Origin: Rubellimicrobium arenae
GTDB taxonomy: Bacteria; Pseudomonadota; Alphaproteobacteria; Rhodobacterales; Rhodobacteraceae
Length of the DNA: 64,000 bases
Assembly (NCBI RefSeq): GCF_017916275.1
Contig: NZ_JAFMST010000003.1
Coordinates: 310,001-374,000, forward strand
Direction: 5' to 3'
The notes under the pieces were generated by a model. It was not told where the DNA came from and made no database searches. It saw only the letters and a list, made by a program, of their open reading frames with translations. The first letter of the stretch is position 1, and every line of letters begins with the position of its first letter. Position numbers and translations under genes: made by a program. Shown in pieces: positions 1 through 64,000 of the stretch.

Positions 1-1215
1 CGCCTGCTCGCCGAGATCGCGGCGACCTCCCCGGCCCTGGCGCGCTACCTCGGGCGCAACGCGGGCGTCCTGGATGCCGTGATCGCCGGCCGCTTCTTCG
101 CGCCTTGGCCGGGACGGGACGGCCTGGAGGCCACGCTGGAGCGGGCCATGGCCGAGGCGCGGGACTACGAAGCGCAGCTGAACGCGGCGCGGCGCTGGAT
201 GAAGGACTGGTGGTTCCGCATCGGCGTCCACCACCTGCAGGGCGTCATCGGCGCGGATGAGGCCGGAGCGCAGTACGCCGACCTCGCCGACGCCGTGCTG
301 CGGCGCATGTTCCCCAGGGTGCAGGAGGAGTTCGCCCGCAGGCATGGCACCGGACCCGGCTGGGGGGCGGTCGTGCTCGGGATGGGATCGCTCGGGGTCG
401 GGCGGCTCTCGGCCTCCTCGGACCTGGACCTCATCGTCATCTACGACGCGGGCGGGGCCGAGGCGTCGGACGGCGCGCGCGCCCTCGCGCCACGGACCTA
501 CTTTGCCCGGCTCACCCAGGCGCTCGTGACGGCGCTCTCGGCCCCCATGGCGGAGGGGCGCCTTTACGAGGTGGACATGCGGCTGCGCCCCTCCGGACGG
601 CAGGGGCCGGTGGCGACCTCCTGGGCTTCGTTCCAGAGCTATCAGCGCGACGAGGCCTGGACCTGGGAGCATCTGGCCCTGACCCGCGCCCGGGTGGTGG
701 CCGGGGCGGGGGATGGCGCGGCGGCCCTGGCCCAAGGGGTGGAGGCCTTCCGCGAGACCCTGATCGCGGGCCGCAGGGGCGACGCGCGCATCCTCCCCGA
801 CGTGGCGGAGATGCGGGCCCGGCTCGCGGCCGCCAAGGCGGGCGATGGCGCCTGGGATCCCAAATCCGGCCCGGGGCGGCTTCGGGACATCGAACTGTTC
901 GCCCAAGGGCTCGCGCTCCGGGCCGGATCGCCGGCGCGCGGCACCGCCGACCAGCTGGAGGCCGGCGCGACCGGGGGTCTTGTGTCTGCAGAGGACGCGG
1001 CCACCCTGGCGCGCGCCGCGGACCTGCTCTGGCGCGTGCAGGCGGCGGCGCGGCTCCTGACCGAAGGCGCTCTCGATCCCGAGCGGGTGGGCGAGGGCGG
1101 ACGCCGTTTCCTCTTGCGGGAAACGGGCGAGGGCAGCATCCCGACGCTGGACGACCGCTTGTCCGCCGAGGCGGCAAGGGCGGCGACCGTGATCGGCAGG
1201 GCTTTGGAAGGATGA
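1..1215 (+). CDS. glnE: Glutamine synthetase adenylyltransferase/removase, C-terminal part (truncated by window edge)
   Basis: GlnE adds and removes AMP on glutamine synthetase in response to PII, setting ammonia assimilation. The frame is open from base 1, so the N-terminal half lies outside the window. A nucleotidyltransferase signature (GMGSLGVGRLSASSDLDLIV, near 379-438) is followed by the VDMRLRPSG motif near 574-600, as in the second catalytic domain of GlnE, and then by a helical C-terminus. The stop at 1213-1215 is one base from the next start, so the two genes are probably co-transcribed. Identification is by family motifs and is firm; only the 5' end is missing. Confidence 0.95.
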   Translation, partial: RLLAEIAATSPALARYLGRNAGVLDAVIAGRFFAPWPGRDGLEATLERAMAEARDYEAQLNAARRWMKDWWFRIGVHHLQGVIGADEAGAQYADLADAVLRRMFPRVQEEFARRHGTGPGWGAVVLGMGSLGVGRLSASSDLDLIVIYDAGGAEASDGARALAPRTYFARLTQALVTALSAPMAEGRLYEVDMRLRPSGRQGPVATSWASFQSYQRDEAWTWEHLALTRARVVAGAGDGAAALAQGVEAFRETLIAGRRGDARILPDVAEMRARLAAAKAGDGAWDPKSGPGRLRDIELFAQGLALRAGSPARGTADQLEAGATGGLVSAEDAATLARAADLLWRVQAAARLLTEGALDPERVGEGGRRFLLRETGEGSIPTLDDRLSAEAARAATVIGRALEG

Positions 1216-1216
1216 C

Positions 1217-1480
1217 ATGACCGACAGGGATCCCCATGATCCGAAGGGCCTGGTGCGGGAAGCCTACGCGATTCCCGGCATCACCCCGTCGGAGTGCCGG
1301 TCGATCTTTCTGGACTGGGCGCTGTCGCTTCCGGACGGGGCCGATCCGATCCCGTCGGTCCAGGCGCTTATCGACCGGTATGGCGCCGAGCATCCGATGA
1401 CGGAGGTGCTCCGGGCGGCCCTGCATCCGCCGGGCGGTCCGCGGCGTCGGGGCGGGCGTGCCGGTCGCCTGACCCGTTAA
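1217..1480 (+). CDS. Small conserved protein of unknown function
   Basis: An 87-residue acidic protein with an arginine/glycine-rich tail. It has no signal peptide, membrane segment or catalytic motif that I recognise. ATG follows the glnE stop by one base, which suggests translational coupling to glnE, and prfA starts 50 bases downstream. I recall similar short proteins after glnE in Rhodobacteraceae but cannot name a function. The coupling and the codon use, similar to neighbouring genes, are the main support. Confidence 0.7.
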
Positions 1481-1530
1481 GGCCGCCGGGCGCCCTTGAC
1501 CGGACGGTCGCAAGAGGCGAAAGCCCCCGC

Positions 1531-2586
1531 ATGATCCCCGAGGACCGCCTTCACGACATCGCCCAGCGCTACGCCTTCCTCGAGGCGAAGATGCAGGACG
1601 CCCTACCGCCCGCCGAGATCGCCCAAGTCTCGCGCGAGTGGTCGCAGCTCCGGCCGGTCGTCGAGGCCGCCGAGGCCTGGCGCGCGCTGTCCCGCAGCGT
1701 TGCCGAGACCGAGGCGATGCTGGCCGATCCCGACCTGCGTCCCCTGGCCGAGGAGGAGCTTCCTGTGCTCCGGGACCGGCTGGCCCAGGGGGAGCGGGAC
1801 CTGCAGCTCGCGCTCCTGCCCAAGGATGCCGCCGACGCCCGGCCGGCCATGCTCGAGATCCGGCCCGGCACCGGGGGGGACGAAGCCGCGCTGTTCGCCG
1901 GCGATCTCGCGCGCATGTACCAGCGCTATGCCGAAGCGCAGGGCTGGCGCTTCGACGTAGTCGAGGAGCAGGCCACCGATCTCGGCGGCCTCAAGGAGCT
2001 CGTCGCCCGGATCGAGGGCGAGGGTGTCTTTGCCCGGCTCAAGTATGAAAGCGGGGTGCACCGGATTCAGCGCGTTCCCGCCACCGAAGCGTCGGGCCGG
2101 ATCCATACCTCGGCCGCGACGGTGGCCGTCCTGCCGGAGGCGGAGGAGGTCGACATCCAGATCAATCCCGGCGACCTGCGGATCGACACGATGAGATCGT
2201 CGGGCGCAGGCGGGCAGCACGTCAACACCACCGACTCGGCTGTGCGCATCACCCACCTTCCGACCGGCATCGTGGTCACATCGTCGCAGAAGTCCCAGCA
2301 TCGCAACCGCGACCTCGCCATGCAGGTGCTTCGGGCCCGCCTCTACGAGCTGGAACGGTCGAGGACCGAAGGCGCCCGGGCCGCCGACCGCCGATCGCAG
2401 GTCGGCTCCGGCGACCGGAGCGAGCGCATACGGACCTACAACGTGCCGCAAGGGCGGCTCACCGACCACCGCATCGGCCTCACGCTCTACCGTCTCGACC
2501 AGATCCTCGACGGCGATCTGGGCGAGGTCATCGACGCCCTGACCACGCATGCGCAGGCCGAGGCTCTGGCTCAGATGGGGGACTGA
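1531..2586 (+). CDS. prfA: Peptide chain release factor 1
   Basis: Recognises UAA and UAG stop codons and triggers peptide release on the ribosome. The 351-residue product is close to the usual ~355-360. The RF1-specific codon-reading tripeptide PAT is at about residues 183-185, and the universal GGQ is at 227-229 within [22 protein letters not shown] 1531 was chosen over the earlier in-frame ATG at 1294 because RF1 homology starts there and the upstream part overlaps the preceding gene. prmC, whose product methylates the GGQ glutamine, follows by 66 bases, which is a functional pairing. Confidence 0.97.
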
Positions 2587-2652
2587 GCGGATGAGCGGGC
2601 GGATCATGGAAGCCGCGTTGATCGATTCCGCCCCGGCGACGGACCATCCCCG

Positions 2653-3483
2653 GTGACAGCGGCCGAAGCTCTTGTCGCCGGGGTTCGCCGCTTGCGCGAG
2701 GCCGGTCTGTCCGAGCCGGCCGGCGACGCGCGACGTCTTCTCGCCCATGCGTTGGGCGTTGCGCCGGGACGGTTGACCCTCGTGCTGCCTGATCCGATTT
2801 CAGAAGGCGCAGAAGATACTTATAGAGGACTCCTCGCGCAGCGCGTGAAGCGGCAGCCGGTCTCCCAGATCGTCGGCTCGCGGAACTTCTGGGGGCGCGA
2901 GTTCCTCGTGACGCCTCATGTGCTCGACCCCAGGCCCGAAACCGAGATCCTGATCGCTGCCGCTCTGGAGGAGCCGTTTCAGACGCTGGCGGACCTCGGG
3001 ACCGGCTCGGGTTGCATCCTCGTGACGCTCCTGGCCGAGCGGGGCGGCACGCGGGGGCTGGGCCTGGACCTTTCGCCGGAGGCCCTGACCATCGCCCGGC
3101 AGAACGCCGAGGCGCATGGCGTGGCGGATCGGGCGGAGTTCCGGTCCTCCGACTGGTTCTCGGCGCTGGGCGAACGCGTCGATCTGATCGTTTCGAACCC
3201 ACCCTACATCGCGCTCTCCGAAATGCCGGGCCTGGAGCCCGAAGTGAGGGATTGGGAACCCCGCCTCGCTCTCACGGACGAAGGGGACGGGCTTGGCGCC
3301 TATCGGGCGATTCTGGCAGGCGCCGCTCCAAGGCTGGCGCCGGGCGGGCGCCTGATCGTCGAGATCGGGCCTACGCAGGCCGAGGCCGTCACAGCCATTG
3401 GGAAGGCGCACGGCATGGCCGCACCGGAGGTTCGGCGCGACCTGGATGGACGGGCGAGGGTTTGCCTGTTCCGCGTGCCTTGA
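2653..3483 (+). CDS. prmC: Release factor glutamine methyltransferase
   Basis: Class I SAM-dependent methyltransferase (HemK family) that N5-methylates the GGQ glutamine of release factors. In the 276 residues, the SAM-binding DLGTGSGC is at about 114-121 and the substrate-glutamine motif NPPY at about 182-185. The start is GTG at 2653: no ATG lies in frame between it and the prfA region, and the following TAAEALVAGVRRLREAG matches the family N-terminus. No convincing Shine-Dalgarno is seen, so it probably depends on transcription and perhaps translation from prfA. Confidence 0.95.
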   Translation: MTAAEALVAGVRRLREAGLSEPAGDARRLLAHALGVAPGRLTLVLPDPISEGAEDTYRGLLAQRVKRQPVSQIVGSRNFWGREFLVTPHVLDPRPETEILIAAALEEPFQTLADLGTGSGCILVTLLAERGGTRGLGLDLSPEALTIARQNAEAHGVADRAEFRSSDWFSALGERVDLIVSNPPYIALSEMPGLEPEVRDWEPRLALTDEGDGLGAYRAILAGAAPRLAPGGRLIVEIGPTQAEAVTAIGKAHGMAAPEVRRDLDGRARVCLFRVP

Positions 3484-3718
3484 ACGTCGCAAGGTCGCGC
3501 ACCATATGTTTCCAATCGGATTCGCCCTTGCCCCAACGCCAAACGCGTGCTTAGTGGCGCGCAGCGGACGGGCCGTGGAGGTCGGGCGATTGGGCGTCGC
3601 CTCGTTCCCCTGACCGGAGCGTCGCCTTCATTTCTTCAGGCCGATCCTCTCCCAGCGGCGCCTATGGCGCGGGATCAGGCCCAGAGCGTCAAGCACTTAC
3701 CCTGGAACAGCAGGCCCC

Positions 3719-4597
3719 ATGAGATCCTCCAAGCAGCGGCAGCGTAACAAGCAGAACCGCAACAACCGTCCGTCCGGCGGCAACATCATCAATCGCGTGT
3801 TCGACAGTTCGGGCCCCGAGGGGAAAGTGCGTGGCACGCCCCAGCAAATCATCGAGAAGTACCTTCAGCTCCACCGCGATGCCCAACTGGCTGGCGACCG
3901 CGTGAACGCCGAGAACTTTGCCCAGCACGCCGAGCATTACACCCGCATGCTCGCCGAGGCGATGCGGGACATCGAACGCGCGCGCGAAGAGCAGGAGCAG
4001 TTCCAGCGCGACCGCCAGCAGGAACGCGACCGCCAGATGGAAGTGCAGCGCGAGCAGCAACGCGAGCGTGACCAGCAGCGGGAGCGCGAACAGCCGCGGG
4101 ACCGGGACCAGCCGCGCGAACGGGAGCAGTTCCGGGACCGTGATCGTGACCGCGCTCCCCGTTTCCGGACGGCCGACGAAGGTCAGCCCGCTGCCCCGGT
4201 AGCTGCTCCCGTGGATATGGAGCCGAGCTTCCTGACGCAGCCGCTGTTCCCCGTTCTCGTGGCCGAGGCCCAGGACGATGCCGCGCCGGATGCCGGGCTC
4301 GTGGAAACGCCCGAAGAGCGGGCGCCCCGGCGGGAGCGCACCCGGCGGGAGCCGCGGGATGGTGAGCGCCGTCCCCGTCGCGAAGCGTCGCAGCCCGTTC
4401 CCGAGACTGCCGAGGCCGTTGCCGCCCCGGAACCGGCGATCGCGGCCGAGCCGGTCAACGCCAATGTCGCCGAGCCGGTGGTGGAAGCTCCTGCCCAGGA
4501 GGCTCCGGCCGCTGCGGAACGTCCCCGTCGTCCGCGCAAGCCGCGCGCTCCTCGTGCCACGGCGGCCGAGACAACGACGCCCGACGCGGCCGAGTAA
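3719..4597 (+). CDS. DUF4167 domain protein (Arg/Gln-rich, probably RNA-associated)
   Basis: A 292-residue protein. Residues ~1-85 form the conserved DUF4167 block (very basic start RSSKQRQRNKQNRNN, then an IEKYLQLHRDAQLAGDRVNAENFAQHAEHYTR helix-like segment). Next comes a long low-complexity charged stretch of RDRQ/REQ repeats (~95-155), probably coiled or disordered, then an Ala/Pro/Glu-rich region and a basic tail RPRRPRKPRAPRA. The family is widespread in Alphaproteobacteria and its biochemical role is unknown. The basic ends suggest nucleic-acid contact, which is inference only. A bidirectional terminator lies just after it. Confidence 0.85.
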   Translation: MRSSKQRQRNKQNRNNRPSGGNIINRVFDSSGPEGKVRGTPQQIIEKYLQLHRDAQLAGDRVNAENFAQHAEHYTRMLAEAMRDIERAREEQEQFQRDRQQERDRQMEVQREQQRERDQQREREQPRDRDQPREREQFRDRDRDRAPRFRTADEGQPAAPVAAPVDMEPSFLTQPLFPVLVAEAQDDAAPDAGLVETPEERAPRRERTRREPRDGERRPRREASQPVPETAEAVAAPEPAIAAEPVNANVAEPVVEAPAQEAPAAAERPRRPRKPRAPRATAAETTTPDAAE

Positions 4598-4626
4598 AGG
4601 CCTTCGGGCCGATCTGATCGGATGAA

Positions 4627-4660
4627 AAGGGCGGGGATAGTTCCCCGCCCTAACTGTTTC
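4627..4660. terminator. Bidirectional rho-independent terminator between DUF4167 gene and rsmA
   Basis: A 9-bp GC-rich perfect stem (GGGCGGGGA at 4629-4637 with TCCCCGCCC at 4642-4650) closes a 4-base loop. It is preceded by AAAA and followed by TAACTGTTT. It lies between convergent genes, and its right arm touches the last base of the rsmA stop codon, so it can serve both strands. Confidence 0.8.
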
Positions 4661-5495
4661 CGTCGAGGCTGCGCGCCAGCGCGCAGAAGGCTTCGAGCGG
4701 AACCTGCTCGGCCCGCTCGGTCGGAGGGATCCCCACGGCATTGAGGTGAGCCTCGATGTCGGGGCTCAGGCCCTTGAGGGAGGAGCGCAGCATCTTGCGC
4801 CTTTGTCCGAAGGCGGCTGCCGTCAGCGTCGAAAGCACCCGGGCGTTGGCCGGGAAGCGCGGGGCGGGCAAAGCCTCGAGGTGCACCACCGCCGAGGACA
4901 CCTTGGGGGGCGGAACGAAGGCCTGGGGCGGCAGGTCGAGGACGATGCGCGGCTCGGCCCGCCACTGGGCAAGGATCGCCAGCCTCCCGTAGGCGTCGTC
5001 CCCGGCCCTGGCGACGATCCGCTGCGCCACTTCCTTCTGGAACATCAACGTGAGCGATGTCCAGAAGGGCGGCCAGTCCGGCGGAGTGAGCCAACGGACC
5101 AGGAGCTCCGTCCCGACGTTGTAGGGCAGGTTGGCCACCACCTTGACGGGCGGGGTCAGCCGCCCGGACAGGTCCACCTGCAGGGCATCGCCCTCGATGA
5201 CCTCGAGCCGCCCGGGATAGGCGGCCGCGATCTCGGCCAGCGCGGGCAGGCAGCGGCTGTCCTTCTCGATGGCGACGACCTTGCGCGCGCCCTCGGCCAG
5301 CAGGCCGCGGGTCAATCCCCCCGGACCCGGTCCGACCTCGATCACATCCGCCGCGGCCAGATCGCCTGCGGCGCGCGCGATCCGGGCCGTCAGGTTCAGG
5401 TCGAGGATGAAGTTCTGCCCCAGCGCCTTGCGGGCGGACAGGCCATGTGTCGCAATCACCTCGCGCAGGGGAGGCAGGCCATCTATTGCCGCCAC
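4650..5495 (-). CDS. rsmA: 16S rRNA (adenine1518/1519-N6)-dimethyltransferase
   Basis: KsgA/RsmA dimethylates two adjacent adenines in helix 45 of 16S rRNA during late 30S assembly. The 281-residue protein has the KALGQNF entry motif (~24-29), the SAM-binding EVGPGPGG (~53-60) and the adenine-methylation motif NLPY (~122-125), all canonical. The start overlaps the end of pdxA by 13 bases, the usual pdxA-rsmA arrangement, so it is the last gene of the minus-strand lpt-surA-pdxA operon and ends at the shared hairpin terminator. Confidence 0.97.
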
Positions 5496-6454
5496 GGTGT
5501 TCCCCTTTGCCCTGCGAGGCGGTCGGCCAGGTCCAGCGCGGCGATCATGGACCGGGGATCGGCGCGGCCTTGGCCTGCGATTCCGAAGGCCGTGCCGTGA
5601 TCCGGCGACGTGCGCACGAACGGCAGGCCCGCCGTCACGTTCACTCCGCGGGCGAAGTCCAGCGTCTTGATCGGGATCAGCGCCTGGTCGTGGTACATGC
5701 AGACGGCGGCGTCATAGCCCGCGCGCGCCTCCTCGTGGAACATCGTGTCCGCGGGCAGCGGCCCCGCGAGGGTCATCCCCTCCGCCCGAAGGCGGTCGAG
5801 CACGGGGCCGATCAGGGTGGCTTCCTCGGTTCCCATCAGGCCGTCTTCCCCGGCATGGGGGTTGAGGCCCGCCACGGCGATCCGGGGCTCGGGCAGGCCC
5901 CAATCGTGGCGGAGCGAGTCCCAGGTGATCCGCAGCACCCGTTCGAGCCGATCCGCCGTAAGCAGGCGCGGAACGTCGGCCAGCGCGACATGGATGGTGG
6001 CCGGAACGACCCGCAGCCCTTCGCAGGCCAGCATCATGACGACGTCCACGTCACCGCCGAGATGGGCCAGGAACTCGGTATGGCCCGGGTAGCCGAAGCC
6101 TGCGCCCGAGACCAGCGCGGCCTTGGAGATGGGAGCGGTGCAGAGGGCGCTCGCCCGGCCCGCGCGGACGAGGTCCACGCCTTCCGAGATCGCGTCGATC
6201 ACCCCTTGGGCATGGGCCGGGTTCGGCCGGCCCGGGCTGACGGGCGGGCCGAAGTCACGGGCCAGGACAGGCAGCGCCCTCCGGGCGACCTCGGCGGCCT
6301 CCTCGGGGCCGGACACTTCGGCCACTGGCGTGCCAGGGGGCAGGTGCCGCGGGTCACCGATCCAGAGCATCGGGCGGCGCAGGAGATCCCAGGCCTTGGC
6401 CGCGACCTCCGGGCCGATGCCGGCCGGTTCCCCACAGGAGACGATGACCGTCAT
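5483..6454 (-). CDS. pdxA: 4-hydroxythreonine-4-phosphate dehydrogenase
   Basis: NAD-dependent, metal-requiring enzyme of the DXP-dependent pyridoxal phosphate pathway, supplying the amino-ketone used by PdxJ. The chosen ATG at 6452-6454 gives 323 residues beginning [16 protein letters not shown], the PdxA N-terminal signature. The open frame runs further upstream but that part is low-complexity and unlike the family. Further motifs include [25 protein letters not shown] and [10 protein letters not shown]. Overlaps rsmA by 13 bases. Confidence 0.96.
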
Positions 6455-6530
6455 CGGTTCGACGCGCCAGAGGCGGGGGCATCGCCGGCGCGTTTGCTCC
6501 GCTGCGCCCGGTCCCGGCGGCCTGTCCCCC

Positions 6531-7748
6531 TCATTCGCCGACGATCGTGGCGCTGGCCCGCAGGTCAGCGACGATGGCATCGGCATAGGCGGCGAGGCGC
6601 TGGCTCCGCAGGGAGTTCGCCACCGCCTCCCGGTCCGATGCGCCTTCGGGCAGGGCGTACGTCCGCCCGCAAAGCATGGTGAGCACAAGCGTCTGGCCAC
6701 CGTCGGTGGTGCGGCCCCACGTCACCTCGCCCGAGTCGAGCTTGGCGAGGTCGAGCGCCACATCGGCGGGGATCGCCTCGGGGGCGAGGGTCTGGCGCTG
6801 GATGTTCTGGTCGGGCAGGCCCAGGCCGAACAGGTCGACGCAGTCGTCCACCGAGGCCGCGATCCGCGACGCCTGCGCGATGGCGTCCTGCGACAGCCCG
6901 CCCGGGATCCGAACCTCGGCGTAGTCGATCGCCTCGGGCGACGCCGCGGGCACCTGGGCCTCACGGATGTCCCGCAGTTGCAGCAGCGCCACGGCTCCGG
7001 TGACGGGAAGGGGCGAGGTCACCCCGCCGGGGGCAAGATCCAGGAGGACCTGTTGCAGCGCCGGCGGATAGTTGGACAGCGGCGTCCAGTCGAGCCGGCC
7101 GCCCTGTTCCGCCGAGGGCACCGCCGACACCTGCCGGGCGGCGGCTTCGAATTCGGCGGTCGAGCGGACCTGCGAGATCTGGCGCGCGACGGACTGGGCT
7201 TCCGCCTCGCGGCCGCGCGGCGCGGGAATCACGATCTCGGACAGCAGGACCTCGATGCCCTGGTCCTGGGTGGCCTGCTGGGCCAGCGCCTGGTCCACCT
7301 CGGCATCCGTGATCTCGATGTCGCTGAGGAAGCGGGCCCGGACATAGTCGCGCCAGGTCACGTTGGTCGCGACATAGTCGCGGAGCGACTCGTAGGCGAT
7401 GCCCTGGGAGCCGAGCTGCGCGACGAACTCCTCGAGGGACAGGTTGGCGCGCGAGGCGAAGTCGGTCAGCGCCCGCTGAAGCCCCTCGTCGTTGAGGTTG
7501 AAGCCGACGCGCTCCAGCTCCTGGGCCTTGAGCCGTTCCTCCACGAGCTGCGTCCGCGCGACCTCGTTCAGGTCGCCGGAGGTCCGGAAGGCCTGGAGCA
7601 GCTTGATGCGCTGGTCCAGCTCGTAGCCGGTGACGGCGCGGTCGTTGACCACGATCACCGGAGAAAACAGGTTCTCCTGCGCCGCGACAGGGCCCGCCAG
7701 GGCCAGCGCGATGCAAAGCGCCTGCAGGAAAGAACCGGAACCCTTCAT
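6531..7748 (-). CDS. surA: SurA-type periplasmic chaperone / peptidyl-prolyl isomerase
   Basis: Periplasmic chaperone for outer-membrane proteins. A clear signal peptide (MKGSGSFLQALCIALALAG...AQ) supports the start at 7748 rather than the upstream in-frame ATG at 7772, which would put charged residues ahead of it and overlap lptD. Residues ~25-170 resemble the SurA N-terminal chaperone domain. A single parvulin-like segment follows (GIEVLLSEIVIPA ... GGRLDWTPLSNYPPALQQVLLDLAPGGVTSPLPV). The second parvulin domain of E. coli SurA is not evident. It sits between lptD and pdxA, as in many Gram-negatives. Confidence 0.88.
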   Translation of the reverse strand: MKGSGSFLQALCIALALAGPVAAQENLFSPVIVVNDRAVTGYELDQRIKLLQAFRTSGDLNEVARTQLVEERLKAQELERVGFNLNDEGLQRALTDFASRANLSLEEFVAQLGSQGIAYESLRDYVATNVTWRDYVRARFLSDIEITDAEVDQALAQQATQDQGIEVLLSEIVIPAPRGREAEAQSVARQISQVRSTAEFEAAARQVSAVPSAEQGGRLDWTPLSNYPPALQQVLLDLAPGGVTSPLPVTGAVALLQLRDIREAQVPAASPEAIDYAEVRIPGGLSQDAIAQASRIAASVDDCVDLFGLGLPDQNIQRQTLAPEAIPADVALDLAKLDSGEVTWGRTTDGGQTLVLTMLCGRTYALPEGASDREAVANSLRSQRLAAYADAIVADLRASATIVGE

Positions 7749-7759
7749 TCGCCCCTCCC

Positions 7760-9847
7760 TCAGCCGCGACACTGGCCGGGTGTGACCCGGGCCTGCCGAC
7801 CGGCCGAGAAGCCGTTGAGATTGACCGAGAGCCCGAAGTCGGTGGAGGGCCCGCTATCGTCCGAGGAGGTGTAGCGGCGCGCGGCCGAGACGTCCACATC
7901 CACGCATTCGTTGCGCCAGCCGAACCCGACCCCCGCGCGGGCGGGCCGGTCGTTGGCGACGTCGTAACGGGTGCCGGCGCGCAGCGTCCACCGGTCCGAG
8001 GGACGCCATTCGGCGTCGATGGTCCATTCCGCCGCCACGTCCGGCCGTTCCTCCGCGTCGTCGGCGGGAAGGAAGAGGTAGGCGGCCGACAGCGTCACCA
8101 GATCGTTGGACCAGTCCACCCGCGCCTCGGACTTGCCGATGGCGTCCATCTCGTCGGCCAGGAGCGTCCGCGCGTCCAGCGCGAACCCGCCGTCGAGGTC
8201 CACCTGCCCGCTGAGCAGCCAGTCCGAGACCGTCCCAGAAAGCCCGGACGCGCCCGAGCTGTCCTGCGCCTCGGTCCGGAGCACCCGCCCCAGCGCCACG
8301 GCCGAGGTGAAGCCCGGGCCCTGGCGCGTCCAGGCCAGCCCGAGCGACAGGCGGCCGCCTTCCTCGACGTCGTCCTCCCCCGGAAAGCGGGTCAGGGCGA
8401 ACAGGTTGGCCTCGTCGAACTCCACGAGGCGGCTGTCCTCGTCTGGCGGCTCCTCGCCTCGGGCTCCCGACCAGCCCAGCGAGGCGACGGGCTCGATCAG
8501 GTCGGCGGAGGCGCCGCGCCGCACCAGGGGCCAGCGAAGGGTCACGGCGGCTGCGGGCGCGATCCGGTAGAACGGGGCCGGATGGTCCGGGTCGTCGACG
8601 ATCCTGTAGGTGTCCAGGTCGCCGCGCACCTGCCCCTCGGCCAGGAGGCCAAAGCGGAGCACACGGTCGCCCCGCCATTCGGCGAAGGCGCCGGCCCGCA
8701 TCATGTCCCGACCCTCGGCTCCGTCGGCCCGCTCGGTCCGCAGGAACCCGTCGGCATCCGCGCCGAAGCCGAGCGTGCCACCCGCGGCCTCAAGCCGTCG
8801 CTCCCAACCAAGGGAGCCCAGCAGGGGCGGCAGGGTGGCCTCGTCCTCGTCGTCCCGAAGCGAGCGGATGTGGGTCAGGTCGGCCACGAACAGCGAGGAC
8901 GGGTCCACCCGGTTGACCTCCACGACGGATTCGAGCCGGTCGGCGTCGGAATAGCCGTAGTCGAGCAGGTAGCCTTCGTCGCTGACCGCGGTTCCCGAGA
9001 ACTCCAGCCGCAGGCCGCGGCCAAGGTCGAACTCACCCTCGGCGGCGATGGTGCCCCGGAGATCGTCGGGCAGGATGTCGTCCCGGCTGACCGCGCCCGT
9101 GATCTCGATGTCGCCCGCCAGGAAGGCCTGCCGGTAGCGGGTCTCGAGCGTCAGCGTCCGGCTGGACAGGTAGGGGGTCAGCGTGACGTCCCGGCTCGGT
9201 CCCAGCTCCACGAAGTAGGGAAGCTTCGCCCCGAAGCCGAGCCGGTCCGAGGTCCGCACCTGCGGGATGAGGAGACCTGTCGCGCGTTCGTTGCCCGGGT
9301 CCGGGAGCCGCATCCGGGGCACCCAGAAGATCGGGACCCCCCTGACGAGGAAGCGGGCGTTCTCGAAGTAAAGCTGCTCGGCGGCCTCGTCATGGATGAC
9401 CCGGCCCGCGCGGATCTCCCAGAGCGGGGTGCGGCCGGGGCAGACCTGGCACGAGGTCACGGCGGTGGCCGTCAGGGCCGACACATCGCCCAGGCGGTCC
9501 ACCCGGTTCGCGGCGAGCTGGAGCTGCTGGTCGAGCACGATCCGCGCCCCGCGCAGGAGACCGTCCTCCAGCCGCGGATCGAGGTCGGCCCGGTCGGCGG
9601 TCAGGATGTTGCCGCGGGCGTCCCGGATCAGGATCGGCCCCAGGATGCTCAGCCGATCGCTTTCGCGGTCATAGGTCACCTGCGCCGCGGACAGCACGGT
9701 TCCCTGATAGAAGGCCTGCACGTTGCCCGTCGCCACGAGATCCTCGTCGGCGGTCACGAACAGCTCGTCCGCGACCAGCACGGCGCTGTCCTGTGCGCGC
9801 GCCGCGACGGGAAGCAGGAGGGCGATCAGGACGAGAAGGCGCTTCAT
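7760..9847 (-). CDS. lptD: LPS-assembly protein LptD
   Basis: Outer-membrane beta-barrel that, with LptE, inserts lipopolysaccharide into the outer leaflet. The 695-residue protein begins with a signal peptide (MKRLLVLIALLLPVAARAQ). It continues with an OstA-type jellyroll (~25-130; VATGNVQAFYQGTVLSAAQVTYDRES) and then a long barrel domain rich in alternating aromatic/charged strands. One CxxC (TSCQVCPG, ~132-139) is visible, but not the full four-cysteine pattern of E. coli. It overlaps lptG by 4 bases (ATGA) and is followed by surA after 11 bases, so it is tightly co-transcribed. Confidence 0.95.
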   Translation of the reverse strand: MKRLLVLIALLLPVAARAQDSAVLVADELFVTADEDLVATGNVQAFYQGTVLSAAQVTYDRESDRLSILGPILIRDARGNILTADRADLDPRLEDGLLRGARIVLDQQLQLAANRVDRLGDVSALTATAVTSCQVCPGRTPLWEIRAGRVIHDEAAEQLYFENARFLVRGVPIFWVPRMRLPDPGNERATGLLIPQVRTSDRLGFGAKLPYFVELGPSRDVTLTPYLSSRTLTLETRYRQAFLAGDIEITGAVSRDDILPDDLRGTIAAEGEFDLGRGLRLEFSGTAVSDEGYLLDYGYSDADRLESVVEVNRVDPSSLFVADLTHIRSLRDDEDEATLPPLLGSLGWERRLEAAGGTLGFGADADGFLRTERADGAEGRDMMRAGAFAEWRGDRVLRFGLLAEGQVRGDLDTYRIVDDPDHPAPFYRIAPAAAVTLRWPLVRRGASADLIEPVASLGWSGARGEEPPDEDSRLVEFDEANLFALTRFPGEDDVEEGGRLSLGLAWTRQGPGFTSAVALGRVLRTEAQDSSGASGLSGTVSDWLLSGQVDLDGGFALDARTLLADEMDAIGKSEARVDWSNDLVTLSAAYLFLPADDAEERPDVAAEWTIDAEWRPSDRWTLRAGTRYDVANDRPARAGVGFGWRNECVDVDVSAARRYTSSDDSGPSTDFGLSVNLNGFSAGRQARVTPGQCRG

Positions 9848-10935
9848 CCTTCCTCCACGTGCAGAAGGAGCCCCAGGGCGAGCCCGATGGCGATCAGGGG
9901 CGGCGCCCAGCCGGCAAAGGCCGGGGGGATCTGCCCGGCCTCCCCCAGCGTCTGCGACAGGCTGCGCAGGAAGTAGATCGCGAATCCCGTCAGGACCGCG
10001 CCCATCACCATGAGCCCCGTGCGGCGCCCCCGCTGGTGGTGCATCGTGAACCCCGCGGCGGCCAGCACCATCGCCAGGAGGAAGGCGGGCTGGGCCAGCT
10101 CGGTCTGCAGGAACACGCGGTGGCGCTGCGCGGTGAACCCGGCGTCCTCAAGCCGGCGGATGAAGCGGGGCAGCTCCCAGATCGGGATCGAGGACGGCGT
10201 GCCGAAGCTGTCGCGGATCTGGTTCGCGGTGAGCGGCGAGGCCAGGCTCCAGGTCTCGTGACGCTCGGCCTCGGCTTCGGGGTTCGTCCCGGCCAGGGGC
10301 CAGACCTTCGCGTCCGCCAGGAGCCATTCGCCGTCGGCGAGCCTTGCCGAGCGTGCCTCGACCCGTTCCCTCGGATGTCCGTCCCGATCGTAGGCCAGGA
10401 AGGTGACCCCGGTCAGCGATGTGCCGTCCAGGTTCGACCGCTGCGCCCGGATCACCGTCGGCCCGGCGGCGCCCCCCTGCCGGAGCCAGAGGCCATCCTC
10501 GGACAGGGCGAGAGCCGATTCCTCACCCGTCAGGCGGTCCAGCCGCGATTCGTATTCGCGCGAAGTGGCGGCCACGATGGGGTTGAACGCGGCGACCGCG
10601 ACCGCCCCCAGCAGCAGCGCGACCACCGATGGGCCCAGCAGGGCCCGCAGCGCCGACCGTCCCGAGCCGCGCGTGACCACCAGTTCGGAGGACCGCGCTA
10701 GGCCCAGGAACAGCGCGATGGCTGCGATGATCGTGACCAGCGGCAGGATCTCGTAAAGGCCGGAGGGCACGTTGAGAAGGGTGAGGGCCAGCACGCCGCC
10801 CATGCCGCCCGCATCGTCGGAGTGCTGGCGGACCTGCTCCACGAGGTCGATCAGCGCGAGGATGCCGAAGAAGATCGCAAGGGTGGCGAGGAACGTCCGC
10901 AGGAAGCGTCGGGCCAGGTATCGGTCGAGGATCAC
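9844..10935 (-). CDS. lptG: LPS export ABC transporter permease LptG
   Basis: Inner-membrane half of the LptB2FG exporter that extracts LPS into the Lpt bridge. 363 residues: the N-terminal cytoplasmic helix ILDRYLARRFLRTF, transmembrane segments near residues 13-32, 60-78 and 100-125, a periplasmic jellyroll domain (~130-260), and three C-terminal membrane segments (~275-360). The YjgP/YjgQ fold and the position between lptF and lptD are diagnostic. It overlaps both neighbours by 4 bases. Confidence 0.95.
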   Translation of the reverse strand: MILDRYLARRFLRTFLATLAIFFGILALIDLVEQVRQHSDDAGGMGGVLALTLLNVPSGLYEILPLVTIIAAIALFLGLARSSELVVTRGSGRSALRALLGPSVVALLLGAVAVAAFNPIVAATSREYESRLDRLTGEESALALSEDGLWLRQGGAAGPTVIRAQRSNLDGTSLTGVTFLAYDRDGHPRERVEARSARLADGEWLLADAKVWPLAGTNPEAEAERHETWSLASPLTANQIRDSFGTPSSIPIWELPRFIRRLEDAGFTAQRHRVFLQTELAQPAFLLAMVLAAAGFTMHHQRGRRTGLMVMGAVLTGFAIYFLRSLSQTLGEAGQIPPAFAGWAPPLIAIGLALGLLLHVEEG

Positions 10936-12077
10936 GCCGACGCCTCCCGCCCGATGCGCCGTGGCCGGGCCGACAGCGCGAGAAGCAGGGCCGCCAGGGC
11001 AAAGCCGGTCAGGGCGGGCAGGTAGCTGACCGGCCAGAGCGTGGGGTCGCGGCGGACCGCCTGGACCGAGGCCGACTGGATGCCGTTCACCCCGATCACG
11101 AGCAGGATGGCCAGGATCACCTGTCGCCAGACTCCGAACCGGCTGAACTGGCCCAGAAGCAGGCAGCCCAGCCCCATCAGCGTCGCCGCGGGGGCGAGCA
11201 GCGTCTCGGCAAAGCGGTCATGGGCTTCGGCGAAGATCTGCGCCTCGCTCTTCCCGGTCTCGCGCGCCACCCGGGGACCGTCGCGGAGGAGCTCCAGCGT
11301 GGACCTCTCGCGCGAGCTGCGGGTCCCGCGCGAGGCTTCGGGCATGAAGGGGCCGAGGTCGTAGGCCAGGTCCGAGAAGGTGGTCGTCAGCAGCCGCGTC
11401 CCATCCCGGAACAGACGCTGGATCATCCCGTCCACCATGACGAGCTGCGGGCCGTCGTCCCCGCGCACCAGATAGGCCGAGGACGCGGTATAGGTCACGC
11501 TGACCGATGGGTCGCGGCTGTCGGACAGGAGCAGGCCCCTCAGCTCGCCTTCGGGGGTGATCTCGCGGATGTAGAGCGTGAGGCCGCTGTTGGGCGAGAT
11601 GAACGCCCCCTCGCGCAGCAGGCGGGCGGTGGCCGTCTCGGCGATCTCGTCCTGCCGGTCGTCGAGCCGGCCCAGCGCCGCCGGCGCGAGGACATGCGTG
11701 AGGATGGAGACCAGCGCCGCCACGATCAGCCCGAAGACGAGGACCGGCCGGGCCAGTTGCCACGGCGACGCCCCTGTCGCCTGCATCACGGTCAGCTCCG
11801 ATTCGCCCGCCAGCCGGGCCAGGGCATAGAGCGTGGCCGCGAAGGCCGCGAGCGGCAGCACGAGCTTGACGATCGACGGCAGGGCGAGCGCGGTCAGTTC
11901 CAGGAACACCCACGCCGACTGGCCGTCCGCGATGAGCTGGTCGAACAGGACCACGGCCCGGTTGATCCAGTACACCATGACGAGCACCAGCGAGGCCAGT
12001 CCGAAGACCGCCATCAGCTGCGACAGCAAGTATCTGTCGATGCGCCCCAACCGCCGCCCCGTTCCGCCTCGGGCCAA
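10932..12077 (-). CDS. lptF: LPS export ABC transporter permease LptF
   Basis: Partner permease of LptG. 381 residues with the same YjgP/YjgQ layout: an N-terminal amphipathic segment (RIDRYLLSQLMAVFGLASLVLVMVYWINRAVVLFD), three early membrane helices, a periplasmic domain from ~130 to ~290, and three late helices (GVWRQVILAILLVIGVNGIQSASVQA; LPALTGFALAALLLAL). It is the first gene of the minus-strand lptF-lptG-lptD-surA-pdxA-rsmA run. pepA is divergent 94 bases away, the same divergent pairing seen in E. coli. Confidence 0.95.
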   Translation of the reverse strand: MARGGTGRRLGRIDRYLLSQLMAVFGLASLVLVMVYWINRAVVLFDQLIADGQSAWVFLELTALALPSIVKLVLPLAAFAATLYALARLAGESELTVMQATGASPWQLARPVLVFGLIVAALVSILTHVLAPAALGRLDDRQDEIAETATARLLREGAFISPNSGLTLYIREITPEGELRGLLLSDSRDPSVSVTYTASSAYLVRGDDGPQLVMVDGMIQRLFRDGTRLLTTTFSDLAYDLGPFMPEASRGTRSSRERSTLELLRDGPRVARETGKSEAQIFAEAHDRFAETLLAPAATLMGLGCLLLGQFSRFGVWRQVILAILLVIGVNGIQSASVQAVRRDPTLWPVSYLPALTGFALAALLLALSARPRRIGREASA

Positions 12078-12171
12078 GGACTAGCCCGGATCGGGGCGGG
12101 ATTGAACCTTCTTCTGGCCTCCCTCCGGGGCACGGGATACCAACGCGCGGACACGACCCGGAGAAGACGCC

Positions 12172-13641
12172 ATGACCGACCCCGTCGCCATCACCTACGC
12201 CCCGTTCGACGCCGCGATTCTGGCTGGCGTGGAGGGCCGGCTGGTCGTTCCCGTCGAGGCCGAGGGCCGCCTGAACGCGGCCGCGCGCAAGGTGGACCAG
12301 CTCACGCGGAAGGGCGTGACCCGCCTCATGGCGACCAAGGGCTGGGAAAAGGCCAAGGTCGGCGAGGTTGCCTGGATCGGGTTTCCGGCCGGTCTGGCCT
12401 GCGAGGCCGTGGGCGTGGTCAAGGTGCCCCGCAAGCCCTCGGTCGCCGAAGCGCGGGAGATCGGCGCCGCCATCGCCAAGGCCGGCGGAACCGGCCCGCT
12501 GACCGTGGCCGCGCCCGGCTTCCCCCTGGCCGAGGAGCTCGTCATGGCGCTCACGCTCCGCGCCTATGAATTCACCGACCACAAGACCGCCCCCCGCGAA
12601 CCCCGCGGTCCCCTGTCGCTGATGGTGGACGATCCGGACGCCGTGCGGCAGCGCCTGCAGCCCTTCGACGCCGTCGCCTCGGGGGTGTTCTTCACCCGGG
12701 ACCTCGTCAACGAGCCGGCGAACGTCCTGACGACCACCGAGTTCGCCCGCCGTCTGGAGGGCCTGCGGGACCTCGGCGTCGAGGTCGAGGTGCTGGAGGA
12801 GGACGAGCTGGAACGGCTCGGGATGCGGCTGCTCCTGGCCGTGGGGCAGGGGTCCGACAGCCCGTCCAAGGTGGTCGTCATGCGGTGGAACGGCGGCGGC
12901 GAGGAGAATCCCTTCGCGCTCGTGGGCAAGGGCGTCGTGTTCGACACCGGCGGGATCTCCATGAAGCCGGCGGCGGGCATGGAGGACATGACCATGGACA
13001 TGGGCGGCGCGGGGGTCGTCGCCGGGGTCATGCGGACGCTCGCCCTGCGCAAGGCCCGCGCCAACGTCGTGGGGCTCGTGGGGCTCGTGGAGAACATGCC
13101 GTCGGGCAACGCCACGCGGCCGGGCGACGTGGTCCGGTCCATGAAGGGCGACACGGTCGAGATCATCAACACCGACGCCGAGGGCCGCCTCGTCCTGGCC
13201 GACGTGCTCTGGTACGCGCAGGAGCGGTTCCAGCCCACCGGGATCATCAACCTCGCCACCCTCACCGGAGCGATCATCGTGGCGCTGGGCCACGAGATTG
13301 CGGGCGTCTTCTCGAACGACGACGCCTTGGCCGAGGCGCTGGCCGCCGCCGCCCGCGCCGAGGGCGAGGGGGCCTGGCGGATGCCGATGGGCGAGGCCTA
13401 CGACGCCAAGCTGAAAAGCCGCGTGGCCGACATGATGAACGTGGGCGGGCGCGACGGCGGCTCGATCACGGCGGCGCAGTTCCTCAGGCGCTTCATCAAG
13501 GACGGCACGCCCTGGTGCCACATCGACATCGCGGGCGTCGCCTCGGTCAAGTCCGATACGACCCTCGCGCCCAAGGGGGCGACCGGCTGGGGCGTGATGG
13601 CGCTGAACCGGCTGATCGCGGACCGCTACGAGGGCAAGTGA
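12172..13641 (+). CDS. pepA: Leucyl aminopeptidase (M17)
   Basis: Cytosolic dizinc/manganese aminopeptidase that removes N-terminal residues. The 489-residue product carries the M17 signature NTDAEGRL at about residues 333-340 plus metal/active-site segments VFDTGGISMKPAAGMEDMTMDMGGAG. An N-terminal M17_N domain occupies ~1-150. A GGAGAAG Shine-Dalgarno lies ~6 bases before the ATG. It is divergent from lptF and followed after 11 bases by holC, a pairing common in Proteobacteria. Confidence 0.96.
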   Translation: MTDPVAITYAPFDAAILAGVEGRLVVPVEAEGRLNAAARKVDQLTRKGVTRLMATKGWEKAKVGEVAWIGFPAGLACEAVGVVKVPRKPSVAEAREIGAAIAKAGGTGPLTVAAPGFPLAEELVMALTLRAYEFTDHKTAPREPRGPLSLMVDDPDAVRQRLQPFDAVASGVFFTRDLVNEPANVLTTTEFARRLEGLRDLGVEVEVLEEDELERLGMRLLLAVGQGSDSPSKVVVMRWNGGGEENPFALVGKGVVFDTGGISMKPAAGMEDMTMDMGGAGVVAGVMRTLALRKARANVVGLVGLVENMPSGNATRPGDVVRSMKGDTVEIINTDAEGRLVLADVLWYAQERFQPTGIINLATLTGAIIVALGHEIAGVFSNDDALAEALAAAARAEGEGAWRMPMGEAYDAKLKSRVADMMNVGGRDGGSITAAQFLRRFIKDGTPWCHIDIAGVASVKSDTTLAPKGATGWGVMALNRLIADRYEGK

Positions 13642-13652
13642 GGCGCGGCCGG

Positions 13653-14117
13653 ATGCCCGAAGCCTACTTCTACCAGCTCAACGGCGATGCGCCGGATGCC
13701 GTGCTGCCGCGGATGCTCGACATGGCGCTGCAGAAAGGTTGGCGAATCGAGGTGCGCGGTCCCGACCGCCCGCGCATGGAGCGGCTCGACGTCGCGCTCT
13801 GGGGACCGGGGGACGAATTCCGCCCCCATGGCATGGCCGGCGGGGATCATGACGCCGACCAGCCGATCCTCCTCACCGTCGGGACGGGGGATGGCAGGCG
13901 CGAGTGCCTCATGACCCTCGACGGCGCCCCGGTCAGCGAATCCGAGGCCCGCTCCGCCCAGCGGGTTTGCATCATCTTCGACGGGGCCGACCCCGAGGCG
14001 CTCACGACGGCCCGCAGCCAATGGCGCAGCCTGACGGGCGCGGGTCTTGCCGCCCGGTTCTACGTGCGCGAGGACGGAAGCTGGAGCCTCAGGCAGGAGC
14101 GTCCGGCCGCCCCTTGA
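13653..14117 (+). CDS. holC: DNA polymerase III chi subunit
   Basis: Chi links the replicase clamp loader to SSB. The 154 residues start at the ATG at 13653, eleven bases after the pepA stop; the longer open frame upstream is merely pepA in another frame. Family features include the N-terminal AYFYQL strand, MLDMALQKGWRIEVRGP, the LDVALW(T)xGPGDEFRPHG segment and the QPILLT strand. The 3' end overlaps the convergent M48 protease gene by 29 bases. The pepA-holC order supports the call. Confidence 0.92.
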   Translation: MPEAYFYQLNGDAPDAVLPRMLDMALQKGWRIEVRGPDRPRMERLDVALWGPGDEFRPHGMAGGDHDADQPILLTVGTGDGRRECLMTLDGAPVSESEARSAQRVCIIFDGADPEALTTARSQWRSLTGAGLAARFYVREDGSWSLRQERPAAP

Positions 14118-14793
14118 GCCAGCGCCGTTCGTTGGCCTCGATGGCGGCGATGCGCTCCTCGGTCCGGGGGTGGGTCAGGAGCCAGGCCGGCGCCTGGGCG
14201 GCGCCCCGCCCAGCCATGAGCCCGAGCTTCCGGAACAGCGACTTCTGCGGGCCTGTCCCGATCCCGGCCTTCATCAGCAGGGCCGTCGCATAGGCATCGG
14301 CCTCGTATTCGTCCCGGCGGGACAGGCCAGCGGCGACGAGGTGCATGATCGCCTGCGCGAGCCAGACGCCCAGGCCGGGCAGGACCCGCCCCAGCACCAT
14401 GGCCAGCCCCATCCTCACCGCGTTCTGCCCGCTGAAGTCGATCATCCGCCGCCGCGCGTGACCGAGGGCGACGTGGCCCAGTTCGTGGGCGACGACGCTG
14501 GCCAGTTCCTCGCCCGTGACCTGACCTGCGCGGAAGCGGTCATAGAAGCCCCGGGTGATGAAGACGCGGCCATCCGGGCTGGCCAGGCCGTTGATCATCG
14601 GCACGTCGTAAAGATGCACCCGGATCCGGGGCAGATCGAGCGCCTCGGCCAGCCGTCCGAAGACCCGCCGCAGGTCCGGATCGATCAGCTCGGCCGACCG
14701 CCGGTCGAGCTCCAGCGCGGTGCGCCGCGCCATGAGATGGGCGTAGACGACGGCGGCCACGACAAGGAGGACGATCGGCAGGAACCTGAGCAT
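14089..14793 (-). CDS. M48 family zinc metalloprotease, membrane-anchored
   Basis: A 234-residue protease-like protein. The N-terminal hydrophobic segment (~3-20) probably anchors it in the inner membrane. The zinc motif HELGH is at ~103-107 with the third ligand in EYEAD (~162-166), and a second hydrophobic patch (~128-156) lies between them. The domain resembles the HtpX/Oma1/YggG peptidases that act in membrane or periplasmic quality control. The substrate is unknown. It is convergent with and overlaps holC. Confidence 0.88.
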   Translation of the reverse strand: MLRFLPIVLLVVAAVVYAHLMARRTALELDRRSAELIDPDLRRVFGRLAEALDLPRIRVHLYDVPMINGLASPDGRVFITRGFYDRFRAGQVTGEELASVVAHELGHVALGHARRRMIDFSGQNAVRMGLAMVLGRVLPGLGVWLAQAIMHLVAAGLSRRDEYEADAYATALLMKAGIGTGPQKSLFRKLGLMAGRGAAQAPAWLLTHPRTEERIAAIEANERRWLKGRPDAPA

Positions 14794-14835
14794 GATCCCG
14801 ATATGGGATCGCGCGCCCCGCCTCTCAAGCAGCGG

Positions 14836-15015
14836 TCACCCGGCGGCGACTCCATTCCGCTCGAGGATGACCAGAAGGAACACCCCGACGATGGCGCCGA
14901 CGATGGCGCCGACCGCGGTCCATTGCAGCAGGTCGAGCCGCCGGCCGCCGCGCCGCCGCGCGTTCAGCCCGCCCAGAATCGCCCCGAGCAGAAGGCCCCC
15001 CAAAGGATAGATCAT
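14836..15015 (-). CDS. Small two-helix membrane protein (59 aa)
   Basis: This short gene translates as MIYPLGGLLLGAILGG, then a basic/polar loop NARRRGGRRLDLLQW, then a second helix TAVGAIVGAIVGVFLLVIL and the tail ERNGVAAG. Two glycine-rich transmembrane helices flank an arginine-rich cytosolic hairpin. A good Shine-Dalgarno (AAGGGAG) stands ~8 bases before ATG. It lies 42 bases upstream of the M48 protease gene on the same strand. I recall similar ~55-60-residue proteins in Rhodobacteraceae that carry the unsupported label apolipoprotein acyltransferase; at this size they cannot be that enzyme. Function unknown. Confidence 0.72.
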   Translation of the reverse strand: MIYPLGGLLLGAILGGLNARRRGGRRLDLLQWTAVGAIVGAIVGVFLLVILERNGVAAG

Positions 15016-15461
15016 GCCCGTGCTCCCTTACGGTGGTGGGACCCCGGAGGCCGGTCCGGCCATCCGCGGCCGTGGGCCTAACCTGCCGGTTGCAAGCCGT
15101 CCAGCCCATGTTCGGCGCCGAATCCAGGTGTACAGGAATCGTAAACCTAAGTTGCGGCACGGCAGTCCCGAACATGGCAAAGAAATGTCAGTTCATTTCA
15201 CGTCACGGCCACAGTTGCGTTCCCATCACATCCCCAGGAGCCCCAGGCGGACAATTCGCGCGCAAGTTGCGGGAACCGTTGCTCTTGCGGGGGAACGTGG
15301 GCAGGCGGTCCAGCATCCCTTGCCAAGTCTCGGTCGCAACTCACGAAAACGGGGCGTGACAGCGACGGGCGGGACGTGTAGGAGCCCGATCAGGACAGCA
15401 GGGAAAGCCGGACGACTGGTGACCTTCACGTGCCAGTTTTCGGCCGGACAGGGGAGCAGCC
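15016..15461. other. Divergent intergenic region upstream of dksA (446 bases)
   Basis: No gene is supported here. It must hold the promoters for the small membrane protein (minus) and dksA (plus), so dksA may have a long leader. A direct repeat is visible: TTGCGGGAAC at 15267-15276 and TTGCGGGGGAAC at 15285-15296, about 18 bases apart. The dksA ribosome site GGGGAG is ~5 bases before its ATG. I see no clear -35/-10 pair and no strong hairpin. Confidence 0.5.
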
Positions 15462-15884
15462 ATGAAAGCCGAAATATTCCTTCCGGAGGATTACCGTCCC
15501 GCCGAGGACGAACCCTTCATGAACGATCGCCAGCTGGAATATTTCCGCCGCAAGCTGATCGCCTGGAAGAATGAACTTCTGAATGAATCCCGCGACACGA
15601 TCGAGGGCATGAAGGATTCGACCCGCAACATCCCCGACATCGCGGACCGCGCGTCGGAGGAAACCGATCGCGCGCTCGAGCTTCGGACCCGGGACCGCCA
15701 GCGCAAGCTGGTGTCCAAGATCGACGCGGCGCTCCGCCGCATCGAGGATGGGGAATACGGCTACTGCGAAATCACGGGCGAGCCCATCTCGCTCAAGCGG
15801 CTGGACGCCCGGCCCATCGCGACCATGACCCTGGAAGCGCAGGAGCGCCACGAGCGTCGCGAGAAGGTGCACCGGGACGACTGA
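15462..15884 (+). CDS. dksA: RNA polymerase-binding transcription factor DksA
   Basis: Binds the RNA polymerase secondary channel and works with ppGpp on stringent control. 140 residues: a coiled coil (~20-95) whose tip keeps the key residues D59, D62 and A64 in DIADRASEE, then the globular end. The usual four-cysteine zinc finger is reduced to a single cysteine (C102 in GYCEITGEPI); the other three positions are I/T/A-type residues. To my knowledge a low-cysteine DksA of Rhodobacter sphaeroides is still functional, so this is probably an active zinc-less form. The stop overlaps the next start by one base. Confidence 0.93.
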   Translation: MKAEIFLPEDYRPAEDEPFMNDRQLEYFRRKLIAWKNELLNESRDTIEGMKDSTRNIPDIADRASEETDRALELRTRDRQRKLVSKIDAALRRIEDGEYGYCEITGEPISLKRLDARPIATMTLEAQERHERREKVHRDD

Positions 15885-17029
15885 TGGCCACGACCAAGGC
15901 CCCGGCCGACATCCTTGTCGCCGGTGGGGGAATCGCCGGGCTCGCCGTGGCCCTGGCCCTGGCCTTGGCCCGGCGCGGTGCGCGGGTCGAGGTGCTCGAA
16001 CAGGCCCGAGCGATTGCCGAGATCGGCTCCGGCCTCCAGATCACGCCGAATGGCGCCGCCGTGCTGCGCGGTCTCGGGCTCGGGGCCGCCATGGAGGCGA
16101 CCGGGCTTCGGGCCCGGGCCATCGAGCCCTTCGACGCGCTGTCGGGACGCAGGGTCGCCCGCTTCGATCTTGGGCGCGCGGGGGACGACTACTACTTCTT
16201 TCACAGGGCGGAACTGATCGGCCTCCTGCACGAGGCCGTTCTGGCCGCCGGCATCCCGATCCGCACCGGAGCGCGGGTCGAAGCCGTGACCTCGCAAGGG
16301 GTGCGGCTGGACGATGGCGCCGAGCTTCGGGCGGGTCTGGTGGTCGGGGCCGACGGCCTGCATTCGGTTGTCCGCAGGCATCTGGCCGGCGGGGACGCGC
16401 CCTTCTTCACCGGGCAGGTGGCCTGGCGCGCCCTGGTGACCGCCCGTCAGGAGCCCGTCGCCCGCATCTGGATGGCGCCTGGCCGGCACGTCGTCACCTA
16501 TCCTCTGCGGGACGGTCGGCTGAATGTGGTAGCCGTGCGGGCCGAGGCCGCCTGGACCGAGGAGGGGTGGGCTCATCGGGACAGCCCCGACAACCTGCGC
16601 CGCGCCTTTTCGGACGTCTGCCCCGATCTGGCGGGGATCCTGGCCAAGGTGCAGGAGGTGGGGCGCTGGGGCCTGTTCCGCCACCCCGTTCCGGAGCGGT
16701 GGCAGGACGGCCGCGCCGTGGTGCTGGGCGACGCCGCCCATCCGACCCTGCCGTTTCTCGCCCAGGGCGCGAACCTCGCGCTCGAGGATGCCTGGATTCT
16801 GGCCCGCGAGGCTGTGAAGGGGGATCTCGCCTCCTATCAGGCGCAGCGACGGGACCGGGTCCGGCGCGCCCTGGCGGCGGCCAATGCCAACGCCCGCAAC
16901 TATCACCTGAGCGGCCCGGCGCGACAGGCCGCGCTTTGGGGGCTCCGTCTCATCGGCGCGGTCAGCCCGGAGACCTTCCTTCGGCGCTTCGACTGGCTCT
17001 ACCGCTTCGACGCGACGAAGCCCGCCTGA
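15884..17029 (+). CDS. FAD-dependent aromatic-ring-type monooxygenase
   Basis: A 381-residue flavoprotein hydroxylase of the salicylate-hydroxylase/UbiH-like group. The dinucleotide-binding GGGIAG is at ~14-19, the DG motif in GADGLHSVVR at ~155-164, and the second FAD motif VVLGDAAHPTLPFLAQG at ~279-295. The substrate cannot be told. No ring-cleavage or reductase genes are adjacent, so a catabolic role is not supported by context. It starts inside the dksA stop codon (TGATG), implying translational coupling to a global regulator gene. Confidence 0.88.
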   Translation: MATTKAPADILVAGGGIAGLAVALALALARRGARVEVLEQARAIAEIGSGLQITPNGAAVLRGLGLGAAMEATGLRARAIEPFDALSGRRVARFDLGRAGDDYYFFHRAELIGLLHEAVLAAGIPIRTGARVEAVTSQGVRLDDGAELRAGLVVGADGLHSVVRRHLAGGDAPFFTGQVAWRALVTARQEPVARIWMAPGRHVVTYPLRDGRLNVVAVRAEAAWTEEGWAHRDSPDNLRRAFSDVCPDLAGILAKVQEVGRWGLFRHPVPERWQDGRAVVLGDAAHPTLPFLAQGANLALEDAWILAREAVKGDLASYQAQRRDRVRRALAAANANARNYHLSGPARQAALWGLRLIGAVSPETFLRRFDWLYRFDATKPA

Positions 17030-17035
17030 GATGGC

Positions 17036-17407
17036 CTAGAAGTTCGCCGCAGCCCGCTCGGTCACGCGTTCGAGCACCTGATGGCTCCGCCAGTCCACGC
17101 GGTAGGCGTCATGCCCGACCCGCATGTAGACCCATCCGTCCGAAACCGGTGGAAGCCCGTAATAATCCGCATTCAGGATGATGGAGTAGCGTCCCCGGGG
17201 AAGAACCTCGCCCACGGCCACGGAGGGGCCCGCCGCGGACCCGCTGCTGCGCGTGGACGCTTCGAGGAGGGGGGCGCGGTTCAACGGCGTCTCGAGCACG
17301 CGGACGCAACCTGCGCCCGTGGCTTCGGTGCTGCAGGCCGACAGAACGGCGCTCGGGCACAGCAAGACGGCCGCCGCCAACGCAAGCGCCGGGGAACGGG
17401 GGGGCAT
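17036..17407 (-). CDS. Putative lipoprotein of unknown function
   Basis: A 123-residue protein with a lipoprotein signal (hydrophobic ALALAAAVLLCPSAVL, lipobox LSAC, acylated Cys at ~25). The mature part has a predicted beta-rich segment (PRGRYSIILNADYYGLPPVSDGWVYMRVGHDAYRVDWRSHQVLERV) resembling RcnB-like or YcgJ-like small periplasmic domains ending in a Gly-x-Asp-x-Tyr-Arg-Val-Asp strand, but I do not recognise the family with confidence. It is convergent with the monooxygenase gene and alone on its strand. Confidence 0.65.
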   Translation of the reverse strand: MPPRSPALALAAAVLLCPSAVLSACSTEATGAGCVRVLETPLNRAPLLEASTRSSGSAAGPSVAVGEVLPRGRYSIILNADYYGLPPVSDGWVYMRVGHDAYRVDWRSHQVLERVTERAAANF

Positions 17408-17497
17408 CGAAGCGACTCCTGAACGTGATGTGCCGATGCAACGGCAAAAGTCCGCTCAAGGTTCCCCCAGGTCAGCACAACCCTGATCGACCCGCCA

Positions 17498-18280
17498 TCA
17501 GGCGTCGAGGTCGATCCAGACCGGCACGTGGTCCGACGGCTTGGCCCCGCCGCGGGCCTCCCGCTCGATCCAGGCGTCCACCAGCAGATCGGCGGCCTGG
17601 GGCGTCAGCAGATGGTGGTCGATGCGGATGCCGTTGTCCCGCTCCCAGGAGCCGCGCTGGAAGTCCCAGAAGGAATACAGGCCGGCCGCCTGCGACCTCA
17701 GCCGGATCGCATCATACAGGCCGAGCGACTCGAGCCGCCGGAACGCCGCGCGCGATTCGGGCAGGAACAGCGCATCCTCGCGCCAGTTGTCGGGCTGGCG
17801 GACGTCGCGGGCCTCGGGGATCACGTTGTAGTCGCCCGCGAACACGATCGGCTCCTCGAGCGGGAGAAACTCCCGCACCCGGGCGTGCATCCGTTCCATC
17901 CAGCGAAGCTTGTAGTCGTACTTGGGCCCCGGCGTCGGATTGCCGTTGGGCAGGTAGAGGCAGCAGACCCGGACGGCGCGCTGCCCGCCGATCACCGTGC
18001 CCTCGATCCAGCGGGCGTGATCGTCGGAATCGTCGCCCGGCAGGCCGCGGGTCACATCCTCGAGGGGCAGCTTCGACAGGATGGCGACGCCGTTGAAGCT
18101 TTTCTGCCCGTGGGTGGCGATGCGGTAGCCCAGCCGCTCGATCTCCTCGCGCGGGAAGGCCTCGTCCACGATCTTGATCTCCTGGAGGAGCGCCACGTCG
18201 GGCGCCTGCTCCGACAGCCAGGAGGTCACGGTCTCGAGCCGCGCGCGGATTCCGTTGATGTTGTAGGTCGCAATCTTCAT
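17498..18280 (-). CDS. xthA: Exodeoxyribonuclease III
   Basis: AP endonuclease and 3'-5' exonuclease of base excision repair. The 260 residues show the complete EEP-fold signature: MKIATYNINGIRAR at the start, LLQEIKI (metal-binding Glu), FAGDYNVIPEARDV (catalytic Asp/Asn), IRIDHHLLTP, and the final SDHVPVW with the catalytic His. The Asn in YNINGIR is conserved. It sits 24 bases downstream of erpA on the same strand. Confidence 0.96.
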   Translation of the reverse strand: MKIATYNINGIRARLETVTSWLSEQAPDVALLQEIKIVDEAFPREEIERLGYRIATHGQKSFNGVAILSKLPLEDVTRGLPGDDSDDHARWIEGTVIGGQRAVRVCCLYLPNGNPTPGPKYDYKLRWMERMHARVREFLPLEEPIVFAGDYNVIPEARDVRQPDNWREDALFLPESRAAFRRLESLGLYDAIRLRSQAAGLYSFWDFQRGSWERDNGIRIDHHLLTPQAADLLVDAWIEREARGGAKPSDHVPVWIDLDA

Positions 18281-18304
18281 GGCCGCGACCCTAGCCGACC
18301 GCGA

Positions 18305-18643
18305 TCAGATGGAGAAGGAGGTCCCGCACCCGCAGGAGGCCGTCGCGTTCGGGTTGTCGATGACGAACCGGGCCCCGATCAGTTCCTCCGAGAAATCGAT
18401 CTTGGCGGAGGCGAGAAAGGGCAGGGACACCGGGTCGACGACGACCGTCTCGCCCTCGCCGGTCAGCACGAGGTCGTCCGCCTTGGGATCGTCGAGCTGG
18501 ATTTCGTACTGGAAGCCCGAGCAGCCGCCGCCCGCGACGGCCACGCGCAGGGCCTTGCCCTGCTCGGCGGCGCGGATCTCCTGGAGCCGCGCAAAGGCGC
18601 GCGGGGTGACGGTGGGGGGAAGAATGGGCATCTGGAACGACAT
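18305..18643 (-). CDS. erpA: Iron-sulfur cluster insertion protein ErpA-like (HesB/IscA family)
   Basis: A-type carrier that delivers Fe-S clusters to apoproteins. 112 residues from the ATG at 18641-18643; the open frame extends 19 residues upstream but is not family-like. The three cluster-ligand cysteines are present: C41 in GGGCSGF, and C104 and C106 in the C-terminal SCGCG. The core strand-rich fold (ALRVAVAGGGCSGFQYEIQLDD) is typical. In related genomes erpA is commonly near dgt-argS; here a penicillin-binding-protein gene lies between them. Confidence 0.92.
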   Translation of the reverse strand: MSFQMPILPPTVTPRAFARLQEIRAAEQGKALRVAVAGGGCSGFQYEIQLDDPKADDLVLTGEGETVVVDPVSLPFLASAKIDFSEELIGARFVIDNPNATASCGCGTSFSI

Positions 18644-18696
18644 CTGGGGACCTCCGGGGCCTGTCGGAACGGATATAGTCAGCCCTGCGACCGCCC

Positions 18697-21486
18697 TCAA
18701 CGGGTGCAGATCTGGCGCGGCCCTTCAAGGGGCTGATAAGTGCAGTCCTCGGCCCGGAACGACTGATAGGCGGCCGAGCACGCCCGGATGTCGCATTGCG
18801 GGGCCCGGGCCGGTGCCGCGGCCGGCTCGGGGGCGGGCGCGTCGGCCGCGGCCTGCTCGCCCTTGGCGGCGATCATGGTGCGGCGGAAGATCTCGGCCGG
18901 AAGGCCGCCTCCGGTCACGCGGTCCATGGGCGAGTTGTCGTCGTTGCCCACCCAGACCCCGATCACGAGGCCGTCCGCAAAGCCGATGAACCAGGCGTCC
19001 CGGTTGTCCTGGCTGGTTCCGGTCTTGCCGGCCACGCGAAGCCCCGGAACCGCCGCGGCGCGTCCGGTCCCGTTCGCCACCACGTCCCGCAGCATGGACA
19101 GTATCGGGTTCCGCGTGCGCGTCAGCCGGGTCTGCTCGCGGTCGTTGGTGCCGGTCACGCCCAGGGCGCTGCGTTCCCCGCCGAAGCTCAGCGATTCGAT
19201 GCCCGTGGCGCGCACCGGCGCCCGGCCCAGCGCGACGGCGGCATAGGCCTCCGTCATGTCGAGAAGCGTCGTCTCCGAGGTGCCGAGCGCGAGCGAGGGC
19301 CGCTCGGCCAGCCGGCCCTCGATGCCGAAACGGCGCGCCACCTCCACCACGTCGGGCAGGCCCAGCTGCTGCGCCAGCCGGACCGCCGCGAGGTTGTAGG
19401 ACTGCACGAAGGCTTCCCGCAGGGTGACGGTGCCATGGCTCCTCTCGTCGAAGTTCTCGGGCGCCCAGCCGTCGATCTCGAGAGGCTCGTCCGAGATCGG
19501 GCTGTCGGGCGTCTCGCCCTTGATGAGCGCCGCCATGTAGACGAACAGCTTGAAGGTCGAGCCGGGCTGCCGGCGCGCGTCCGCCGCACGGTTGAACTGG
19601 CTCTGGCGGTAGTCGATCCCGCCCACCATGGCGCGCACCCGGCCGTTGGGCGTCATCGCGACAAGGGCAGCCTGCGAGGCTCCGGCCGCCGCGCCCTCCC
19701 GGGTGATCACGTCCCGGACGATCGCTTCCGCCTGGGCCTGAAGCTCGGGGTCCAGCGTCGCCGTGGCCGCCAGCTCCTGGGATCGGGCCCCTTGCAGGGC
19801 CTCCAGCTGCTTCAGCACCCAATCGGCGAAGTAGCTGCCCGCCCGGGTCGAAGGCGGATCCGGCGACAGGGCGGCAAGGTCGATCAGCGCCCGGTCCCGC
19901 GTTTCCGTGTCGATCCGCCCCTGCTGCTCCATGAGCGTGAGCACCAGCGCGGCGCGATTCTGCACGGCCCCGAGGTCCGCGACCGGATTGATCTGGGATG
20001 GAAGCTGGATGGAGGCGGCCAGAGTGGCGGCTTCGGGCAGCGTGAGGTCGCTCACGGTCTTGTCGAAGTAGGTCTGGGCCGCCGCCGGCATCCCGTAGGC
20101 TCCGGATCCCAGGTAGACCGAGTTCAGGTACAGCTCGAGGATGCGGTCCTTGCCAAGCTGCCGTTCGAGCGTGGTGGCCAGGACGGCCTCCTGCAGCTTG
20201 CGCCCCAGGGTGCGCTCCGGCTCCAGGTAGAGGATCTTGACCAGCTGCTGCGTGATCGTACTGCCGCCTTCGACCACGCCTCCGGCCGTGACGTTGCGGA
20301 ACAGCGCGCGTCCGACGCCCCGCCAGTCCACGCCCCCGTGCTCCCGGAAGCGCCGGTCCTCGATGCTGACGACGGCATCGATCAGCGCGGGCGGCATCCG
20401 GTCCAGCGTGACATAGGGGGCGCGGTAGGCCCCTTGCGTCGTCAGGATCTGGCCATCCACCGTGCGGACCAGAAGGCTGGGCGCCTCGACCTGGGGCAGG
20501 ATGTCGGCGAGCGGCAGGTCGCGCATGGCGAGCCAGACCGCCACGAGCGAACTGCCGGCCCCCACGCCAAGGAACAGGAGGGCGATGATGAAGAGCCGCC
20601 ACCCCCGCCGGATAACCAAGGTTCCCGGCGCCTGCGACCGGCGCGGCCGAACGACGGGCGTGGGCGTCGGCCGGGCGACCTCGACGCGCGGCTCGGGCCG
20701 GGCCGCCGGACGCGCCCGGCCGGTCAGGCCCGATCGGAGGCTGGAGGCTCCGCCGGCCACCCTGGTTCCGACGGCCCGCACCTTGGCCGCCGTTTCCCGC
20801 CGGAGGGCCGACGACACGGTGCGCAGGGCCTCGCCCAGCGACGGCTCTGGGGCGGCCAGGGACGGCCCCATTGCCGCGACGGGATCCGGTGGCACGGGCG
20901 AGGGCCCCGCCGCCTCGGGGACGGCCGCCTCCGGCTCGGCAGGCTGCGGAACCGGCTCGGGCCGGTCGGCCGGTCCGGGCTCCGGCACCGCCGGTTGAAT
21001 CCGGGGCTGAGGCTGGACAGGGCCGGGGTCGGCCGGCTTGCCCTCGACGGGCCGAACCCCGCGAAGATCCACGACCTCGCCCGGCCCGTTGGCGGACATC
21101 GCCCGCCGCCGTCGCTCCTCCTCCCGCAGCCGCTGGATGAAGTCACGGCTGGCGATGGTCGGTCCCTGCGATGCGGACTGAGGGGGCTCCGCAGGGGGAA
21201 CCCGGGGCGGGGACACCGGATCGACGGGGCGCGGCGTCTCGGCGGGACGGACCGGCTCGGGTGGACGCGCCGCGGCGGCCGACGGAGCCGTCGGCGGGGG
21301 CGCAGCCTGGGGGACAGGGCTGCCCAGGACCCGATCGACCGCCTGCCGCATGGAGGACAGGTCCGCGTCCGGTGCAGGCTCGCCCGTCGCAGCCTTCGAC
21401 TCCCGCTCCTTGGCGAGGGCGCGTGCGATGGCCGCTTGGAGGATCGAGAAATCCACCTGGCCGGGCTTTGGGTCGTCGGAGGCCAT
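18697..21486 (-). CDS. Class A penicillin-binding protein with long disordered N-terminus and Cys-rich tail
   Basis: Bifunctional peptidoglycan synthase, 929 residues. Residues 1-~290 are an unusually long Pro/Ala/Glu-rich cytoplasmic extension. One transmembrane helix spans ~297-320. The GT51 transglycosylase follows (catalytic Glu in SIEDRRFREHGGVDWRG, ~374-390; EGGSTITQQLVK ~406-417). The transpeptidase has S643 in STFK, SYN at ~696-698 and KTGT at ~821-824. After an Ala/Pro linker the last 32 residues hold four cysteines (898, 903, 915, 927) in a CDIRAC...CTYQPLEGPRQIC pattern resembling BA14K-like tails. Both catalytic domains look intact. The start at 21486 has no better alternative. 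Confidence 0.92.
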   Translation of the reverse strand: MASDDPKPGQVDFSILQAAIARALAKERESKAATGEPAPDADLSSMRQAVDRVLGSPVPQAAPPPTAPSAAAARPPEPVRPAETPRPVDPVSPPRVPPAEPPQSASQGPTIASRDFIQRLREEERRRRAMSANGPGEVVDLRGVRPVEGKPADPGPVQPQPRIQPAVPEPGPADRPEPVPQPAEPEAAVPEAAGPSPVPPDPVAAMGPSLAAPEPSLGEALRTVSSALRRETAAKVRAVGTRVAGGASSLRSGLTGRARPAARPEPRVEVARPTPTPVVRPRRSQAPGTLVIRRGWRLFIIALLFLGVGAGSSLVAVWLAMRDLPLADILPQVEAPSLLVRTVDGQILTTQGAYRAPYVTLDRMPPALIDAVVSIEDRRFREHGGVDWRGVGRALFRNVTAGGVVEGGSTITQQLVKILYLEPERTLGRKLQEAVLATTLERQLGKDRILELYLNSVYLGSGAYGMPAAAQTYFDKTVSDLTLPEAATLAASIQLPSQINPVADLGAVQNRAALVLTLMEQQGRIDTETRDRALIDLAALSPDPPSTRAGSYFADWVLKQLEALQGARSQELAATATLDPELQAQAEAIVRDVITREGAAAGASQAALVAMTPNGRVRAMVGGIDYRQSQFNRAADARRQPGSTFKLFVYMAALIKGETPDSPISDEPLEIDGWAPENFDERSHGTVTLREAFVQSYNLAAVRLAQQLGLPDVVEVARRFGIEGRLAERPSLALGTSETTLLDMTEAYAAVALGRAPVRATGIESLSFGGERSALGVTGTNDREQTRLTRTRNPILSMLRDVVANGTGRAAAVPGLRVAGKTGTSQDNRDAWFIGFADGLVIGVWVGNDDNSPMDRVTGGGLPAEIFRRTMIAAKGEQAAADAPAPEPAAAPARAPQCDIRACSAAYQSFRAEDCTYQPLEGPRQICTR

Positions 21487-21620
21487 TCGGGCTCAAGAAT
21501 TGGGGCCGGACAGATAGGACCCGGCCTCGGGCCGTCAACCGGCCCTGGATCGCCGTTTCGGCCTATCCTTTCCCTCCGCTCGCCTTAAGATCGAAATGGA
21601 AGTCCCTAGGAATCCTGTAG

Positions 21621-22796
21621 ATGCACGCCCCTTTCGCCTGCCTCCCCGCCCATAGCCGCGGCCGGCTCCACCCCGAGGAGGAAAGCCACTTCCGCACCCC
21701 GTTCCAACGGGACCGCGACCGCATCATCCACGCCTCGGCCTTCCGCCGCCTCAAGCACAAGACCCAGGTCTTCATCGAGCACGAGGGCGACTACTTCCGC
21801 ACGCGCCTCACCCATTCGATCGAGGTGGCGCAGGTCGCCCGAACGGTGTCCGCCGCGCTCAACCTCAACACCGAGCTGACCGAGGCCGTGGCCCTGGCCC
21901 ATGACCTCGGCCACCCGCCCTTCGGTCATACCGGCGAGGACGCGCTCAACGAGCTGATGGCCCCCTACGGCGGGTTCGACCACAACGCCCAGGCCATCCG
22001 CATCGTAACCAAGCTGGAGCGGCATTACGCCGAATGGGACGGTCTCAACCTGACCTGGGAGACGCTGGAAGGCATCGCCAAGCACAACGGCCCGGTCCCA
22101 CGTCCGGCGCCCTACGCGCTCGAGGAGTACAACCGCATCCAGGACCTGGAACTCGGCACCCACGCCAGCGCCGAGGCTCAGGTCGCGGCCCTGTCCGACG
22201 ACATCGCCTATTCCCACCACGACCTTCACGATGGCCTGCGGGCCGAGCTGTTCAGCACCGACGAGCTGTCGGAGCTGCCCGTCCTCCACGACAACTTCGC
22301 CGAGGTGGACCGCAAATATCCCGGCCTCAACTATTATCGCCGCCGCCACGAGGCGCTCCGCCGCTTTTTCGGCGTGCTGGTCGAGGATGTCATCACGCTC
22401 GCCCGCAGGACGCTGGCCGAGGCCGAGCCGCGGACCGTGGACGACATCCGGCATGCGGGCCGCATGATGATCCGCTTCTCCCCCGGGCTCTGGGAGGACC
22501 TGAAAGTGATCCGGACCTTCCTGTTCCATCGGATGTACCGCGCCCCCAAGGTCGTGGAGATGCGCCGCGCCGTGACCGGCGTCGTCCACGACCTTTTCCC
22601 GCTCTTCATGGCGAATCCGCAGGAACTGCCCAAGCAGTGGCGCAAGGACGTGGCCGAGGTCGCCTCGGAGACGGAGCTGGCCCGCATCGTGGCCGACTAC
22701 ATTGCGGGGATGACAGACCGCTTTGCCATCGAGACCCATGCGCGCCTGCTGGGCAGCGACATGGTGGACCGGACGCGGGCGCTGCGGGGGGGATGA
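21621..22796 (+). CDS. dgt: dGTP triphosphohydrolase-like HD-domain protein
   Basis: Hydrolyses dNTPs to the nucleoside and triphosphate, trimming dNTP pools. The 391 residues carry the HD metal site: RLTHSIEVAQVAR (first His), AVALAHDLGHPPFGHTGE (HD pair) and SDDIAYSHHDLHDG (last Asp). The FRRLKHKTQVF and EGDYFRTRLTHS segments are typical of the deoxyguanosinetriphosphate triphosphohydrolase-like family found in front of argS in Rhodobacteraceae. First gene of the plus-strand run, divergent from the penicillin-binding-protein gene. Confidence 0.94.
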   Translation: MHAPFACLPAHSRGRLHPEEESHFRTPFQRDRDRIIHASAFRRLKHKTQVFIEHEGDYFRTRLTHSIEVAQVARTVSAALNLNTELTEAVALAHDLGHPPFGHTGEDALNELMAPYGGFDHNAQAIRIVTKLERHYAEWDGLNLTWETLEGIAKHNGPVPRPAPYALEEYNRIQDLELGTHASAEAQVAALSDDIAYSHHDLHDGLRAELFSTDELSELPVLHDNFAEVDRKYPGLNYYRRRHEALRRFFGVLVEDVITLARRTLAEAEPRTVDDIRHAGRMMIRFSPGLWEDLKVIRTFLFHRMYRAPKVVEMRRAVTGVVHDLFPLFMANPQELPKQWRKDVAEVASETELARIVADYIAGMTDRFAIETHARLLGSDMVDRTRALRGG

Positions 22797-22845
22797 CGCT
22801 CGGGGCGGCGCTCTGGTGCAGGGCGCCCCGCCGGCCGTTGCGCAT

Positions 22846-22864
22846 CGGGCGGGCCGACCGCCCG
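22846..22864 (+). terminator. Possible GC-rich hairpin after dgt
   Basis: A perfect 7-bp inverted repeat (CGGGCGG at 22846-22852, CCGCCCG at 22858-22864) with a 5-base loop lies in the 141-base dgt-argS gap. No strong T-run follows, so it may be a weak terminator, an RNA structure in the argS leader, or chance in GC-rich DNA. Confidence 0.35.
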
Positions 22865-22937
22865 GTGCCCCAGCCCTTCCTTAACCGACCCCCGGCATGA
22901 TAGGGCCTTCGGCTGAACAACCCCGGGGACTCCGACC

Positions 22938-24680
22938 ATGAACCTCTTCACCGACATCCGCTCCCTTGTCCTGGAGGCCGTGGAGCGGCTCGCTCGCGAA
23001 GGGCGGCTGCCGGAGGGTCTCTCGACGGACGCGGTGGCAGTCGAGCCGCCGCGCGACCCGGGCCATGGCGACATGGCCACCAACGCCGCCATGGTCCTTG
23101 CCAAGCCTGCGGGGCAGAACCCCCGCTCCATCGCGGACGCCCTCGCCGAGAAGCTGCGCGAGGATCCCCGCGTCGCCTCGGCCGAGGCCGCGGGCCCCGG
23201 CTTCCTCAATCTGCGCCTCGCGCCCCAGGTCTGGCAGGACGTCGTCCGCGCCGTGCTGACGGACCCGGCCTATGGCCGCTCCGCGATGGGCGGGGGCAAG
23301 CGCGTCAACGTCGAGTTCGTGTCCGCCAACCCGACCGGCCCCATGCATGTGGGCCACACCCGCGGGGCGGTCTTCGGCGACGCGCTGGCCCGGCTCCTGG
23401 ACTTCGCGGGCTGGGACGTCACGCGCGAATACTACATCAATGACGGCGGTGCGCAGGTGGACGTGCTCGCCCGCTCCGCATTCGAACGCTACCGCGAGGC
23501 CAACGGCCTGTCGCCCGAGATCGCCGAGGGCCTCTACCCCGGCGACTACCTCGTCCCCGTGGGCGAGGCTCTCAAGACTAAATACGGTGACACGCTCCTC
23601 AACCAGCCCGAATCCGAATGGCTGATCCCGGTGCGGGATTTCGCGACCGAGGCCATGATGGCCATGATCCGGGCGGATCTGGCGCTGCTGGGCGTCCAGA
23701 TGGACGTCTACTCGAGCGAGAAGGCCCTCTACGGCACCGGCAAGATCGAGGAAGCCATCGAGCGGCTGCGCTCGCAGGGGCTGATCTACGAAGGCGTGCT
23801 CGAGCCGCCCAAGGGCAAGCTCCCCGAGGATTGGGAGCCTCGCGAGCAGACGCTCTTCCGGTCGACCGCCCATGGCGACGACGTCGACCGCCCCGTCAAG
23901 AAGTCCGACGGTTCATGGACCTATTTCGCGCCCGACATCGCCTACCATTACGACAAGACGCAGCGCGGCTTCGATCTCCTGATCGACGTGTTCGGGGCCG
24001 ACCACGGCGGCTACGTCAAGCGGATGAAGGCCGCGGTCTCGGCGCTCACCAACGGGCAGGTGCCGATTGAGTTCCGGCTCATGCAGCTCGTGAAGCTCCT
24101 CAAGAACGGGGAGCCCTTCAAGATGTCCAAGCGCGCCGGCACCTTCGTCACCCTGCGGGACGTGGTGGAGCAGGTGGGGCCGGACGTCACGCGCTTTGCG
24201 ATGCTCACCCGCAAGAACGATGCGCCGCTCGACTTCGACTTCGACAAGGTGCTCGAGCAGTCGAAGGACAACCCAGTCTTCTACGTGCAGTACGCCCATG
24301 CCCGAGCCCAGTCGGTCCTGCGGAAAGCCGCCGAAGCCGGCCTCGACGTCTCGCCCGAGGCACTTTCCGCTGGCGACCTGTCGCGTCTGGGCCACGACGC
24401 CGAGCTCAAGGTCGCCCACACCCTGGGCGAGTGGCCGCGCCTCGTGGAGATCGCCGCGAAGGGCATGGAGCCGCACCGGATCGCCTTTTATCTCTATGAC
24501 TTGGCCTCCGACTTTCACTCGCTCTGGAACCGCGGGAACGACGATCCGAATCTCCGATTCCTGCAGGAGGGCGATCTGGACACATCGCGGGCCAAGATCG
24601 CTCTCGTGCGGGCGGTTGCCGTTGTCATCGCCTCGGGCCTCGGTATCCTTGGCGTGACCCCGGTCAACGAGATGCGCTGA
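22938..24680 (+). CDS. argS: Arginyl-tRNA synthetase
   Basis: Class I aminoacyl-tRNA synthetase charging tRNA-Arg. 580 residues: an N-terminal Add-1 domain (~1-110), the HIGH motif as HVGH (~137-140, in [15 protein letters not shown]), the KMSK motif in [13 protein letters not shown], and the DALR anticodon-binding domain at the C-terminus ([18 protein letters not shown] ... [11 protein letters not shown]-type end). It lies 141 bases after dgt with its own AUG and moderate upstream purines, in the conserved dgt-argS-SPOR-nagZ-scpAB order. Confidence 0.97.
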
Positions 24681-24757
24681 AGCGCGCCGTGCCGGGTCGT
24701 TGAGGCAGCGGCGCACCCGGTCACGCCAGGGACGCGCGACAGAGCATGAGGCACGGC

Positions 24758-25984
24758 ATGGCTGATTGGACCGCCAACTCCAGTTTCGGCGCACTTAGCG
24801 CCACACGCGAACCCCGCATGTCCAGGGAGAGCGCCGCCCGCGCCACCGGGCCGCGCGGCGAGCGATTCGGTCCCCACCGTCCCGGTGAGGAGCCCCGTGC
24901 TTCGGCCCATGCGGCCTTGGCGGAATACAACGCCGGCGCCGGTGGTCCCTTGGCCAAGGCGCGGCTCGCAGTCTGGGCCGGGGGCGGCATCCTGTCGCTC
25001 GCTCTGGTCGCCGGGATCGGCGTCTGGGGCTACAAGCTCGTGCTCCGCGAAGTACTGGGCCTGCCCGTCGTCGCTGCCGAGGAAGGCCCGATGCGCGTCG
25101 TTCCCGCCGATCCGGGCGGCGAAGTGATGCCCTCCCAGGGTCTGGCAGTGAACGCGATTCCCGCGGCCGGAACCGCGGCGCCGCCGTCCGATGTGCTGAT
25201 GCTGGCGCCGCCGACCCCCGGCCTCGCCGCCGAGGATCTCGAGGTCGTCCAGACCACCGCCGAAGCGGGCGAGGTCGTCGCGACGGATGCGCCGGTGACC
25301 GCCGGAGCCGCGTCGGCGGAACTGGCCCCCGTGACCACGATCACGCCCAGCGAGCGGCCCATGACCTCTGACGAGGTTCAGGCCTTCGCCGACCAGATCT
25401 CGGCCGCGTCGGCCGCAACCCCGGTCGAGCCAGCCGCCCCGGCGGATGCGGCGGCTCCCCAGGTGACCGTCATGGCCCCGCCGCCTGAAGCCGCCCCCAC
25501 CGCGGCCGTCGCCCCCGCTGTCGAGGCCGCCAAGGCTCCGGCGGCCGATGCGCCGGTCGAGGTCGCGTCGGCCGCCATCACGGTCATCCCGGCCACGGTT
25601 CCCGGCGTTGCCTCGGCGGTCCTGCCGCCGGTCCGTCCGGCGCGCGCCGTCGTGGAAACGGCCAAGGCGGAGGTTCCGGCCGCAGCGCCTGCAACCGAAG
25701 CCGCAGCGCCTGCCGTGTCCGACGCGGTGGCCGCGGGCACCAACATGATCCAGCTCGGCGCCTACGATTCGGCCGAGATCGCGGCGTCCGAGTGGGAGCG
25801 GCTCCAGGGCCGGTTCGGTGAGTTCCTGGGCTCCAAGGAGCGCGTCATCCAGGAAGCCCAGAGCGGCGGGCGCACGTTCTTCCGCCTTCGGGCGACCGGG
25901 TTCGCCGACCACGCCGACGCCCGCCGGCTTTGTGCCGCCCTGACGGCCGAGGACGCGGACTGCATCCCGGTGGTGGCCGACTGA
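24758..25984 (+). CDS. SPOR-domain membrane protein
   Basis: Probable cell-division or cell-wall protein of 408 residues. Cytosolic N-terminus (~1-75), one transmembrane helix (ARLAVWAGGGILSLALVAGIGVWGYKL, ~80-105), then a long Ala/Pro/Val-rich periplasmic linker, then a C-terminal SPOR domain (~325-405; MIQLGAYDSAEIAASEWERLQGRF ... GGRTFFRLRATGFADHADARRLCAAL). SPOR domains bind glycan strands stripped of stem peptides at division sites. Two in-frame ATGs (24746, 24758) compete; MADW at 24758 resembles homologues better. The stop shares a base with the nagZ start. Confidence 0.87.
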   Translation: MADWTANSSFGALSATREPRMSRESAARATGPRGERFGPHRPGEEPRASAHAALAEYNAGAGGPLAKARLAVWAGGGILSLALVAGIGVWGYKLVLREVLGLPVVAAEEGPMRVVPADPGGEVMPSQGLAVNAIPAAGTAAPPSDVLMLAPPTPGLAAEDLEVVQTTAEAGEVVATDAPVTAGAASAELAPVTTITPSERPMTSDEVQAFADQISAASAATPVEPAAPADAAAPQVTVMAPPPEAAPTAAVAPAVEAAKAPAADAPVEVASAAITVIPATVPGVASAVLPPVRPARAVVETAKAEVPAAAPATEAAAPAVSDAVAAGTNMIQLGAYDSAEIAASEWERLQGRFGEFLGSKERVIQEAQSGGRTFFRLRATGFADHADARRLCAALTAEDADCIPVVAD

Positions 25985-26979
25985 TGACGATGGCCGCGAT
26001 CCTGGGCGTCGAGGGACCAGCCCTCACGGACTGGGAGCGTGGCTTCCTGCGCGAATCGGACCCGTGGGGATTTATCCTGTTCGCGCGCAACATCGAAACG
26101 CCTGACCAGCTCCGCCGTCTGACGGCGGAGCTTCGGCATTCCGTCGGTCGCGACGCGCCGGTGCTGGTCGATCAGGAGGGCGGGCGCGTGCAGCGGATGC
26201 GGGCGCCGCACTGGCGCGAGTACCTGCCCGCGCTGGACCAGATGCGGCTGGCGACCGATCCGTTGCGGGCCCAGTGGGTGCGGAACCGGTTGATCGCGGC
26301 CGAACTCAACGACGTCGGGATCGACGTGAACTGCGCCCCTCTGGCGGATCTGGTGGAACCTGAGACCCATCCGGTTCTCCTCAATCGGCTCTACGGGTCG
26401 GACATCCCGACCGTGGTGGCTGCCGCGCGGACCTGTGCCGAGGCGTTCCTTGCCGGGGGCGTGCTGCCGGTGCTCAAGCACGTTCCAGGCTATGGGCGTG
26501 CGGTCGTGGACAGCCACAAGGCGTTGCCCCGGGTCGACGTGCCGCGCGATGAACTTGACGCCCGCGACTTCGCGCCGTTCCGGGAACTTCGCGACCTGCC
26601 CATCGGCATGACCGCCCACATCGTCTTCGAGTCCGTCGATCCGGACCGGCCCTGCACGACCTCGGCCCGGGCCATGCAGGTCATCCGCAAAGATATCGGC
26701 TTCGACGGCCTCCTGATGACCGATGACATCGGGATGGAAGCGCTCTCCGGAACGATGGCCGAGCGTGCGAGGGCCTCGCTCGCGGCCGGGGTCGATCTGG
26801 TGCTCCATTGCAAGGGCGACCGCCCGGGGATGGAGCAGGTCGCCAGCGCCACTCCCGCCCTGAGCGAGGCTGCGCGCATCCGGGCGGGACGCGCCCTGGC
26901 GCTTCGGCGACCTCCTGAGCCTGTGGATCTTCCCGCGCTGATCGAGGAGTTGGCCGACCTCGTGCCCGAGGGCGTCTGA
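25984..26979 (+). CDS. nagZ: Beta-N-acetylhexosaminidase (GH3, NagZ)
   Basis: Cytosolic glycosidase that releases GlcNAc from anhydromuropeptides in peptidoglycan recycling. 331 residues beginning MTMAAILGVEGPALTDWE. The signature KHVPGYGRAVVDSH gives the substrate-binding Lys-His and the general acid/base Asp-His pair, and the catalytic Asp lies in LLMTDDIGMEAL. LVDQEGGRVQRM and FARNIETPDQL are also typical. The ATG overlaps the SPOR gene stop (TGATG), and its own stop overlaps the scpA start. Confidence 0.95.
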   Translation: MTMAAILGVEGPALTDWERGFLRESDPWGFILFARNIETPDQLRRLTAELRHSVGRDAPVLVDQEGGRVQRMRAPHWREYLPALDQMRLATDPLRAQWVRNRLIAAELNDVGIDVNCAPLADLVEPETHPVLLNRLYGSDIPTVVAAARTCAEAFLAGGVLPVLKHVPGYGRAVVDSHKALPRVDVPRDELDARDFAPFRELRDLPIGMTAHIVFESVDPDRPCTTSARAMQVIRKDIGFDGLLMTDDIGMEALSGTMAERARASLAAGVDLVLHCKGDRPGMEQVASATPALSEAARIRAGRALALRRPPEPVDLPALIEELADLVPEGV

Positions 26980-27740
26980 TGGACGGCGCCACACTGCCCG
27001 AGGCAGTCCCCTCCGCGCTCGTCGTAGATGTTGGAGGCTTCGAGGGGCCGCTGGACCTCCTCCTGACTTTGGCCCGCCAGCAGAAGGTGGACCTGCGCGA
27101 GATCAGCATCCTCGCCCTGGCGCAGCAGTACCTCGCCTTCATGGAACGGGCGGCCCGCCAGCGGATCGAGCTTGCGGCCGACTACCTCGTGATGGCCGCC
27201 TGGCTCGCCTACCTGAAGTCGCGCCTTCTCCTCCCCGATGATCCCGAGGACGATGAACCCGCTGAGGATCTGGCGCGAGAGCTGGCCTTCCGCCTCGCCC
27301 GGCTCGAGGCGTTCCGGTCGGCGGCAACCCGGCTCATGGAGCGGCCCCAGTTGGGGCGCGACATGTTTCCCAAGGGGTATGTGGAAACCACGCAGGAAAC
27401 CCGGACCCTTCGCTTCACCGCAGGGCTCCACGACCTCCTGTCCGCCTACGCCCGCCTTCGGACGCGGGACGACTTCCGTCCTTTCGCGATGGACCGTGTC
27501 GGGGTCTACACGATGGAAGAGGCGCTGGAGCGCCTGCGGCCGCTGATCGGCGACTTTGCCGACTGGAGCGATCTTCGCGACTGGCTGCCCCCGGGCTGGA
27601 GCGAGGACGGTCGCCGTCGTCGCGCGGCGACCGCGGCGACCTTTGCGGCTGCCCTTGAACTCGTTCGCGAGGGGCTGGCCGATATACGGCAGAAGGAGGC
27701 CTTTGCCCCCATCCATCTGCGCGCCCGGTCCCCAACATGA
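26979..27740 (+). CDS. scpA: Segregation and condensation protein A
   Basis: Kleisin subunit bridging the SMC dimer in chromosome condensation. 253 residues with FEGPLDLLLTLARQQKVDLREISILALAQQYL at the N-terminus, the LAADYLVMAAWLAYLKSRLLLP helix and a C-terminal winged-helix-like region. The end is basic. The start shares one base with the nagZ stop and the end overlaps scpB by 4 bases, indicating strict translational coupling. Confidence 0.95.
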   Translation: MDGATLPEAVPSALVVDVGGFEGPLDLLLTLARQQKVDLREISILALAQQYLAFMERAARQRIELAADYLVMAAWLAYLKSRLLLPDDPEDDEPAEDLARELAFRLARLEAFRSAATRLMERPQLGRDMFPKGYVETTQETRTLRFTAGLHDLLSAYARLRTRDDFRPFAMDRVGVYTMEEALERLRPLIGDFADWSDLRDWLPPGWSEDGRRRRAATAATFAAALELVREGLADIRQKEAFAPIHLRARSPT

Positions 27741-28312
27741 TGCCCAGCCCCGATCAGCAGGACCGCATGGTCGAGGCGATTCTTTTTGCCGCCCCCGAGC
27801 CCCTGAGCGTCTCACAGATCGCCGAGCGTCTGCCCTCTGGCAGCGATCCCCGTGCGGCCCTGGACCGGCTTCGCCGGCTGTACGAGGGCAGGGGAGTCCA
27901 ACTGGTCCGGGCGGGCGGCCTTTGGGCGTTCCGGACGGCGCCGGATCTGGGCTTCCTGATGTCGAGGGACGTTGTCGAGCGCCGCAAGCTGTCCCGCGCG
28001 GGGATCGAGACCTTGGCCGTCGTGGCCTACCACGGCCCTGTCACCCGGACGGAGATCGAGGAGATCCGCGGCGTTTCCGTAAGCAAGGGGACCCTGGACC
28101 AGCTGGTCGAGATGGGGTGGGTCAAGCTCGGGCGGCGGCGGCCGACGCCGGGACGGCCGGCCACCTACGTGACGACGGACGCGTTCCTGGACCACTTCGG
28201 CCTGGAAAGCGCCGCCGATCTTCCGGGTCTGGCCGATCTCCGGGCGGCGGGGTTCCTGGGCGATCCCATGGTCCAGGACGACCTGCCCTTGCCCGAGCCC
28301 GAGGAGCCCTGA
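27737..28312 (+). CDS. scpB: Segregation and condensation protein B
   Basis: Dimeric winged-helix accessory protein of the SMC-ScpAB complex. 191 residues: VEAILFAAPEPLSVSQIAERLP (first winged helix), LSRAGIETLAVVAYHGPVTRTEIEEIRGVSVSKGTLDQLVEMGWVKL and PATYVTTDAFLDHFGL (second winged helix) are hallmark segments. An acidic/proline tail follows. It starts within the scpA stop (ATGA). Last gene of the dgt-scpB run, convergent with dcd. Confidence 0.95.
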   Translation: MMPSPDQQDRMVEAILFAAPEPLSVSQIAERLPSGSDPRAALDRLRRLYEGRGVQLVRAGGLWAFRTAPDLGFLMSRDVVERRKLSRAGIETLAVVAYHGPVTRTEIEEIRGVSVSKGTLDQLVEMGWVKLGRRRPTPGRPATYVTTDAFLDHFGLESAADLPGLADLRAAGFLGDPMVQDDLPLPEPEEP

Positions 28313-28348
28313 CGCCGAGCAGGCGGCTGCGGGGGGAGACCTTCGACC

Positions 28349-29416
28349 CTAGGCCTCGGCAAAGTGCTTGGACAGCTTCAGCCCCTGGCCCTGGTAGTTC
28401 GAGGCGATGCCCCGGCCGTAGAGTTGGTCGGGAACCTCGGCCATCCGCTCATAGATGAGGCGTCCGACGACCTGTCCATGTTCCAGCGCAAAGGGGGCCT
28501 CGTGGCAGCGGACCTCCAGGACCCCGCGCGACCCGGTTCCTGCCGGTCCATAGCCGAAGCCCGGGTCGAAGAAGCCCGCGTAATGGACGCGGAACTCCCC
28601 CACCATTGCAAGGTAGGGCGCCATCTCGGCCGCGTGGTCAGGGGGAATCGTCACCGCCTCCCGGCTCATGAGGATGTAGAAGGCGCCGGGGTCGAGAATG
28701 ATGCGCCCGTTCTCGCCCCGGATCTCCTCCCAGAACTCGTGGGGCGCGTAGTGGCCGATGCGATCGAGGTCGATGACGCCGGTGTGCGGCTTGGCGCGCC
28801 AGCCCACGCGGGAGGCCCCCGAAAGGTCCACCGAAAAGGCCAGACCTTCGTCGATCACTCCGGCGGCGTCCTGAACGAGCGGCACCTGATCATGGAGTGC
28901 CCGCAGGTCTTCGTCCGACAGGACGGCAGCGCCCTGCCTCAGCCGCAACTGATTCAGTCGCATGCCGGGCCGCACCAGGACGGAAAAGGATCGCGGACAG
29001 ATCTCGGCCCAGAGGGGGCCGTGGTAGCCGGCCGGGATGTGATCGAACTCGACCCCGCCGTCGCAGATCGTACGGGTGAGGAGGTCGAGACGCCCTGTCG
29101 ACGACTTGGCGTTCGCCACGGCCTCGATGCCGGAAGGAAGGCTCAACCGTTCCATCAGGGGCACGAGGTAAACGCAGCCCTTCTCCAGCACCGCGCCACC
29201 CGACAGATCGAATCGGTGCATCTCGAATGTGGCGAGCCTGTCCGCGATCGTGCGACCATGCCCGGCAAGAAAGGAGGCCCGCACCCGCACGGCGAACTGG
29301 CCCAACCGCAAATCGAGCGATGCCGGCTGCACCTGCCCGGGTCCGATCTCAAGATCGGCGGAGATGACGCCCTGGGCCATCAATGCCCGAAGCCTCTGGC
29401 TCGGCAGGACTCCCAC
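28349..29416 (-). CDS. dcd: 2'-deoxycytidine 5'-triphosphate deaminase, long form
   Basis: Converts dCTP to dUTP for thymidylate synthesis. 355 residues, about twice the ~190 of E. coli Dcd; the long form is typical of Alphaproteobacteria and appears to be two dUTPase-fold halves (NAKSSTGRLDLLTRTICDGGVEFDHIP in the first, FYILMSREAVTIPPDHAAEMAPY and GFFDPGFGYG in the second). The GTG at 29414-29416 is preferred over the ATG at 29485: a strong GGGAGGGG site lies 5 bases upstream and GVLPSQRLRAL is the family N-terminus. Convergent with scpB. Confidence 0.9.
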   Translation of the reverse strand: MGVLPSQRLRALMAQGVISADLEIGPGQVQPASLDLRLGQFAVRVRASFLAGHGRTIADRLATFEMHRFDLSGGAVLEKGCVYLVPLMERLSLPSGIEAVANAKSSTGRLDLLTRTICDGGVEFDHIPAGYHGPLWAEICPRSFSVLVRPGMRLNQLRLRQGAAVLSDEDLRALHDQVPLVQDAAGVIDEGLAFSVDLSGASRVGWRAKPHTGVIDLDRIGHYAPHEFWEEIRGENGRIILDPGAFYILMSREAVTIPPDHAAEMAPYLAMVGEFRVHYAGFFDPGFGYGPAGTGSRGVLEVRCHEAPFALEHGQVVGRLIYERMAEVPDQLYGRGIASNYQGQGLKLSKHFAEA

Positions 29417-29748
29417 GCAATCCCCTCCCTCATGGCGATCGGGAGGACACTGGTCCGCGACCCGCAAGTCAAGGGACCGTGCCACAGGACAGCGCCGGGT
29501 GTTGCCTTCGAAGCGGGGCTGGTCGCATTGCAGCCCCGTGCATAAAAGATGAACCGGCGTCTAACGAGGGACGCGTCGAGAGGCGGCAACTGTCGCGATC
29601 GACCCGGATGTGCAACGTCGACTGCGCGCTTCGTTCGCGAAAACAGAAGGACTGACTAGGTCGATCCAATACCCTGGCGTCTCGGGCATCCCATGGATGC
29701 CGACCTGGATGACTCGGCTTTTCAGACCTATCTCTGGGAGGAGGTTTA
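29417..29748. other. Intergenic region between dcd and tRNA-Pro (332 bases)
   Basis: No gene is supported. It contains the dcd leader with its GGGAGGGG ribosome site and a perfect 7-bp hairpin (GGCATCC at 29685-29691, loop CAT, GGATGCC at 29695-29701) about 50 bases downstream of the tRNA 3' end on the minus strand. No T-run follows the hairpin on the minus strand, so its role as a terminator is uncertain; it may mark 3' processing of the tRNA transcript. Confidence 0.45.
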
Positions 29749-29825
29749 TGGTCGGGCTAGCAGGACTTGAACCTGCGACCTCCCGCCCCCCAGACGGACG
29801 CGCTACCAGACTGCGCTATAGCCCG
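29749..29825 (-). tRNA. tRNA-Pro (anticodon GGG)
   Basis: The reverse complement folds as a 77-nt cloverleaf. The acceptor stem is CGGGCTA with TAGCCCG, the D arm GCGCAGTCTGGTAGCGC, the anticodon stem TCCGT/GCGGG with loop CTGGGGG (anticodon GGG), and the T arm has GGTTCAAGTCC. The 3' CCA is encoded (TGG at 29749-29751 on the plus strand). It decodes CCC/CCU proline codons. It lies 54 bases downstream of the merR-like gene on the same strand. Confidence 0.95.
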
Positions 29826-29879
29826 ACATGGGGGCCTTCTGACCGATTCACGCAGCGGGGGCAAGAGGGTTCGGCTATC

Positions 29880-30548
29880 TTATTCCACTTGACCCAGGGT
29901 GCCCTGGCGCAGGTCCCGCAGGCGGGCCACCAAGGGTGCCAGGCGGGCGGCGCGATCCCGCAGCCGGTCCAGGTCCGCCCGGGAGAGTGCGGCCCGCAGA
30001 CGGCTGACGCAGTCCTCGGTAACCTCGCCGGGGGCCGGTGCCGGGGTTGCTGCCAGAGCCGCCCCAGGAAGCATCCCGGTTTGCGGAGCCGGGGCGTCAT
30101 CCGCGATGTCGTCATCCTCCGGCTCGTCCGAGAGCACCGCCAGTTGCGGCGCCTCGTCCATGTCGGCGGCGTCGGATCCGGCGTTCCGCCAGGGCCCCAC
30201 GATCACGGCATCAGGATTGTCGTCCGGCAGGTCCTCGGCCATCTCTCCTTCCCAGGGGAGGGCGGACAAGCCGGCCACATAGCGGGGCCCCCGCTCGCGC
30301 AGAAGCTTCTGCACGCCGCGGATGGTCATCCCCTGTTCGTGGAGAAGAACCTTGATGCCGCCCAGCAGCGCGATGTCATCCGGACGGTAGTAGCGCCGCC
30401 CGCCCGCCCGCTTGACGGGCTTGATCTGCGGGAACTTGGATTCCCAGAACCGAAGCACATGCGCCGGAGTTTCGAGGAAGGCCGCAACCTCGCTGATCGT
30501 GCGAAAGGCGTCCGGGGATTTCACCACCGGCTTAGCTCCGGTTGCCAT
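29880..30548 (-). CDS. MerR-type transcriptional regulator
   Basis: 222 residues. An N-terminal winged helix-turn-helix of MerR type ([62 protein letters not shown], ~15-77) is followed by an acidic, Pro/Ala-rich middle and a helical C-terminus. No metal-binding cysteines are visible, so it is not a classical metal sensor. The ATG at 30548 overlaps ihfA by 17 bases. GTG codons at 30527 and 30524, just after the ihfA stop, are plausible alternatives, and the [12 protein letters not shown] that follows matches family starts. Its role downstream of ihfA is conserved but unknown to me. Confidence 0.88.
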
Positions 30549-30834
30549 GGGCGATGCGGTCCTTCATGAGATGGGAGGAACGGAAGCTCAGCACGCGGCG
30601 GGGGTGGATCGGAACCTCTTCGCCGGTCTTGGGATTGCGGCCGACGCGGGCAGCCTTCTCCCGCACCGAAAAGGTCCCGAAGGACGAGATCTTGACCGTC
30701 TCCCCCCGCACCAGCGCATCGGAAATATGGGTCAGGACTGCCTCGACCAGGGCGGCGCTGTCGTTGCGCGACAGACCCACCTCCTGATGGACCGCATCGG
30801 CCAAGTCCATACGCGTCAAGGTCTTATCCGACAT
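30532..30834 (-). CDS. ihfA: Integration host factor subunit alpha
   Basis: DNA-bending nucleoid protein that pairs with IhfB. The 100 residues show the HU/IHF fold: [37 protein letters not shown] helices, [30 protein letters not shown] arm (with the intercalating Pro region) and [16 protein letters not shown]. Length and sequence are standard. It follows fabH on the minus strand after a 78-base gap and is tightly followed by the MerR-type gene. Confidence 0.97.
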
Positions 30835-30912
30835 TTCTTGCCCCCGCCCAATGTGTCGCCCAGATTAGGCTAGGGGACTCCCGGGGTCAATCGCGCGTCC
30901 GTGAGGTCAAGT

Positions 30913-31884
30913 TCACCATCTAAGGACAACGGAGCCCCAGGCGAGCCCGCCGCCGATCGCCTCCATGACCAGGAGGTCGCCCCGTTTGATCTGGCCCCGC
31001 CCCACGCCGACCGAAAGGGCGAGCGGGATCGAGGCGGCGGAGGTGTTGCCATGGTCCTGCACGGTCACCACGACCCGCTCCATCGGGACGCCCATCTTCT
31101 GGGCGGTCGCCTTGATGATGCGAAGATTGGCTTGGTGCGGCACGATCCAGTCCACGTCCGCGCCGCTCAGCCCCGCCTGTTCGAGCGCGGCCTCGGCCGT
31201 CTGGGCCAGCTTCGCCACAGCGTGGCGGAAAACCTCGCGCCCTTCCATCTTCAGCACGCCCGGCGCGCCCGTCGAGATGCCGCCATCGACGTAAAGCAGA
31301 TCCTTGAAGCTTCCGTCCGAGTGCAGGTCGGTGGCCAGGATGCCCCGGTCGCGGGCGGACCCATCCCCCTCCTCGATCTCTAGGAGCATGGCGCCAGCGC
31401 CATCCCCGAAGAGCACGCAGGTCGTCCGGTCGGTCCAGTCCAGGATCTTCGAGAAGGTCTCGGCCCCGATGACGAGCACGCGTTTGGCTTGTCCGGCCAG
31501 CATCAGCGCGTTGGCGGTGGTGAGCGCGTACACGAAGCCCGCGCACACGGCCTGCACATCGAAGGCAAAGCCGCCGGTCATTCCAATGGCCTTCTGGACC
31601 ATGGTGGCGGCCGAAGGAAAGGTCAGGTCAGGCGTGGAGGTGGCAACGATGATGGCATCCACGTCGCCGGGTTCGCGCCCGGCCATGGCCAGGGCCGCAA
31701 GCGCGGCGCGTGCACCCATGTCCGAGGTGGTCTGCCCCGGGGCGGCGAAATGCCGCCGTTCTATGCCGGTCCGCTCGCGGATCCATTCATCCGTGGTGTC
31801 GAGGGTGGCCTCGAACTCGGAATTCGGCACCAGCCGGTCGGGCAGATAGTGCCCGACACCCGTCACGGTCGCCCTGATCGTCAT
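30913..31884 (-). CDS. fabH: 3-oxoacyl-[acyl-carrier-protein] synthase III
   Basis: Initiates type II fatty acid synthesis by condensing acetyl-CoA with malonyl-ACP. 323 residues with the catalytic triad C114 (DVQAVCAGF), H250 (IVPHQANLR) and N280 (DHGNTSAAS). The glycine-rich FGDGAGAM and the C-terminal GGGLAWGSVVLRW are also typical. It starts 5 bases after the plsX stop and so is translationally linked to phospholipid synthesis. Confidence 0.97.
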   Translation of the reverse strand: MTIRATVTGVGHYLPDRLVPNSEFEATLDTTDEWIRERTGIERRHFAAPGQTTSDMGARAALAALAMAGREPGDVDAIIVATSTPDLTFPSAATMVQKAIGMTGGFAFDVQAVCAGFVYALTTANALMLAGQAKRVLVIGAETFSKILDWTDRTTCVLFGDGAGAMLLEIEEGDGSARDRGILATDLHSDGSFKDLLYVDGGISTGAPGVLKMEGREVFRHAVAKLAQTAEAALEQAGLSGADVDWIVPHQANLRIIKATAQKMGVPMERVVVTVQDHGNTSAASIPLALSVGVGRGQIKRGDLLVMEAIGGGLAWGSVVLRW

Positions 31885-31889
31885 CTATG

Positions 31890-33020
31890 CTACCGCTCCT
31901 CCGGCGCCTCGGCGCCGCGGGCGGGAGTTGATCCCCCGTCCTCCGAGGCCCCATCCTGAGCGAGCGCGACCGCCGACGCAACCCGCGCCGCGAGCCGCCC
32001 CGCGAATCCAGCCGTGCCCAGTTTGTGCGCCAATCCCAGGGCCGCCGCCACGCCGGTCGCGTCGGCGGAGCCATGGCTCTTGATCACCGTTCCGTTCAGG
32101 CCCAGGAACACGCCCCCGTTCACGCGCCGCGGATCGATCCGGCGCCGGAAATCCTCGAGCGAGGACTTGGACAGGAGGCCCCCGATCTTGCTCACGAGCG
32201 TCCGGCCGAAAGCTTCGCGAAGCAGCCCCGAGATCAGCGTGGCCGTCCCCTCGCCGGTCTTGAGGGCGACGTTTCCCGTAAAGCCGTCCGTCACGATCAC
32301 GTCGACCCGGTCGGAGGGAATGTCCCCGCCTTCGACGAAGCCCACGAAGTCGAACTCGCCCCGCTCGGTCGCGCCGGCGATCAGCTCCTGCGCGTCCTTG
32401 AGTTCCTGCCGGCCCTTGTGCTCCTCGGTCCCGACATTCAGGAGCCCCACCCTCGGCCGCCGAATGCCAAGGCCTTGACGCGCGTAGGAGGTCCCCATCA
32501 AGGCATAGAGCAGCAGGTCCTCGGCGTCGGCGCGGATATCCGCCCCCACGTCGAGCATGACGTTGAACCCGGCCGGGCTCCGCGAGGGCCAAAGGCATGC
32601 GATGGCAGGACGGTTCACCCCCGGCAACTTGCGAAGGCGCAACATGGACACTGCCATCAGCGCCCCGGTGTTGCCGCAGGACACGATCGCCTGGGCGGCA
32701 CCATCCCGGACCGCCTCGACGGCGGACCACATGGACGTGTCCTTGCCGTTGCGCATGACCTGCGACGGCTTATCGGTCATGGCGACTGCCTCGGGGGCGT
32801 GCACGACCTCCACGCGAGAGCCAAGGTCCCTGACCAGGGGATTCAGAATCCCTTCGGGTCCATGGAGCAGAACCCGGGCGTCCGGCTGCCTGTCCAAGAA
32901 CCGCGACAACCCAGCGACCACGACCTCGGGTCCCTTGTCCCCGCCCATCGCGTCCAACGAAATGACCGAACCGCCGGCGCGCGGCGGTTCGGTCCCGCTG
33001 GACGGACGAAGGTCGGTCAT
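31890..33020 (-). CDS. plsX: Phosphate acyltransferase PlsX
   Basis: Makes acyl-phosphate from acyl-ACP for PlsY, the first step of phosphatidic acid synthesis. 376 residues with SLDAMGGDKGPEVVV near the N-terminus, SCGNTGALMA, LDVGADI, LLNVGTEEHKG, VDVIVTDGFTGNVALKTGEG and GGVFLGLNGTVIKSHG, all diagnostic. A ~20-residue Ser/Pro/Gly-rich leader precedes the core. The C-terminal ~25 residues are acidic and low complexity. It lies between rpmF and fabH, 21 bases after rpmF. Confidence 0.96.
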   Translation of the reverse strand: MTDLRPSSGTEPPRAGGSVISLDAMGGDKGPEVVVAGLSRFLDRQPDARVLLHGPEGILNPLVRDLGSRVEVVHAPEAVAMTDKPSQVMRNGKDTSMWSAVEAVRDGAAQAIVSCGNTGALMAVSMLRLRKLPGVNRPAIACLWPSRSPAGFNVMLDVGADIRADAEDLLLYALMGTSYARQGLGIRRPRVGLLNVGTEEHKGRQELKDAQELIAGATERGEFDFVGFVEGGDIPSDRVDVIVTDGFTGNVALKTGEGTATLISGLLREAFGRTLVSKIGGLLSKSSLEDFRRRIDPRRVNGGVFLGLNGTVIKSHGSADATGVAAALGLAHKLGTAGFAGRLAARVASAVALAQDGASEDGGSTPARGAEAPEER

Positions 33021-33041
33021 CGCGGGTCAGGAAGCGGGCGC

Positions 33042-33248
33042 TTAGGCCGCGTCCTCGTCGAGGTCGACCGTGTTCGCCAGGGCGACGACCTCGCGCGAGT
33101 CGTAGTGGCCGCAGGACGGGCAGACATGGTGCGGGCGCTTCAGCTCGCCGCAGTTCGAGCATTCGTTGGGGTTCGCGGCGACCACGAAATCATGCGCGCG
33201 GCGCATGTTGCGGCGGGACTTGGAGACTTTGTTCTGCGGGACGGCCAT
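33042..33248 (-). CDS. rpmF: 50S ribosomal protein L32
   Basis: 68 residues beginning [21 protein letters not shown], the L32p signature. It keeps a four-cysteine zinc ribbon (CSNC and CPSC around GELKRPHHV), so it is the zinc-binding form rather than the zinc-independent paralogue used under zinc limitation. It sits upstream of plsX in the DUF177-rpmF-plsX-fabH order conserved in many bacteria. A 162-base gap separates it from the DUF177 gene, so it may have its own promoter. Confidence 0.97.
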
Positions 33249-33410
33249 GTCACAACCTCGGCGTTCTGGCAGGGCACATGGCCCAAGGTGATCGTTGAGC
33301 GAAAGCTCGCGTTTCCGGGGGCGGCAATAATGCCTCCCCGCCGGAATGTCGAGCCTCGGCGGAAGGCCGCGAACATAGCGGATTCCGCACGGTCCGCAAC
33401 CCTTTCGGCG

Positions 33411-33953
33411 CTATTCCTTGGGTTTCAGCACGTCCCTGAGGCCCGAGAACGGCTTGGCCCGTTCCTCGGTCAGGGGCTGCGCGTCCGGCTCGGTCACGAC
33501 GACCTCGCCCAACTCGACGCCTGAGGCCCGTGGATAGGGGGGCAGCGCCAGCGCCAAGGCCTCCACCATGACCTCCACGAGGTCGAGAGCCTGCGGCAGC
33601 GGCTCGGCGGTGTCATCCTCGGGCATCTCGGATTCGCCCATGTCCGGCTCGTCCATGTTTGCCAGGTAACGGCGCTGGACAGGCTCGTCGATGCGGCTCG
33701 AAACCGGCTCGAGCGTCACCACGCATTCCTGGACGACGGTCGCACCGAGCTGACCCTCCAGTTGCCAGTCCTGCCGGCCCTGCGGGACGAGCTGCCCTTC
33801 GAACCGCAGCTTCTTCACCCCAAGGATGTCGAGGTGTCGGGCGATCCGGGCCCGCTCCTCGGCTTCGGGGCTCAGGGTGAACCGAATCGACTGGCGATGG
33901 CCGGATTCGGCCAGGCGGATGATGTGGCGGGGAAGGGGAGTGGGGTCGCTCAC
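33411..33953 (-). CDS. DUF177 (YceD/Duf177) family protein
   Basis: 180 residues from the GTG at 33951-33953, which has an AAGGA site ~7 bases upstream; an in-frame ATG at 33986 is the alternative. The family is linked to 23S rRNA maturation and large-subunit assembly in plants and bacteria (established for the family, not shown here). Characteristic parts are LRFEGQLVPQGRQDWQLEGQLGATVVQECVVTLEPV and the acidic stretch followed by QALDLVEVMVEALALALPPYPRASG. The CxxC-like pair of other members is reduced to one Cys. Located upstream of rpmF and divergent from bamE. Confidence 0.88.
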   Translation of the reverse strand: MSDPTPLPRHIIRLAESGHRQSIRFTLSPEAEERARIARHLDILGVKKLRFEGQLVPQGRQDWQLEGQLGATVVQECVVTLEPVSSRIDEPVQRRYLANMDEPDMGESEMPEDDTAEPLPQALDLVEVMVEALALALPPYPRASGVELGEVVVTEPDAQPLTEERAKPFSGLRDVLKPKE

Positions 33954-33967
33954 GGGCGCATCCTTTC

Positions 33968-33996
33968 TTGAAGGGGCTCGCACCATGCCCTAAGCC
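33968..33996 (+). promoter_or_regulatory. Possible sigma-70-type promoter for bamE
   Basis: TTGAAG (33968-33973) and TAAGCC (33991-33996) are separated by 17 bases, about 40 bases upstream of the bamE ATG and overlapping the divergent DUF177 leader. The -35 is reasonable and the -10 weak, so this is a tentative call. Confidence 0.3.
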
Positions 33997-34035
33997 GCGA
34001 TATGAGGCGTCTAAAGGCAAGGCAAGGGGGCATCG

Positions 34036-34485
34036 ATGCGGAGGAGTTTGGCCGGCGCCGTGATGGTGGCGCTCCTGCTGCAGGCCTGCTCGCCCCTGAT
34101 CCGGTATCATGGGTATGTGCCGACCGAGACGACCCTGTCGGCTTTGACGGTGGGGGTCGACACCAGGGACAGCGTCATCGCGGCGGTTGGGCGGCCCACC
34201 ACGACAGGTCTCGTGGGGGACGATACGCTCTACTACGTCCAAAGCCGGTTCGAGCAGTTCGGGGCGCGGGCCCCGCAGGAGGTGGACCGGCAGGTCCTTG
34301 CCATCTCCTTTGCGCCGAACGGGACGCTCGGCAACATCGAGCGGTTCGGGTTGGAGCAGGGGCGGGTCGTGCCGCTGTCGCGTCGCGTCACGTCCGGGAT
34401 CTTCGCCGACCGCACCTTCATCAACCAGATCCTTGGAAACCTGGGCCGCTTCGATTCGGGAACGCTGCTCGGCGGGGACGAGTAG
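34036..34485 (+). CDS. bamE: Outer membrane assembly lipoprotein BamE
   Basis: SmpA/OmlA-family lipoprotein of the beta-barrel assembly machine. 149 residues with a short lipoprotein signal (MRRSLAGAVMVALLLQAC; lipidated Cys ~18) and the BamE core: LTVGVDTRDSVIAAVGRPTTTGLVGDDTLYYVQSRFEQFG (helix-beta start) and a later RVVPLSRRVTSG strand. An AAGGGGG ribosome site precedes the ATG. Divergent from the DUF177 gene, an arrangement I recall in Rhodobacteraceae. Confidence 0.92.
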   Translation: MRRSLAGAVMVALLLQACSPLIRYHGYVPTETTLSALTVGVDTRDSVIAAVGRPTTTGLVGDDTLYYVQSRFEQFGARAPQEVDRQVLAISFAPNGTLGNIERFGLEQGRVVPLSRRVTSGIFADRTFINQILGNLGRFDSGTLLGGDE

Positions 34486-34618
34486 CAGGACCGCCTGGCC
34501 GCGGCCCCTGGACCCAAGGAGGGCGGACCTTCCTGGCCCGCCCGTCCTGTCCCCAATCCGCCGCCGGACCAAGCCTCTGTGCCGCGCGAAACCGGGTGGG
34601 GCGGACCGGAATGGTCGG

Positions 34619-35014
34619 TCAGCCCTGGTCGGGTTCGAAGGTCAATGCCGCTCCATTGATGCAGTAGCGCAGTCCGGTGGGATTCGGCCCGTCCGGGAAG
34701 ACATGCCCGAGGTGGGACGCGCAACGGTTGCAGTGCACCTCCGTCCGTACCATCCCGTGCGAACGGTCCACGGTTTCCCCGACGGCCTCCTCGGTCGCGG
34801 GCTCGTAGAAGGACGGCCACCCCGAGCCGCTCTCGAACTTGGTGTCCGAATCGAACAGCGGCTGGCCACAGGCGGCGCAGTGGAAGATGCCGGACGCTTT
34901 CGGGAAGCTGTCATGGCTGAAGGGCCGCTCGGTCCCGTGCTGCCGCATGATGCGGTAGGCCTCGGGCGAGAGCTCCTCGCGCCATTCGGCATCAGTCTTC
35001 GTGATTTTGTCCAT
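34619..35014 (-). CDS. msrB: Peptide-methionine (R)-S-oxide reductase MsrB
   Basis: Reduces methionine-R-sulfoxide in proteins. 131 residues from the ATG at 35012-35014. Two CxxC pairs bind structural zinc (C46/C49 and C95/C98), GSGWPSFY (~63-70) holds the substrate Trp, and the catalytic Cys is C118 in RYCINGAAL. The residue after Asn is Gly rather than the common Ser, a variant also seen elsewhere. The open frame extends far upstream on the minus strand, but only this part is gene-like. Confidence 0.95.
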
Positions 35015-35101
35015 CGGGGTTCTCGGTCCTTTCGCAACTCGGTACCGATGTAGGAACTGGGCGAGGGCGGGCCAAGCCCGGCGAATCTGGAATGAACGGC
35101 G

Positions 35102-35866
35102 ATGACGACCCCGCTGCGCCCCGGACCGGCGACGCCGGCGCGCTACCGAGCCAAGCTGGCGTCCCTGCCGCAGCAGATCATGCTGGCCGAGGCCTTGCAC
35201 CATCTGTGCCGGGTCGCCATGCGGGGCCGGTTCGCGCGTCAGGCCACCCCGGAGGACAGCCGGGACCCGGACTGGACGCATGTTCTCATCGAAGATGCCG
35301 ACGAGGCGCTGGCCGGATGCTTCCGTCTCCGGCAGATCGGCCCCGATCCGGCCCGGTCCCGCGCCACGTTGTCGTACGATCTCGGCCAGTTCCTGTCGAG
35401 CGACGGCCCGGTTGCCGAGATGGCCGGCTTCTGTGTCCATCCCGACGCGGCCGAATCCGACGTGCTGGGCGTGGCCTGGGCCGCCCTGATGGCACTGCTC
35501 GACCGCATGGAGGCGAGGCTCTTGGTCGGCCTGTGTTCGTTCGAAGGGACGGACCCCCAGCCGCATCGCCATCCCTTTGCCCTGCTGCGGGCGTCGCACG
35601 TGGCTCCCGAGGGCCAGTGCCCTCCGCCTCTCGCAGCCGAATCTATTCGCCTCGAGGCGCTGGAGGGCCGCCCGGACCGGGTCGCGGGGCTCAGGGGGCT
35701 GCCCCCGGTCCTGCGAGGCTTGCTCGGCCATGGCGGTTGCGTGGCGGACCGTGCGGTCGTGAACCGGGCTGCGGGCACGCTCGATCTGCTGGCGATGCTG
35801 GATCCGGCGCGGATACCGCCGCCTCGTCGGCACGCGCTCCGCGCCAGGGCGCCGCACCTTGGTTGA
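35102..35866 (+). CDS. GNAT-type N-acyltransferase, OlsB/hemolysin-like
   Basis: 254 residues of the acyl-ACP-dependent GNAT group (PF13444-like). Segments such as [56 protein letters not shown] and the late [20 protein letters not shown] align with OlsB, which N-acylates ornithine in ornithine-lipid synthesis. The OlsA partner is not in the window, so the acceptor is unproven. It is divergent from msrB and 31 bases upstream of an ABC-F gene. Confidence 0.78.
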
Positions 35867-35897
35867 CGCGGTGGCCTGCGCCCCATAGGTCGCGGCC

Positions 35898-37724
35898 ATG
35901 GCGCGCGCACCTCTTCTCCAGCTTTCCGACATTTCCCTCACCTTCGGCGGAGACCCTGTCTTCGACGGCCTTTCCCTGGCCGTGCAGGAGGGGGATCGCA
36001 TCGCCCTCGTGGGCCGAAACGGCTCGGGCAAGTCGACCCTCATGAAGGTGATGGCCGGCATCGTCGAGGCGGATCGCGGGCTCCGCGCCACCGCCCCGGG
36101 CACCCGCGTCGGCTACATGGAGCAGGATCCGGACCTGTCGGGCTTTGCCACGCTGGGCGACTACGCCAGTGCCGGGCTGGCCCCCGGAGAGGAGTATCGG
36201 GTCGCGATGGCGGCCGAGGGGCTGGGCTTCGACCCCGCGCGCGACACCGCCAAGGCCTCGGGGGGGGAGCGCCGCCGCGCCGCCCTCGCGCGGTTGATGG
36301 CCGAGGCGCCCGAACTCATGCTCCTGGACGAGCCCACGAACCACCTCGATATCGCGGCCATCGAGTGGCTGGAGCGCCAGCTCGCCGAGACGCGGTCGGC
36401 CTATGTCCTCATCTCGCACGACCGGGCCGTCCTGCGGAACCTGACCCGGGGCACGCTCTGGATCGACCGGGGGGAGGTGCGGCGGCAGGACCGTGGGTTC
36501 CAGGACTTCGAATCCTGGCGGGACAAGGTCTGGGAGGACGAGGACCTCGCCCGGCACAAGCTCGACCAGAAGATCAAGGTCGAGGCCAAATGGGCGGTCG
36601 AGGGGATCTCGGCCCGGCGCAAGCGCAACATGGGCCGGGTGCGTGCTCTCGAGACCATGCGTGACGAGCGGCGCAACCAGATCCGCCGGCAGGGAACGGC
36701 CGCCTTTGCCATGGAGTCGGGTCCGGTCAGCGGCAAGCGGGTCATACTGGCCAAGGGCCTCACCAAGGGATTCGGCGACCGCGCGATCGTCAGGAACCTC
36801 GATCTGACGGTCCAGCGCGGCGACCGGCTGGCCATCGTGGGACCGAACGGCGCAGGCAAGACCACGCTGGTGAAGCTCCTCCTGGGGCAGCTCGATCCCG
36901 ACCAGGGCAGCGTGACCCTTGGGACGAACCTGGAGGTCGCGGTACTGGACCAGACCCGCTCGACCCTCGACCCGGAGATGACGCTCTGGGACGCGCTGGC
37001 CTCCGATCCGGACCTCAAGGCGGGGCGGTCGGATCAGGTGATGGTGCGCGGCGCGCCCAAGCACGTCGTGGCCTACCTCAAGGACTTCCTGTTCCAGGAG
37101 GCCCAGGCCCGTGCCCCCATCAAGTCCCTGTCCGGCGGCGAGAAGGCCCGCCTGCTGCTGGCCCGGATCATGGCCAAGCCCTCGAACCTGCTGGTGCTCG
37201 ACGAGCCGACGAACGACCTCGACATCGAGACGCTCGACCTCCTGCAGGAGGTGCTAGGCGACTATGATGGCACCGTGCTCCTCGTCAGCCATGACCGCGA
37301 CTTCCTCGACCGCGTGGCGACCCTGACGATCGCCATGGAAGGCGACGGACGCGTCACTCCTTATGCGGGCGGATGGACGGACATGATGGCCCAGCGCGGC
37401 GGTGAGCCCCTGGGCCTCCGGACGACCGCGGTCGAGCCTTCGCCCCCGGTCTCCCGTCCGGCCGAGCGTGCCGTGCCGGCGGCTGCGCCCCGCAAGTCCG
37501 GCCTCAGCTTCACGGAGAAGCATCGGCTCGACATGCTCCCGGCCGAGATCGACCGCCTCGCGGCCGAGATCGCGAAGCTGTCGACGCTTCTGGCCGATCC
37601 CGACCTGTTCGTCCGCGAGCCAGTGAAGTTCCGGAAGGCGACCGAGATGATGACCGACCGGCAGGCGGCGCTCGACGCCGCCGAGGAGGAATGGCTCCTG
37701 CTGGCCGAGAAGGCCGAAGGCTGA
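35898..37724 (+). CDS. ABC-F family ATPase (Uup-like)
   Basis: 608 residues with two ABC domains and no membrane segment. Walker A motifs GRNGSGKST (~37-45) and GPNGAGKTT (~315-323); signature motifs [11 protein letters not shown] and [11 protein letters not shown]; Walker [14 protein letters not shown] and [14 protein letters not shown] linker and a C-terminal coiled coil ([25 protein letters not shown]...[14 protein letters not shown]) match Uup, which is implicated in ribosome function and DNA-intermediate metabolism. The stop is 3 bases from the convergent RTX gene stop. Confidence 0.93.
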
Positions 37725-37727
37725 CCC

Positions 37728-40274
37728 CTAGAACCAGTTCCAGTCGAGATCGCCCCGCAGGTCGTCCAGATCGGTCACGCCGAGCACGGTCAGCACGCGG
37801 CTTTCATCCAACTCGAACACGGCGTTTCCGCCGACGATGCGACCGTGGCTCATCAGGCTGGTGATGGACGGGGCCTCGGTCGTGGGCCAAAGCTCCGCGC
37901 TGAGGACGATCCGGTCGATGCCCTTTTCGAAGTCCGCCACGATGGCGTGGCCACCCTGGAGGAGAAACCGGTCGGCGCCGCTGCCGCCGTAGAGCAGGTC
38001 ACGTCCCGAGCCGCCGAAGATCCGGTCGTTGCCGCTGCCGCCCCAGATGGTGTCGTTGCCCCATTCGCCCATGAGGCGGTCGTTGCCGTCGCCGCCCCAT
38101 AGGGTGTCGGCGCCGCGTCCGGCCCCGATGCGGTCGTTCCCCCCAAGACCCCGGAGCGTGTTCGCGCCCTTGTTGCCCAGGAGGGTGTTGGCCTGACCAT
38201 TGCCGTTGCCTGCGATGTCCGCGGTCCCGACGAGAGTCAGGCGCTCGAGACGGTCGTTCAGACTGAAGTCGACGTAGCTCAGGACCGTGTCGATGCCATC
38301 ATCCGGGGCTTCGGAGATGATGTCCTTTGCACTGTCGACGACATACTTGTCGTTCCCGGTTCCCCCGACCATCCTGTCCGCCCCAAGGCCGCCGTCCAGG
38401 ACGTCGTTGCCGTCCATGCCGCTCAGGTGGTCGTTGCCCGCCTCGCCGGAGAGATAATTCCGGCGCTCGTTCCCGGTGATGCGGTTGTCCGAGTCGTTGC
38501 CCCTGCCCGAGACGGCGCGGCTGCCCGTCGTCAGGACGAGGTTTTCAAGGTTGGGATCCAGAATGACGCCGACGGTGGCGACGACATTGTCGATGCCGGC
38601 GCCGGCGGCCTCGATGATATCCACTCCGTAGGAGGTCACGGCATACTGGTCGTCGCCCGTTCCACCTTCAAGCCGGTCGCCAATGTCCTCCCCGGTCAGG
38701 TGATCGTTGCCGCCCATCCCGATCAGGTGATCGATTCCGCCACGTCCGACGAGGGTGTTGGCGAAATCCGTCCCGAGGATCCAGTTATCCTCCCGGTTGC
38801 CGGTTCCTTGGACGGCCGCGCCCACGAGCCGAAGCTCCTCGATGTAGTCGCTCAGTGTCCAGTCGAGCGGTGACAGGACCACGTCCCGATCTCCGGAACC
38901 ATTATCCCAGACCACGTCGCCGGCCTGGTCGACGATATACAGGTCCGACCCGGGCCCCCCGTTCAGGCTGTCCGCCCCCGCCCCGCCGTCGAGCGTGTCG
39001 GCCCCCCATCCGCCCTCAAGGCTGTCGTGCCCCGAGCCACCGAACAGTGTGTCGCGGCCCGAGTCGCCCCGGGCCGTGCCGCCGTTGTCGCCCAGGGTGA
39101 TGGTATCGTTGCCGTCACCGCCCCCGAGGTTCGACATCTCGCCGCCCAAGAGGATGTCGTCCCCCTTTCCGGCGTTGAAGAGGATCTGTTCGAAGCCGGT
39201 CACGACGCCCGCGACGGGCCGCAGGTCGACCACATCGTTCGCGTCGGACCCGGACAGCCAAAGCGTATCGCTGCCCGCGCCGCCGTCGGCCCTGTCCTCC
39301 GGGCTCCAGTCATCGAACTGCACGGTATCGTTGCCGTCGCCCGCTGCGACGGTGTCATGCCCGGAGCCGGCGTCGATCCTGTCCGCCCCACCCTGGCCCG
39401 ACAGGCTGTCGTCCCCTGACCCACCGTTCAGGACGTCACGTCCGTTGGAGCCGATCAGCGTATCACGCCCCGTGTTGCCGCTGGCTGTTCCGCCGCCGGC
39501 CAGGAGCGTCAGCGTGTCATGTCCCACCGCTCCGATCAGGGTGCCGGCCCCGCTGAGGATGTCGTCGCCCGCCTCGCCCACGGCATAGAGCACGGCGCTG
39601 GCGTTGCCCTCGATCCGGTCATTTCCGGCTCCGGTGTGAACCGCGTTGGCGTGCCCCCATTCGCTACGGGATCCCCATTCCAGGATTAGCACGTCGTTCC
39701 CGGACCCCGTCGCCAAGGTGAGGCCCTCGATGTTCCAGGCAATGGTGTGACCGTTCCAGCTGAGATTGCCTTCCCGGAACTCCAGGTTCGTCGGGGTCTT
39801 GATGACTTTGACGACAGTCAGGAAGTCCTTGCCGGCCCGGCCGTCGATGCTGTCTGTGGCATCCATATCTCCGAGGACGATCTGATCGGTCCAGTTGCCG
39901 CCGACCACGGTGTCCGACCCTGTTCCAGCGTCCAGGATATTGGGCCAGGTCGAGCCGTGCAGAGTGTCATTGCCGTCGCCCCCATAGAGAGAGGTGTTCC
40001 CAAACCCTCCGATCAGCGTGTCGTTGCCTGTGTCGCCGAATAGCGTAGCCCGCTGCCCGTCTCTGTTGTCGGCAAAGATCCAATCGTCCCCGGCGCCACC
40101 CTCCATATAGCCCGAACCGCCGCCGCCTTTGATCCGGTCGTTTCCATCGCCCCCAAACAGGTAACTGCGCCCTACTCCGCCCAGGATCGAGTCGTCGCCG
40201 CCAATGCCATTGATCTGGGAACTGTCGATGCCCACCAGCACGTCGGCCTGGTCCGTGCCAAGAACAAACTCCAT
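37728..40274 (-). CDS. RTX/hemolysin-type calcium-binding repeat protein
   Basis: 848 residues made largely of GGxGxDxLx nonapeptides in several blocks (GGDGNDRIKGG; GGSGDDSLSGQ; GGAGADSLNGGPGSD; GGDGNDRLMGE). These form Ca2+-filled beta-rolls, separated by non-repeat segments such as the LEFREGNLSWNGHTIAWNIEGLTLATGSG region. There is no N-terminal signal peptide. The C-terminus ADFEKGIDRIVLSAEL...DWNWF resembles type I secretion ends. The ATG at 40274 has GAGAGG upstream and begins MEFVLGTDQADVLVG, as in related proteins; the ATG at 40334 is less likely. No enzymatic domain is seen, so it is probably an extracellular or surface protein. Confidence 0.9.
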   Translation of the reverse strand: MEFVLGTDQADVLVGIDSSQINGIGGDDSILGGVGRSYLFGGDGNDRIKGGGGSGYMEGGAGDDWIFADNRDGQRATLFGDTGNDTLIGGFGNTSLYGGDGNDTLHGSTWPNILDAGTGSDTVVGGNWTDQIVLGDMDATDSIDGRAGKDFLTVVKVIKTPTNLEFREGNLSWNGHTIAWNIEGLTLATGSGNDVLILEWGSRSEWGHANAVHTGAGNDRIEGNASAVLYAVGEAGDDILSGAGTLIGAVGHDTLTLLAGGGTASGNTGRDTLIGSNGRDVLNGGSGDDSLSGQGGADRIDAGSGHDTVAAGDGNDTVQFDDWSPEDRADGGAGSDTLWLSGSDANDVVDLRPVAGVVTGFEQILFNAGKGDDILLGGEMSNLGGGDGNDTITLGDNGGTARGDSGRDTLFGGSGHDSLEGGWGADTLDGGAGADSLNGGPGSDLYIVDQAGDVVWDNGSGDRDVVLSPLDWTLSDYIEELRLVGAAVQGTGNREDNWILGTDFANTLVGRGGIDHLIGMGGNDHLTGEDIGDRLEGGTGDDQYAVTSYGVDIIEAAGAGIDNVVATVGVILDPNLENLVLTTGSRAVSGRGNDSDNRITGNERRNYLSGEAGNDHLSGMDGNDVLDGGLGADRMVGGTGNDKYVVDSAKDIISEAPDDGIDTVLSYVDFSLNDRLERLTLVGTADIAGNGNGQANTLLGNKGANTLRGLGGNDRIGAGRGADTLWGGDGNDRLMGEWGNDTIWGGSGNDRIFGGSGRDLLYGGSGADRFLLQGGHAIVADFEKGIDRIVLSAELWPTTEAPSITSLMSHGRIVGGNAVFELDESRVLTVLGVTDLDDLRGDLDWNWF

Positions 40275-40330
40275 CGCAGCCTCTCTATCCAGGATCGATC
40301 CGCCAGCCCGGTTCGGGGTTGCGCATCCGC

Positions 40331-40344
40331 TCACGATGTCGTGA
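40331..40344. promoter_or_regulatory. Perfect palindrome upstream of RTX gene
   Basis: TCACGA-TG-TCGTGA is a perfect 6+2+6 dyad about 57 bases upstream of the preferred RTX start codon. Size and spacing suit a dimeric helix-turn-helix repressor or activator. No matching regulator is encoded nearby. Confidence 0.4.
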
Positions 40345-40534
40345 CAGTCGGCTGGGTCATGCTCAAGATGTCAGCCGCGCGACAGTGCTTTTCCGTGAAG
40401 GCTATTCCTGAGGGTTCTGTCGCCTGTCTCGCGGACCCTTGCGCCGGTGGTCCGGCCCGAGGCGACCCGCAGTCCTGGCCGTTTCCCCTGGGCCGCTTGC
40501 GGATGACCAAAGGGGCATGCTCCCGGGCATGACT

Positions 40535-40577
40535 TCGCAAAAAGCAGAAGGCCCCGGAACATCCGTTCCGAGGCCCT
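40535..40577 (-). terminator. Rho-independent terminator after the Fe-type binding-protein gene
   Basis: On the minus strand a long GC-rich stem with one mismatch (GGGCCTCGGAAC with GTTCCGGGGCC, plus-strand 40550-40576) closes a 4-base loop. TTCTGCTTTTTG follows. It lies 25 bases past the stop at 40602. Confidence 0.8.
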
Positions 40578-40601
40578 CCATCCGTTCAGGGGCTGTCGCT
40601 C

Positions 40602-41609
40602 TCAGCCGTCGAAATCGACTTCTTCCATGATCCGGAGCGCCGCCGCGCGGTGGCCCGCAACCTCGTTCAGGTCGATCGTGTCCGGGTTCAACGCGCCCCA
40701 GGATGCCACGAGGTCCGGCAGTTCCGCGCCGGGCAGGACCGGGTATTCGTGGTTCTCCTCGGCGTAGATCGTTTGCGCCTCGGGCGAGACCAGGAACTCC
40801 ATGAACTGCAGGGCTTCGTCCTTGTCCGGCGCGGCCTTGGTCATGGCGATGCCGGACACGTTGATATGCGTGCCGCCGTCCTCGAAGCGCGGGAAGTCGA
40901 GCCGGACCGAGTTGGCCCATTCCGCCTGCTCGGGATCCTCGAGCATCTGCCCCATGTAGTAGGTGTTCCCGAGCGAGATGTCGCATTCGCCAGCCCAGAT
41001 CGCGCGAACCTGGGCCGTGTCGTTGCCCTGCGGCTTGCGGGCCAGATTGTCCTTGAGCCCCTGCGCCCATTGCTTGGCGTAGTCCTCACCGTGATGGGCG
41101 ATGATCGCGGACAGCAGAGCGAGATTGTAGTTGTGGACGCCCGAACGCGTGCAGATGCGGCCCTTCCACTTGGGATCGGCGAGGTCTTCGTAGGTCGTCA
41201 CCTCGCCCGGGGCGACGCGGTCCTTGGCGGCGTAGACGATCCGCGCGCGTTCGGTCAGGGCGAACCAGAGCCCCTCGGGGCTGCGGAAGCCCGCCGGAAT
41301 GGCCTGTTCCAGCGCCTCGCTCTGGACCGGCTGGGTCACGCCGGCGTCCACGATCTGCTCGAGGTTGCCGATGTCCACGGTCATCACGAGGTCGGCGGGC
41401 GAGCGCGCGCCCTCGGCCACCAGCCGTTCCACGAGGCCCTCCTCGACGAAGGCCAGGTTGACCAGGATGCCGGTCTTTTCCGTGAACGCGTCCACCACGG
41501 GTTGGATCAGCTCGGGCTGCCGGGTCGTGTAGACGTTCACATCCGCGAGGGCCGGGACAGCGGCGCCGCTCGCCACGGTGGCGAGAAGGAGGGTGCGGAG
41601 GGTCATCAT
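40602..41609 (-). CDS. Iron(III)-type ABC transporter periplasmic binding protein
   Basis: 335 residues of the FbpA/FutA (extracellular binding protein family 1) type. Signal peptide MMTLRTLLLATVASGAAVPALA, then VNVYTTRQPELIQPVVDAFTEKTGI, LVMTVDIGNLEQIVDAG, LWFALTERARIVYA, and the iron-ligand Tyr pair region GNTYYMGQML. No permease or ATPase gene is adjacent; the upstream gene is mazG and the downstream one RTX. It must therefore work with a distant transporter. Its own terminator makes it a single-gene unit. Confidence 0.88.
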   Translation of the reverse strand: MMTLRTLLLATVASGAAVPALADVNVYTTRQPELIQPVVDAFTEKTGILVNLAFVEEGLVERLVAEGARSPADLVMTVDIGNLEQIVDAGVTQPVQSEALEQAIPAGFRSPEGLWFALTERARIVYAAKDRVAPGEVTTYEDLADPKWKGRICTRSGVHNYNLALLSAIIAHHGEDYAKQWAQGLKDNLARKPQGNDTAQVRAIWAGECDISLGNTYYMGQMLEDPEQAEWANSVRLDFPRFEDGGTHINVSGIAMTKAAPDKDEALQFMEFLVSPEAQTIYAEENHEYPVLPGAELPDLVASWGALNPDTIDLNEVAGHRAAALRIMEEVDFDG

Positions 41610-41640
41610 GGCTCCATCGGTCTGGTCGTCGTCAGCGGCT

Positions 41641-41664
41641 TAAACCGGACCCCACCAGTCCGGT
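41641..41664 (-). terminator. Possible terminator between mazG and the binding-protein gene
   Basis: Perfect 7-bp stem (ACCGGAC at 41644-41650, GTCCGGT at 41658-41664) with a 7-base loop. On the minus strand the right arm is followed by TTTAA. It lies 22 bases past the mazG stop. The short T-run makes it moderate. Confidence 0.5.
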
Positions 41665-41686
41665 CAAGGCTTTCCGACGAATTCAC

Positions 41687-42484
41687 TCAGGCTTTATCGG
41701 CTCCGGACGGGCGCCGTTTGTCCGCCGCCCGGACTTCGTCCCAGATCGCATCCATCTCCTCCAGCGTGCTGTCGGACGGGGTTTTTCCCAAGGCCGAGAG
41801 GCGGTCCTCGATCGCGGCGAACCGTCGCTCGAACTTTGCGTTGGCGCGCCGCAAGGCGGCCTCCGGATCCACGCCAAGGTGCCGTGCGAGGTTGGCGCAG
41901 ACGAACAGGAGGTCCCCCACCTCTTCCTCCCGGGCGTCGGGGGTCGCCGCGTCGGCGACTTCCCGGGCCTCCTCCGCCACCTTGTCGAGCACCGGAGCGA
42001 TGTCGGGCCAGTCGAAGCCCACGCGCGCCGCCCGGTTCTGCAGCTTCTCGGCCCGCTTCAGCGCGGGAAGCGCCAGGGCGACGCCGTCCAGGGTCCGCCC
42101 GCCGCGTTCGCGCGCCTTCTGGGCTTCCCAGGCGACGGTCTGCTCGTCGGAGGTGCGGGTTCCGGCGTCGCCGAAGACGTGGGGATGGCGCTTGACCATC
42201 TTGTCCGAAATCGCCTGCGCCACGTCCGCGAAGTCGAACAGGCCTGCCTCCTCGGCGATGCGGGCGTGGAAGACGGCCTGGAGAAGCAGGTCTCCCAGCT
42301 CACCCTTGAGGCCTGGCCAGTCCTCCTTCTGGATGGCATCCGCGACTTCGTAGGCTTCCTCGATCGTGTAGGGCGCGATCGTCGCGAAGGTCTGCTCCAC
42401 GTCCCAGGCGCAGCCGGTCTGCGGGTCGCGGAGGCGGGCCATGATGGCAAGGAGGCGGGTGACTTCGGCGTCTGGCGTGGGCAT
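41687..42484 (-). CDS. mazG: Nucleoside triphosphate pyrophosphohydrolase MazG
   Basis: House-cleaning NTP pyrophosphatase. 265 residues from the ATG at 42482-42484; the open frame continues upstream but loses similarity. Two MazG domains: the first with IEEAYEVADAIQKEDWPGLKGELGDLLLQAVFHARIAEE (Mg-binding EExxE...ExxD pattern), the second with KVAEEAREVADAATPDAREEEVGDLLFVCANLARHLG. The conserved HPHVFGD is present. Divergent from the M20 amidohydrolase gene. Confidence 0.95.
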   Translation of the reverse strand: MPTPDAEVTRLLAIMARLRDPQTGCAWDVEQTFATIAPYTIEEAYEVADAIQKEDWPGLKGELGDLLLQAVFHARIAEEAGLFDFADVAQAISDKMVKRHPHVFGDAGTRTSDEQTVAWEAQKARERGGRTLDGVALALPALKRAEKLQNRAARVGFDWPDIAPVLDKVAEEAREVADAATPDAREEEVGDLLFVCANLARHLGVDPEAALRRANAKFERRFAAIEDRLSALGKTPSDSTLEEMDAIWDEVRAADKRRPSGADKA

Positions 42485-42554
42485 TGCGGAGGACCCCAAG
42501 GCAAGGCTAGCAATCTCCGACGCCATCACACGGCTCGAGCCACGGAGTCCACCC

Positions 42555-43715
42555 ATGCCTGTCGTGAACCGCATCGCCGCCTTTGCGGAGGACATGGCCG
42601 CGTGGCGCCATGCCATCCATCGCCGTCCGGAACTGGGCTTCGATTGCCACGAGACGGCGGCCTTCGTCGTCGCGCGCCTGAGGGAGTTCGGCGTGGACGA
42701 GATCCACGAGGGCATCGCCACCTCGGGCGTGGTCGCGCTGATCCGGGGCCGCGCGCCCGGCGGTGCCATCGGCCTGCGGGCCGACATGGACGCGCTGCCG
42801 ATGGACGAGATCACGGGCGCGCCCTACGCGTCGGAGGTCCCGGGGCGGATGCACGCCTGCGGCCACGACGGCCACACGGCCATGCTGCTGGGGGCGGCCC
42901 GCTACCTGGCCGAGACGCGCAACTTCGCCGGGACGGCCGTGCTCCTCTTCCAGCCGGCCGAGGAGTTGGGCGGCGGCGGGGCGGAGATGGTCCGCGCGGG
43001 GGTGCTGGACCGCTTTGGCGTGGAGCAGGTCTTTGCCATGCACATCGCTCCGGGCGTCCCGTTGGGCGAGTTCGCGACCACCCCCGGGCCGATCATGGCG
43101 GCGGTGGATGACTTTTCGATCACCCTTCGCGGGAAGGGCGGTCATGCCGCGTATCCGCATGACGCGCTCGACCCGATCCCCGCGGCCGGTGCGCTGGTGC
43201 AGGCGCTCCAGACCATCGCGAGCCGCAACGTCGACCCGATGAAGCAGGTCGTGGTCTCGGTCACGCAGATCCACGCCGGCAGCGCCTTCAACGTCATTCC
43301 CGAAGAGGCCGTGATCACCGGCACGATCCGAAGCTATGACAAGTCGGTCCATGCCCTCGCGCATCGGCGGCTGGACGAGATCGTCCAAGGCCATGCGGCG
43401 GCCTTCGGGCTGAACGCCGAGATCACCATCCTCCCCGGCTATCCCGCCACCATCAACGACGAGGACAGGACCGCCTTCGCCGCCGAGGTGGCGCGGGAGG
43501 TCGCGGTGCGGGTGGATGAGCGCATGGTGCCCGAGATGGGGGCGGAAGACTTCTCCTACATGCTCGAGGCCCGGCCCGGAGCCTTCCTGATGCTTGGCAA
43601 CGGCGGCACGCCGATGTGCCACCACCCCGCCTTCGATTTCGACGATCGCGCCGCGCCGGTGGGCGCCAGCTACTTTGCCCGCCTGGTCGAGCGGGCCCTT
43701 CCACTGACGGAGTGA
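42555..43715 (+). CDS. M20 family amidohydrolase (hippurate hydrolase-like)
   Basis: 386-residue dinuclear-metal peptidase/amidase. The metal site is built from MHACGHDGHTAMLLG (~98-112), FQPAEELGGGGAEM (Glu pair), HIAPG and the C-terminal CHHPAFDFDD. The dimerisation domain contains GKGGHAAYPH. It belongs to the IAA-amino-acid/hippurate hydrolase group that cleaves N-acyl amino acids. It is followed by agmatinase after 3 bases, so the pair is probably co-expressed in amine or amino-acid catabolism. The substrate is not determined. Confidence 0.9.
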   Translation: MPVVNRIAAFAEDMAAWRHAIHRRPELGFDCHETAAFVVARLREFGVDEIHEGIATSGVVALIRGRAPGGAIGLRADMDALPMDEITGAPYASEVPGRMHACGHDGHTAMLLGAARYLAETRNFAGTAVLLFQPAEELGGGGAEMVRAGVLDRFGVEQVFAMHIAPGVPLGEFATTPGPIMAAVDDFSITLRGKGGHAAYPHDALDPIPAAGALVQALQTIASRNVDPMKQVVVSVTQIHAGSAFNVIPEEAVITGTIRSYDKSVHALAHRRLDEIVQGHAAAFGLNAEITILPGYPATINDEDRTAFAAEVAREVAVRVDERMVPEMGAEDFSYMLEARPGAFLMLGNGGTPMCHHPAFDFDDRAAPVGASYFARLVERALPLTE

Positions 43716-43718
43716 CTG

Positions 43719-44681
43719 ATGGGACTTGAGGATGCCAAGACGCAGGTGGACCGGGCGTTCACCGGCGAGGGCAGGGGACTGGCCTTCGAGAATGCGTTCG
43801 GCGGCGCGACGTCGTTCCTGCGGCGGCGCTATTCCAAGGACGTGGCCGGGGCCGATCTGGCCATCCTGGGCGTGCCCTTCGACCAGGCCGTGACGCATCG
43901 TCCGGGGTCCCGGTTCGGGCCGCGGGCCATCCGCGAGGCGTCCACGCTGCAGCCCTATGACCCGCCCTATGGCTGGCCCTTCGACCCGCTGTCCGAGATG
44001 ACGGTGGTGGACAGCGGCGACCTCGCCTTCGACTACGCTAAGACTTCGGAGTTTCCCGGCACCTTGACGGCTCGGGTCCGCGAGATCCTGGCCCAGGGGG
44101 CGGGGACCGTCACCCTCGGGGGGGACCACTTCATCACGTTGCCGATCCTGCGGGCCTATGCGGAACGGTTCGGTCCCCTAGCCGTGGTGCAGTTCGACGC
44201 CCATTCCGACCTGTGGGCCGACGATGACATGGACCGGATCGACCATGGCACGTTCCTCTACAAGGCCGTGAAGCTTGGGCTCATCGACCCCGACCGTTCG
44301 GTGCAGATCGGGATCCGGACCGTGACCGAGGACCGGCTTGGCGTGCCCATGATCGACGCCCGCGCCGTCCATGAGGAAGGGCCCGACGCCGTGGCCGAAC
44401 AGGTCCGCCGCATCGTCGGGGATGCGCCGACCTACGTCACCTTCGACATCGACGCTCTCGATCCTGCCTTCGCGCCCGGCACCGGGACTCCGGTCTGGGG
44501 GGGGCTGCAAAGCTGGCAGGCGGCGGCGATCCTGCGGGGCTTGGCCGGGCTGCGGGTCGTCGGGGGCGACGTGGTGGAGGTCTCTCCGCCTTACGACAAC
44601 ACCGGAGCGACGGCGATCGCCGGAGCGCACGTGGCGACCGAGATCATGTGCCTTTACGGCTGGCATAGGCTGGGCAAGTAG
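43719..44681 (+). CDS. speB: Agmatinase (ureohydrolase family)
   Basis: Converts agmatine to putrescine and urea. 320 residues with the manganese-binding motifs GGDHF (~129-133), FDAHSDLW (~155-162) and FDIDALDPAFAPGTGTP (~240-256). The GVPFDQAVTHRPGSRFGPRAIREAS motif is typical of agmatinase rather than arginase. Guanidinobutyrase or related ureohydrolase activity cannot be excluded. It starts 3 bases after the M20 gene and is convergent with a polyamine-type binding-protein gene, fitting a putrescine theme. Confidence 0.87.
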   Translation: MGLEDAKTQVDRAFTGEGRGLAFENAFGGATSFLRRRYSKDVAGADLAILGVPFDQAVTHRPGSRFGPRAIREASTLQPYDPPYGWPFDPLSEMTVVDSGDLAFDYAKTSEFPGTLTARVREILAQGAGTVTLGGDHFITLPILRAYAERFGPLAVVQFDAHSDLWADDDMDRIDHGTFLYKAVKLGLIDPDRSVQIGIRTVTEDRLGVPMIDARAVHEEGPDAVAEQVRRIVGDAPTYVTFDIDALDPAFAPGTGTPVWGGLQSWQAAAILRGLAGLRVVGGDVVEVSPPYDNTGATAIAGAHVATEIMCLYGWHRLGK

Positions 44682-44804
44682 TCCGCCCACGGTCCTTGCG
44701 TCACAGGGTCCAGTCGGAAAGCGGCCGGGCCGAGGCGCCAGCCCGGATCGAAGCGGACCAGGACGGGCCGGAGCGATGCGCCCCGGCCCATGGATCGGCG
44801 GGGC

Positions 44805-45851
44805 TCAGAACCCGGCCTTGATCTCCTCGAAGGTCTGGGCGTGGCGTTCGCGCGACTCGATGGAGATCGGCAGCTGGGCAAAGATCGGGGCGCTGATCTG
44901 GCCCAGGCCCGACGCGGTCAGGTCCTCCTGAGTGATGTTCTGCATGCCCAGCGTATTGGCGCTGCCCCACCCGGCCGAAACGAGGGCCGGCGCCGTCTCG
45001 GTCGACAGGAAGGCATTGGCGTAATCGTAGACCTTGTCCTCGGAGCCGGGGCCGTTGACCATGTTGACGAGGCCGCAAAGCCAGATGGAGGAGCCCTCCT
45101 GGGGCTCGCGCTGGAAGCCGATGGGGCGGCCTTCCTCCTTCATGGTGGGGAAGGTCTCGTTCCAGGCCCAGGCCACGAGCACCTCGCCCGTGCTCATCAG
45201 TTGCGCCAGCTCGGCGGGGTCGGTCCAGTAGGTGCGCAGGTTGGGGTGCACCTCGCGGAGCCACTGGGCGGCGGCCTCGAACTGCGCGTCGGTGACGTTG
45301 GTCCAGTCGGTCACGCCGGTGGCGAGGTAGGCCAGCGCCCAGGCGTCGTCCACGTTGTCGGGCAGGGCGATGCGCCCGGCGTATTTGGGGTTCTTGAACA
45401 CCTCCAGGCTCGCCACGTCCTCGGCCGGCACCTCGTCGGGGTTGTAGGCGATCGCCGTGGTGCCCCAGTCGGTCGGGATGAAGTACACGTCCCCCTGACC
45501 ACCGATCTGCGTTCCCGTCAGGTTGGCGTCCAGGTTGGCGTAGTCGGTGATCTTGGACGTGTCCCACGGCTCGATGAGGCCGGATTCCTGCCATTTGATG
45601 ACCGAGCCCGAGCAGATATGGGCGACGTCTGCCTGGAAGCCCGAGCGCACCTTCTGGAAGGCTTCCTCCTCATCTCCGAAGAACGAAAAGGTCGGATCCG
45701 CTCCGTTCTTGTCCAGGTAAGGCTGGTGGAACTCGGGCGTTTCGAAGCCGGGATAGTCGAGCACGGTCAGCTCGGCGTCCTGGGCCTGGGCGACATGGCC
45801 CATGGCGACGGCGGCGAGCGACGCGGCGCCCAGAAGGGTCGCGAATTTCAT
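44805..45851 (-). CDS. Periplasmic polyamine-type ABC substrate-binding protein
   Basis: 348 residues of the PotD/PotF-like group. Signal peptide MKFATLLGAASLAAVAMGHVAQAQ, then LTVLDYPGFETPEF, VRSGFQADVAHICSGSVIKWQESGLIEPWDTSKI, FIPTDWGTTAIAYNPDEV and WAWNETFPTMKEEGRPI, which form the ligand cleft seen in spermidine/putrescine binders. No permease or ATPase is adjacent. The ligand is inferred only from family and proximity to agmatinase. Convergent with speB across 123 bases. Confidence 0.84.
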   Translation of the reverse strand: MKFATLLGAASLAAVAMGHVAQAQDAELTVLDYPGFETPEFHQPYLDKNGADPTFSFFGDEEEAFQKVRSGFQADVAHICSGSVIKWQESGLIEPWDTSKITDYANLDANLTGTQIGGQGDVYFIPTDWGTTAIAYNPDEVPAEDVASLEVFKNPKYAGRIALPDNVDDAWALAYLATGVTDWTNVTDAQFEAAAQWLREVHPNLRTYWTDPAELAQLMSTGEVLVAWAWNETFPTMKEEGRPIGFQREPQEGSSIWLCGLVNMVNGPGSEDKVYDYANAFLSTETAPALVSAGWGSANTLGMQNITQEDLTASGLGQISAPIFAQLPISIESRERHAQTFEEIKAGF

Positions 45852-46024
45852 TGATCGTGTCTCCCGTTGGACAGCGTGGCGGTACAGGAGAAACGTTATG
45901 GAGCCCGATCGGCTCCTTCAAGGGCCGGAGTCCCGGGCCGCTGGTCAAGGCTCCTCATCGAAGAGCGAGCTTGCGGGGCCCGTGCGCCCCTGCCACCCTG
46001 CCGCCGTGACGAAGGGAGAGCCTC

Positions 46025-46540
46025 ATGCTCGTGACGGCCGATTGGTGCCGTATGATGGCGCGCTACAACGCATGGCAGAACAGTGGCTTGTTTGAGATCG
46101 TGGCCGCGTTGCCCGAAGACGAGCTCTTGCGGGATCGGGGGGCCTGGTTCGGATCCATCCTGGCCACCCTGAGCCATCTTCTGTGGGCGGACCGAACCTG
46201 GATGGGCCGGATCCGTGGTGACGCGCCAAGCCTCGGGGGCATTCCCGAAAGCGTCCGCATGGCGCCCACTGCGGCCGCCTGGGCCAAGGCTCGACGCGAG
46301 ACGGACGACGACCTCCTGCATTGGACGGCCCAGCTGCCGGACGCTGCTCTGGACCAGGGACTCACCTGGGTCCCGGCCAGCGGCGGGCCACCGCGCACGC
46401 AGCCGCTGGCGATCGTGGTCTCGCATATGTTCAATCATCAGACCCACCACCGGGGTCAGGTCCACGCCATGCTGACCGCAGCCGGCGTCCGGCCGCCACC
46501 GACCGACCTGATCGCCATGCCCCACCAAGGAGCCATCTGA
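46025..46540 (+). CDS. DinB-family putative metal-dependent enzyme
   Basis: 171 residues forming the DinB/YfiT four-helix bundle: MARYNAWQNSGLFEIVAALPEDELLRDRGAWFGSILATLSHLLWADRTWMGR and the C-terminal HMFNHQTHHRGQVHAML. The three metal-ligand histidines are His in LSHLLWADR plus two in NHQTHHRGQ. Family members are often thiol transferases. A strong AAGGGAG ribosome site precedes the ATG, and the stop overlaps the acuI start (TGATG). Confidence 0.88.
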   Translation: MLVTADWCRMMARYNAWQNSGLFEIVAALPEDELLRDRGAWFGSILATLSHLLWADRTWMGRIRGDAPSLGGIPESVRMAPTAAAWAKARRETDDDLLHWTAQLPDAALDQGLTWVPASGGPPRTQPLAIVVSHMFNHQTHHRGQVHAMLTAAGVRPPPTDLIAMPHQGAI

Positions 46541-47517
46541 TGAAAGCCCTCCTGGTCCAACAGCGCGACGCAGGTCTCGACGCGGCCGTGACCGACGTCG
46601 CGGACGACCGCCTTCCGGACGGCGACGTCACCGTGGCGGTGCGGCACTCCACGTTGAACTACAAGGACGGCCTGTGCCTCACGGGGGGCGGGGGCCTCGT
46701 CAGGACCTATCCTCATGTCCCGGGCATCGACTTTTCCGGTGTCGTGGAAGAGTCGTCCGACCCGCGCTGGAAGCCCGGCGATCCCGTGATCCTGACAGGC
46801 TGGCGGGTCGGGGAGACGCGGTGGGGCGGCTATGCCGAGCGCGCCCGCGTCAAGGGCGATTGGCTGGTCCGGGTGCCCGAAGGGCTCTCGATGCGGCAGG
46901 CCATGGCGGTCGGAACGGCCGGGCTCACCTCGATGCTCGCCATCCTGGCCCTCGAGGCCCACGGCCTTGCGCCCGACCATGGCGAGGTGCTCGTGACGGG
47001 GGGCTCGGGCGGCGTGGGCAGCGTGGCGGTGATGCTGCTGGCGGCGGCTGGTTACCGGGTCGCTGCCGTCACCGGCCGCCCGGAGAACGAGGACTACCTC
47101 CGCAGCCTTGGCGCAGAGCGGATCGTGCCGCGCGACGCCCTGGCCCAGACCACGTCCCGGCCGCTTGAATCCGAGACCTGGGCCGGCTGCGTGGATGCCG
47201 TCGGCGGGGCGATGCTGGCCAGGGTGCTGGGACAGATGAAATACCGCGCGTCGGTCGCCGCGGTCGGCCTTGCGGGAGGATCGCAGCTTCCGGCGACGGT
47301 CATTCCTTTCCTGCTGCGAGGCGTGAACCTCCTTGGCATCGACTCGGTCATGGCTCCGATGCCCGAACGGGAGGCGGCTTGGGCCAGGATCGCGCGCGAT
47401 CTGCCCAAGGACAGGATGGAACCCATGATCGCCCCCGCCCGGCTGGAGGACTTGCCCGACCTGGGGCGGGCGATCCTGGACGGCCGGGTGAGGGGCCGGG
47501 TCGTCGTGGACCTTTGA
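46540..47517 (+). CDS. acuI: Acrylyl-CoA reductase AcuI (YhdH-type MDR)
   Basis: NADPH-dependent reduction of acryloyl-CoA to propionyl-CoA, used in 3-hydroxypropionate and dimethylsulfoniopropionate metabolism and in detoxifying acryloyl-CoA. The 325 residues match Rhodobacter AcuI closely as I recall it: STLNYKDGLCLTGGGGLVRTYPHVPGIDFSG, VILTGWRVGETRWGGYAE, AMAVGTAGLTSMLAILALE, and the nucleotide-binding GGSGGVGSVAVMLL. A good AAGGAG site lies within the end of the DinB gene. No dmd or dddP-type gene is nearby. Confidence 0.92.
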   Translation: MKALLVQQRDAGLDAAVTDVADDRLPDGDVTVAVRHSTLNYKDGLCLTGGGGLVRTYPHVPGIDFSGVVEESSDPRWKPGDPVILTGWRVGETRWGGYAERARVKGDWLVRVPEGLSMRQAMAVGTAGLTSMLAILALEAHGLAPDHGEVLVTGGSGGVGSVAVMLLAAAGYRVAAVTGRPENEDYLRSLGAERIVPRDALAQTTSRPLESETWAGCVDAVGGAMLARVLGQMKYRASVAAVGLAGGSQLPATVIPFLLRGVNLLGIDSVMAPMPEREAAWARIARDLPKDRMEPMIAPARLEDLPDLGRAILDGRVRGRVVVDL

Positions 47518-47576
47518 TCCGTGACGCCGGTCCCAGCCCCTTGCAGCTTCGCTTCGCTTCGGATCTTTCACACGCC

Positions 47577-48809
47577 ATGACAGCCCTGGACATCGATTGG
47601 GTTCGCGCCCAGTTCCCCGCCTTCGCCGTGCCGGCCCTCCAAGGGCAAGCGTTCTTCGAGAATGCAGGAGGATCGTACCCCTGCGCCCAAGTGGTTCATC
47701 GGCTGACGCGCTTCTACACGGAGCGGAAGGTCCAGCCTTACGCGCCCTATGTCGCGTCCCAGATCGCCGGCGCCGAAATGGACGAAGCACGGACCCGCCT
47801 CGCGGCCATGCTCGGCGTCGCGACGGAGGAGTTGTCCTTTGGACCGTCCACCACCGCGAACACCTATGTCCTGGCCCAGGCCGTGCGCCGGTGGCTTCGG
47901 CCGGGCGAGGCGATTGTGGTCACCGATCAGGACCACGAGGCGAATTCCGGCCCTTGGCGCCGGCTGGCCGACGACGGCATCGAGGTGCGGGAGTGGCGCC
48001 TCGATCCAGCCACCGGCCACCTCGATCCCGAACGGCTCGAGGAGCTGTTAGCGGACGGCAGGGTGCGCCTGGTCTGTTTCACGCATTGCTCGAATGTCAT
48101 CGCCGAAATCAATGATGTTTCTGGAATTTCGGCTTTATGCCGGGCGCATGGCGCGCGCACCTGCGTCGATGGGGTCAGCTATGCGCCGCATGGCCTGCCC
48201 GACGTGGGGGCTCTGGGCTGCGACGTGTACCTGTTCAGCGCCTACAAGGTGTTCGGGCCGCATCAGGGCATCATGGTCATCCGAGAGGACTTTGGACGCG
48301 AGCTGCCGAACCAGGGCCACTTCTTCAACGGTGACGTCCTCTACAAGAGGTTCACTCCGGCGGGGCCTGACCACGCCCAGATCGCGGCCTCCGCTGGCAT
48401 GGCCGACTACTTCGAGGCGCTGTCGTCCCGCCATGGCGGCCCCTCGACGGGTGCCGCGGCGGCCCGGATGGCCCATGACCTCATGAGAGCGCAGGAGGTA
48501 ACCCTCCTGCAACCGCTGCTGGATGCGCTTGCCTCACGGAACGATCTCCGGCTCCTGGGGCCGACCAAAGCCGAGAACCGGGCGCCGACCGTTGCAGTGG
48601 AGTTGCCGGGGCCGGGCGAAGAGGCGGCACGGAGACTGGCGGCCCGGGGCATCATGGCAGGGGGTGGGGACTTCTATGCCGTCCGTCCGCTCAGGGCGAT
48701 GGGGATCGACCCCGCCAAGGGGGTCCTGCGGCTCAGCTTCACGCATTACACGTCCGAGCAGGACATCGATCGTCTGATCGACGCCCTGAACAGCCTCAGG
48801 GCTAGCTGA
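47577..48809 (+). CDS. Class V PLP aminotransferase (cysteine desulfurase-like)
   Basis: 410 residues with the class V fold: ENAGGSYPCAQVVHRL N-terminus, GPSTTANTYVLAQAVRRWLRPGEAIVVTDQDHEANSGPW, CFTHCSNVIAEINDVSGISALCRAHGARTCVDGVSYAPHG (PLP-binding Asp) and FSAYKVFGPHQG with the Schiff-base Lys. It resembles the CsdA-like subgroup annotated as cysteine desulfurases or isopenicillin-N epimerase-like enzymes; the active-site Cys loop of IscS is not obvious, so desulfurase activity is uncertain. No clear Shine-Dalgarno. It follows acuI by 59 bases. Confidence 0.85.
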   Translation: MTALDIDWVRAQFPAFAVPALQGQAFFENAGGSYPCAQVVHRLTRFYTERKVQPYAPYVASQIAGAEMDEARTRLAAMLGVATEELSFGPSTTANTYVLAQAVRRWLRPGEAIVVTDQDHEANSGPWRRLADDGIEVREWRLDPATGHLDPERLEELLADGRVRLVCFTHCSNVIAEINDVSGISALCRAHGARTCVDGVSYAPHGLPDVGALGCDVYLFSAYKVFGPHQGIMVIREDFGRELPNQGHFFNGDVLYKRFTPAGPDHAQIAASAGMADYFEALSSRHGGPSTGAAAARMAHDLMRAQEVTLLQPLLDALASRNDLRLLGPTKAENRAPTVAVELPGPGEEAARRLAARGIMAGGGDFYAVRPLRAMGIDPAKGVLRLSFTHYTSEQDIDRLIDALNSLRAS

Positions 48810-48873
48810 GACGCACGGTAGCGGCCTTGGTCCGATCCGACCTGAACTGATCCTCCACTCTGGCGAACCGCCC

Positions 48874-50325
48874 ATGACCGAATCCACATCCCCGATCCTG
48901 CTATGGTTCCGGCGAGATCTGCGTCTGTCCGATCATCCCGCCCTGAACGCGGCCGTCGCAACGGGCCGGCCGGTCATCCCCATCTTCCTTCATGACGAGG
49001 GGATCGAGACACTGGGGGCGGCAGCGCGGTTGCGGATCGGCTTCGCTGTCGGTGAACTCGCCCGCGCTCTTGAAGCCTTGGGGAGCCGGCTCATCCTCCG
49101 GCGCGGACCGGCGCTCCAAAGCCTGACGGCTCTGGTCAGCGAAACCCAGGCCGGCACAGTCTGGTGGAGCCGTCTGCACGATCCCATGTCGCAGCGGCGC
49201 GACGAGGCTGTGTCGCACGGGCTCCGGGCGGCGGGAATCGAGACGCGGGCCTGGCCCGGGCATCTGCTCTTCGAGCCCGAGAAGGTCGCGACCGGAACAG
49301 GTGGCAGCTTCAAGGTTTACGGCGCGTTCTTCAAGTCCATCGTGAACCGCGATCCCGGCCTGCCTCTGCCCGCTCCGGATCGGCTGATGGCCCCTGCGTC
49401 CTGGCCTCGATCGGACCGGCTCGAAGATTGGCGCCTGTCTGCGGCCCTGCGGGGCGGGGCTCCGATCGTGGCCGCCTGGCAGCGCCCAGGCGAGCGACGT
49501 GCCCACGAACGGCTCGAGTGTTTCCTGGCCGAGAAGATCGGTTCCTACCCCGAATCCCGCGAATACCCGTCGCTGGACGGCACCTCGGGTCTTTCCGAGA
49601 ACCTGACCTATGGCGAGATCAGCGTCCGCACCTGCTGGCGGGCCGGCCTTGCGGCTCTGGAACGGGGGGAAGCCGGAGCGGACCGGTTCCTTCGAGAACT
49701 CGCCTGGCGGGAGTTCTCGCATCATCTCCTGTTCCATGCCCCAGGGCTCGCCATGGACCCTTGGCGGCCCGAATGGCGATCCTTTCCCTGGACCGACGAC
49801 GCCGAGGCCCCGCTGGTTCAAGCTTGGAAGAAGGGTCGGACAGGCGTCCGACTGGTCGACGCCGCCATGCGCGAGATGTACGTGACCGGCCGGATGCACA
49901 ACCGCGCGCGCATGATCGTTGCATCGTTCCTGACCAAGCACATGATGGTCCATTGGCGCGTGGGCCTGACCTGGTTCGAGGAGTGTCTGACCGACTGGGA
50001 TCCAGCCAGCAATGCCGTCAACTGGCAGTGGGTCGCCGGATCGGGCCCGGACGCGGCCCCGTTCTTCCGCATCTTCAACCCCGTGGCGCAGGCCAAGACC
50101 TATGACGCCGAGGGCCGCTACGCCCAGCGCTGGATTGCCGAGGGACAGTCGGACGCGCCTGCGACGGCCCTCAGCTTCTTCGAAGCGGTCCCGCGCTCCT
50201 GGGGCCTGTCGTCCCGCGATCCCTATCCTGCGCCGGTGCTGGACCTAGCTCTGGCTCGGGAGAGGGCGCTGGAGGCCTTTCGCGCGCGGTCGCGCCGTGT
50301 CGAGGCCGTCGGAGGTGACGCGTGA
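48874..50325 (+). CDS. phr: Deoxyribodipyrimidine photolyase
   Basis: FAD light-driven repair of cyclobutane pyrimidine dimers. 483 residues: N-terminal antenna domain (ILLWFRRDLRLSDHPALNAAVATGRPVIPIFL), LSENLTYGEISVR, ELAWREFSHHLLFHAP, TGVRLVDAAMREMYVTGRMHNRARMIVASFLTKHMMVHWR and DWDPASNAVNWQWVAGSGPDAAPFFRIFNP, the class I signature. The phrA-cfaA pair in Rhodobacter sphaeroides belongs to the RpoE/ChrR singlet-oxygen regulon; the same adjacency is seen here. The upstream 64 bases contain TGATCC but no fitting -10. Confidence 0.95.
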   Translation: MTESTSPILLWFRRDLRLSDHPALNAAVATGRPVIPIFLHDEGIETLGAAARLRIGFAVGELARALEALGSRLILRRGPALQSLTALVSETQAGTVWWSRLHDPMSQRRDEAVSHGLRAAGIETRAWPGHLLFEPEKVATGTGGSFKVYGAFFKSIVNRDPGLPLPAPDRLMAPASWPRSDRLEDWRLSAALRGGAPIVAAWQRPGERRAHERLECFLAEKIGSYPESREYPSLDGTSGLSENLTYGEISVRTCWRAGLAALERGEAGADRFLRELAWREFSHHLLFHAPGLAMDPWRPEWRSFPWTDDAEAPLVQAWKKGRTGVRLVDAAMREMYVTGRMHNRARMIVASFLTKHMMVHWRVGLTWFEECLTDWDPASNAVNWQWVAGSGPDAAPFFRIFNPVAQAKTYDAEGRYAQRWIAEGQSDAPATALSFFEAVPRSWGLSSRDPYPAPVLDLALARERALEAFRARSRRVEAVGGDA

Positions 50326-50382
50326 CAAATCGGCGCAGAGGCTTAACTTTGCCCGGGGAATGACAAACAGGGGCAGCGGCCG

Positions 50383-51591
50383 ATGATTCTCACCTCCACT
50401 GAGGGGCAGGACAACCTGCCGCGTTACTTCGCGCAGGTCTTCGCGGTCGCCGAGCGCCTGCCCCGAGGGAGGCTCGACATCGTGCTGCCGGATGGCCGGC
50501 GCTTTCGGGCCGAGGGGCGCGAGCCCGGGTATGTCGCCGAGGTGGTGGTCCACAACGCCGACCTATTCGCTCGAACGGTGCGGGAGGGCCACCTGGGCTT
50601 CTGCGACGCCTATCTGGAAGGCTGGTGGTCCACGCCGGACCTGATGGCCTTCATGGACTTCATGAACGACGAGGCCGACGATATCTACGACGGCTTCCCC
50701 GGCGCGTTCTTCGTCCGGGCCTACGAGCGATTGCGCTTCTGGCTCCAAAGCAACACCAAGCGCCAGGCGCGCAAGAACATCAGCTACCATTACGATCTGG
50801 GCAACGAGTTCTACGGCCTTTGGCTGGACGAGACGATGACCTATTCGTCGGCCCTTTTCGACCGGGGGCAGCAGAGCCTGGAGGCCGCGCAACGCCGCAA
50901 GTACGAGAGCATGGTGGATCAGATGGGCGCCAAGCCCGGCGAGCACGTCCTCGAGATCGGCTGCGGGTGGGGAGGCTTTGCCGAGTATGCGGCCAAGGAG
51001 CGGGGGCTGCGGGTGACGGGGCTCACCATTTCCAAGGAGCAGCTCGCCTATGCGCAGGACCGGATCGCCCGGGCCGGGCTTCAGGATCGGGTCACGCTCA
51101 AGCTGCAGGACTACCGGGACGAACAGGGCGTCTACGACGGCGTGGCGTCCATCGAGATGTTTGAGGCGGTGGGCGAGAAATACTGGCCCGTCTACTTCGA
51201 AACCCTGAAGCGGTGCCTCAAGCCGGGGCGCAGCGCGACCTTGCAGATCATCACGATCTCGGACCAGCGTTGGGATCTGTACCGCTCGGGCGTCGACTTC
51301 ATCCAGAAGTACATCTTTCCAGGCGGGATGCTCCCCAGCCCCAAGGTGCTGCGGTCCGAAGTCGAGAAGGCGGGACTGCGAGTGCTGAACTCCATCGAGT
51401 TCGGCGAAAGCTACAGCCAGACGCTTCGCCGGTGGCACGAGACCTTCAACGGCCGGTGGGACGAGGTGGCCCGGCTCGGCTTCGACGAACGCTTCCGGCG
51501 GATGTGGAACTTCTACCTCGCCTCCTGCGCGGGCGCGTTCCACGGTGGAAGCTGCGATGTCACCCAGATCACGATGGCCAAGCCGGCCTGA
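50383..51591 (+). CDS. cfa: Cyclopropane-fatty-acyl-phospholipid synthase
   Basis: SAM-dependent enzyme that cyclopropanates (or modifies) unsaturated membrane acyl chains. 402 residues: N-terminal lipid-binding part (~1-120), ISYHYDLGNEFYGLWLDETMTYSSALF, the SAM motif VLEIGCGWGGFAEYAA, YDGVASIEMFEAVGEKYW, FIQKYIFPGGMLPS and the C-terminal MWNFYLASCAGAFHGGSCDVTQI. It starts 57 bases after phr. In R. sphaeroides the equivalent cfaA is co-regulated with phrA in the singlet-oxygen response (established there, inferred here). Confidence 0.94.
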   Translation: MILTSTEGQDNLPRYFAQVFAVAERLPRGRLDIVLPDGRRFRAEGREPGYVAEVVVHNADLFARTVREGHLGFCDAYLEGWWSTPDLMAFMDFMNDEADDIYDGFPGAFFVRAYERLRFWLQSNTKRQARKNISYHYDLGNEFYGLWLDETMTYSSALFDRGQQSLEAAQRRKYESMVDQMGAKPGEHVLEIGCGWGGFAEYAAKERGLRVTGLTISKEQLAYAQDRIARAGLQDRVTLKLQDYRDEQGVYDGVASIEMFEAVGEKYWPVYFETLKRCLKPGRSATLQIITISDQRWDLYRSGVDFIQKYIFPGGMLPSPKVLRSEVEKAGLRVLNSIEFGESYSQTLRRWHETFNGRWDEVARLGFDERFRRMWNFYLASCAGAFHGGSCDVTQITMAKPA

Positions 51592-51802
51592 CGGGGGCAG
51601 GGCCGCGGCGTTCCGTAAGGGGGTCGCAGCCACGGTTCCTGCGGTCCGGCCCGCGAGGGGGCCGACCGATCCGCTGGACGCGCCCTGGCTTTTCGTCGAG
51701 AACGTTCCTGCTATCGCGGTGCCCGTGTCGGGATCGGCGCTCCGGCACGGAGCAGCCGGGGCAGGGCTCGCGACCGAATGGATGGTGCGCGATCTCACAT
51801 GA
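51545..51802 (+). CDS. Short doubtful ORF between cfa and the Nudix-fusion gene
   Basis: An 85-residue frame starts inside cfa in a different frame and ends with a TGA that overlaps the next gene's ATG (ATGA at 51799-51802). The part past the cfa stop reads ...DPLDAPWLFVENVPAIAVPVSGSALRHGAAGAGLATEWMVRDLT with fairly high third-position GC. There is no Shine-Dalgarno and no recognised domain. It may be a small coupled gene, a relic, or chance in GC-rich DNA; the start is arbitrary. Confidence 0.25.
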   Translation: MEAAMSPRSRWPSRPDGGRAAAFRKGVAATVPAVRPARGPTDPLDAPWLFVENVPAIAVPVSGSALRHGAAGAGLATEWMVRDLT

Positions 51803-52908
51803 CTACATTCTTCTTCTACGGCACGCTTCGCTATCGGCCCATGCTCGAGCTTCTGTCCGGCGGGACGGGGGGGGCTGAGTGCCGGAACGCCGAACTGCCC
51901 GGCTACCGCGTCCTCCGATCGGTCGAGGGTGACCTGCCGATCCTTGTCGAGGATCAGGCCGCGAAGGCGGTCGGCACGTCATGGACGCTCTCGCTCGATG
52001 CCCAGGAACGGCTCGACGCCTACGAGCTGCCCTTCGGCTACACGCGGCGAACTGTCACCATCCTGGTCGAAGGGGAGCCGGCGCAGGCCGAAGTCTACTT
52101 CCCACCTGAATCGCTGAAGGTCGGCGAGGAGGACTGGTCCTTCGAGGGATGGCTGCGGCACTCCCTTCCGCTGCCAATGCGCCGCGCGGCCGAGATCGCC
52201 GCGCATGAGCCGCCGCTCGTGGGGCAGGCGCTCCAGCAGCAGGGGCCGATGATCGATCATCGCGCGGCGGCATCCCTGCGCGCCCGCGCGGCCCCGACAT
52301 CCCTGCGCCACCGCGCCGCCCCCGAGGACTTTGAGCTGCGTCGCATCCGTCCCCCGGCAGGAAGCTTCTTCCGTTTCGAAGGCCTGGAGGTGGACCACCG
52401 ACGGTTCGACGGAAGCCGGGCGGCTGGCCTGCCGCGGGAGGTCATGGTCGGCGCCGATGCGGCGCTGGTGCTGCCCTATGACGAACGACGTGACCGTGTG
52501 CTGCTCGTGGAGCAGTTCCGATCGGGCCCGGCGCGCCGCGGCGACCCCCAGCCCTGGATCCTGGAGCCCGTCGCCGGCCTCGTCGACGCGGGGGAGACAC
52601 CCGAGGAGGCTGGACGGCGCGAAGCGCAGGAGGAGGCCGGTCTCGAGATCGACACCCTGATCCCGATGTTCACCGGCTATGCGTCGCCCGGAAACGCAAC
52701 GGATCATTTCTACGCCTATCTCGCGCCCTGCGACCTGCCCGACGATCACGCCACCTCCGGTGGCCTCGAATCGGAGCAGGAGGACCTCAAGCTGCATCTT
52801 CTCTCCTTCGATCAGGCCATGGCGCTTCTGGACTCCGGAGAGGCGAACGCCGTGCCGCTCATCTCCATGCTCCTGTGGCTGGACCGATGGCGCGCCGGGC
52901 GGCGCTGA
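51799..52908 (+). CDS. trgB: Gamma-glutamylcyclotransferase-like / Nudix fusion (TrgB-like)
   Basis: 369 residues. Residues ~1-125 form a gamma-glutamylcyclotransferase/AIG2-like domain (FFFYGTLRYRPML, YELPFGYTRR, VYFPPE). After a linker of ~60 residues rich in Arg/Ala, a Nudix domain (~185-365) has a perfect box with G260, E266, REAQEE 274-279 and G281, as in ADP-ribose pyrophosphatases of the YffH/AdpP group. The fusion matches Rhodobacter TrgB, encoded beside cysK in a tellurite-resistance locus (from memory). cysK also follows here. Starts at 51799; an ATG at 51778 is an alternative. Confidence 0.8.
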   Translation: MTTFFFYGTLRYRPMLELLSGGTGGAECRNAELPGYRVLRSVEGDLPILVEDQAAKAVGTSWTLSLDAQERLDAYELPFGYTRRTVTILVEGEPAQAEVYFPPESLKVGEEDWSFEGWLRHSLPLPMRRAAEIAAHEPPLVGQALQQQGPMIDHRAAASLRARAAPTSLRHRAAPEDFELRRIRPPAGSFFRFEGLEVDHRRFDGSRAAGLPREVMVGADAALVLPYDERRDRVLLVEQFRSGPARRGDPQPWILEPVAGLVDAGETPEEAGRREAQEEAGLEIDTLIPMFTGYASPGNATDHFYAYLAPCDLPDDHATSGGLESEQEDLKLHLLSFDQAMALLDSGEANAVPLISMLLWLDRWRAGRR

Positions 52909-52926
52909 CCGCCACGCTGGGACAGG

Positions 52927-52952
52927 GGGCGGAGAACCACTCGGCTCCGCCC
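52927..52952 (+). terminator. Hairpin terminator after the TrgB-like gene
   Basis: Perfect 8-bp stem (GGGCGGAG at 52927-52934, CTCCGCCC at 52945-52952) with a 10-base loop, 18 bases past the stop. Downstream sequence is only moderately T-rich (CTTGAGTTT). It probably separates the TrgB-like gene from cysK. Confidence 0.5.
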
Positions 52953-53013
52953 GCTCGCCTTGAGTTTCGCGGGAGCCCTCCCTAGACAGGGGGCGCAACC
53001 AGAGGCCGCTTCC

Positions 53014-54048
53014 ATGTCCCCCATCAAGTCCGACCTTGCCGCCACCGTGGGCAACACGCCCCTGATCCGGCTTCGCCATGCCTCCGAGGCGACGGGGTGC
53101 GAGATTCTGGGCAAGGCCGAGTTCATGAATCCGGGCCAGTCGGTCAAGGACCGGGCTGCCCTCTACATCATCCACGAGGCTGTTCGACGGGGTGAGCTGC
53201 GCCCCGGCGGCACCATCGTGGAGGGCACAGCCGGCAACACCGGCATCGGCCTCGCCCTGGTGGGCGCGTCCATGGGATTCAAGACGGTGATCGTCATCCC
53301 CGAGACGCAGAGCCAGGAAAAGAAGGACATGCTGCGGCTGGCGGGGGCGGACCTCGTGCAGGTTCCGGCGGCCCCTTACAAGAACCCGAACAACTACGTC
53401 CGCTATTCGGGCCGCCTGGCCGAGGAACTGGCGCGCAGCCTGCCCGAAGGCGCGATCTGGGCGAACCAGTTCGACAACCTCGCCAACCGCCAAGCGCATA
53501 TCGAAGGCACCGGCCCCGAGATCTGGGAGCAGACCGGCGGCAAGGTGGATGGAGTCGTCTGCGCGGTGGGGACCGGCGGCACCCTCGCGGGGCTGGCCAT
53601 GGCGCTGCAGCCGCGGGGCGTGAAGGTCGGGCTCGCGGACCCCGAGGGCTCGGCCCTCCACAGCTTCTACACCGACGGCACCTTCGAGATGCCGGGCAAC
53701 TCGATCACCGAAGGCATCGGCCAGAGCCGGATCACGGCCAACCTGGATGGCATCACGCCGGATTTCTCCTGGCGCATCCCGGACTCCGAGGCTCTTCCGA
53801 TCGTGTTCGACCTCCTGGAGCACGAAGGGCTGTGCCTGGGCGGCTCGTCGGGCGTCAACGTCGCGGGGGCGATCCGCATGGCGCGCGAGATGGGCCCCGG
53901 CCACACCATCGTGACGATCCTCTGCGACTACGGCACGCGCTACCAGTCCAAGCTCTGGAACCCGGAGTTCCTGCGGGAGAAGGGGCTGCCGGTGCCGCGC
54001 TGGCTGGATCGGGCTCCGGCGTCGATCCCGGGCGTCTTCGAGGACTGA
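53014..54048 (+). CDS. cysK: Cysteine synthase A
   Basis: PLP enzyme making cysteine from O-acetylserine and sulfide. 344 residues: PLP Lys in NPGQSVKDRAALYI (~39-52), the phosphate-contacting EGTAGNTGIGLA (~71-82), the glycine loop CAVGTGGTLAG, and the C-terminal GGSSGVNVAGAI. Slightly longer than E. coli CysK (323) by its C-terminal ~25 residues, as in other Alphaproteobacteria. The ATG is preceded by weak purines. The stop overlaps the next start by one base (TGATG). Confidence 0.94.
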   Translation: MSPIKSDLAATVGNTPLIRLRHASEATGCEILGKAEFMNPGQSVKDRAALYIIHEAVRRGELRPGGTIVEGTAGNTGIGLALVGASMGFKTVIVIPETQSQEKKDMLRLAGADLVQVPAAPYKNPNNYVRYSGRLAEELARSLPEGAIWANQFDNLANRQAHIEGTGPEIWEQTGGKVDGVVCAVGTGGTLAGLAMALQPRGVKVGLADPEGSALHSFYTDGTFEMPGNSITEGIGQSRITANLDGITPDFSWRIPDSEALPIVFDLLEHEGLCLGGSSGVNVAGAIRMAREMGPGHTIVTILCDYGTRYQSKLWNPEFLREKGLPVPRWLDRAPASIPGVFED

Positions 54049-56444
54049 TGCGGGGCGCAAGGGCCGTCCTGGTCGCGCTTCTGCTGGGATTCGCATCCCC
54101 GGCCGCGGCCCAGGACGAGGCGGTCAGCCCGCCCCCCGAAGCGGAGGTGGCCGAGGAAGCGTCCACCGAGGTCGCGGCGGAAACCTCGGCCGAGCTTCCC
54201 GGCCCCGATTACGCCGCCTGGGCCGAGACGGCATCGCGGGCCGAAGCCCTGTCCGAGGCGGGTCGCGGATCGAACTTCGCCCTGAGCCGCCTGCGCGAGG
54301 AGATCGTCGGCTGGCGAGACGTCTTTGCCGAAGCGCAGGCGGCCAATGCCGCGCGGATCGCCACCGTCGATGCTCAGATTGCGGCCCTGGGCGCGGCCCC
54401 CGCCGAGGGCGAGCCCGCCGAGGATCCCCGCGTCGCCGAACGGCGGGCCGCGCTTGCCGCCGATCTTGCCCGCCTGCGAGCCCCGGGGCTCCTGGCCCAG
54501 GAAGCGTATGTGCACGCCGACGGCCTAGTTGGAGAGATCGACGCGCTGTCGCGGAGCCGTCAGGCGGCGGCCCTTCTCGCCCGGAGCGCGCCCCCCCTCG
54601 ATCCCCGGATCTGGCCGGAGATGGCCGATGCCGTGGTGACGCGGGTCATCGGGCTGTCCAAGGAATTGACGACCTCGGTGCGCAGCGAGGCGCGTCGCGC
54701 CGTCTTTGCCACGAACTGGCCGCTGGCGGCGATGTTCGGGATCGTCAGCGTCGTGCTGCTGGCGCGCGGCCGCCAGTGGATCTCGAACCTTGGGGCGCAT
54801 TTTTCAGGAAGCAAGCCGCGCGGGCGGTTCCGGGGCGAACACGCGGAGAACGTCGTCCGCCTCGCTGTGTCTGTCGGTCGGGCCCTGGTGCCCCTCGGGG
54901 GGCTCCTGGCCCTCGCGGCGGGCATCGAGGCAACCGGACTGTTCGGAACCCGGGTCCTGGCCTTGGTGCGCGCCGTGCCGCTGGCGGGCGTCTGCGTCAT
55001 CGCCACCGCCTGGCTTTCGAGCCGATTCTTCGGGACCGATCGGGTCAATCCGCCGCCCTTCGACTTTCTGCCTTCCATCAAGGAGGCCAGCGGCACGCAT
55101 CTGGTGCGCGCGGGCTGGATCCTGGCCGCCGACGTCCTGATGCGGGCCTTCCTGTCGACCGGCGACATCGCCCCCGAGGTGAAGGCCGGTCTCTTGCTGC
55201 CGACCGAGATCCTGCTGGCCCTGGTCGTGTTCCAGCTCGGCCGCTGCCTCGCCCAAGCCGGGCAGCCCGCGGGATCCCCAGAGGATGAGGACGAAGGGAT
55301 CGCCTTCCGCCGCCGCATCGTCGTGGTGCTCGGACGGGCCATCCTGGGGATCGCCATCATCGCTCCCATCCTCTCGATCCTCGGGTTCCACCGGGTGGGC
55401 GGGGCGCTTCTTCTCCCCAGCGTCATCACGATGGGCCTGTTCGGGTTGCTGATCGTCCTGCAGTGGTTCTCGGCGGACCTGTATGCCCTGCTGATGCGCC
55501 GCGACACGATCCGGGATGCGCTGCTGCCCGTGCTCGTGGGGTTTGCGCTTTTCCTGCTGGCCCTTCCGCTGCTGGCCCTGATCTGGGGGGCCCGTCCCGA
55601 AGATCTCGTCGAGGCCTGGACCCGGTTCCTGGGTGGCATCACGGTCGGCGAGACGCGCCTGTCGCCCGGACAGTTCGCCACCTTCGGGCTGGTCTTCACG
55701 GCGGGCTGGTTCCTGACGCGGGTGGTTCAGGCCACCCTGCGATCGACGGTTCTGCCCAAGACGCGTCTCGATGCGGGGGCGCAGACGGCGGTCGTGTCCG
55801 GTCTGGGCTATCTGGGTATCACGCTGGCGGCGCTGCTCGCCGTCACGGTCGCCGGGCTCGATCTATCGAACCTGGCCATCGTCGCCGGGGCCCTGTCGGT
55901 CGGGATCGGCTTCGGTCTCCAGAACATCGTCCAGAACTTCGTGTCTGGCATCATCCTCCTGATCGAGCGCCCGATCAGCGAAGGCGACTGGATCGAGGTC
56001 GGGCCGCGCATGGGTTATGTGCGCGACATCTCGGTTCGGTCGACGCGGATCGAAACCTTCGACCGGACCGACGTGATCGTCCCGAACGCGGATCTTGTGT
56101 CGGGGCAAGTGGTGAACTGGACCCGGGGCAACCTTGTCGGGCGGCTGATCCTTCCGGTGTCCGTGGCCTATGGCAACGACGTCGAGCATGTGACTCAACT
56201 CCTCCGCAGCATCGCCGAAGGGCACCCGATGGTGCTTCTGGCACCGCCCCCGGCCGTCGTGCTGGCGGGCTTCGGTGCCGACATCCTGAACTTCGAGATT
56301 CGGGCCATCATCCGCGACGTGAACTTCGGCACCACGACCCGGAGCGAGATCAATCAGGAGATTGCCAAGCGCTTTCTCGAGGAGGGCATCCACACGGCGG
56401 CCACGCCAGCGCCGCCGCCACCCCCGCCCAAGCCGATCGCCTGA
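54048..56444 (+). CDS. Large MscS-type mechanosensitive channel (DUF3772-containing)
   Basis: 798 residues. A signal peptide (ARAVLVALLLGFASPAAAQ) leads to an acidic Ala/Glu region and a coiled-coil periplasmic domain (~60-200). About 10-11 membrane segments follow (~225-620). The MscS pore helix and beta domain come next: GALSVGIGFGLQNIVQNFVSGIILLIERPISEGDWIEVG and IVPNADLVSGQVVNWT. A soluble C-terminal cage and a Pro-rich tail (PPPPPPKP) end the protein. It resembles the MscK/YbdG-like long family for osmotic relief. Start coupled to cysK by TGATG. Confidence 0.88.
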   Translation: MRGARAVLVALLLGFASPAAAQDEAVSPPPEAEVAEEASTEVAAETSAELPGPDYAAWAETASRAEALSEAGRGSNFALSRLREEIVGWRDVFAEAQAANAARIATVDAQIAALGAAPAEGEPAEDPRVAERRAALAADLARLRAPGLLAQEAYVHADGLVGEIDALSRSRQAAALLARSAPPLDPRIWPEMADAVVTRVIGLSKELTTSVRSEARRAVFATNWPLAAMFGIVSVVLLARGRQWISNLGAHFSGSKPRGRFRGEHAENVVRLAVSVGRALVPLGGLLALAAGIEATGLFGTRVLALVRAVPLAGVCVIATAWLSSRFFGTDRVNPPPFDFLPSIKEASGTHLVRAGWILAADVLMRAFLSTGDIAPEVKAGLLLPTEILLALVVFQLGRCLAQAGQPAGSPEDEDEGIAFRRRIVVVLGRAILGIAIIAPILSILGFHRVGGALLLPSVITMGLFGLLIVLQWFSADLYALLMRRDTIRDALLPVLVGFALFLLALPLLALIWGARPEDLVEAWTRFLGGITVGETRLSPGQFATFGLVFTAGWFLTRVVQATLRSTVLPKTRLDAGAQTAVVSGLGYLGITLAALLAVTVAGLDLSNLAIVAGALSVGIGFGLQNIVQNFVSGIILLIERPISEGDWIEVGPRMGYVRDISVRSTRIETFDRTDVIVPNADLVSGQVVNWTRGNLVGRLILPVSVAYGNDVEHVTQLLRSIAEGHPMVLLAPPPAVVLAGFGADILNFEIRAIIRDVNFGTTTRSEINQEIAKRFLEEGIHTAATPAPPPPPPKPIA

Positions 56445-56513
56445 GGCGGAACCGGGCCGCGCCGCCCCAACATCGTCAGCGACAGACCTTCAGGGCGCCG
56501 GGGGCTGGACTCC

Positions 56514-57056
56514 CTAAGCGAGTTCTTTCGGCCCTATGCATGCGACAAGGGGGCCGGACAGGTCCGACGCCGACCTGATCTGGCGAGTCGTGGCCGCTCG
56601 CCGTGCAGCGGCCGCAAGGGCCAGGAGACCCGCAGCAGCCGTGTAGGCCGTTGCAGGAAGCGGGACCGGAGCAGGATTGGACGGCAGAGGGACCGAGGGC
56701 GAGCTGAAGGCAAGCTGCGACACGCTCGAGGGGAGGGCCTGCTCGGAGTCGACTAGGCCAAGGCGGTCGGCCAACGAGGCCTGCCTGTCGCACCAGGCGC
56801 GGTTGAGGCCGGCCATCTGCTCGGCCGAGTCGGGCGAAAGCAGCGGATCGATCAGCATCGCCCGGTCGGCGAGGTCATCCAAATGAACGCACGGATCGGT
56901 CGGGATTCCCCCTGCCTGAACCGGACCAGCCAAAAGAGCCAGCAGCAGCACCGTGGCGATTGGGCCCAGTCGGTCGGCGTCGCTCCGACCGTGCTCCGTC
57001 CTACCGAGGGCGAGCGAACCGGGGGCAGTCCGTCCCGCCTCATCCATCCTGCACAT
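56514..57056 (-). CDS. Small secreted protein with VPLPA-type C-terminal sorting-like signal
   Basis: 180 residues. An N-terminal hydrophobic signal (TVLLLALLAGPVQA) begins at ~35 after a polar leader, so the true start may be internal. The middle has two cysteines (C56, C89) in a helical, acidic domain I do not recognise. Near the C-terminus, APVPLPAT (~129-136) is followed by a 15-residue hydrophobic Ala/Leu stretch and then ARRAATTR, the tripartite pattern of VPLPA/PEP-CTERM exosortase substrates. About 20 further residues follow, which is atypical. No exosortase gene is visible nearby. Confidence 0.55.
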   Translation of the reverse strand: MCRMDEAGRTAPGSLALGRTEHGRSDADRLGPIATVLLLALLAGPVQAGGIPTDPCVHLDDLADRAMLIDPLLSPDSAEQMAGLNRAWCDRQASLADRLGLVDSEQALPSSVSQLAFSSPSVPLPSNPAPVPLPATAYTAAAGLLALAAAARRAATTRQIRSASDLSGPLVACIGPKELA

Positions 57057-57272
57057 TTGATCAGCTTCCTAGCAGGAAACCAGGCTGGTGAGGCATGGAC
57101 CCTGCTGAGTCTCGTTACCTATGCAGCAAGACTACGCCTTCCGGCTGATCCGGCCAATCCGTCCCAGCCCCGGCATTGCGGCGGCGGCGGGGCGGCCATG
57201 ACCTGACCGCAAGATGCGGCCCGCCCCCGATCCATTCAGGTCCCGGGTCAGTCTATTGTCCTTGGGGCCGCC

Positions 57273-58283
57273 TTACGGGCCCGGAGGAGGTCCGCAGCTG
57301 TCCCCCAGAACCAGGGTCGGCTGGAACACCACATGCCGCGGTTCCTCGTTCGTGCGCCGGTGGATGCGGTCGATCAGAAGCCGCACGGCCTCGTTGACCA
57401 TGTCCGTGGCGGGATGCTCGGTGCGGGTCAGGCGGGGGCGGAACACACGGCTTCCCGGGATGGTGTCGGTGGAGGCGATCGAGACGTCGGCCGGGCAGCG
57501 CAGGCCAAGATCTGCCAAGGCCCGCAGCACGCCCAGGGCCATGACCCCGTTGGCCACGTAAAGCCCGGTGGGTCGGTCCGCGCGCGCAAGCATGTCGCGC
57601 GCCTGGGCGTATGCGACCTCTTCCCGGAACTCGCCGCTGCGCAGATGCTCCGGCCGCAGGCTGAGTCCCCGGGCGGCAAGGGCCTCCATCATGCCGGTCC
57701 GTCGCGCGCGTCCGGTCGAGAGGTGATCGGGGCCGGTGATTGCTCCGATCCGGACATGCCCAAGGTCGGCCAGGTAGTTGGTGACGTCCGCCGCCGCCTG
57801 ACGGTTGTCGAGCGTCACCGTGTCGAGGCTCAGCCCTTCGACGGACCGACCGAACAGAACCACGGGTCGGCCCTTGGCCAGGCCGGAACGGGCATAGCGC
57901 TTCGGGTCGTCGGCGGGAACAAAGATCAGGCCGTCGCATGAAAGGCGCGCGACCCGGTCCAGGATGCGCCGTTCGTTCTCGGGCGTTTCGTCGCTGTTGA
58001 AGACGACGAGCGATCGGTCCCGCGCACCGACCGCAGCCTCGGCCGCGCAGACGATCCGGGCGTAGAAGGGACTGGCCAGGTCGGCCACCACCAGCGCGAC
58101 GAGGCCGCTTGCCCCGCGCTTGAGGCTGCGGGCGGCCTGGGACGGCGCATAGTCCAGCGTCGCGATGGCAGCTTCGACCCGGGCCTTGAGGGTGGGGCTC
58201 ACATAGGCTGTGCCATTCAGCACGGCCGAGACGGTTGCCGTCGAAACCCGCGCCGCCTTTGCCACGTCCTTGATCGTCGTCAT
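57273..58283 (-). CDS. LacI-family transcriptional repressor
   Basis: 336 residues. The N-terminal LacI helix-turn-helix is TTIKDVAKAARVSTATVSAVLNGTAYVSPTLKARVEAAIATLDYAPS with the hinge QAARSLKRG. The periplasmic-binding-protein-like effector domain has LVALVVADLASPFYARIV, GLIFVPAD, VTLDNRQAAADVTNYLADLGHVRIGAITGP and DVSIASTDTIPGSRVFRPRLTR. It is divergent from a ribose-type ABC transporter operon with LacI-like dyads between them, so it most likely represses that operon and itself until the transported ligand binds. Confidence 0.92.
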   Translation of the reverse strand: MTTIKDVAKAARVSTATVSAVLNGTAYVSPTLKARVEAAIATLDYAPSQAARSLKRGASGLVALVVADLASPFYARIVCAAEAAVGARDRSLVVFNSDETPENERRILDRVARLSCDGLIFVPADDPKRYARSGLAKGRPVVLFGRSVEGLSLDTVTLDNRQAAADVTNYLADLGHVRIGAITGPDHLSTGRARRTGMMEALAARGLSLRPEHLRSGEFREEVAYAQARDMLARADRPTGLYVANGVMALGVLRALADLGLRCPADVSIASTDTIPGSRVFRPRLTRTEHPATDMVNEAVRLLIDRIHRRTNEEPRHVVFQPTLVLGDSCGPPPGP

Positions 58284-58289
58284 CGGTCC

Positions 58290-58309
58290 TCAGCGAAACG
58301 CTTCGCTGA
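58290..58309. promoter_or_regulatory. Perfect LacI-type operator
   Basis: Arms TCAGCGAA and TTCGCTGA flank ACGC, an 8+4+8 perfect dyad just upstream of the lacI-type gene start and on its leader side. The core GAAACGCTTC has the CG-centred pattern of LacI-family operators. Confidence 0.75.
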
Positions 58310-58323
58310 AGCTATGCGGAATT

Positions 58324-58343
58324 TTCTCATGCTGCAATGAGAA
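58324..58343. promoter_or_regulatory. Second inverted repeat in the regulator/transporter intergenic region
   Basis: TTCTCAT and ATGAGAA form a perfect 7+6+7 dyad unlike the two LacI-type sites. It may bind another regulator or form part of a promoter or hairpin. Confidence 0.4.
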
Positions 58344-58378
58344 CGGCGCTTGAAAGCCGGCTAGATATGCGGAAGCTT

Positions 58379-58394
58379 GGCGAAACGGTTAGCC
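58379..58394. promoter_or_regulatory. Imperfect LacI-type operator near the transporter operon
   Basis: GGCGAAACGGTTAGCC is a 16-base imperfect dyad sharing the GCGAAACG core with the operator at 58290. It lies about 50 bases upstream of the binding-protein gene start. Confidence 0.6.
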
Positions 58395-58443
58395 AACCCG
58401 CCGGATCGAGCGGGGTGCACCGGAGCCACTGGGGAGGATGAAC

Positions 58444-59388
58444 ATGACGCGCACTCGACTGACGCTTGCGGTGGTGACCGGAATGGCCGCCGCCCAGGCC
58501 GCCGCCGCACAGGACGCGCCGCTCGTGGGGATCGTTTCGATCTCGGCGACCGAGGCCAACAACGTCCGTTACATCCAGGGCGCGACAGCCGCGGCCGAGG
58601 AACTCGGATGGCAGGTCTCGGTGATCGACGCCGCAGGAAGCGCCGATCAGGCCAATTCGGCCATCCAGAACTTCGCCCAGCTTGGCGCGACCGCGATCGT
58701 GGACATGGTCTTTCCGTTCTCGTCCATCGGGGCGGGGCTGGACGCCGCCTCGCAGGCCGGCATCCCGGTCGTGACCTGGGGCGGAGGACTGGGCAGCACG
58801 GTCGCCGCCACGAACGGATCGGGCGGACCGATGGCCGAGCCGGTGATCCAGGAGATGCTGGACGCCATGCCGGACGGCGGCAGCGTCCTTGCCCTGACCT
58901 ACCGGACCGGCGAAGTCTGCCGGAACCGCGAGGCGGTGCTGGACCAGATGCTGAGCGGGCGCAGCGACATCGAGGTCACCAAGAACGAGGTCCGGATTCC
59001 CGGCTTCTTCGAGGATGGCGCCCAATACGCCAATGCCTGGCTCGCCTCGCATCCTCCGGGGGACGGCGCGCTGGCGATCTGGGGTTGCTGGGACGATCCG
59101 GCGATCGGCGCCATCGGCACGCTGCGGCAGCAGGGACGCGATGATGTCCGGGTCTATGGCGTGAACGGCAACGCACAGGCGCTGGAGAACATCCGCAACG
59201 GGCACATGGACGCGACGGCCTGGCAGGACAGCTACTCCGAAGGCTACAACATGGTGAAGCTGCTCGAGGACATCGTCGCGGCCGGGGATAACTGGACCCC
59301 GCGGGCCGAGGAGGTGCCGGCCGTGCTGGTAAATGCCGGCAACGTCGAGGACTTCCTTGCCGAGCACCCCGAGGCGCTGGGCCAGTGA
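58444..59388 (+). CDS. Ribose-type ABC transporter substrate-binding protein
   Basis: 314 residues of the periplasmic-binding type 4 (RbsB-like) family. Signal peptide TRTRLTLAVVTGMAAAQAAAAQ, then LVGIVSISATEANNVRYIQGATAAAEELGW, GSADQANSAIQNFAQLGATAIVDMVFPFS, WGCWDDPAIGAIGTLRQQGRDDVRVYGVNG. The second ATG at 58444 is chosen because GGGGAGG lies 6 bases before it, while the ATG at 58438 abuts that site. The ligand is unknown; the family binds sugars, polyols and AI-2-type molecules. First gene of a four-gene operon. Confidence 0.9.
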   Translation: MTRTRLTLAVVTGMAAAQAAAAQDAPLVGIVSISATEANNVRYIQGATAAAEELGWQVSVIDAAGSADQANSAIQNFAQLGATAIVDMVFPFSSIGAGLDAASQAGIPVVTWGGGLGSTVAATNGSGGPMAEPVIQEMLDAMPDGGSVLALTYRTGEVCRNREAVLDQMLSGRSDIEVTKNEVRIPGFFEDGAQYANAWLASHPPGDGALAIWGCWDDPAIGAIGTLRQQGRDDVRVYGVNGNAQALENIRNGHMDATAWQDSYSEGYNMVKLLEDIVAAGDNWTPRAEEVPAVLVNAGNVEDFLAEHPEALGQ

Positions 59389-59401
59389 GGACCGGCGTCC
59401 C

Positions 59402-60976
59402 GTGCAGATGAGCGCCATGGAAGTCGGGCAGGGGCGGCGGGCCGTCCCGCCCCTGCTGGCGGTGTCCGGCCTCGCCAAGGCCTATGGCGGCGCGCGGGCG
59501 CTTTCCAGAGCATCCCTCGAGATTGGCCCCGGCGAAGTGCATGGCCTCGTCGGCGCGAACGGTGCGGGCAAGTCCACCTTCATCAAGTGCCTGGCCGGTC
59601 TGACCCGGCCCGATTCCGGCACCATCGAGATCGATGGCCAGCCGGTCGGGCCGCTGACCCCCCAGGCCGCGGGCGACCTCGGGATGAGCTTCATCCATCA
59701 GGAGCTCGCCTTCGTGCCCGGCATGACCGTTCTCCAGAACATCATGCTGGGGCTGCCCAAGAAGACGCGGTGGGGCATGGTGGACTGGGCCGCGATCGCC
59801 CGCGACGTGGCCCCGGTCGCGGCACGGACAGGGATCACGGCGCCGCTGTCCGCCAACGTGAAGGGCCTGTCCATCGCCGAGAACTGGCTCATCAACATTT
59901 GCCGGGCCCAGATGAGGCGGGCCAGGCTGATCGTCATGGACGAGCCCACGGCGTCGCTGTCCGCCAAGGAAGCGGGCGCCCTGTTCCAGGCCATCCGCGA
60001 CCTGTCCTCGGCGGGCGTGGCGGTTCTTTATGTCTCGCACCGTCTGGACGAGATCCTGGACCTGTGCGCTCGGGTCACGGTGTTTCGCGACGGGCAGAGC
60101 GTGGCCGAACTGTCCGGTGCCACGCTGACGCGCCGCAACCTCATCGACCAGATCGTCGGCGGGCGCCGCGCCGAAGCCGCGGCCAAGGTGGACCACACCC
60201 GACCGCAGGTGGTGCTGTCCGTGCGCAACCTGGCCCGCCCGCCGCGGGTCCATGGGGTCAGCTTCGACCTCCGCGCGGGCGAGGTGCTGGGCATCGGCGG
60301 CCTTGTCGGCGCCGGGCGGACCGAGCTGGCCCGGCTGATCTTCGGGGCCGACATGGCTCTGGCGGGCGAGATGCGGCTCAACGGGACCTCTTATGCCCCA
60401 CGCTCGCCCGCGGCGGCGGTCAAGGCCGGAGTGGGGCTCGTCCCGGAGGAGCGGCGCGCCGAGGCGCTGGTCCTGCCCAAGAGCGTGGCCTTCAACCTGC
60501 AGATCGCCAATCTCGCCAAGGTGGTCCATGGCCGGGCGCTGCCCTTCGTCAGCACTCGCCGGCGCGAGGCGATGGCCCTTCGCATCATCCGCGACCTGGC
60601 CGTCAAAGTCCCAACCTCCGGCACGCCGGTCGAGCGGCTGAGCGGCGGCAACCAGCAGAAGGTGGTCATCGGCCGTTGGCTCCTGCGCGCGCCCGGGGTG
60701 CTGATCCTGGACGAGCCGACGCGCGGCGTGGACATCGGGGCGCGCGCCGAGATCCATCGCTTGATCCGCGATCTGGCCGCCAGCGGGACCGCCATCATCG
60801 TGATCTCGTCCGAGCCGGACGAACTGCCCGACCTTGCCGACCGGGTGCTGGTCATGGCCGAGGGGCGCGTCGTGCGCGAGCTCACCGGCTCCGGGATCAC
60901 GCGGCAGGCCATCGTCGCCGCGAGCTATGCCGGACAGGCCGACCATTCCGAAGCCCGCAACGGAGACCCGACATGA
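59402..60976 (+). CDS. Ribose-type ABC transporter ATP-binding protein
   Basis: 524 residues with two ABC domains as in RbsA/XylG. The first has Walker A GANGAGKST, a Walker B region LIVMDEPTAS and a degenerate signature (LSIAENWLINICRAQ). The second has an altered Walker A (GGLVGAGRTE), signature LSGGNQQKVVIGRWL and Walker B VLILDEPTRGVDI. This one-active-site asymmetry is usual for the class. GTG 59402 has AGGA ten bases upstream; the ATG at 59408 is the alternative. It overlaps the permease start by 4 bases. Confidence 0.91.
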   Translation: MQMSAMEVGQGRRAVPPLLAVSGLAKAYGGARALSRASLEIGPGEVHGLVGANGAGKSTFIKCLAGLTRPDSGTIEIDGQPVGPLTPQAAGDLGMSFIHQELAFVPGMTVLQNIMLGLPKKTRWGMVDWAAIARDVAPVAARTGITAPLSANVKGLSIAENWLINICRAQMRRARLIVMDEPTASLSAKEAGALFQAIRDLSSAGVAVLYVSHRLDEILDLCARVTVFRDGQSVAELSGATLTRRNLIDQIVGGRRAEAAAKVDHTRPQVVLSVRNLARPPRVHGVSFDLRAGEVLGIGGLVGAGRTELARLIFGADMALAGEMRLNGTSYAPRSPAAAVKAGVGLVPEERRAEALVLPKSVAFNLQIANLAKVVHGRALPFVSTRRREAMALRIIRDLAVKVPTSGTPVERLSGGNQQKVVIGRWLLRAPGVLILDEPTRGVDIGARAEIHRLIRDLAASGTAIIVISSEPDELPDLADRVLVMAEGRVVRELTGSGITRQAIVAASYAGQADHSEARNGDPT

Positions 60977-61968
60977 CCGACGCCACCGTCCGTCCACGCC
61001 TCCTGTCCCCCAGGACCAAGGTCTGGCTGGGCACCTTTGCGCGATGGGGCACGATCCTCGGCCTCGCCGCGATGATCCTGGCCTTCGCCTGGCTGTCTCC
61101 GCGGGCCTTTCCGACGGTGCTGAACTTCACCAACGTCCTGAACCAGGCGTCTCTCACCATGATCATCGCGGGCGGGCTGACCGTGGCTGTTCTGGTGGGC
61201 GAGCTGGACCTGTCCATCGGCTTCGCGGCAAGCCTGCATGGCGTGCTGGTGACGGGGCTGATCGTGGCCAGCGGCCTGCCCATTCCGCTGGCGGTGGTCC
61301 TGATCCTGGCGGCGGGCGCGCTGGTGGGCCTCGTGAACGGCCTGATCGTCACCAAGATGAAGGTGAATTCGGTCATCGCCACGCTGGGCGTCGGGACGGT
61401 GCTGACCGGCCTCAGCTTTGCCTACTCGTCCGGGGTGCCGATCGTGTCGGGGGTGCCCGAGGCCTTTCTCCAGATCTCCCTCGGGCGCTGGCTGTTCGGC
61501 ATCCCCAACAACATCGTGCTGATGGTCCTCGTGCTCGGGGGGCTTTGGCTGCTCGTGGAGCGCACCGCCCTCGGTCAGGAGATCCAGGCGGTCGGGGGCA
61601 ACCCTGCTGCCGCCCGCCTGGCCGGCATCGACATCGACCGCATCAAGATCATCGGCTTCGTGATCTCCGGGGTCTGCGCGGCGCTGGTCGGCATCCTTCT
61701 CGCCTCGCGGCTGGGCAGCGGGACGACGAGCGCGGCCGACAGCTATCTCCTGACCGCCTTCGCCTCGGTCTTCCTGGGATCGGCGACCCTGCGCGACGGC
61801 GAATTTCACATCCTGGGCACGCTGGTCGGCGCGTTGATCATCGCCTTCGGCTTCAATGGCCTCAACATCTTCGGCGCGCCGACCTGGTCCCAGTACGTCT
61901 TTCAGGGCTCGATCCTGATCATCGCCGTCGGGTTGTCGAGCCTGGGACGGCATCTCGCTGAAAGCTGA
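60973..61968 (+). CDS. Ribose-type ABC transporter permease
   Basis: 331 residues, about 8-10 transmembrane helices (e.g. GTILGLAAMILAFAWLS, SLTMIIAGGLTVAVLV, ILAAGALVGLVNGLIV, FVISGVCAALVGILLAS, LVGALIIAFGFNGLNIF). The RbsC/BPD_transp_2 signatures GGLTVAVLVGELDLSIGFAASL and AVGGNPAAARLAGIDIDRIK are clear. Only one permease gene is present, so it probably forms a homodimer. The start overlaps the ATPase stop (ATGA). 25 bases separate it from the lactonase gene. Confidence 0.92.
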   Translation: MTDATVRPRLLSPRTKVWLGTFARWGTILGLAAMILAFAWLSPRAFPTVLNFTNVLNQASLTMIIAGGLTVAVLVGELDLSIGFAASLHGVLVTGLIVASGLPIPLAVVLILAAGALVGLVNGLIVTKMKVNSVIATLGVGTVLTGLSFAYSSGVPIVSGVPEAFLQISLGRWLFGIPNNIVLMVLVLGGLWLLVERTALGQEIQAVGGNPAAARLAGIDIDRIKIIGFVISGVCAALVGILLASRLGSGTTSAADSYLLTAFASVFLGSATLRDGEFHILGTLVGALIIAFGFNGLNIFGAPTWSQYVFQGSILIIAVGLSSLGRHLAES

Positions 61969-61993
61969 CACGATTCGTCGAAAGGAGCCGCAC

Positions 61994-62830
61994 ATGACCG
62001 CCGCGCCGACCTGGGAGGTGTTCGTCCTCGAATACGCGAGGGCCAAAGACCAGCCCGTGGACAGCCTGATCAACGGCACCCACGACGATGGCCTGATGGA
62101 CACGCCGTTTGCCTTCGTGTTCGCGCGGTCAGGCGGGCGCAATGTGCTGGTGGACACCGGGTTCATGCGCGAAGGCATCGGCGCCGAGATGTCGGAGCGG
62201 TTCAACGTGCCGGAGTGGATCAGCCCCCTCCGCCTCCTGGCCGAGCTGGGCGTCGCACCCGAAGACGTGACCGACATCGTCCTGAGCCATGCCCATTTCG
62301 ACCACATGGGGTCGATCCACAAGTTCCCCCGGGCCCGCCTCTACATTCAGAAAAGCGAGCTGCTCTCGTGGCACGAGGCGATGGCTCTGCCCCGGCAGTT
62401 CGGCTACCTGACCGCGATCATCAACCCCGACGACCTCCGTTCCATGTTCGACGCCTCGGTCGAGCATCGGGTGACCCTGCTGGATGGGGACCGGGACAAC
62501 CTGCTCCCCGGCCTGCACGCGCGGTTCGGTCCGGGGCACACCATCGGGCAGCAGTTCGTCGTGCTGGAAACCGCGCGGGGCAACGTCGTCGTGTCGGGCG
62601 ATTGCGTCTATGGGGCCAGGAACCTCACCGGTCATTCGCATGACGGCGTCTACGTCCCGCTCAACAACGCGATCGGCAGCGTGTGGGACCAGCTCAGGAC
62701 GATGGACCGGATCAACGACGCCATCCAGGGCGACCTCGGCCGGCTCATCATCCTGCACGACGTGGAGCGCTGGAAGGACATGCCGGTCCAGGCCGAGGTC
62801 GAAGGCTTCAAGATCGTCCGGGCCGCCTGA
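61994..62830 (+). CDS. Metallo-beta-lactamase-fold lactonase (AHL-lactonase-like)
   Basis: 278 residues with the dizinc site H99-x-H101-x-D103-H104 (SHAHFDHMG), H182 (GPGHTIGQ), D203 (SGDCVYG) and H255 (ILHDVERW), the full set for AiiA/AttM-type lactonases. No signal peptide, so it is cytosolic. An AAAGGAG site lies ~6 bases before the ATG. As the only enzyme of the ABC operon it probably opens the lactone ring of the imported ligand or a related metabolite; acyl-homoserine lactone, gamma-butyrolactone and sugar lactones are all possible. Confidence 0.88.
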   Translation: MTAAPTWEVFVLEYARAKDQPVDSLINGTHDDGLMDTPFAFVFARSGGRNVLVDTGFMREGIGAEMSERFNVPEWISPLRLLAELGVAPEDVTDIVLSHAHFDHMGSIHKFPRARLYIQKSELLSWHEAMALPRQFGYLTAIINPDDLRSMFDASVEHRVTLLDGDRDNLLPGLHARFGPGHTIGQQFVVLETARGNVVVSGDCVYGARNLTGHSHDGVYVPLNNAIGSVWDQLRTMDRINDAIQGDLGRLIILHDVERWKDMPVQAEVEGFKIVRAA

Positions 62831-62907
62831 GGCGACGGTCCCCCCAACCTCTGCGGTCGGCGCCTCGCAGGGCCGGCGGCCAGCGCCGGGCGGGGTCGTG
62901 GCGGCGC

Positions 62908-63546
62908 TTACCAGCGCCCGCAAACCCCTTCGCCGATCAGGATCTCGCCCACGTTCTCCCCGGAGGCGGAGAGGGAGCAGGTTCCAAGCTCCCAGTCCTG
63001 TCCCCGCCGTCCATCGAGGGTGCAGGTGACGGCCTGCCCCTGCACGAGGTCGCGCATGAAGAGCGCGGCGCTCCGGCCCTCGTCGGTGCCGATCTTGTCG
63101 CAGTCGAGGTTCGCGAGCCGGACCGGCACGCCCGCCACCTCGATGGTGCCGCCGTCACGAACATCGGTCACCCGGCCCTGGATATCGAAGCCCGCCGAGC
63201 CTGACGGGGGAGTCGGGCGGTCGGGGGCCTGCGCAGGCGCGACGGGCGCGGCCGGGGACCGCGCCGCTGCGCCAGGAGCCGGGTCGTCGGCGACTGCCGG
63301 ACGGTCCGCACGGCTCGAAAGGGCGGCGGGCCACCAGCCTTCCAGTCGGTCGAAGCCGCCCCCCAGGTTGTAGGCGGTGAGGCCGCCTGCGCAAAGAAGA
63401 AGGAGGACGCTGGCCAGATTGGGGCGGCGACTGGGCGTGCGGCCCCGCGACGTCGTCCGGGTCCGGGCCCTTGGACGCCGGGTCACGGCTGCACCTCGCC
63501 GGATGGCGTTGCGGCAGACGGCCGAAGGCGGATTGGACGACCGCAT
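62908..63546 (-). CDS. Membrane-anchored staphylococcal-nuclease-fold protein, degenerate active site
   Basis: 212 residues from the ATG at 63544-63546 (AGGA site 5 bases upstream). A basic cytosolic start (~1-42) precedes a transmembrane helix (LASVLLLLCAGGLTAYNL, ~44-61) and a Pro/Ala-rich linker (~80-118). The C-terminal nuclease-like domain is GRVTDVRDGGTIEVAGVPVRLANLDCD...GENVGEILIGEGVCGRW. The second Asp of the usual DGDT is Gly and the second catalytic Arg is not evident, while the first Arg (PVRL) remains, so nuclease activity is doubtful. Convergent with the lactonase gene. Confidence 0.7.
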   Translation of the reverse strand: MRSSNPPSAVCRNAIRRGAAVTRRPRARTRTTSRGRTPSRRPNLASVLLLLCAGGLTAYNLGGGFDRLEGWWPAALSSRADRPAVADDPAPGAAARSPAAPVAPAQAPDRPTPPSGSAGFDIQGRVTDVRDGGTIEVAGVPVRLANLDCDKIGTDEGRSAALFMRDLVQGQAVTCTLDGRRGQDWELGTCSLSASGENVGEILIGEGVCGRW

Positions 63547-63680
63547 GTCCTTCCTGGTTCGCCAAGGGGATGACCAAGCCGGGAGCCGAGCCGCCGGACG
63601 CGCCCAGCGAGAGAAGCTGCCCTGCGGCCGAATGGCTGGAACGGGGTAGGGTCCACGTGGTCCTGATCGGTATCGCTCAT
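63483..63680 (-). CDS. Doubtful short ORF overlapping the nuclease-fold gene start
   Basis: 65 residues starting MSDTDQDHVDPTPFQPFGRR and turning Arg/Gly/Leu-rich. An AAGGAG lies 12 bases upstream of the ATG and the first ~25 residues look protein-like, but the rest overlaps the next gene by 64 bases and may be read in the wrong frame. No domain is recognised. Confidence 0.25.
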   Translation of the reverse strand: MSDTDQDHVDPTPFQPFGRRAASLAGRVRRLGSRLGHPLGEPGRTCGRPIRLRPSAATPSGEVQP

Positions 63681-64000
63681 CGCCCCGGTCGTCTCCTTGC
63701 CAAGTCGAACGCCTTTGGGAGAGGCGCTGCGGTCCTGAGGTCATCTTGGACGTCTCGCGGCTGTTGGGCCAGTCATCCGATGGATCGGTTGGCGCCAGGG
63801 CAGGGGGCTCGGCGCGACCTGGCTGAGCGGCGCCTGTTTCGGTGGCCAAGGCACGTGCCGGTGATCAGGTCAGGATCTGTCACCAGGTCCGTCACGGCCC
63901 CGCCCTTTCGACCGCCTGCCTGCCCGCCGTCCCCGAACCTGACGCGGGTGCCCGAGCTGAGCCCGCCTCGGGATCGTTTCGCGGGCGAAAACGGCAGGTT
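63547..64000. other. Window end without a confident gene (~450 bases)
   Basis: Apart from the doubtful 65-residue frame, no coding region, RNA gene or strong hairpin is supported. The minus-strand frame of the nuclease-fold gene stays open to 63849 but has no family-like content. A gene starting beyond the window may have its promoter here. Confidence 0.5.

Follow-up and report, generated by a model that had tools for sequence, protein, structure and literature searches.

A conserved five-gene unit that appears built to take up and hydrolyse a small ring-shaped ester

An importer of the CUT2 type operating with a catabolic enzyme is a known kind of system, of which the version described here, with a probable lactonase, is a variant. 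To our knowledge no active importer dedicated to lactones has been described; none was found among the listed titles and abstract starts of the open-access literature searched, nor did the literature searched yield a paper on the five-gene unit reported below. Among the closest described systems, the Lsr system for AI-2 combines a CUT2-type importer with intracellular processing of the imported signal under a local repressor. The MBL lactonase 4-pyridoxolactonase belongs to B6 degradation, which has several further enzymes, and BlcR of Agrobacterium is an IclR-type repressor. In the blcABC (attKLM)/BlcR system a locally repressed metallo-lactonase opens a small lactone, and the operon converts butyrolactone further, to GHB and succinic semialdehyde (passages of PMC5924552). 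Enzymes of the ACAD11-like dehydrogenase and kinase type process 4-hydroxy acids, according to passages of PMC11342911.

The locus analysed here lies in a 64,000-nucleotide stretch of Rubellimicrobium arenae (hereafter the window, whose positions are used throughout). The initial annotation had described an operon of binding protein, ATPase, permease and MBL-fold lactonase with a divergent LacI repressor, and open reading frames and Pfam families agree with this layout:

57273..58283, minus strand: LacI-family regulator (Pfam LacI and Peripla_BP_3), divergent from the operon
58293..58306, no strand: putative operator 1, GCGAAACGCTTCGC, 9 bases upstream of the LacI start codon
58380..58393, no strand: putative operator 2, GCGAAACGGTTAGC, 87 bases from operator 1
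58438..59388, plus strand: periplasmic binding protein of CUT2/ribose-binding-protein fold (Pfam Peripla_BP_4), with a signal peptide by eye
about 59408..60976 (exact start uncertain), plus strand: CUT2 double ATPase with two ABC_tran stretches (Pfam)
60973..61968, plus strand: single CUT2 permease (Pfam BPD_transp_2)
61994..62830, plus strand: MBL-fold hydrolase of the AHL-lactonase clade (Pfam Lactamase_B), last gene of the operon

From its ribosome-binding site the binding protein more likely starts at 58444 than at 58438, the permease start overlaps the ATPase stop as ATGA, and the MBL gene is preceded by a ribosome-binding-like AAAGGAG; the next clear open reading frame after it (62908-63849) is on the minus strand. 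The RbsB-like binding protein, fused double ATPase and BPD_transp_2 permease are those of a CUT2 importer. None of the five proteins reaches an NCBIfam cut-off among the families listed; the nearest to the ATPase, among the best 25 of 189, are AraG and RbsA, and the nearest to the permease is the ribose permease, all under cut-off.

The unit resembles Lsr in joining a CUT2-type importer to probable intracellular processing and a local repressor, but it has one permease gene, carries no LsrK, LsrF or LsrG in the operon or conserved beside the cassette, and its ATPase (379.8 of 586 bits to LsrA) and permease fall below the LsrA, LsrC and LsrD cut-offs. Likewise, 4-pyridoxolactonase shares the fold of the MBL protein (4keq, 3aj3, TM about 0.75) and the NCBIfam putative B6 ATPase, of a CUT2-like transporter, also matches the window ATPase, but both window proteins are well below the respective cut-offs (ATPase, 322.8 of 670 bits; MBL protein against 4-pyridoxolactonase, 53.5 of 325 bits). 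Unlike blcABC, the unit has an ABC importer and lacks the enzymes for GHB and succinic semialdehyde, and sequence similarity is low (53 of 390 bits for the MBL protein against NCBIfam AttM).

Seeding on the MBL gene gave 74 distinct loci with a close homologue among the matches listed, and all five genes are present in 66 of them, in the same order in 65 of the 66. The recurrence of this order, together with the agreement among the distance matrices of the five genes (Mantel r 0.69-0.83, against at most 0.20 in 500 permutations), argues that the arrangement is not due to chance. LacI orthologues adjoining complete cassettes are 59-67% identical, and two copies of one palindromic operator-like site occur in every one of the 67 regulator/operon gaps checked. 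Relatives of the transporter without the MBL gene, which the initial annotation had named as evidence against the pairing, did not appear when the search was seeded on the binding protein: all 6 orthologues found outside the window had the MBL gene nearby; a more distant Embleya sister transporter (binding protein 38% identical) comes without this MBL. In line with what had been claimed for this operon, no kinase, isomerase or dehydrogenase is conserved beside the cassette: neighbour clustering, which used mechanical open reading frames of at least 100 amino acids and could miss short genes, found no sixth conserved gene. An SDR cluster, present in 16 loci, and a cluster of ABC ATPases, present in 22, were considered as cassette members and taken as unrelated, because their positions vary between loci.

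Three of the other eight loci are cut by contig ends and five are real exceptions. The MBL gene is kept without this transporter in five loci (L058, L065, L071, L073, L074), in whose genomes no binding protein was found at E <= 1e-30, L058 and L071 being MAGs that may be incomplete. In Methylocapsa (L074) it follows the genes of another CUT2 pump and is accompanied by DhaK and DhaL, and the enzyme is therefore not tied to this importer alone. Many soil- and plant-associated bacteria carry the cassette. Its complete form occurs in at least 18 named genera (assigned by hand from titles, for 46 of the 66 loci), and most carriers, judged by the titles of MBL homologues among the matches listed, are Rhizobiales. 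Rhodobacterales, proposed earlier as the group in which to look for the neighbourhood, are not its main range, as among 394 genomes of the window's family the MBL (E <= 1e-40) is found in its own genome and one other only. The nearest relatives of the window MBL among the matches listed come from an unclassified soil MAG, Pleomorphomonas and Taklimakanibacter (75-77%), and the Rhodobacterales copies (L065, L066, L068) are 56-60% identical to it. By distance only, the comparison suggests that the cassette may have been acquired horizontally; the remaining four genes have their nearest relatives at different loci, and the permease tree does not place the window. An empty insertion site was sought in a same-genus genome (G291), where a search without positive control gave no match to the window's upstream MscS-like gene.

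The MBL protein carries the complete dizinc site claimed for it: all 75 sequences (the window and the 74 loci) share H99, H101, D103, H104, H182 and D203, as well as Y206, which aligns with the AiiA tyrosine, and H255 is identical in 74, the remaining row (L070) having a gap there. Its predicted model (pLDDT 93.7) best matches 8x78 (TM 0.86, rmsd 2.6, 25-26% identity), whose PDB title is AHL lactonase of Pseudomonas poae and for which the literature searched held no publication beyond that title. Its nearest neighbours in sequence and fold are AHL lactonases, and 4-pyridoxolactonase is close as well; the protein's HxHxDH, H, D, H ligands, active-site tyrosine and fold near a solved lactonase are those of MBL-fold lactonases. 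It scores far below every cut-off of the NCBIfam AiiA, AttM, AhlS, AidB, YtnP and 4-pyridoxolactonase equivalogs (AiiA, 54.6 of 375 bits; AttM, 53 of 390 bits), and the unit would caution against equating the automatically assigned name 'N-acyl homoserine lactonase family' with quorum quenching. The MBL fold is functionally broad, with thioesters and phosphodiesters among the other bonds that its members cleave; from the residues and fold described here we infer lactonase activity. No signal peptide is seen by eye, and the enzyme is therefore probably cytosolic, in keeping with the earlier claim.

The binding protein model (pLDDT 85.8) has its best Foldseek matches in 4ry0, 3l49 and 2ioy, at 22-24% identity. 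In a profile alignment with 2ioy, the ribose-contact positions, which with their numbering we take to follow E. coli RbsB, differ at N13 (E39), F15/F16 (N41/N42), N190 (W218) and D215 (N243), while D89/R90 fall in a gap and R141 is kept as R162; these replacements are invariant across 33 sequences. Sister transporters provide a further clue. One, in G842 and L059 (binding protein 42% identical), carries two other, lactonase-like MBL proteins, and that of Embleya is accompanied by an alpha/beta hydrolase nearest to PcaD-type enol-lactonases, adjoined by an acyl-CoA synthetase and an ACAD11-like dehydrogenase and kinase, a neighbourhood pointing to 4-hydroxy acids or their lactones. Such enzymes, of the type found in the lva levulinate/4-hydroxy acid pathway and ACAD10/11, are by comparison absent from the window cassette. 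Of the 23 other cassette genomes tested for an ACAD11-like gene (E <= 1e-90), one has it, and it was found neither in the remaining 22 nor in the window's genome, so that the Embleya clue does not fix the ligand; a 4-hydroxyacyl-CoA route, considered for the carriers themselves, is not general. The Embleya kinase had no match in the window's genome at E <= 1e-10 in a search without positive control. Ring opening as the sole chemistry, as first proposed, holds for this cassette and does not extend to the sister transporters, which come with dehydrogenases or CoA enzymes.

Taken together, uptake followed by lactone or ester hydrolysis is the likely function, and we give a probability of roughly 0.55 to the reading that the five genes form one functional unit for scavenging a small ring ester, with the gamma-lactones as its most likely class. 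In this reading, the binding protein would capture the ester in the periplasm, the CUT2 pump would import it, and the dizinc enzyme would open the ring in the cytosol, leaving a charged hydroxy acid that would be trapped and enter metabolism encoded elsewhere; LacI, sitting on the two operators and perhaps looping the intervening DNA, would silence both importer and hydrolase until either the ligand or the product formed from it appears. The dedicated importer with one lactonase-clade hydrolase and a local LacI supports the initial annotation in its proposal of uptake and lactone hydrolysis, the activity itself being inferred. None of the specific ligands it suggested is supported; a quorum signal is not favoured, and butyrolactone-type compounds and aldonolactones are still candidates.

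The CUT2 fold and the control by a LacI protein are typical features of sugar systems, and DhaK and DhaL beside the Methylocapsa MBL suggest polyol chemistry there, all of which would suit a polyhydroxylated ligand, an aldonolactone or sugar-acid lactone whose hydrolysis would yield an aldonate for common kinases or dehydratases; we consider this unlikely, however, given the replaced ribose contacts of the binding protein and the fatty-acid-type enzymes of the Embleya sister. Quite unlikely, in our estimate, is that the pump withdraws a lactone signal (of AHL, gamma-butyrolactone or furanone type) for the MBL enzyme to destroy, much as Lsr does for AI-2. The title of 8x78, the lack of a conserved downstream catabolic gene beside the cassette and a chemoreceptor gene immediately following that for the MBL enzyme in three Rhizobium copies (L022, L027, L084) would fit such interception, but the chemoreceptor match is absent from the compared stretches of L034, L042, L046, L051 and L052 (titled Rhizobium), common AHLs probably need no pump to pass through membranes, and the MBL protein falls far below the AiiA and AttM cut-offs, as scored above. 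Quorum quenching is possible and not favoured. That the enzyme acts on another bond (thioester, phosphodiester or cyclic amide) or clears a toxic by-product, the imported substrate being an ordinary carbohydrate, would agree with the breadth of the fold and with the NCBIfam lactonase cut-offs not reached; the lactonase tyrosine, the lactonase-clade similarity and the unrelated lactonase-like hydrolase with the Embleya sister make it the least probable of these alternatives.

Returning to the scavenging of a ring ester, we tentatively advance a broader reading, against which, taken jointly, the odds lie somewhat. A sugar-type pump family may have been repurposed for lactones, with binding proteins that recognise the ring ester and subfamilies independently paired with one MBL, with two other MBL proteins or with a PcaD-like alpha/beta hydrolase; the alphaproteobacterial form would be a minimal, block-moving module for uptake and ring opening with its own LacI control, by which soil- and plant-associated bacteria may harvest a common plant or microbial lactone. 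As the conserved unit has one enzyme, the ligand of one binding protein would be a direct test.

The LacI helix-turn-helix and periplasmic-type domain, with operator-like palindromes at its own and the target promoter, point to a LacI-family local repressor; the part of PMC4052901 (LacI regulons) covered by a term search makes no mention of lactonase or lactamase. A distal regulon was considered and rejected: exact matches to both operators in the window's own genome are at this promoter only, one-mismatch matches (39 and 45 in all, where the reversed pattern gives 37 and 39) are near background, and no off-cassette target gene recurs among 16 stretches read by eye with mechanical open reading frames (12 from the 24 other genomes searched and 4 from the own genome). 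Most of the off-cassette matches examined lie inside long open reading frames; one adjoins another LacI gene (L139), and one is located between GntR-like and oxidoreductase-like genes (L140).

The importer, the hydrolase and the regulator very probably (at roughly 0.9) constitute one functional unit, and comparative genomics could hardly give much stronger evidence for their coupling. Open reading frames and Pfam families bear out the gene composition of the initial annotation; a LacI-family regulator is divergent from genes for a binding protein, a double ATPase, a permease and an MBL-fold hydrolase:

57273-62830, regulator on the minus strand and the other four genes on the plus strand: five-gene cassette
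58293-58393: pair of predicted LacI operators
62908-63849, minus strand: next clear open reading frame, by eye resembling a thermonuclease-type protein

The ATPase stop is overlapped by the permease start, and 25 bases separate the permease from the MBL gene. By eye, a signal peptide is present at the N-terminus of the binding protein and absent from the MBL protein, which for that reason should be cytosolic, as previously proposed.

Scanning one genome per species with the MBL gene as seed, and taking the best 80 of 169 stretches with a relative, yielded 79 loci, to which three plasmid records were added; an MBL identity of at least 50% left 76 loci, or 74 after removal of the window itself (L001) and of L003, whose sequence is identical to that in L068. 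Within this sample (best 80 of 169 stretches plus the plasmid records) all five genes occur in 66 of 74 loci, with identical gene order and strands in 65 of the 66; L053 differs in having the transporter on the opposite side of LacI. Three of the eight incomplete loci (L006, L056, L057) have a contig end inside the cassette, while five are true exceptions (L058, L065, L071, L073, L074), in whose genomes, some of them MAGs, the binding protein was not found at E <= 1e-30. A permease piece of 82% identity persists in front of the MBL gene in L073, so the cassette there looks decayed. Clustering of neighbouring open reading frames found no sixth conserved gene. Pairwise distance matrices of the five genes correlate at 0.69-0.83 across 64 sequences, far above the maximum of 0.20 in 500 permutations, which argues that the genes share one common history. 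The neighbourhood search proposed for Rhodobacterales recovered a conserved five-gene unit, but only the window's own genome and one other among 394 of its family carry the MBL gene (E <= 1e-40), and most carriers among the best 80 of 169 stretches are Rhizobiales by record title (Mesorhizobium, Rhizobium, Aureimonas, Kaistia, Bauldia). One MBL copy, in a Mesorhizobium MAG (L037, 10001-10807), has an internal stop, and the other cassette genes there match strongly.

Because the MBL gene had served as seed, the survey was repeated from the transporter side. Of 385 genomes from the class, three have the binding protein at E <= 1e-60, namely that of the window plus two more, and these three also carry the MBL gene; in the two besides the window's, binding protein and MBL gene share a strand and are about 2.6 kb apart, which leaves room for ATPase and permease. 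Among 398 genomes of the phylum, only the window's own and G842, which has the full cassette, contain the binding protein at E <= 1e-45. Three further orthologues (74-76% identity) occur in 72,556 plasmid records, each with the MBL gene adjoining the transporter; the fourth plasmid match, from Embleya, is 38% identical, and no MBL match lies within its 20.9 kb stretch. Absence of the MBL gene beside the transporter in close relatives, named in the initial annotation as counter-evidence, was not observed: the gene is near six of six orthologues outside the window, of which only that in genome G677 is new relative to the 74 loci (G753 and G842 correspond to L007 and L043, and that set also included the plasmids).

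A 14-base palindrome approximating GCTAAWCGNTTMGC occurs twice in each of the 67 regulator/operon gaps examined (66 loci and the window), on which the operator matrix was itself trained; the same matrix finds at least one site in an average of 1.5, and at most 3, of 67 letter-shuffled gaps over 20 rounds. The spacings fall into groups of 87-90 (13 gaps), 96-100 (36), 107-110 (14) and 120-133 bases (4), each step being about one turn of DNA. This gives only a hint of possible looping between the predicted operators, since the test for periodicity is not sharp (mean vector 0.74 at 10.5 bases, 0.57 at 9.0, with a peak of 0.79 near 11.1-11.4; 0.54 at 10.5 for the set of 16 distinct spacings) and relatedness makes the loci non-independent. 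No further exact site occurs in the window's genome, and no second target recurs among the sites inspected in relatives, so the regulator appears to be dedicated to this cassette.

The metal ligands of the MBL protein are conserved, as noted initially for the dizinc site, together with the tyrosine aligned with that of AiiA. Its structure model (pLDDT 93.7) finds its best match in 8x78 (TM 0.86, 25-26% identity), whose title names an AHL lactonase of Pseudomonas poae; AiiA-type lactonases, methyl parathion hydrolases and 4-pyridoxolactonase come next, at TM of about 0.7-0.75. Scores against named NCBIfam lactonase families fall far below the cut-offs, placing it in the lactonase clade and outside every characterized NCBIfam family. 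The binding protein has a ribose-binding fold and is remarkably well conserved, with a mean column identity of 78% over 33 sequences. In a profile alignment to the ribose-binding protein 2ioy, with positions taken from the ribose contacts and numbering of Escherichia coli RbsB, several contacts are replaced by invariant E39, N41, N42, W218 and N243, D89/R90 align with a gap and R141 is kept as R162; these invariant replacements argue for one shared ligand that would not be ribose-like. The proposed uptake and hydrolysis of a lactone is retained in part: the substrate is likely a lactone or similar ring ester, and we prefer a nutrient to a signal.

Two related transporters occur with other enzymes. 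A sister binding protein, 42% identical, is found in G842 (L157, the second copy of that genome) and in L059, where the region also encodes two short-chain dehydrogenases, a 3-hydroxyisobutyrate-dehydrogenase-like protein, by eye an MmgE/PrpD-like protein, and two other MBL proteins 29-33% identical to that of the window:

L157 6761-18564 and L059 12348-20805: paralogous transporter accompanied by two further MBL proteins of lactonase type

In the unannotated Embleya stretch L152 (binding protein 38%, permease 49% and ATPase 46% identical) an alpha/beta hydrolase takes the place after the permease; among NCBIfam families it comes nearest to PcaD-type 3-oxoadipate enol-lactonases, at 113/390 and 104/256 bits, so it is a non-member. 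The cluster also encodes an acyl-CoA synthetase, a dehydrogenase that among solved structures matches ACAD11 best (E 1.3e-131) and a kinase best matched by a bacterial phosphotransferase (6.8e-57) and also by the ACAD11 kinase part (1.3e-43). A lactone ligand would fit this enzyme set, because ring closure of a 4-hydroxy acid gives a gamma-lactone. ACAD10/11 and bacterial LvaA/LvaC use 4-hydroxyacyl-CoAs as substrates (PMC11342911; PMC12440821). Simple transfer of this argument to the cassette is disfavoured, because an ACAD11-like gene (E <= 1e-90) occurs in only one of the 23 further cassette genomes examined and was not found in the window's genome, where a search lacking a positive control likewise gave no match to the kinase. 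In the permease tree, cassette copies, the second G842 copy and Embleya form one clade that excludes nine other CUT2 permeases (99/98); because a long, flagged Methylocapsa branch is also drawn into this clade, the Embleya placement is not firm.

In working principle the cassette resembles vitamin B6 degradation and the Lsr system, and by the tests made it is a member of neither. The same holds for the Agrobacterium blc operon, where the pathway continues beyond the lactonase through additional steps as far as succinic semialdehyde (PMC5924552).

Several loci show variant surroundings. In Methylocapsa sp. S129 (L074, 4241-10819) a 62-63% identical MBL is preceded by a CUT2 transporter other than that of the cassette, accompanied by genes for the kinases DhaK and DhaL. 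In Aliiruegeria lutimaris (L065, 4462-10819) the MBL gene follows TctC-like binding protein, amidohydrolase-like and aldolase-like genes (by eye from open reading frames), apparently a different pathway context. In three Rhizobium loci a chemoreceptor gene follows directly:

L084 13041-15245, L022 5804-8002 and L027 11086-13290: methyl-accepting chemotaxis gene after the MBL gene

The L084 chemoreceptor is 96% identical to the L022 and L027 copies, and none is shown after the MBL gene in five other compared loci titled Rhizobium. Beyond the window's end, some 4-11 kb past the cassette (L146, 12209-18828), lie by eye a trehalose-synthesis-like gene pair, an amylomaltase-like gene and another LacI gene with a divergent CUT2-type binding protein.
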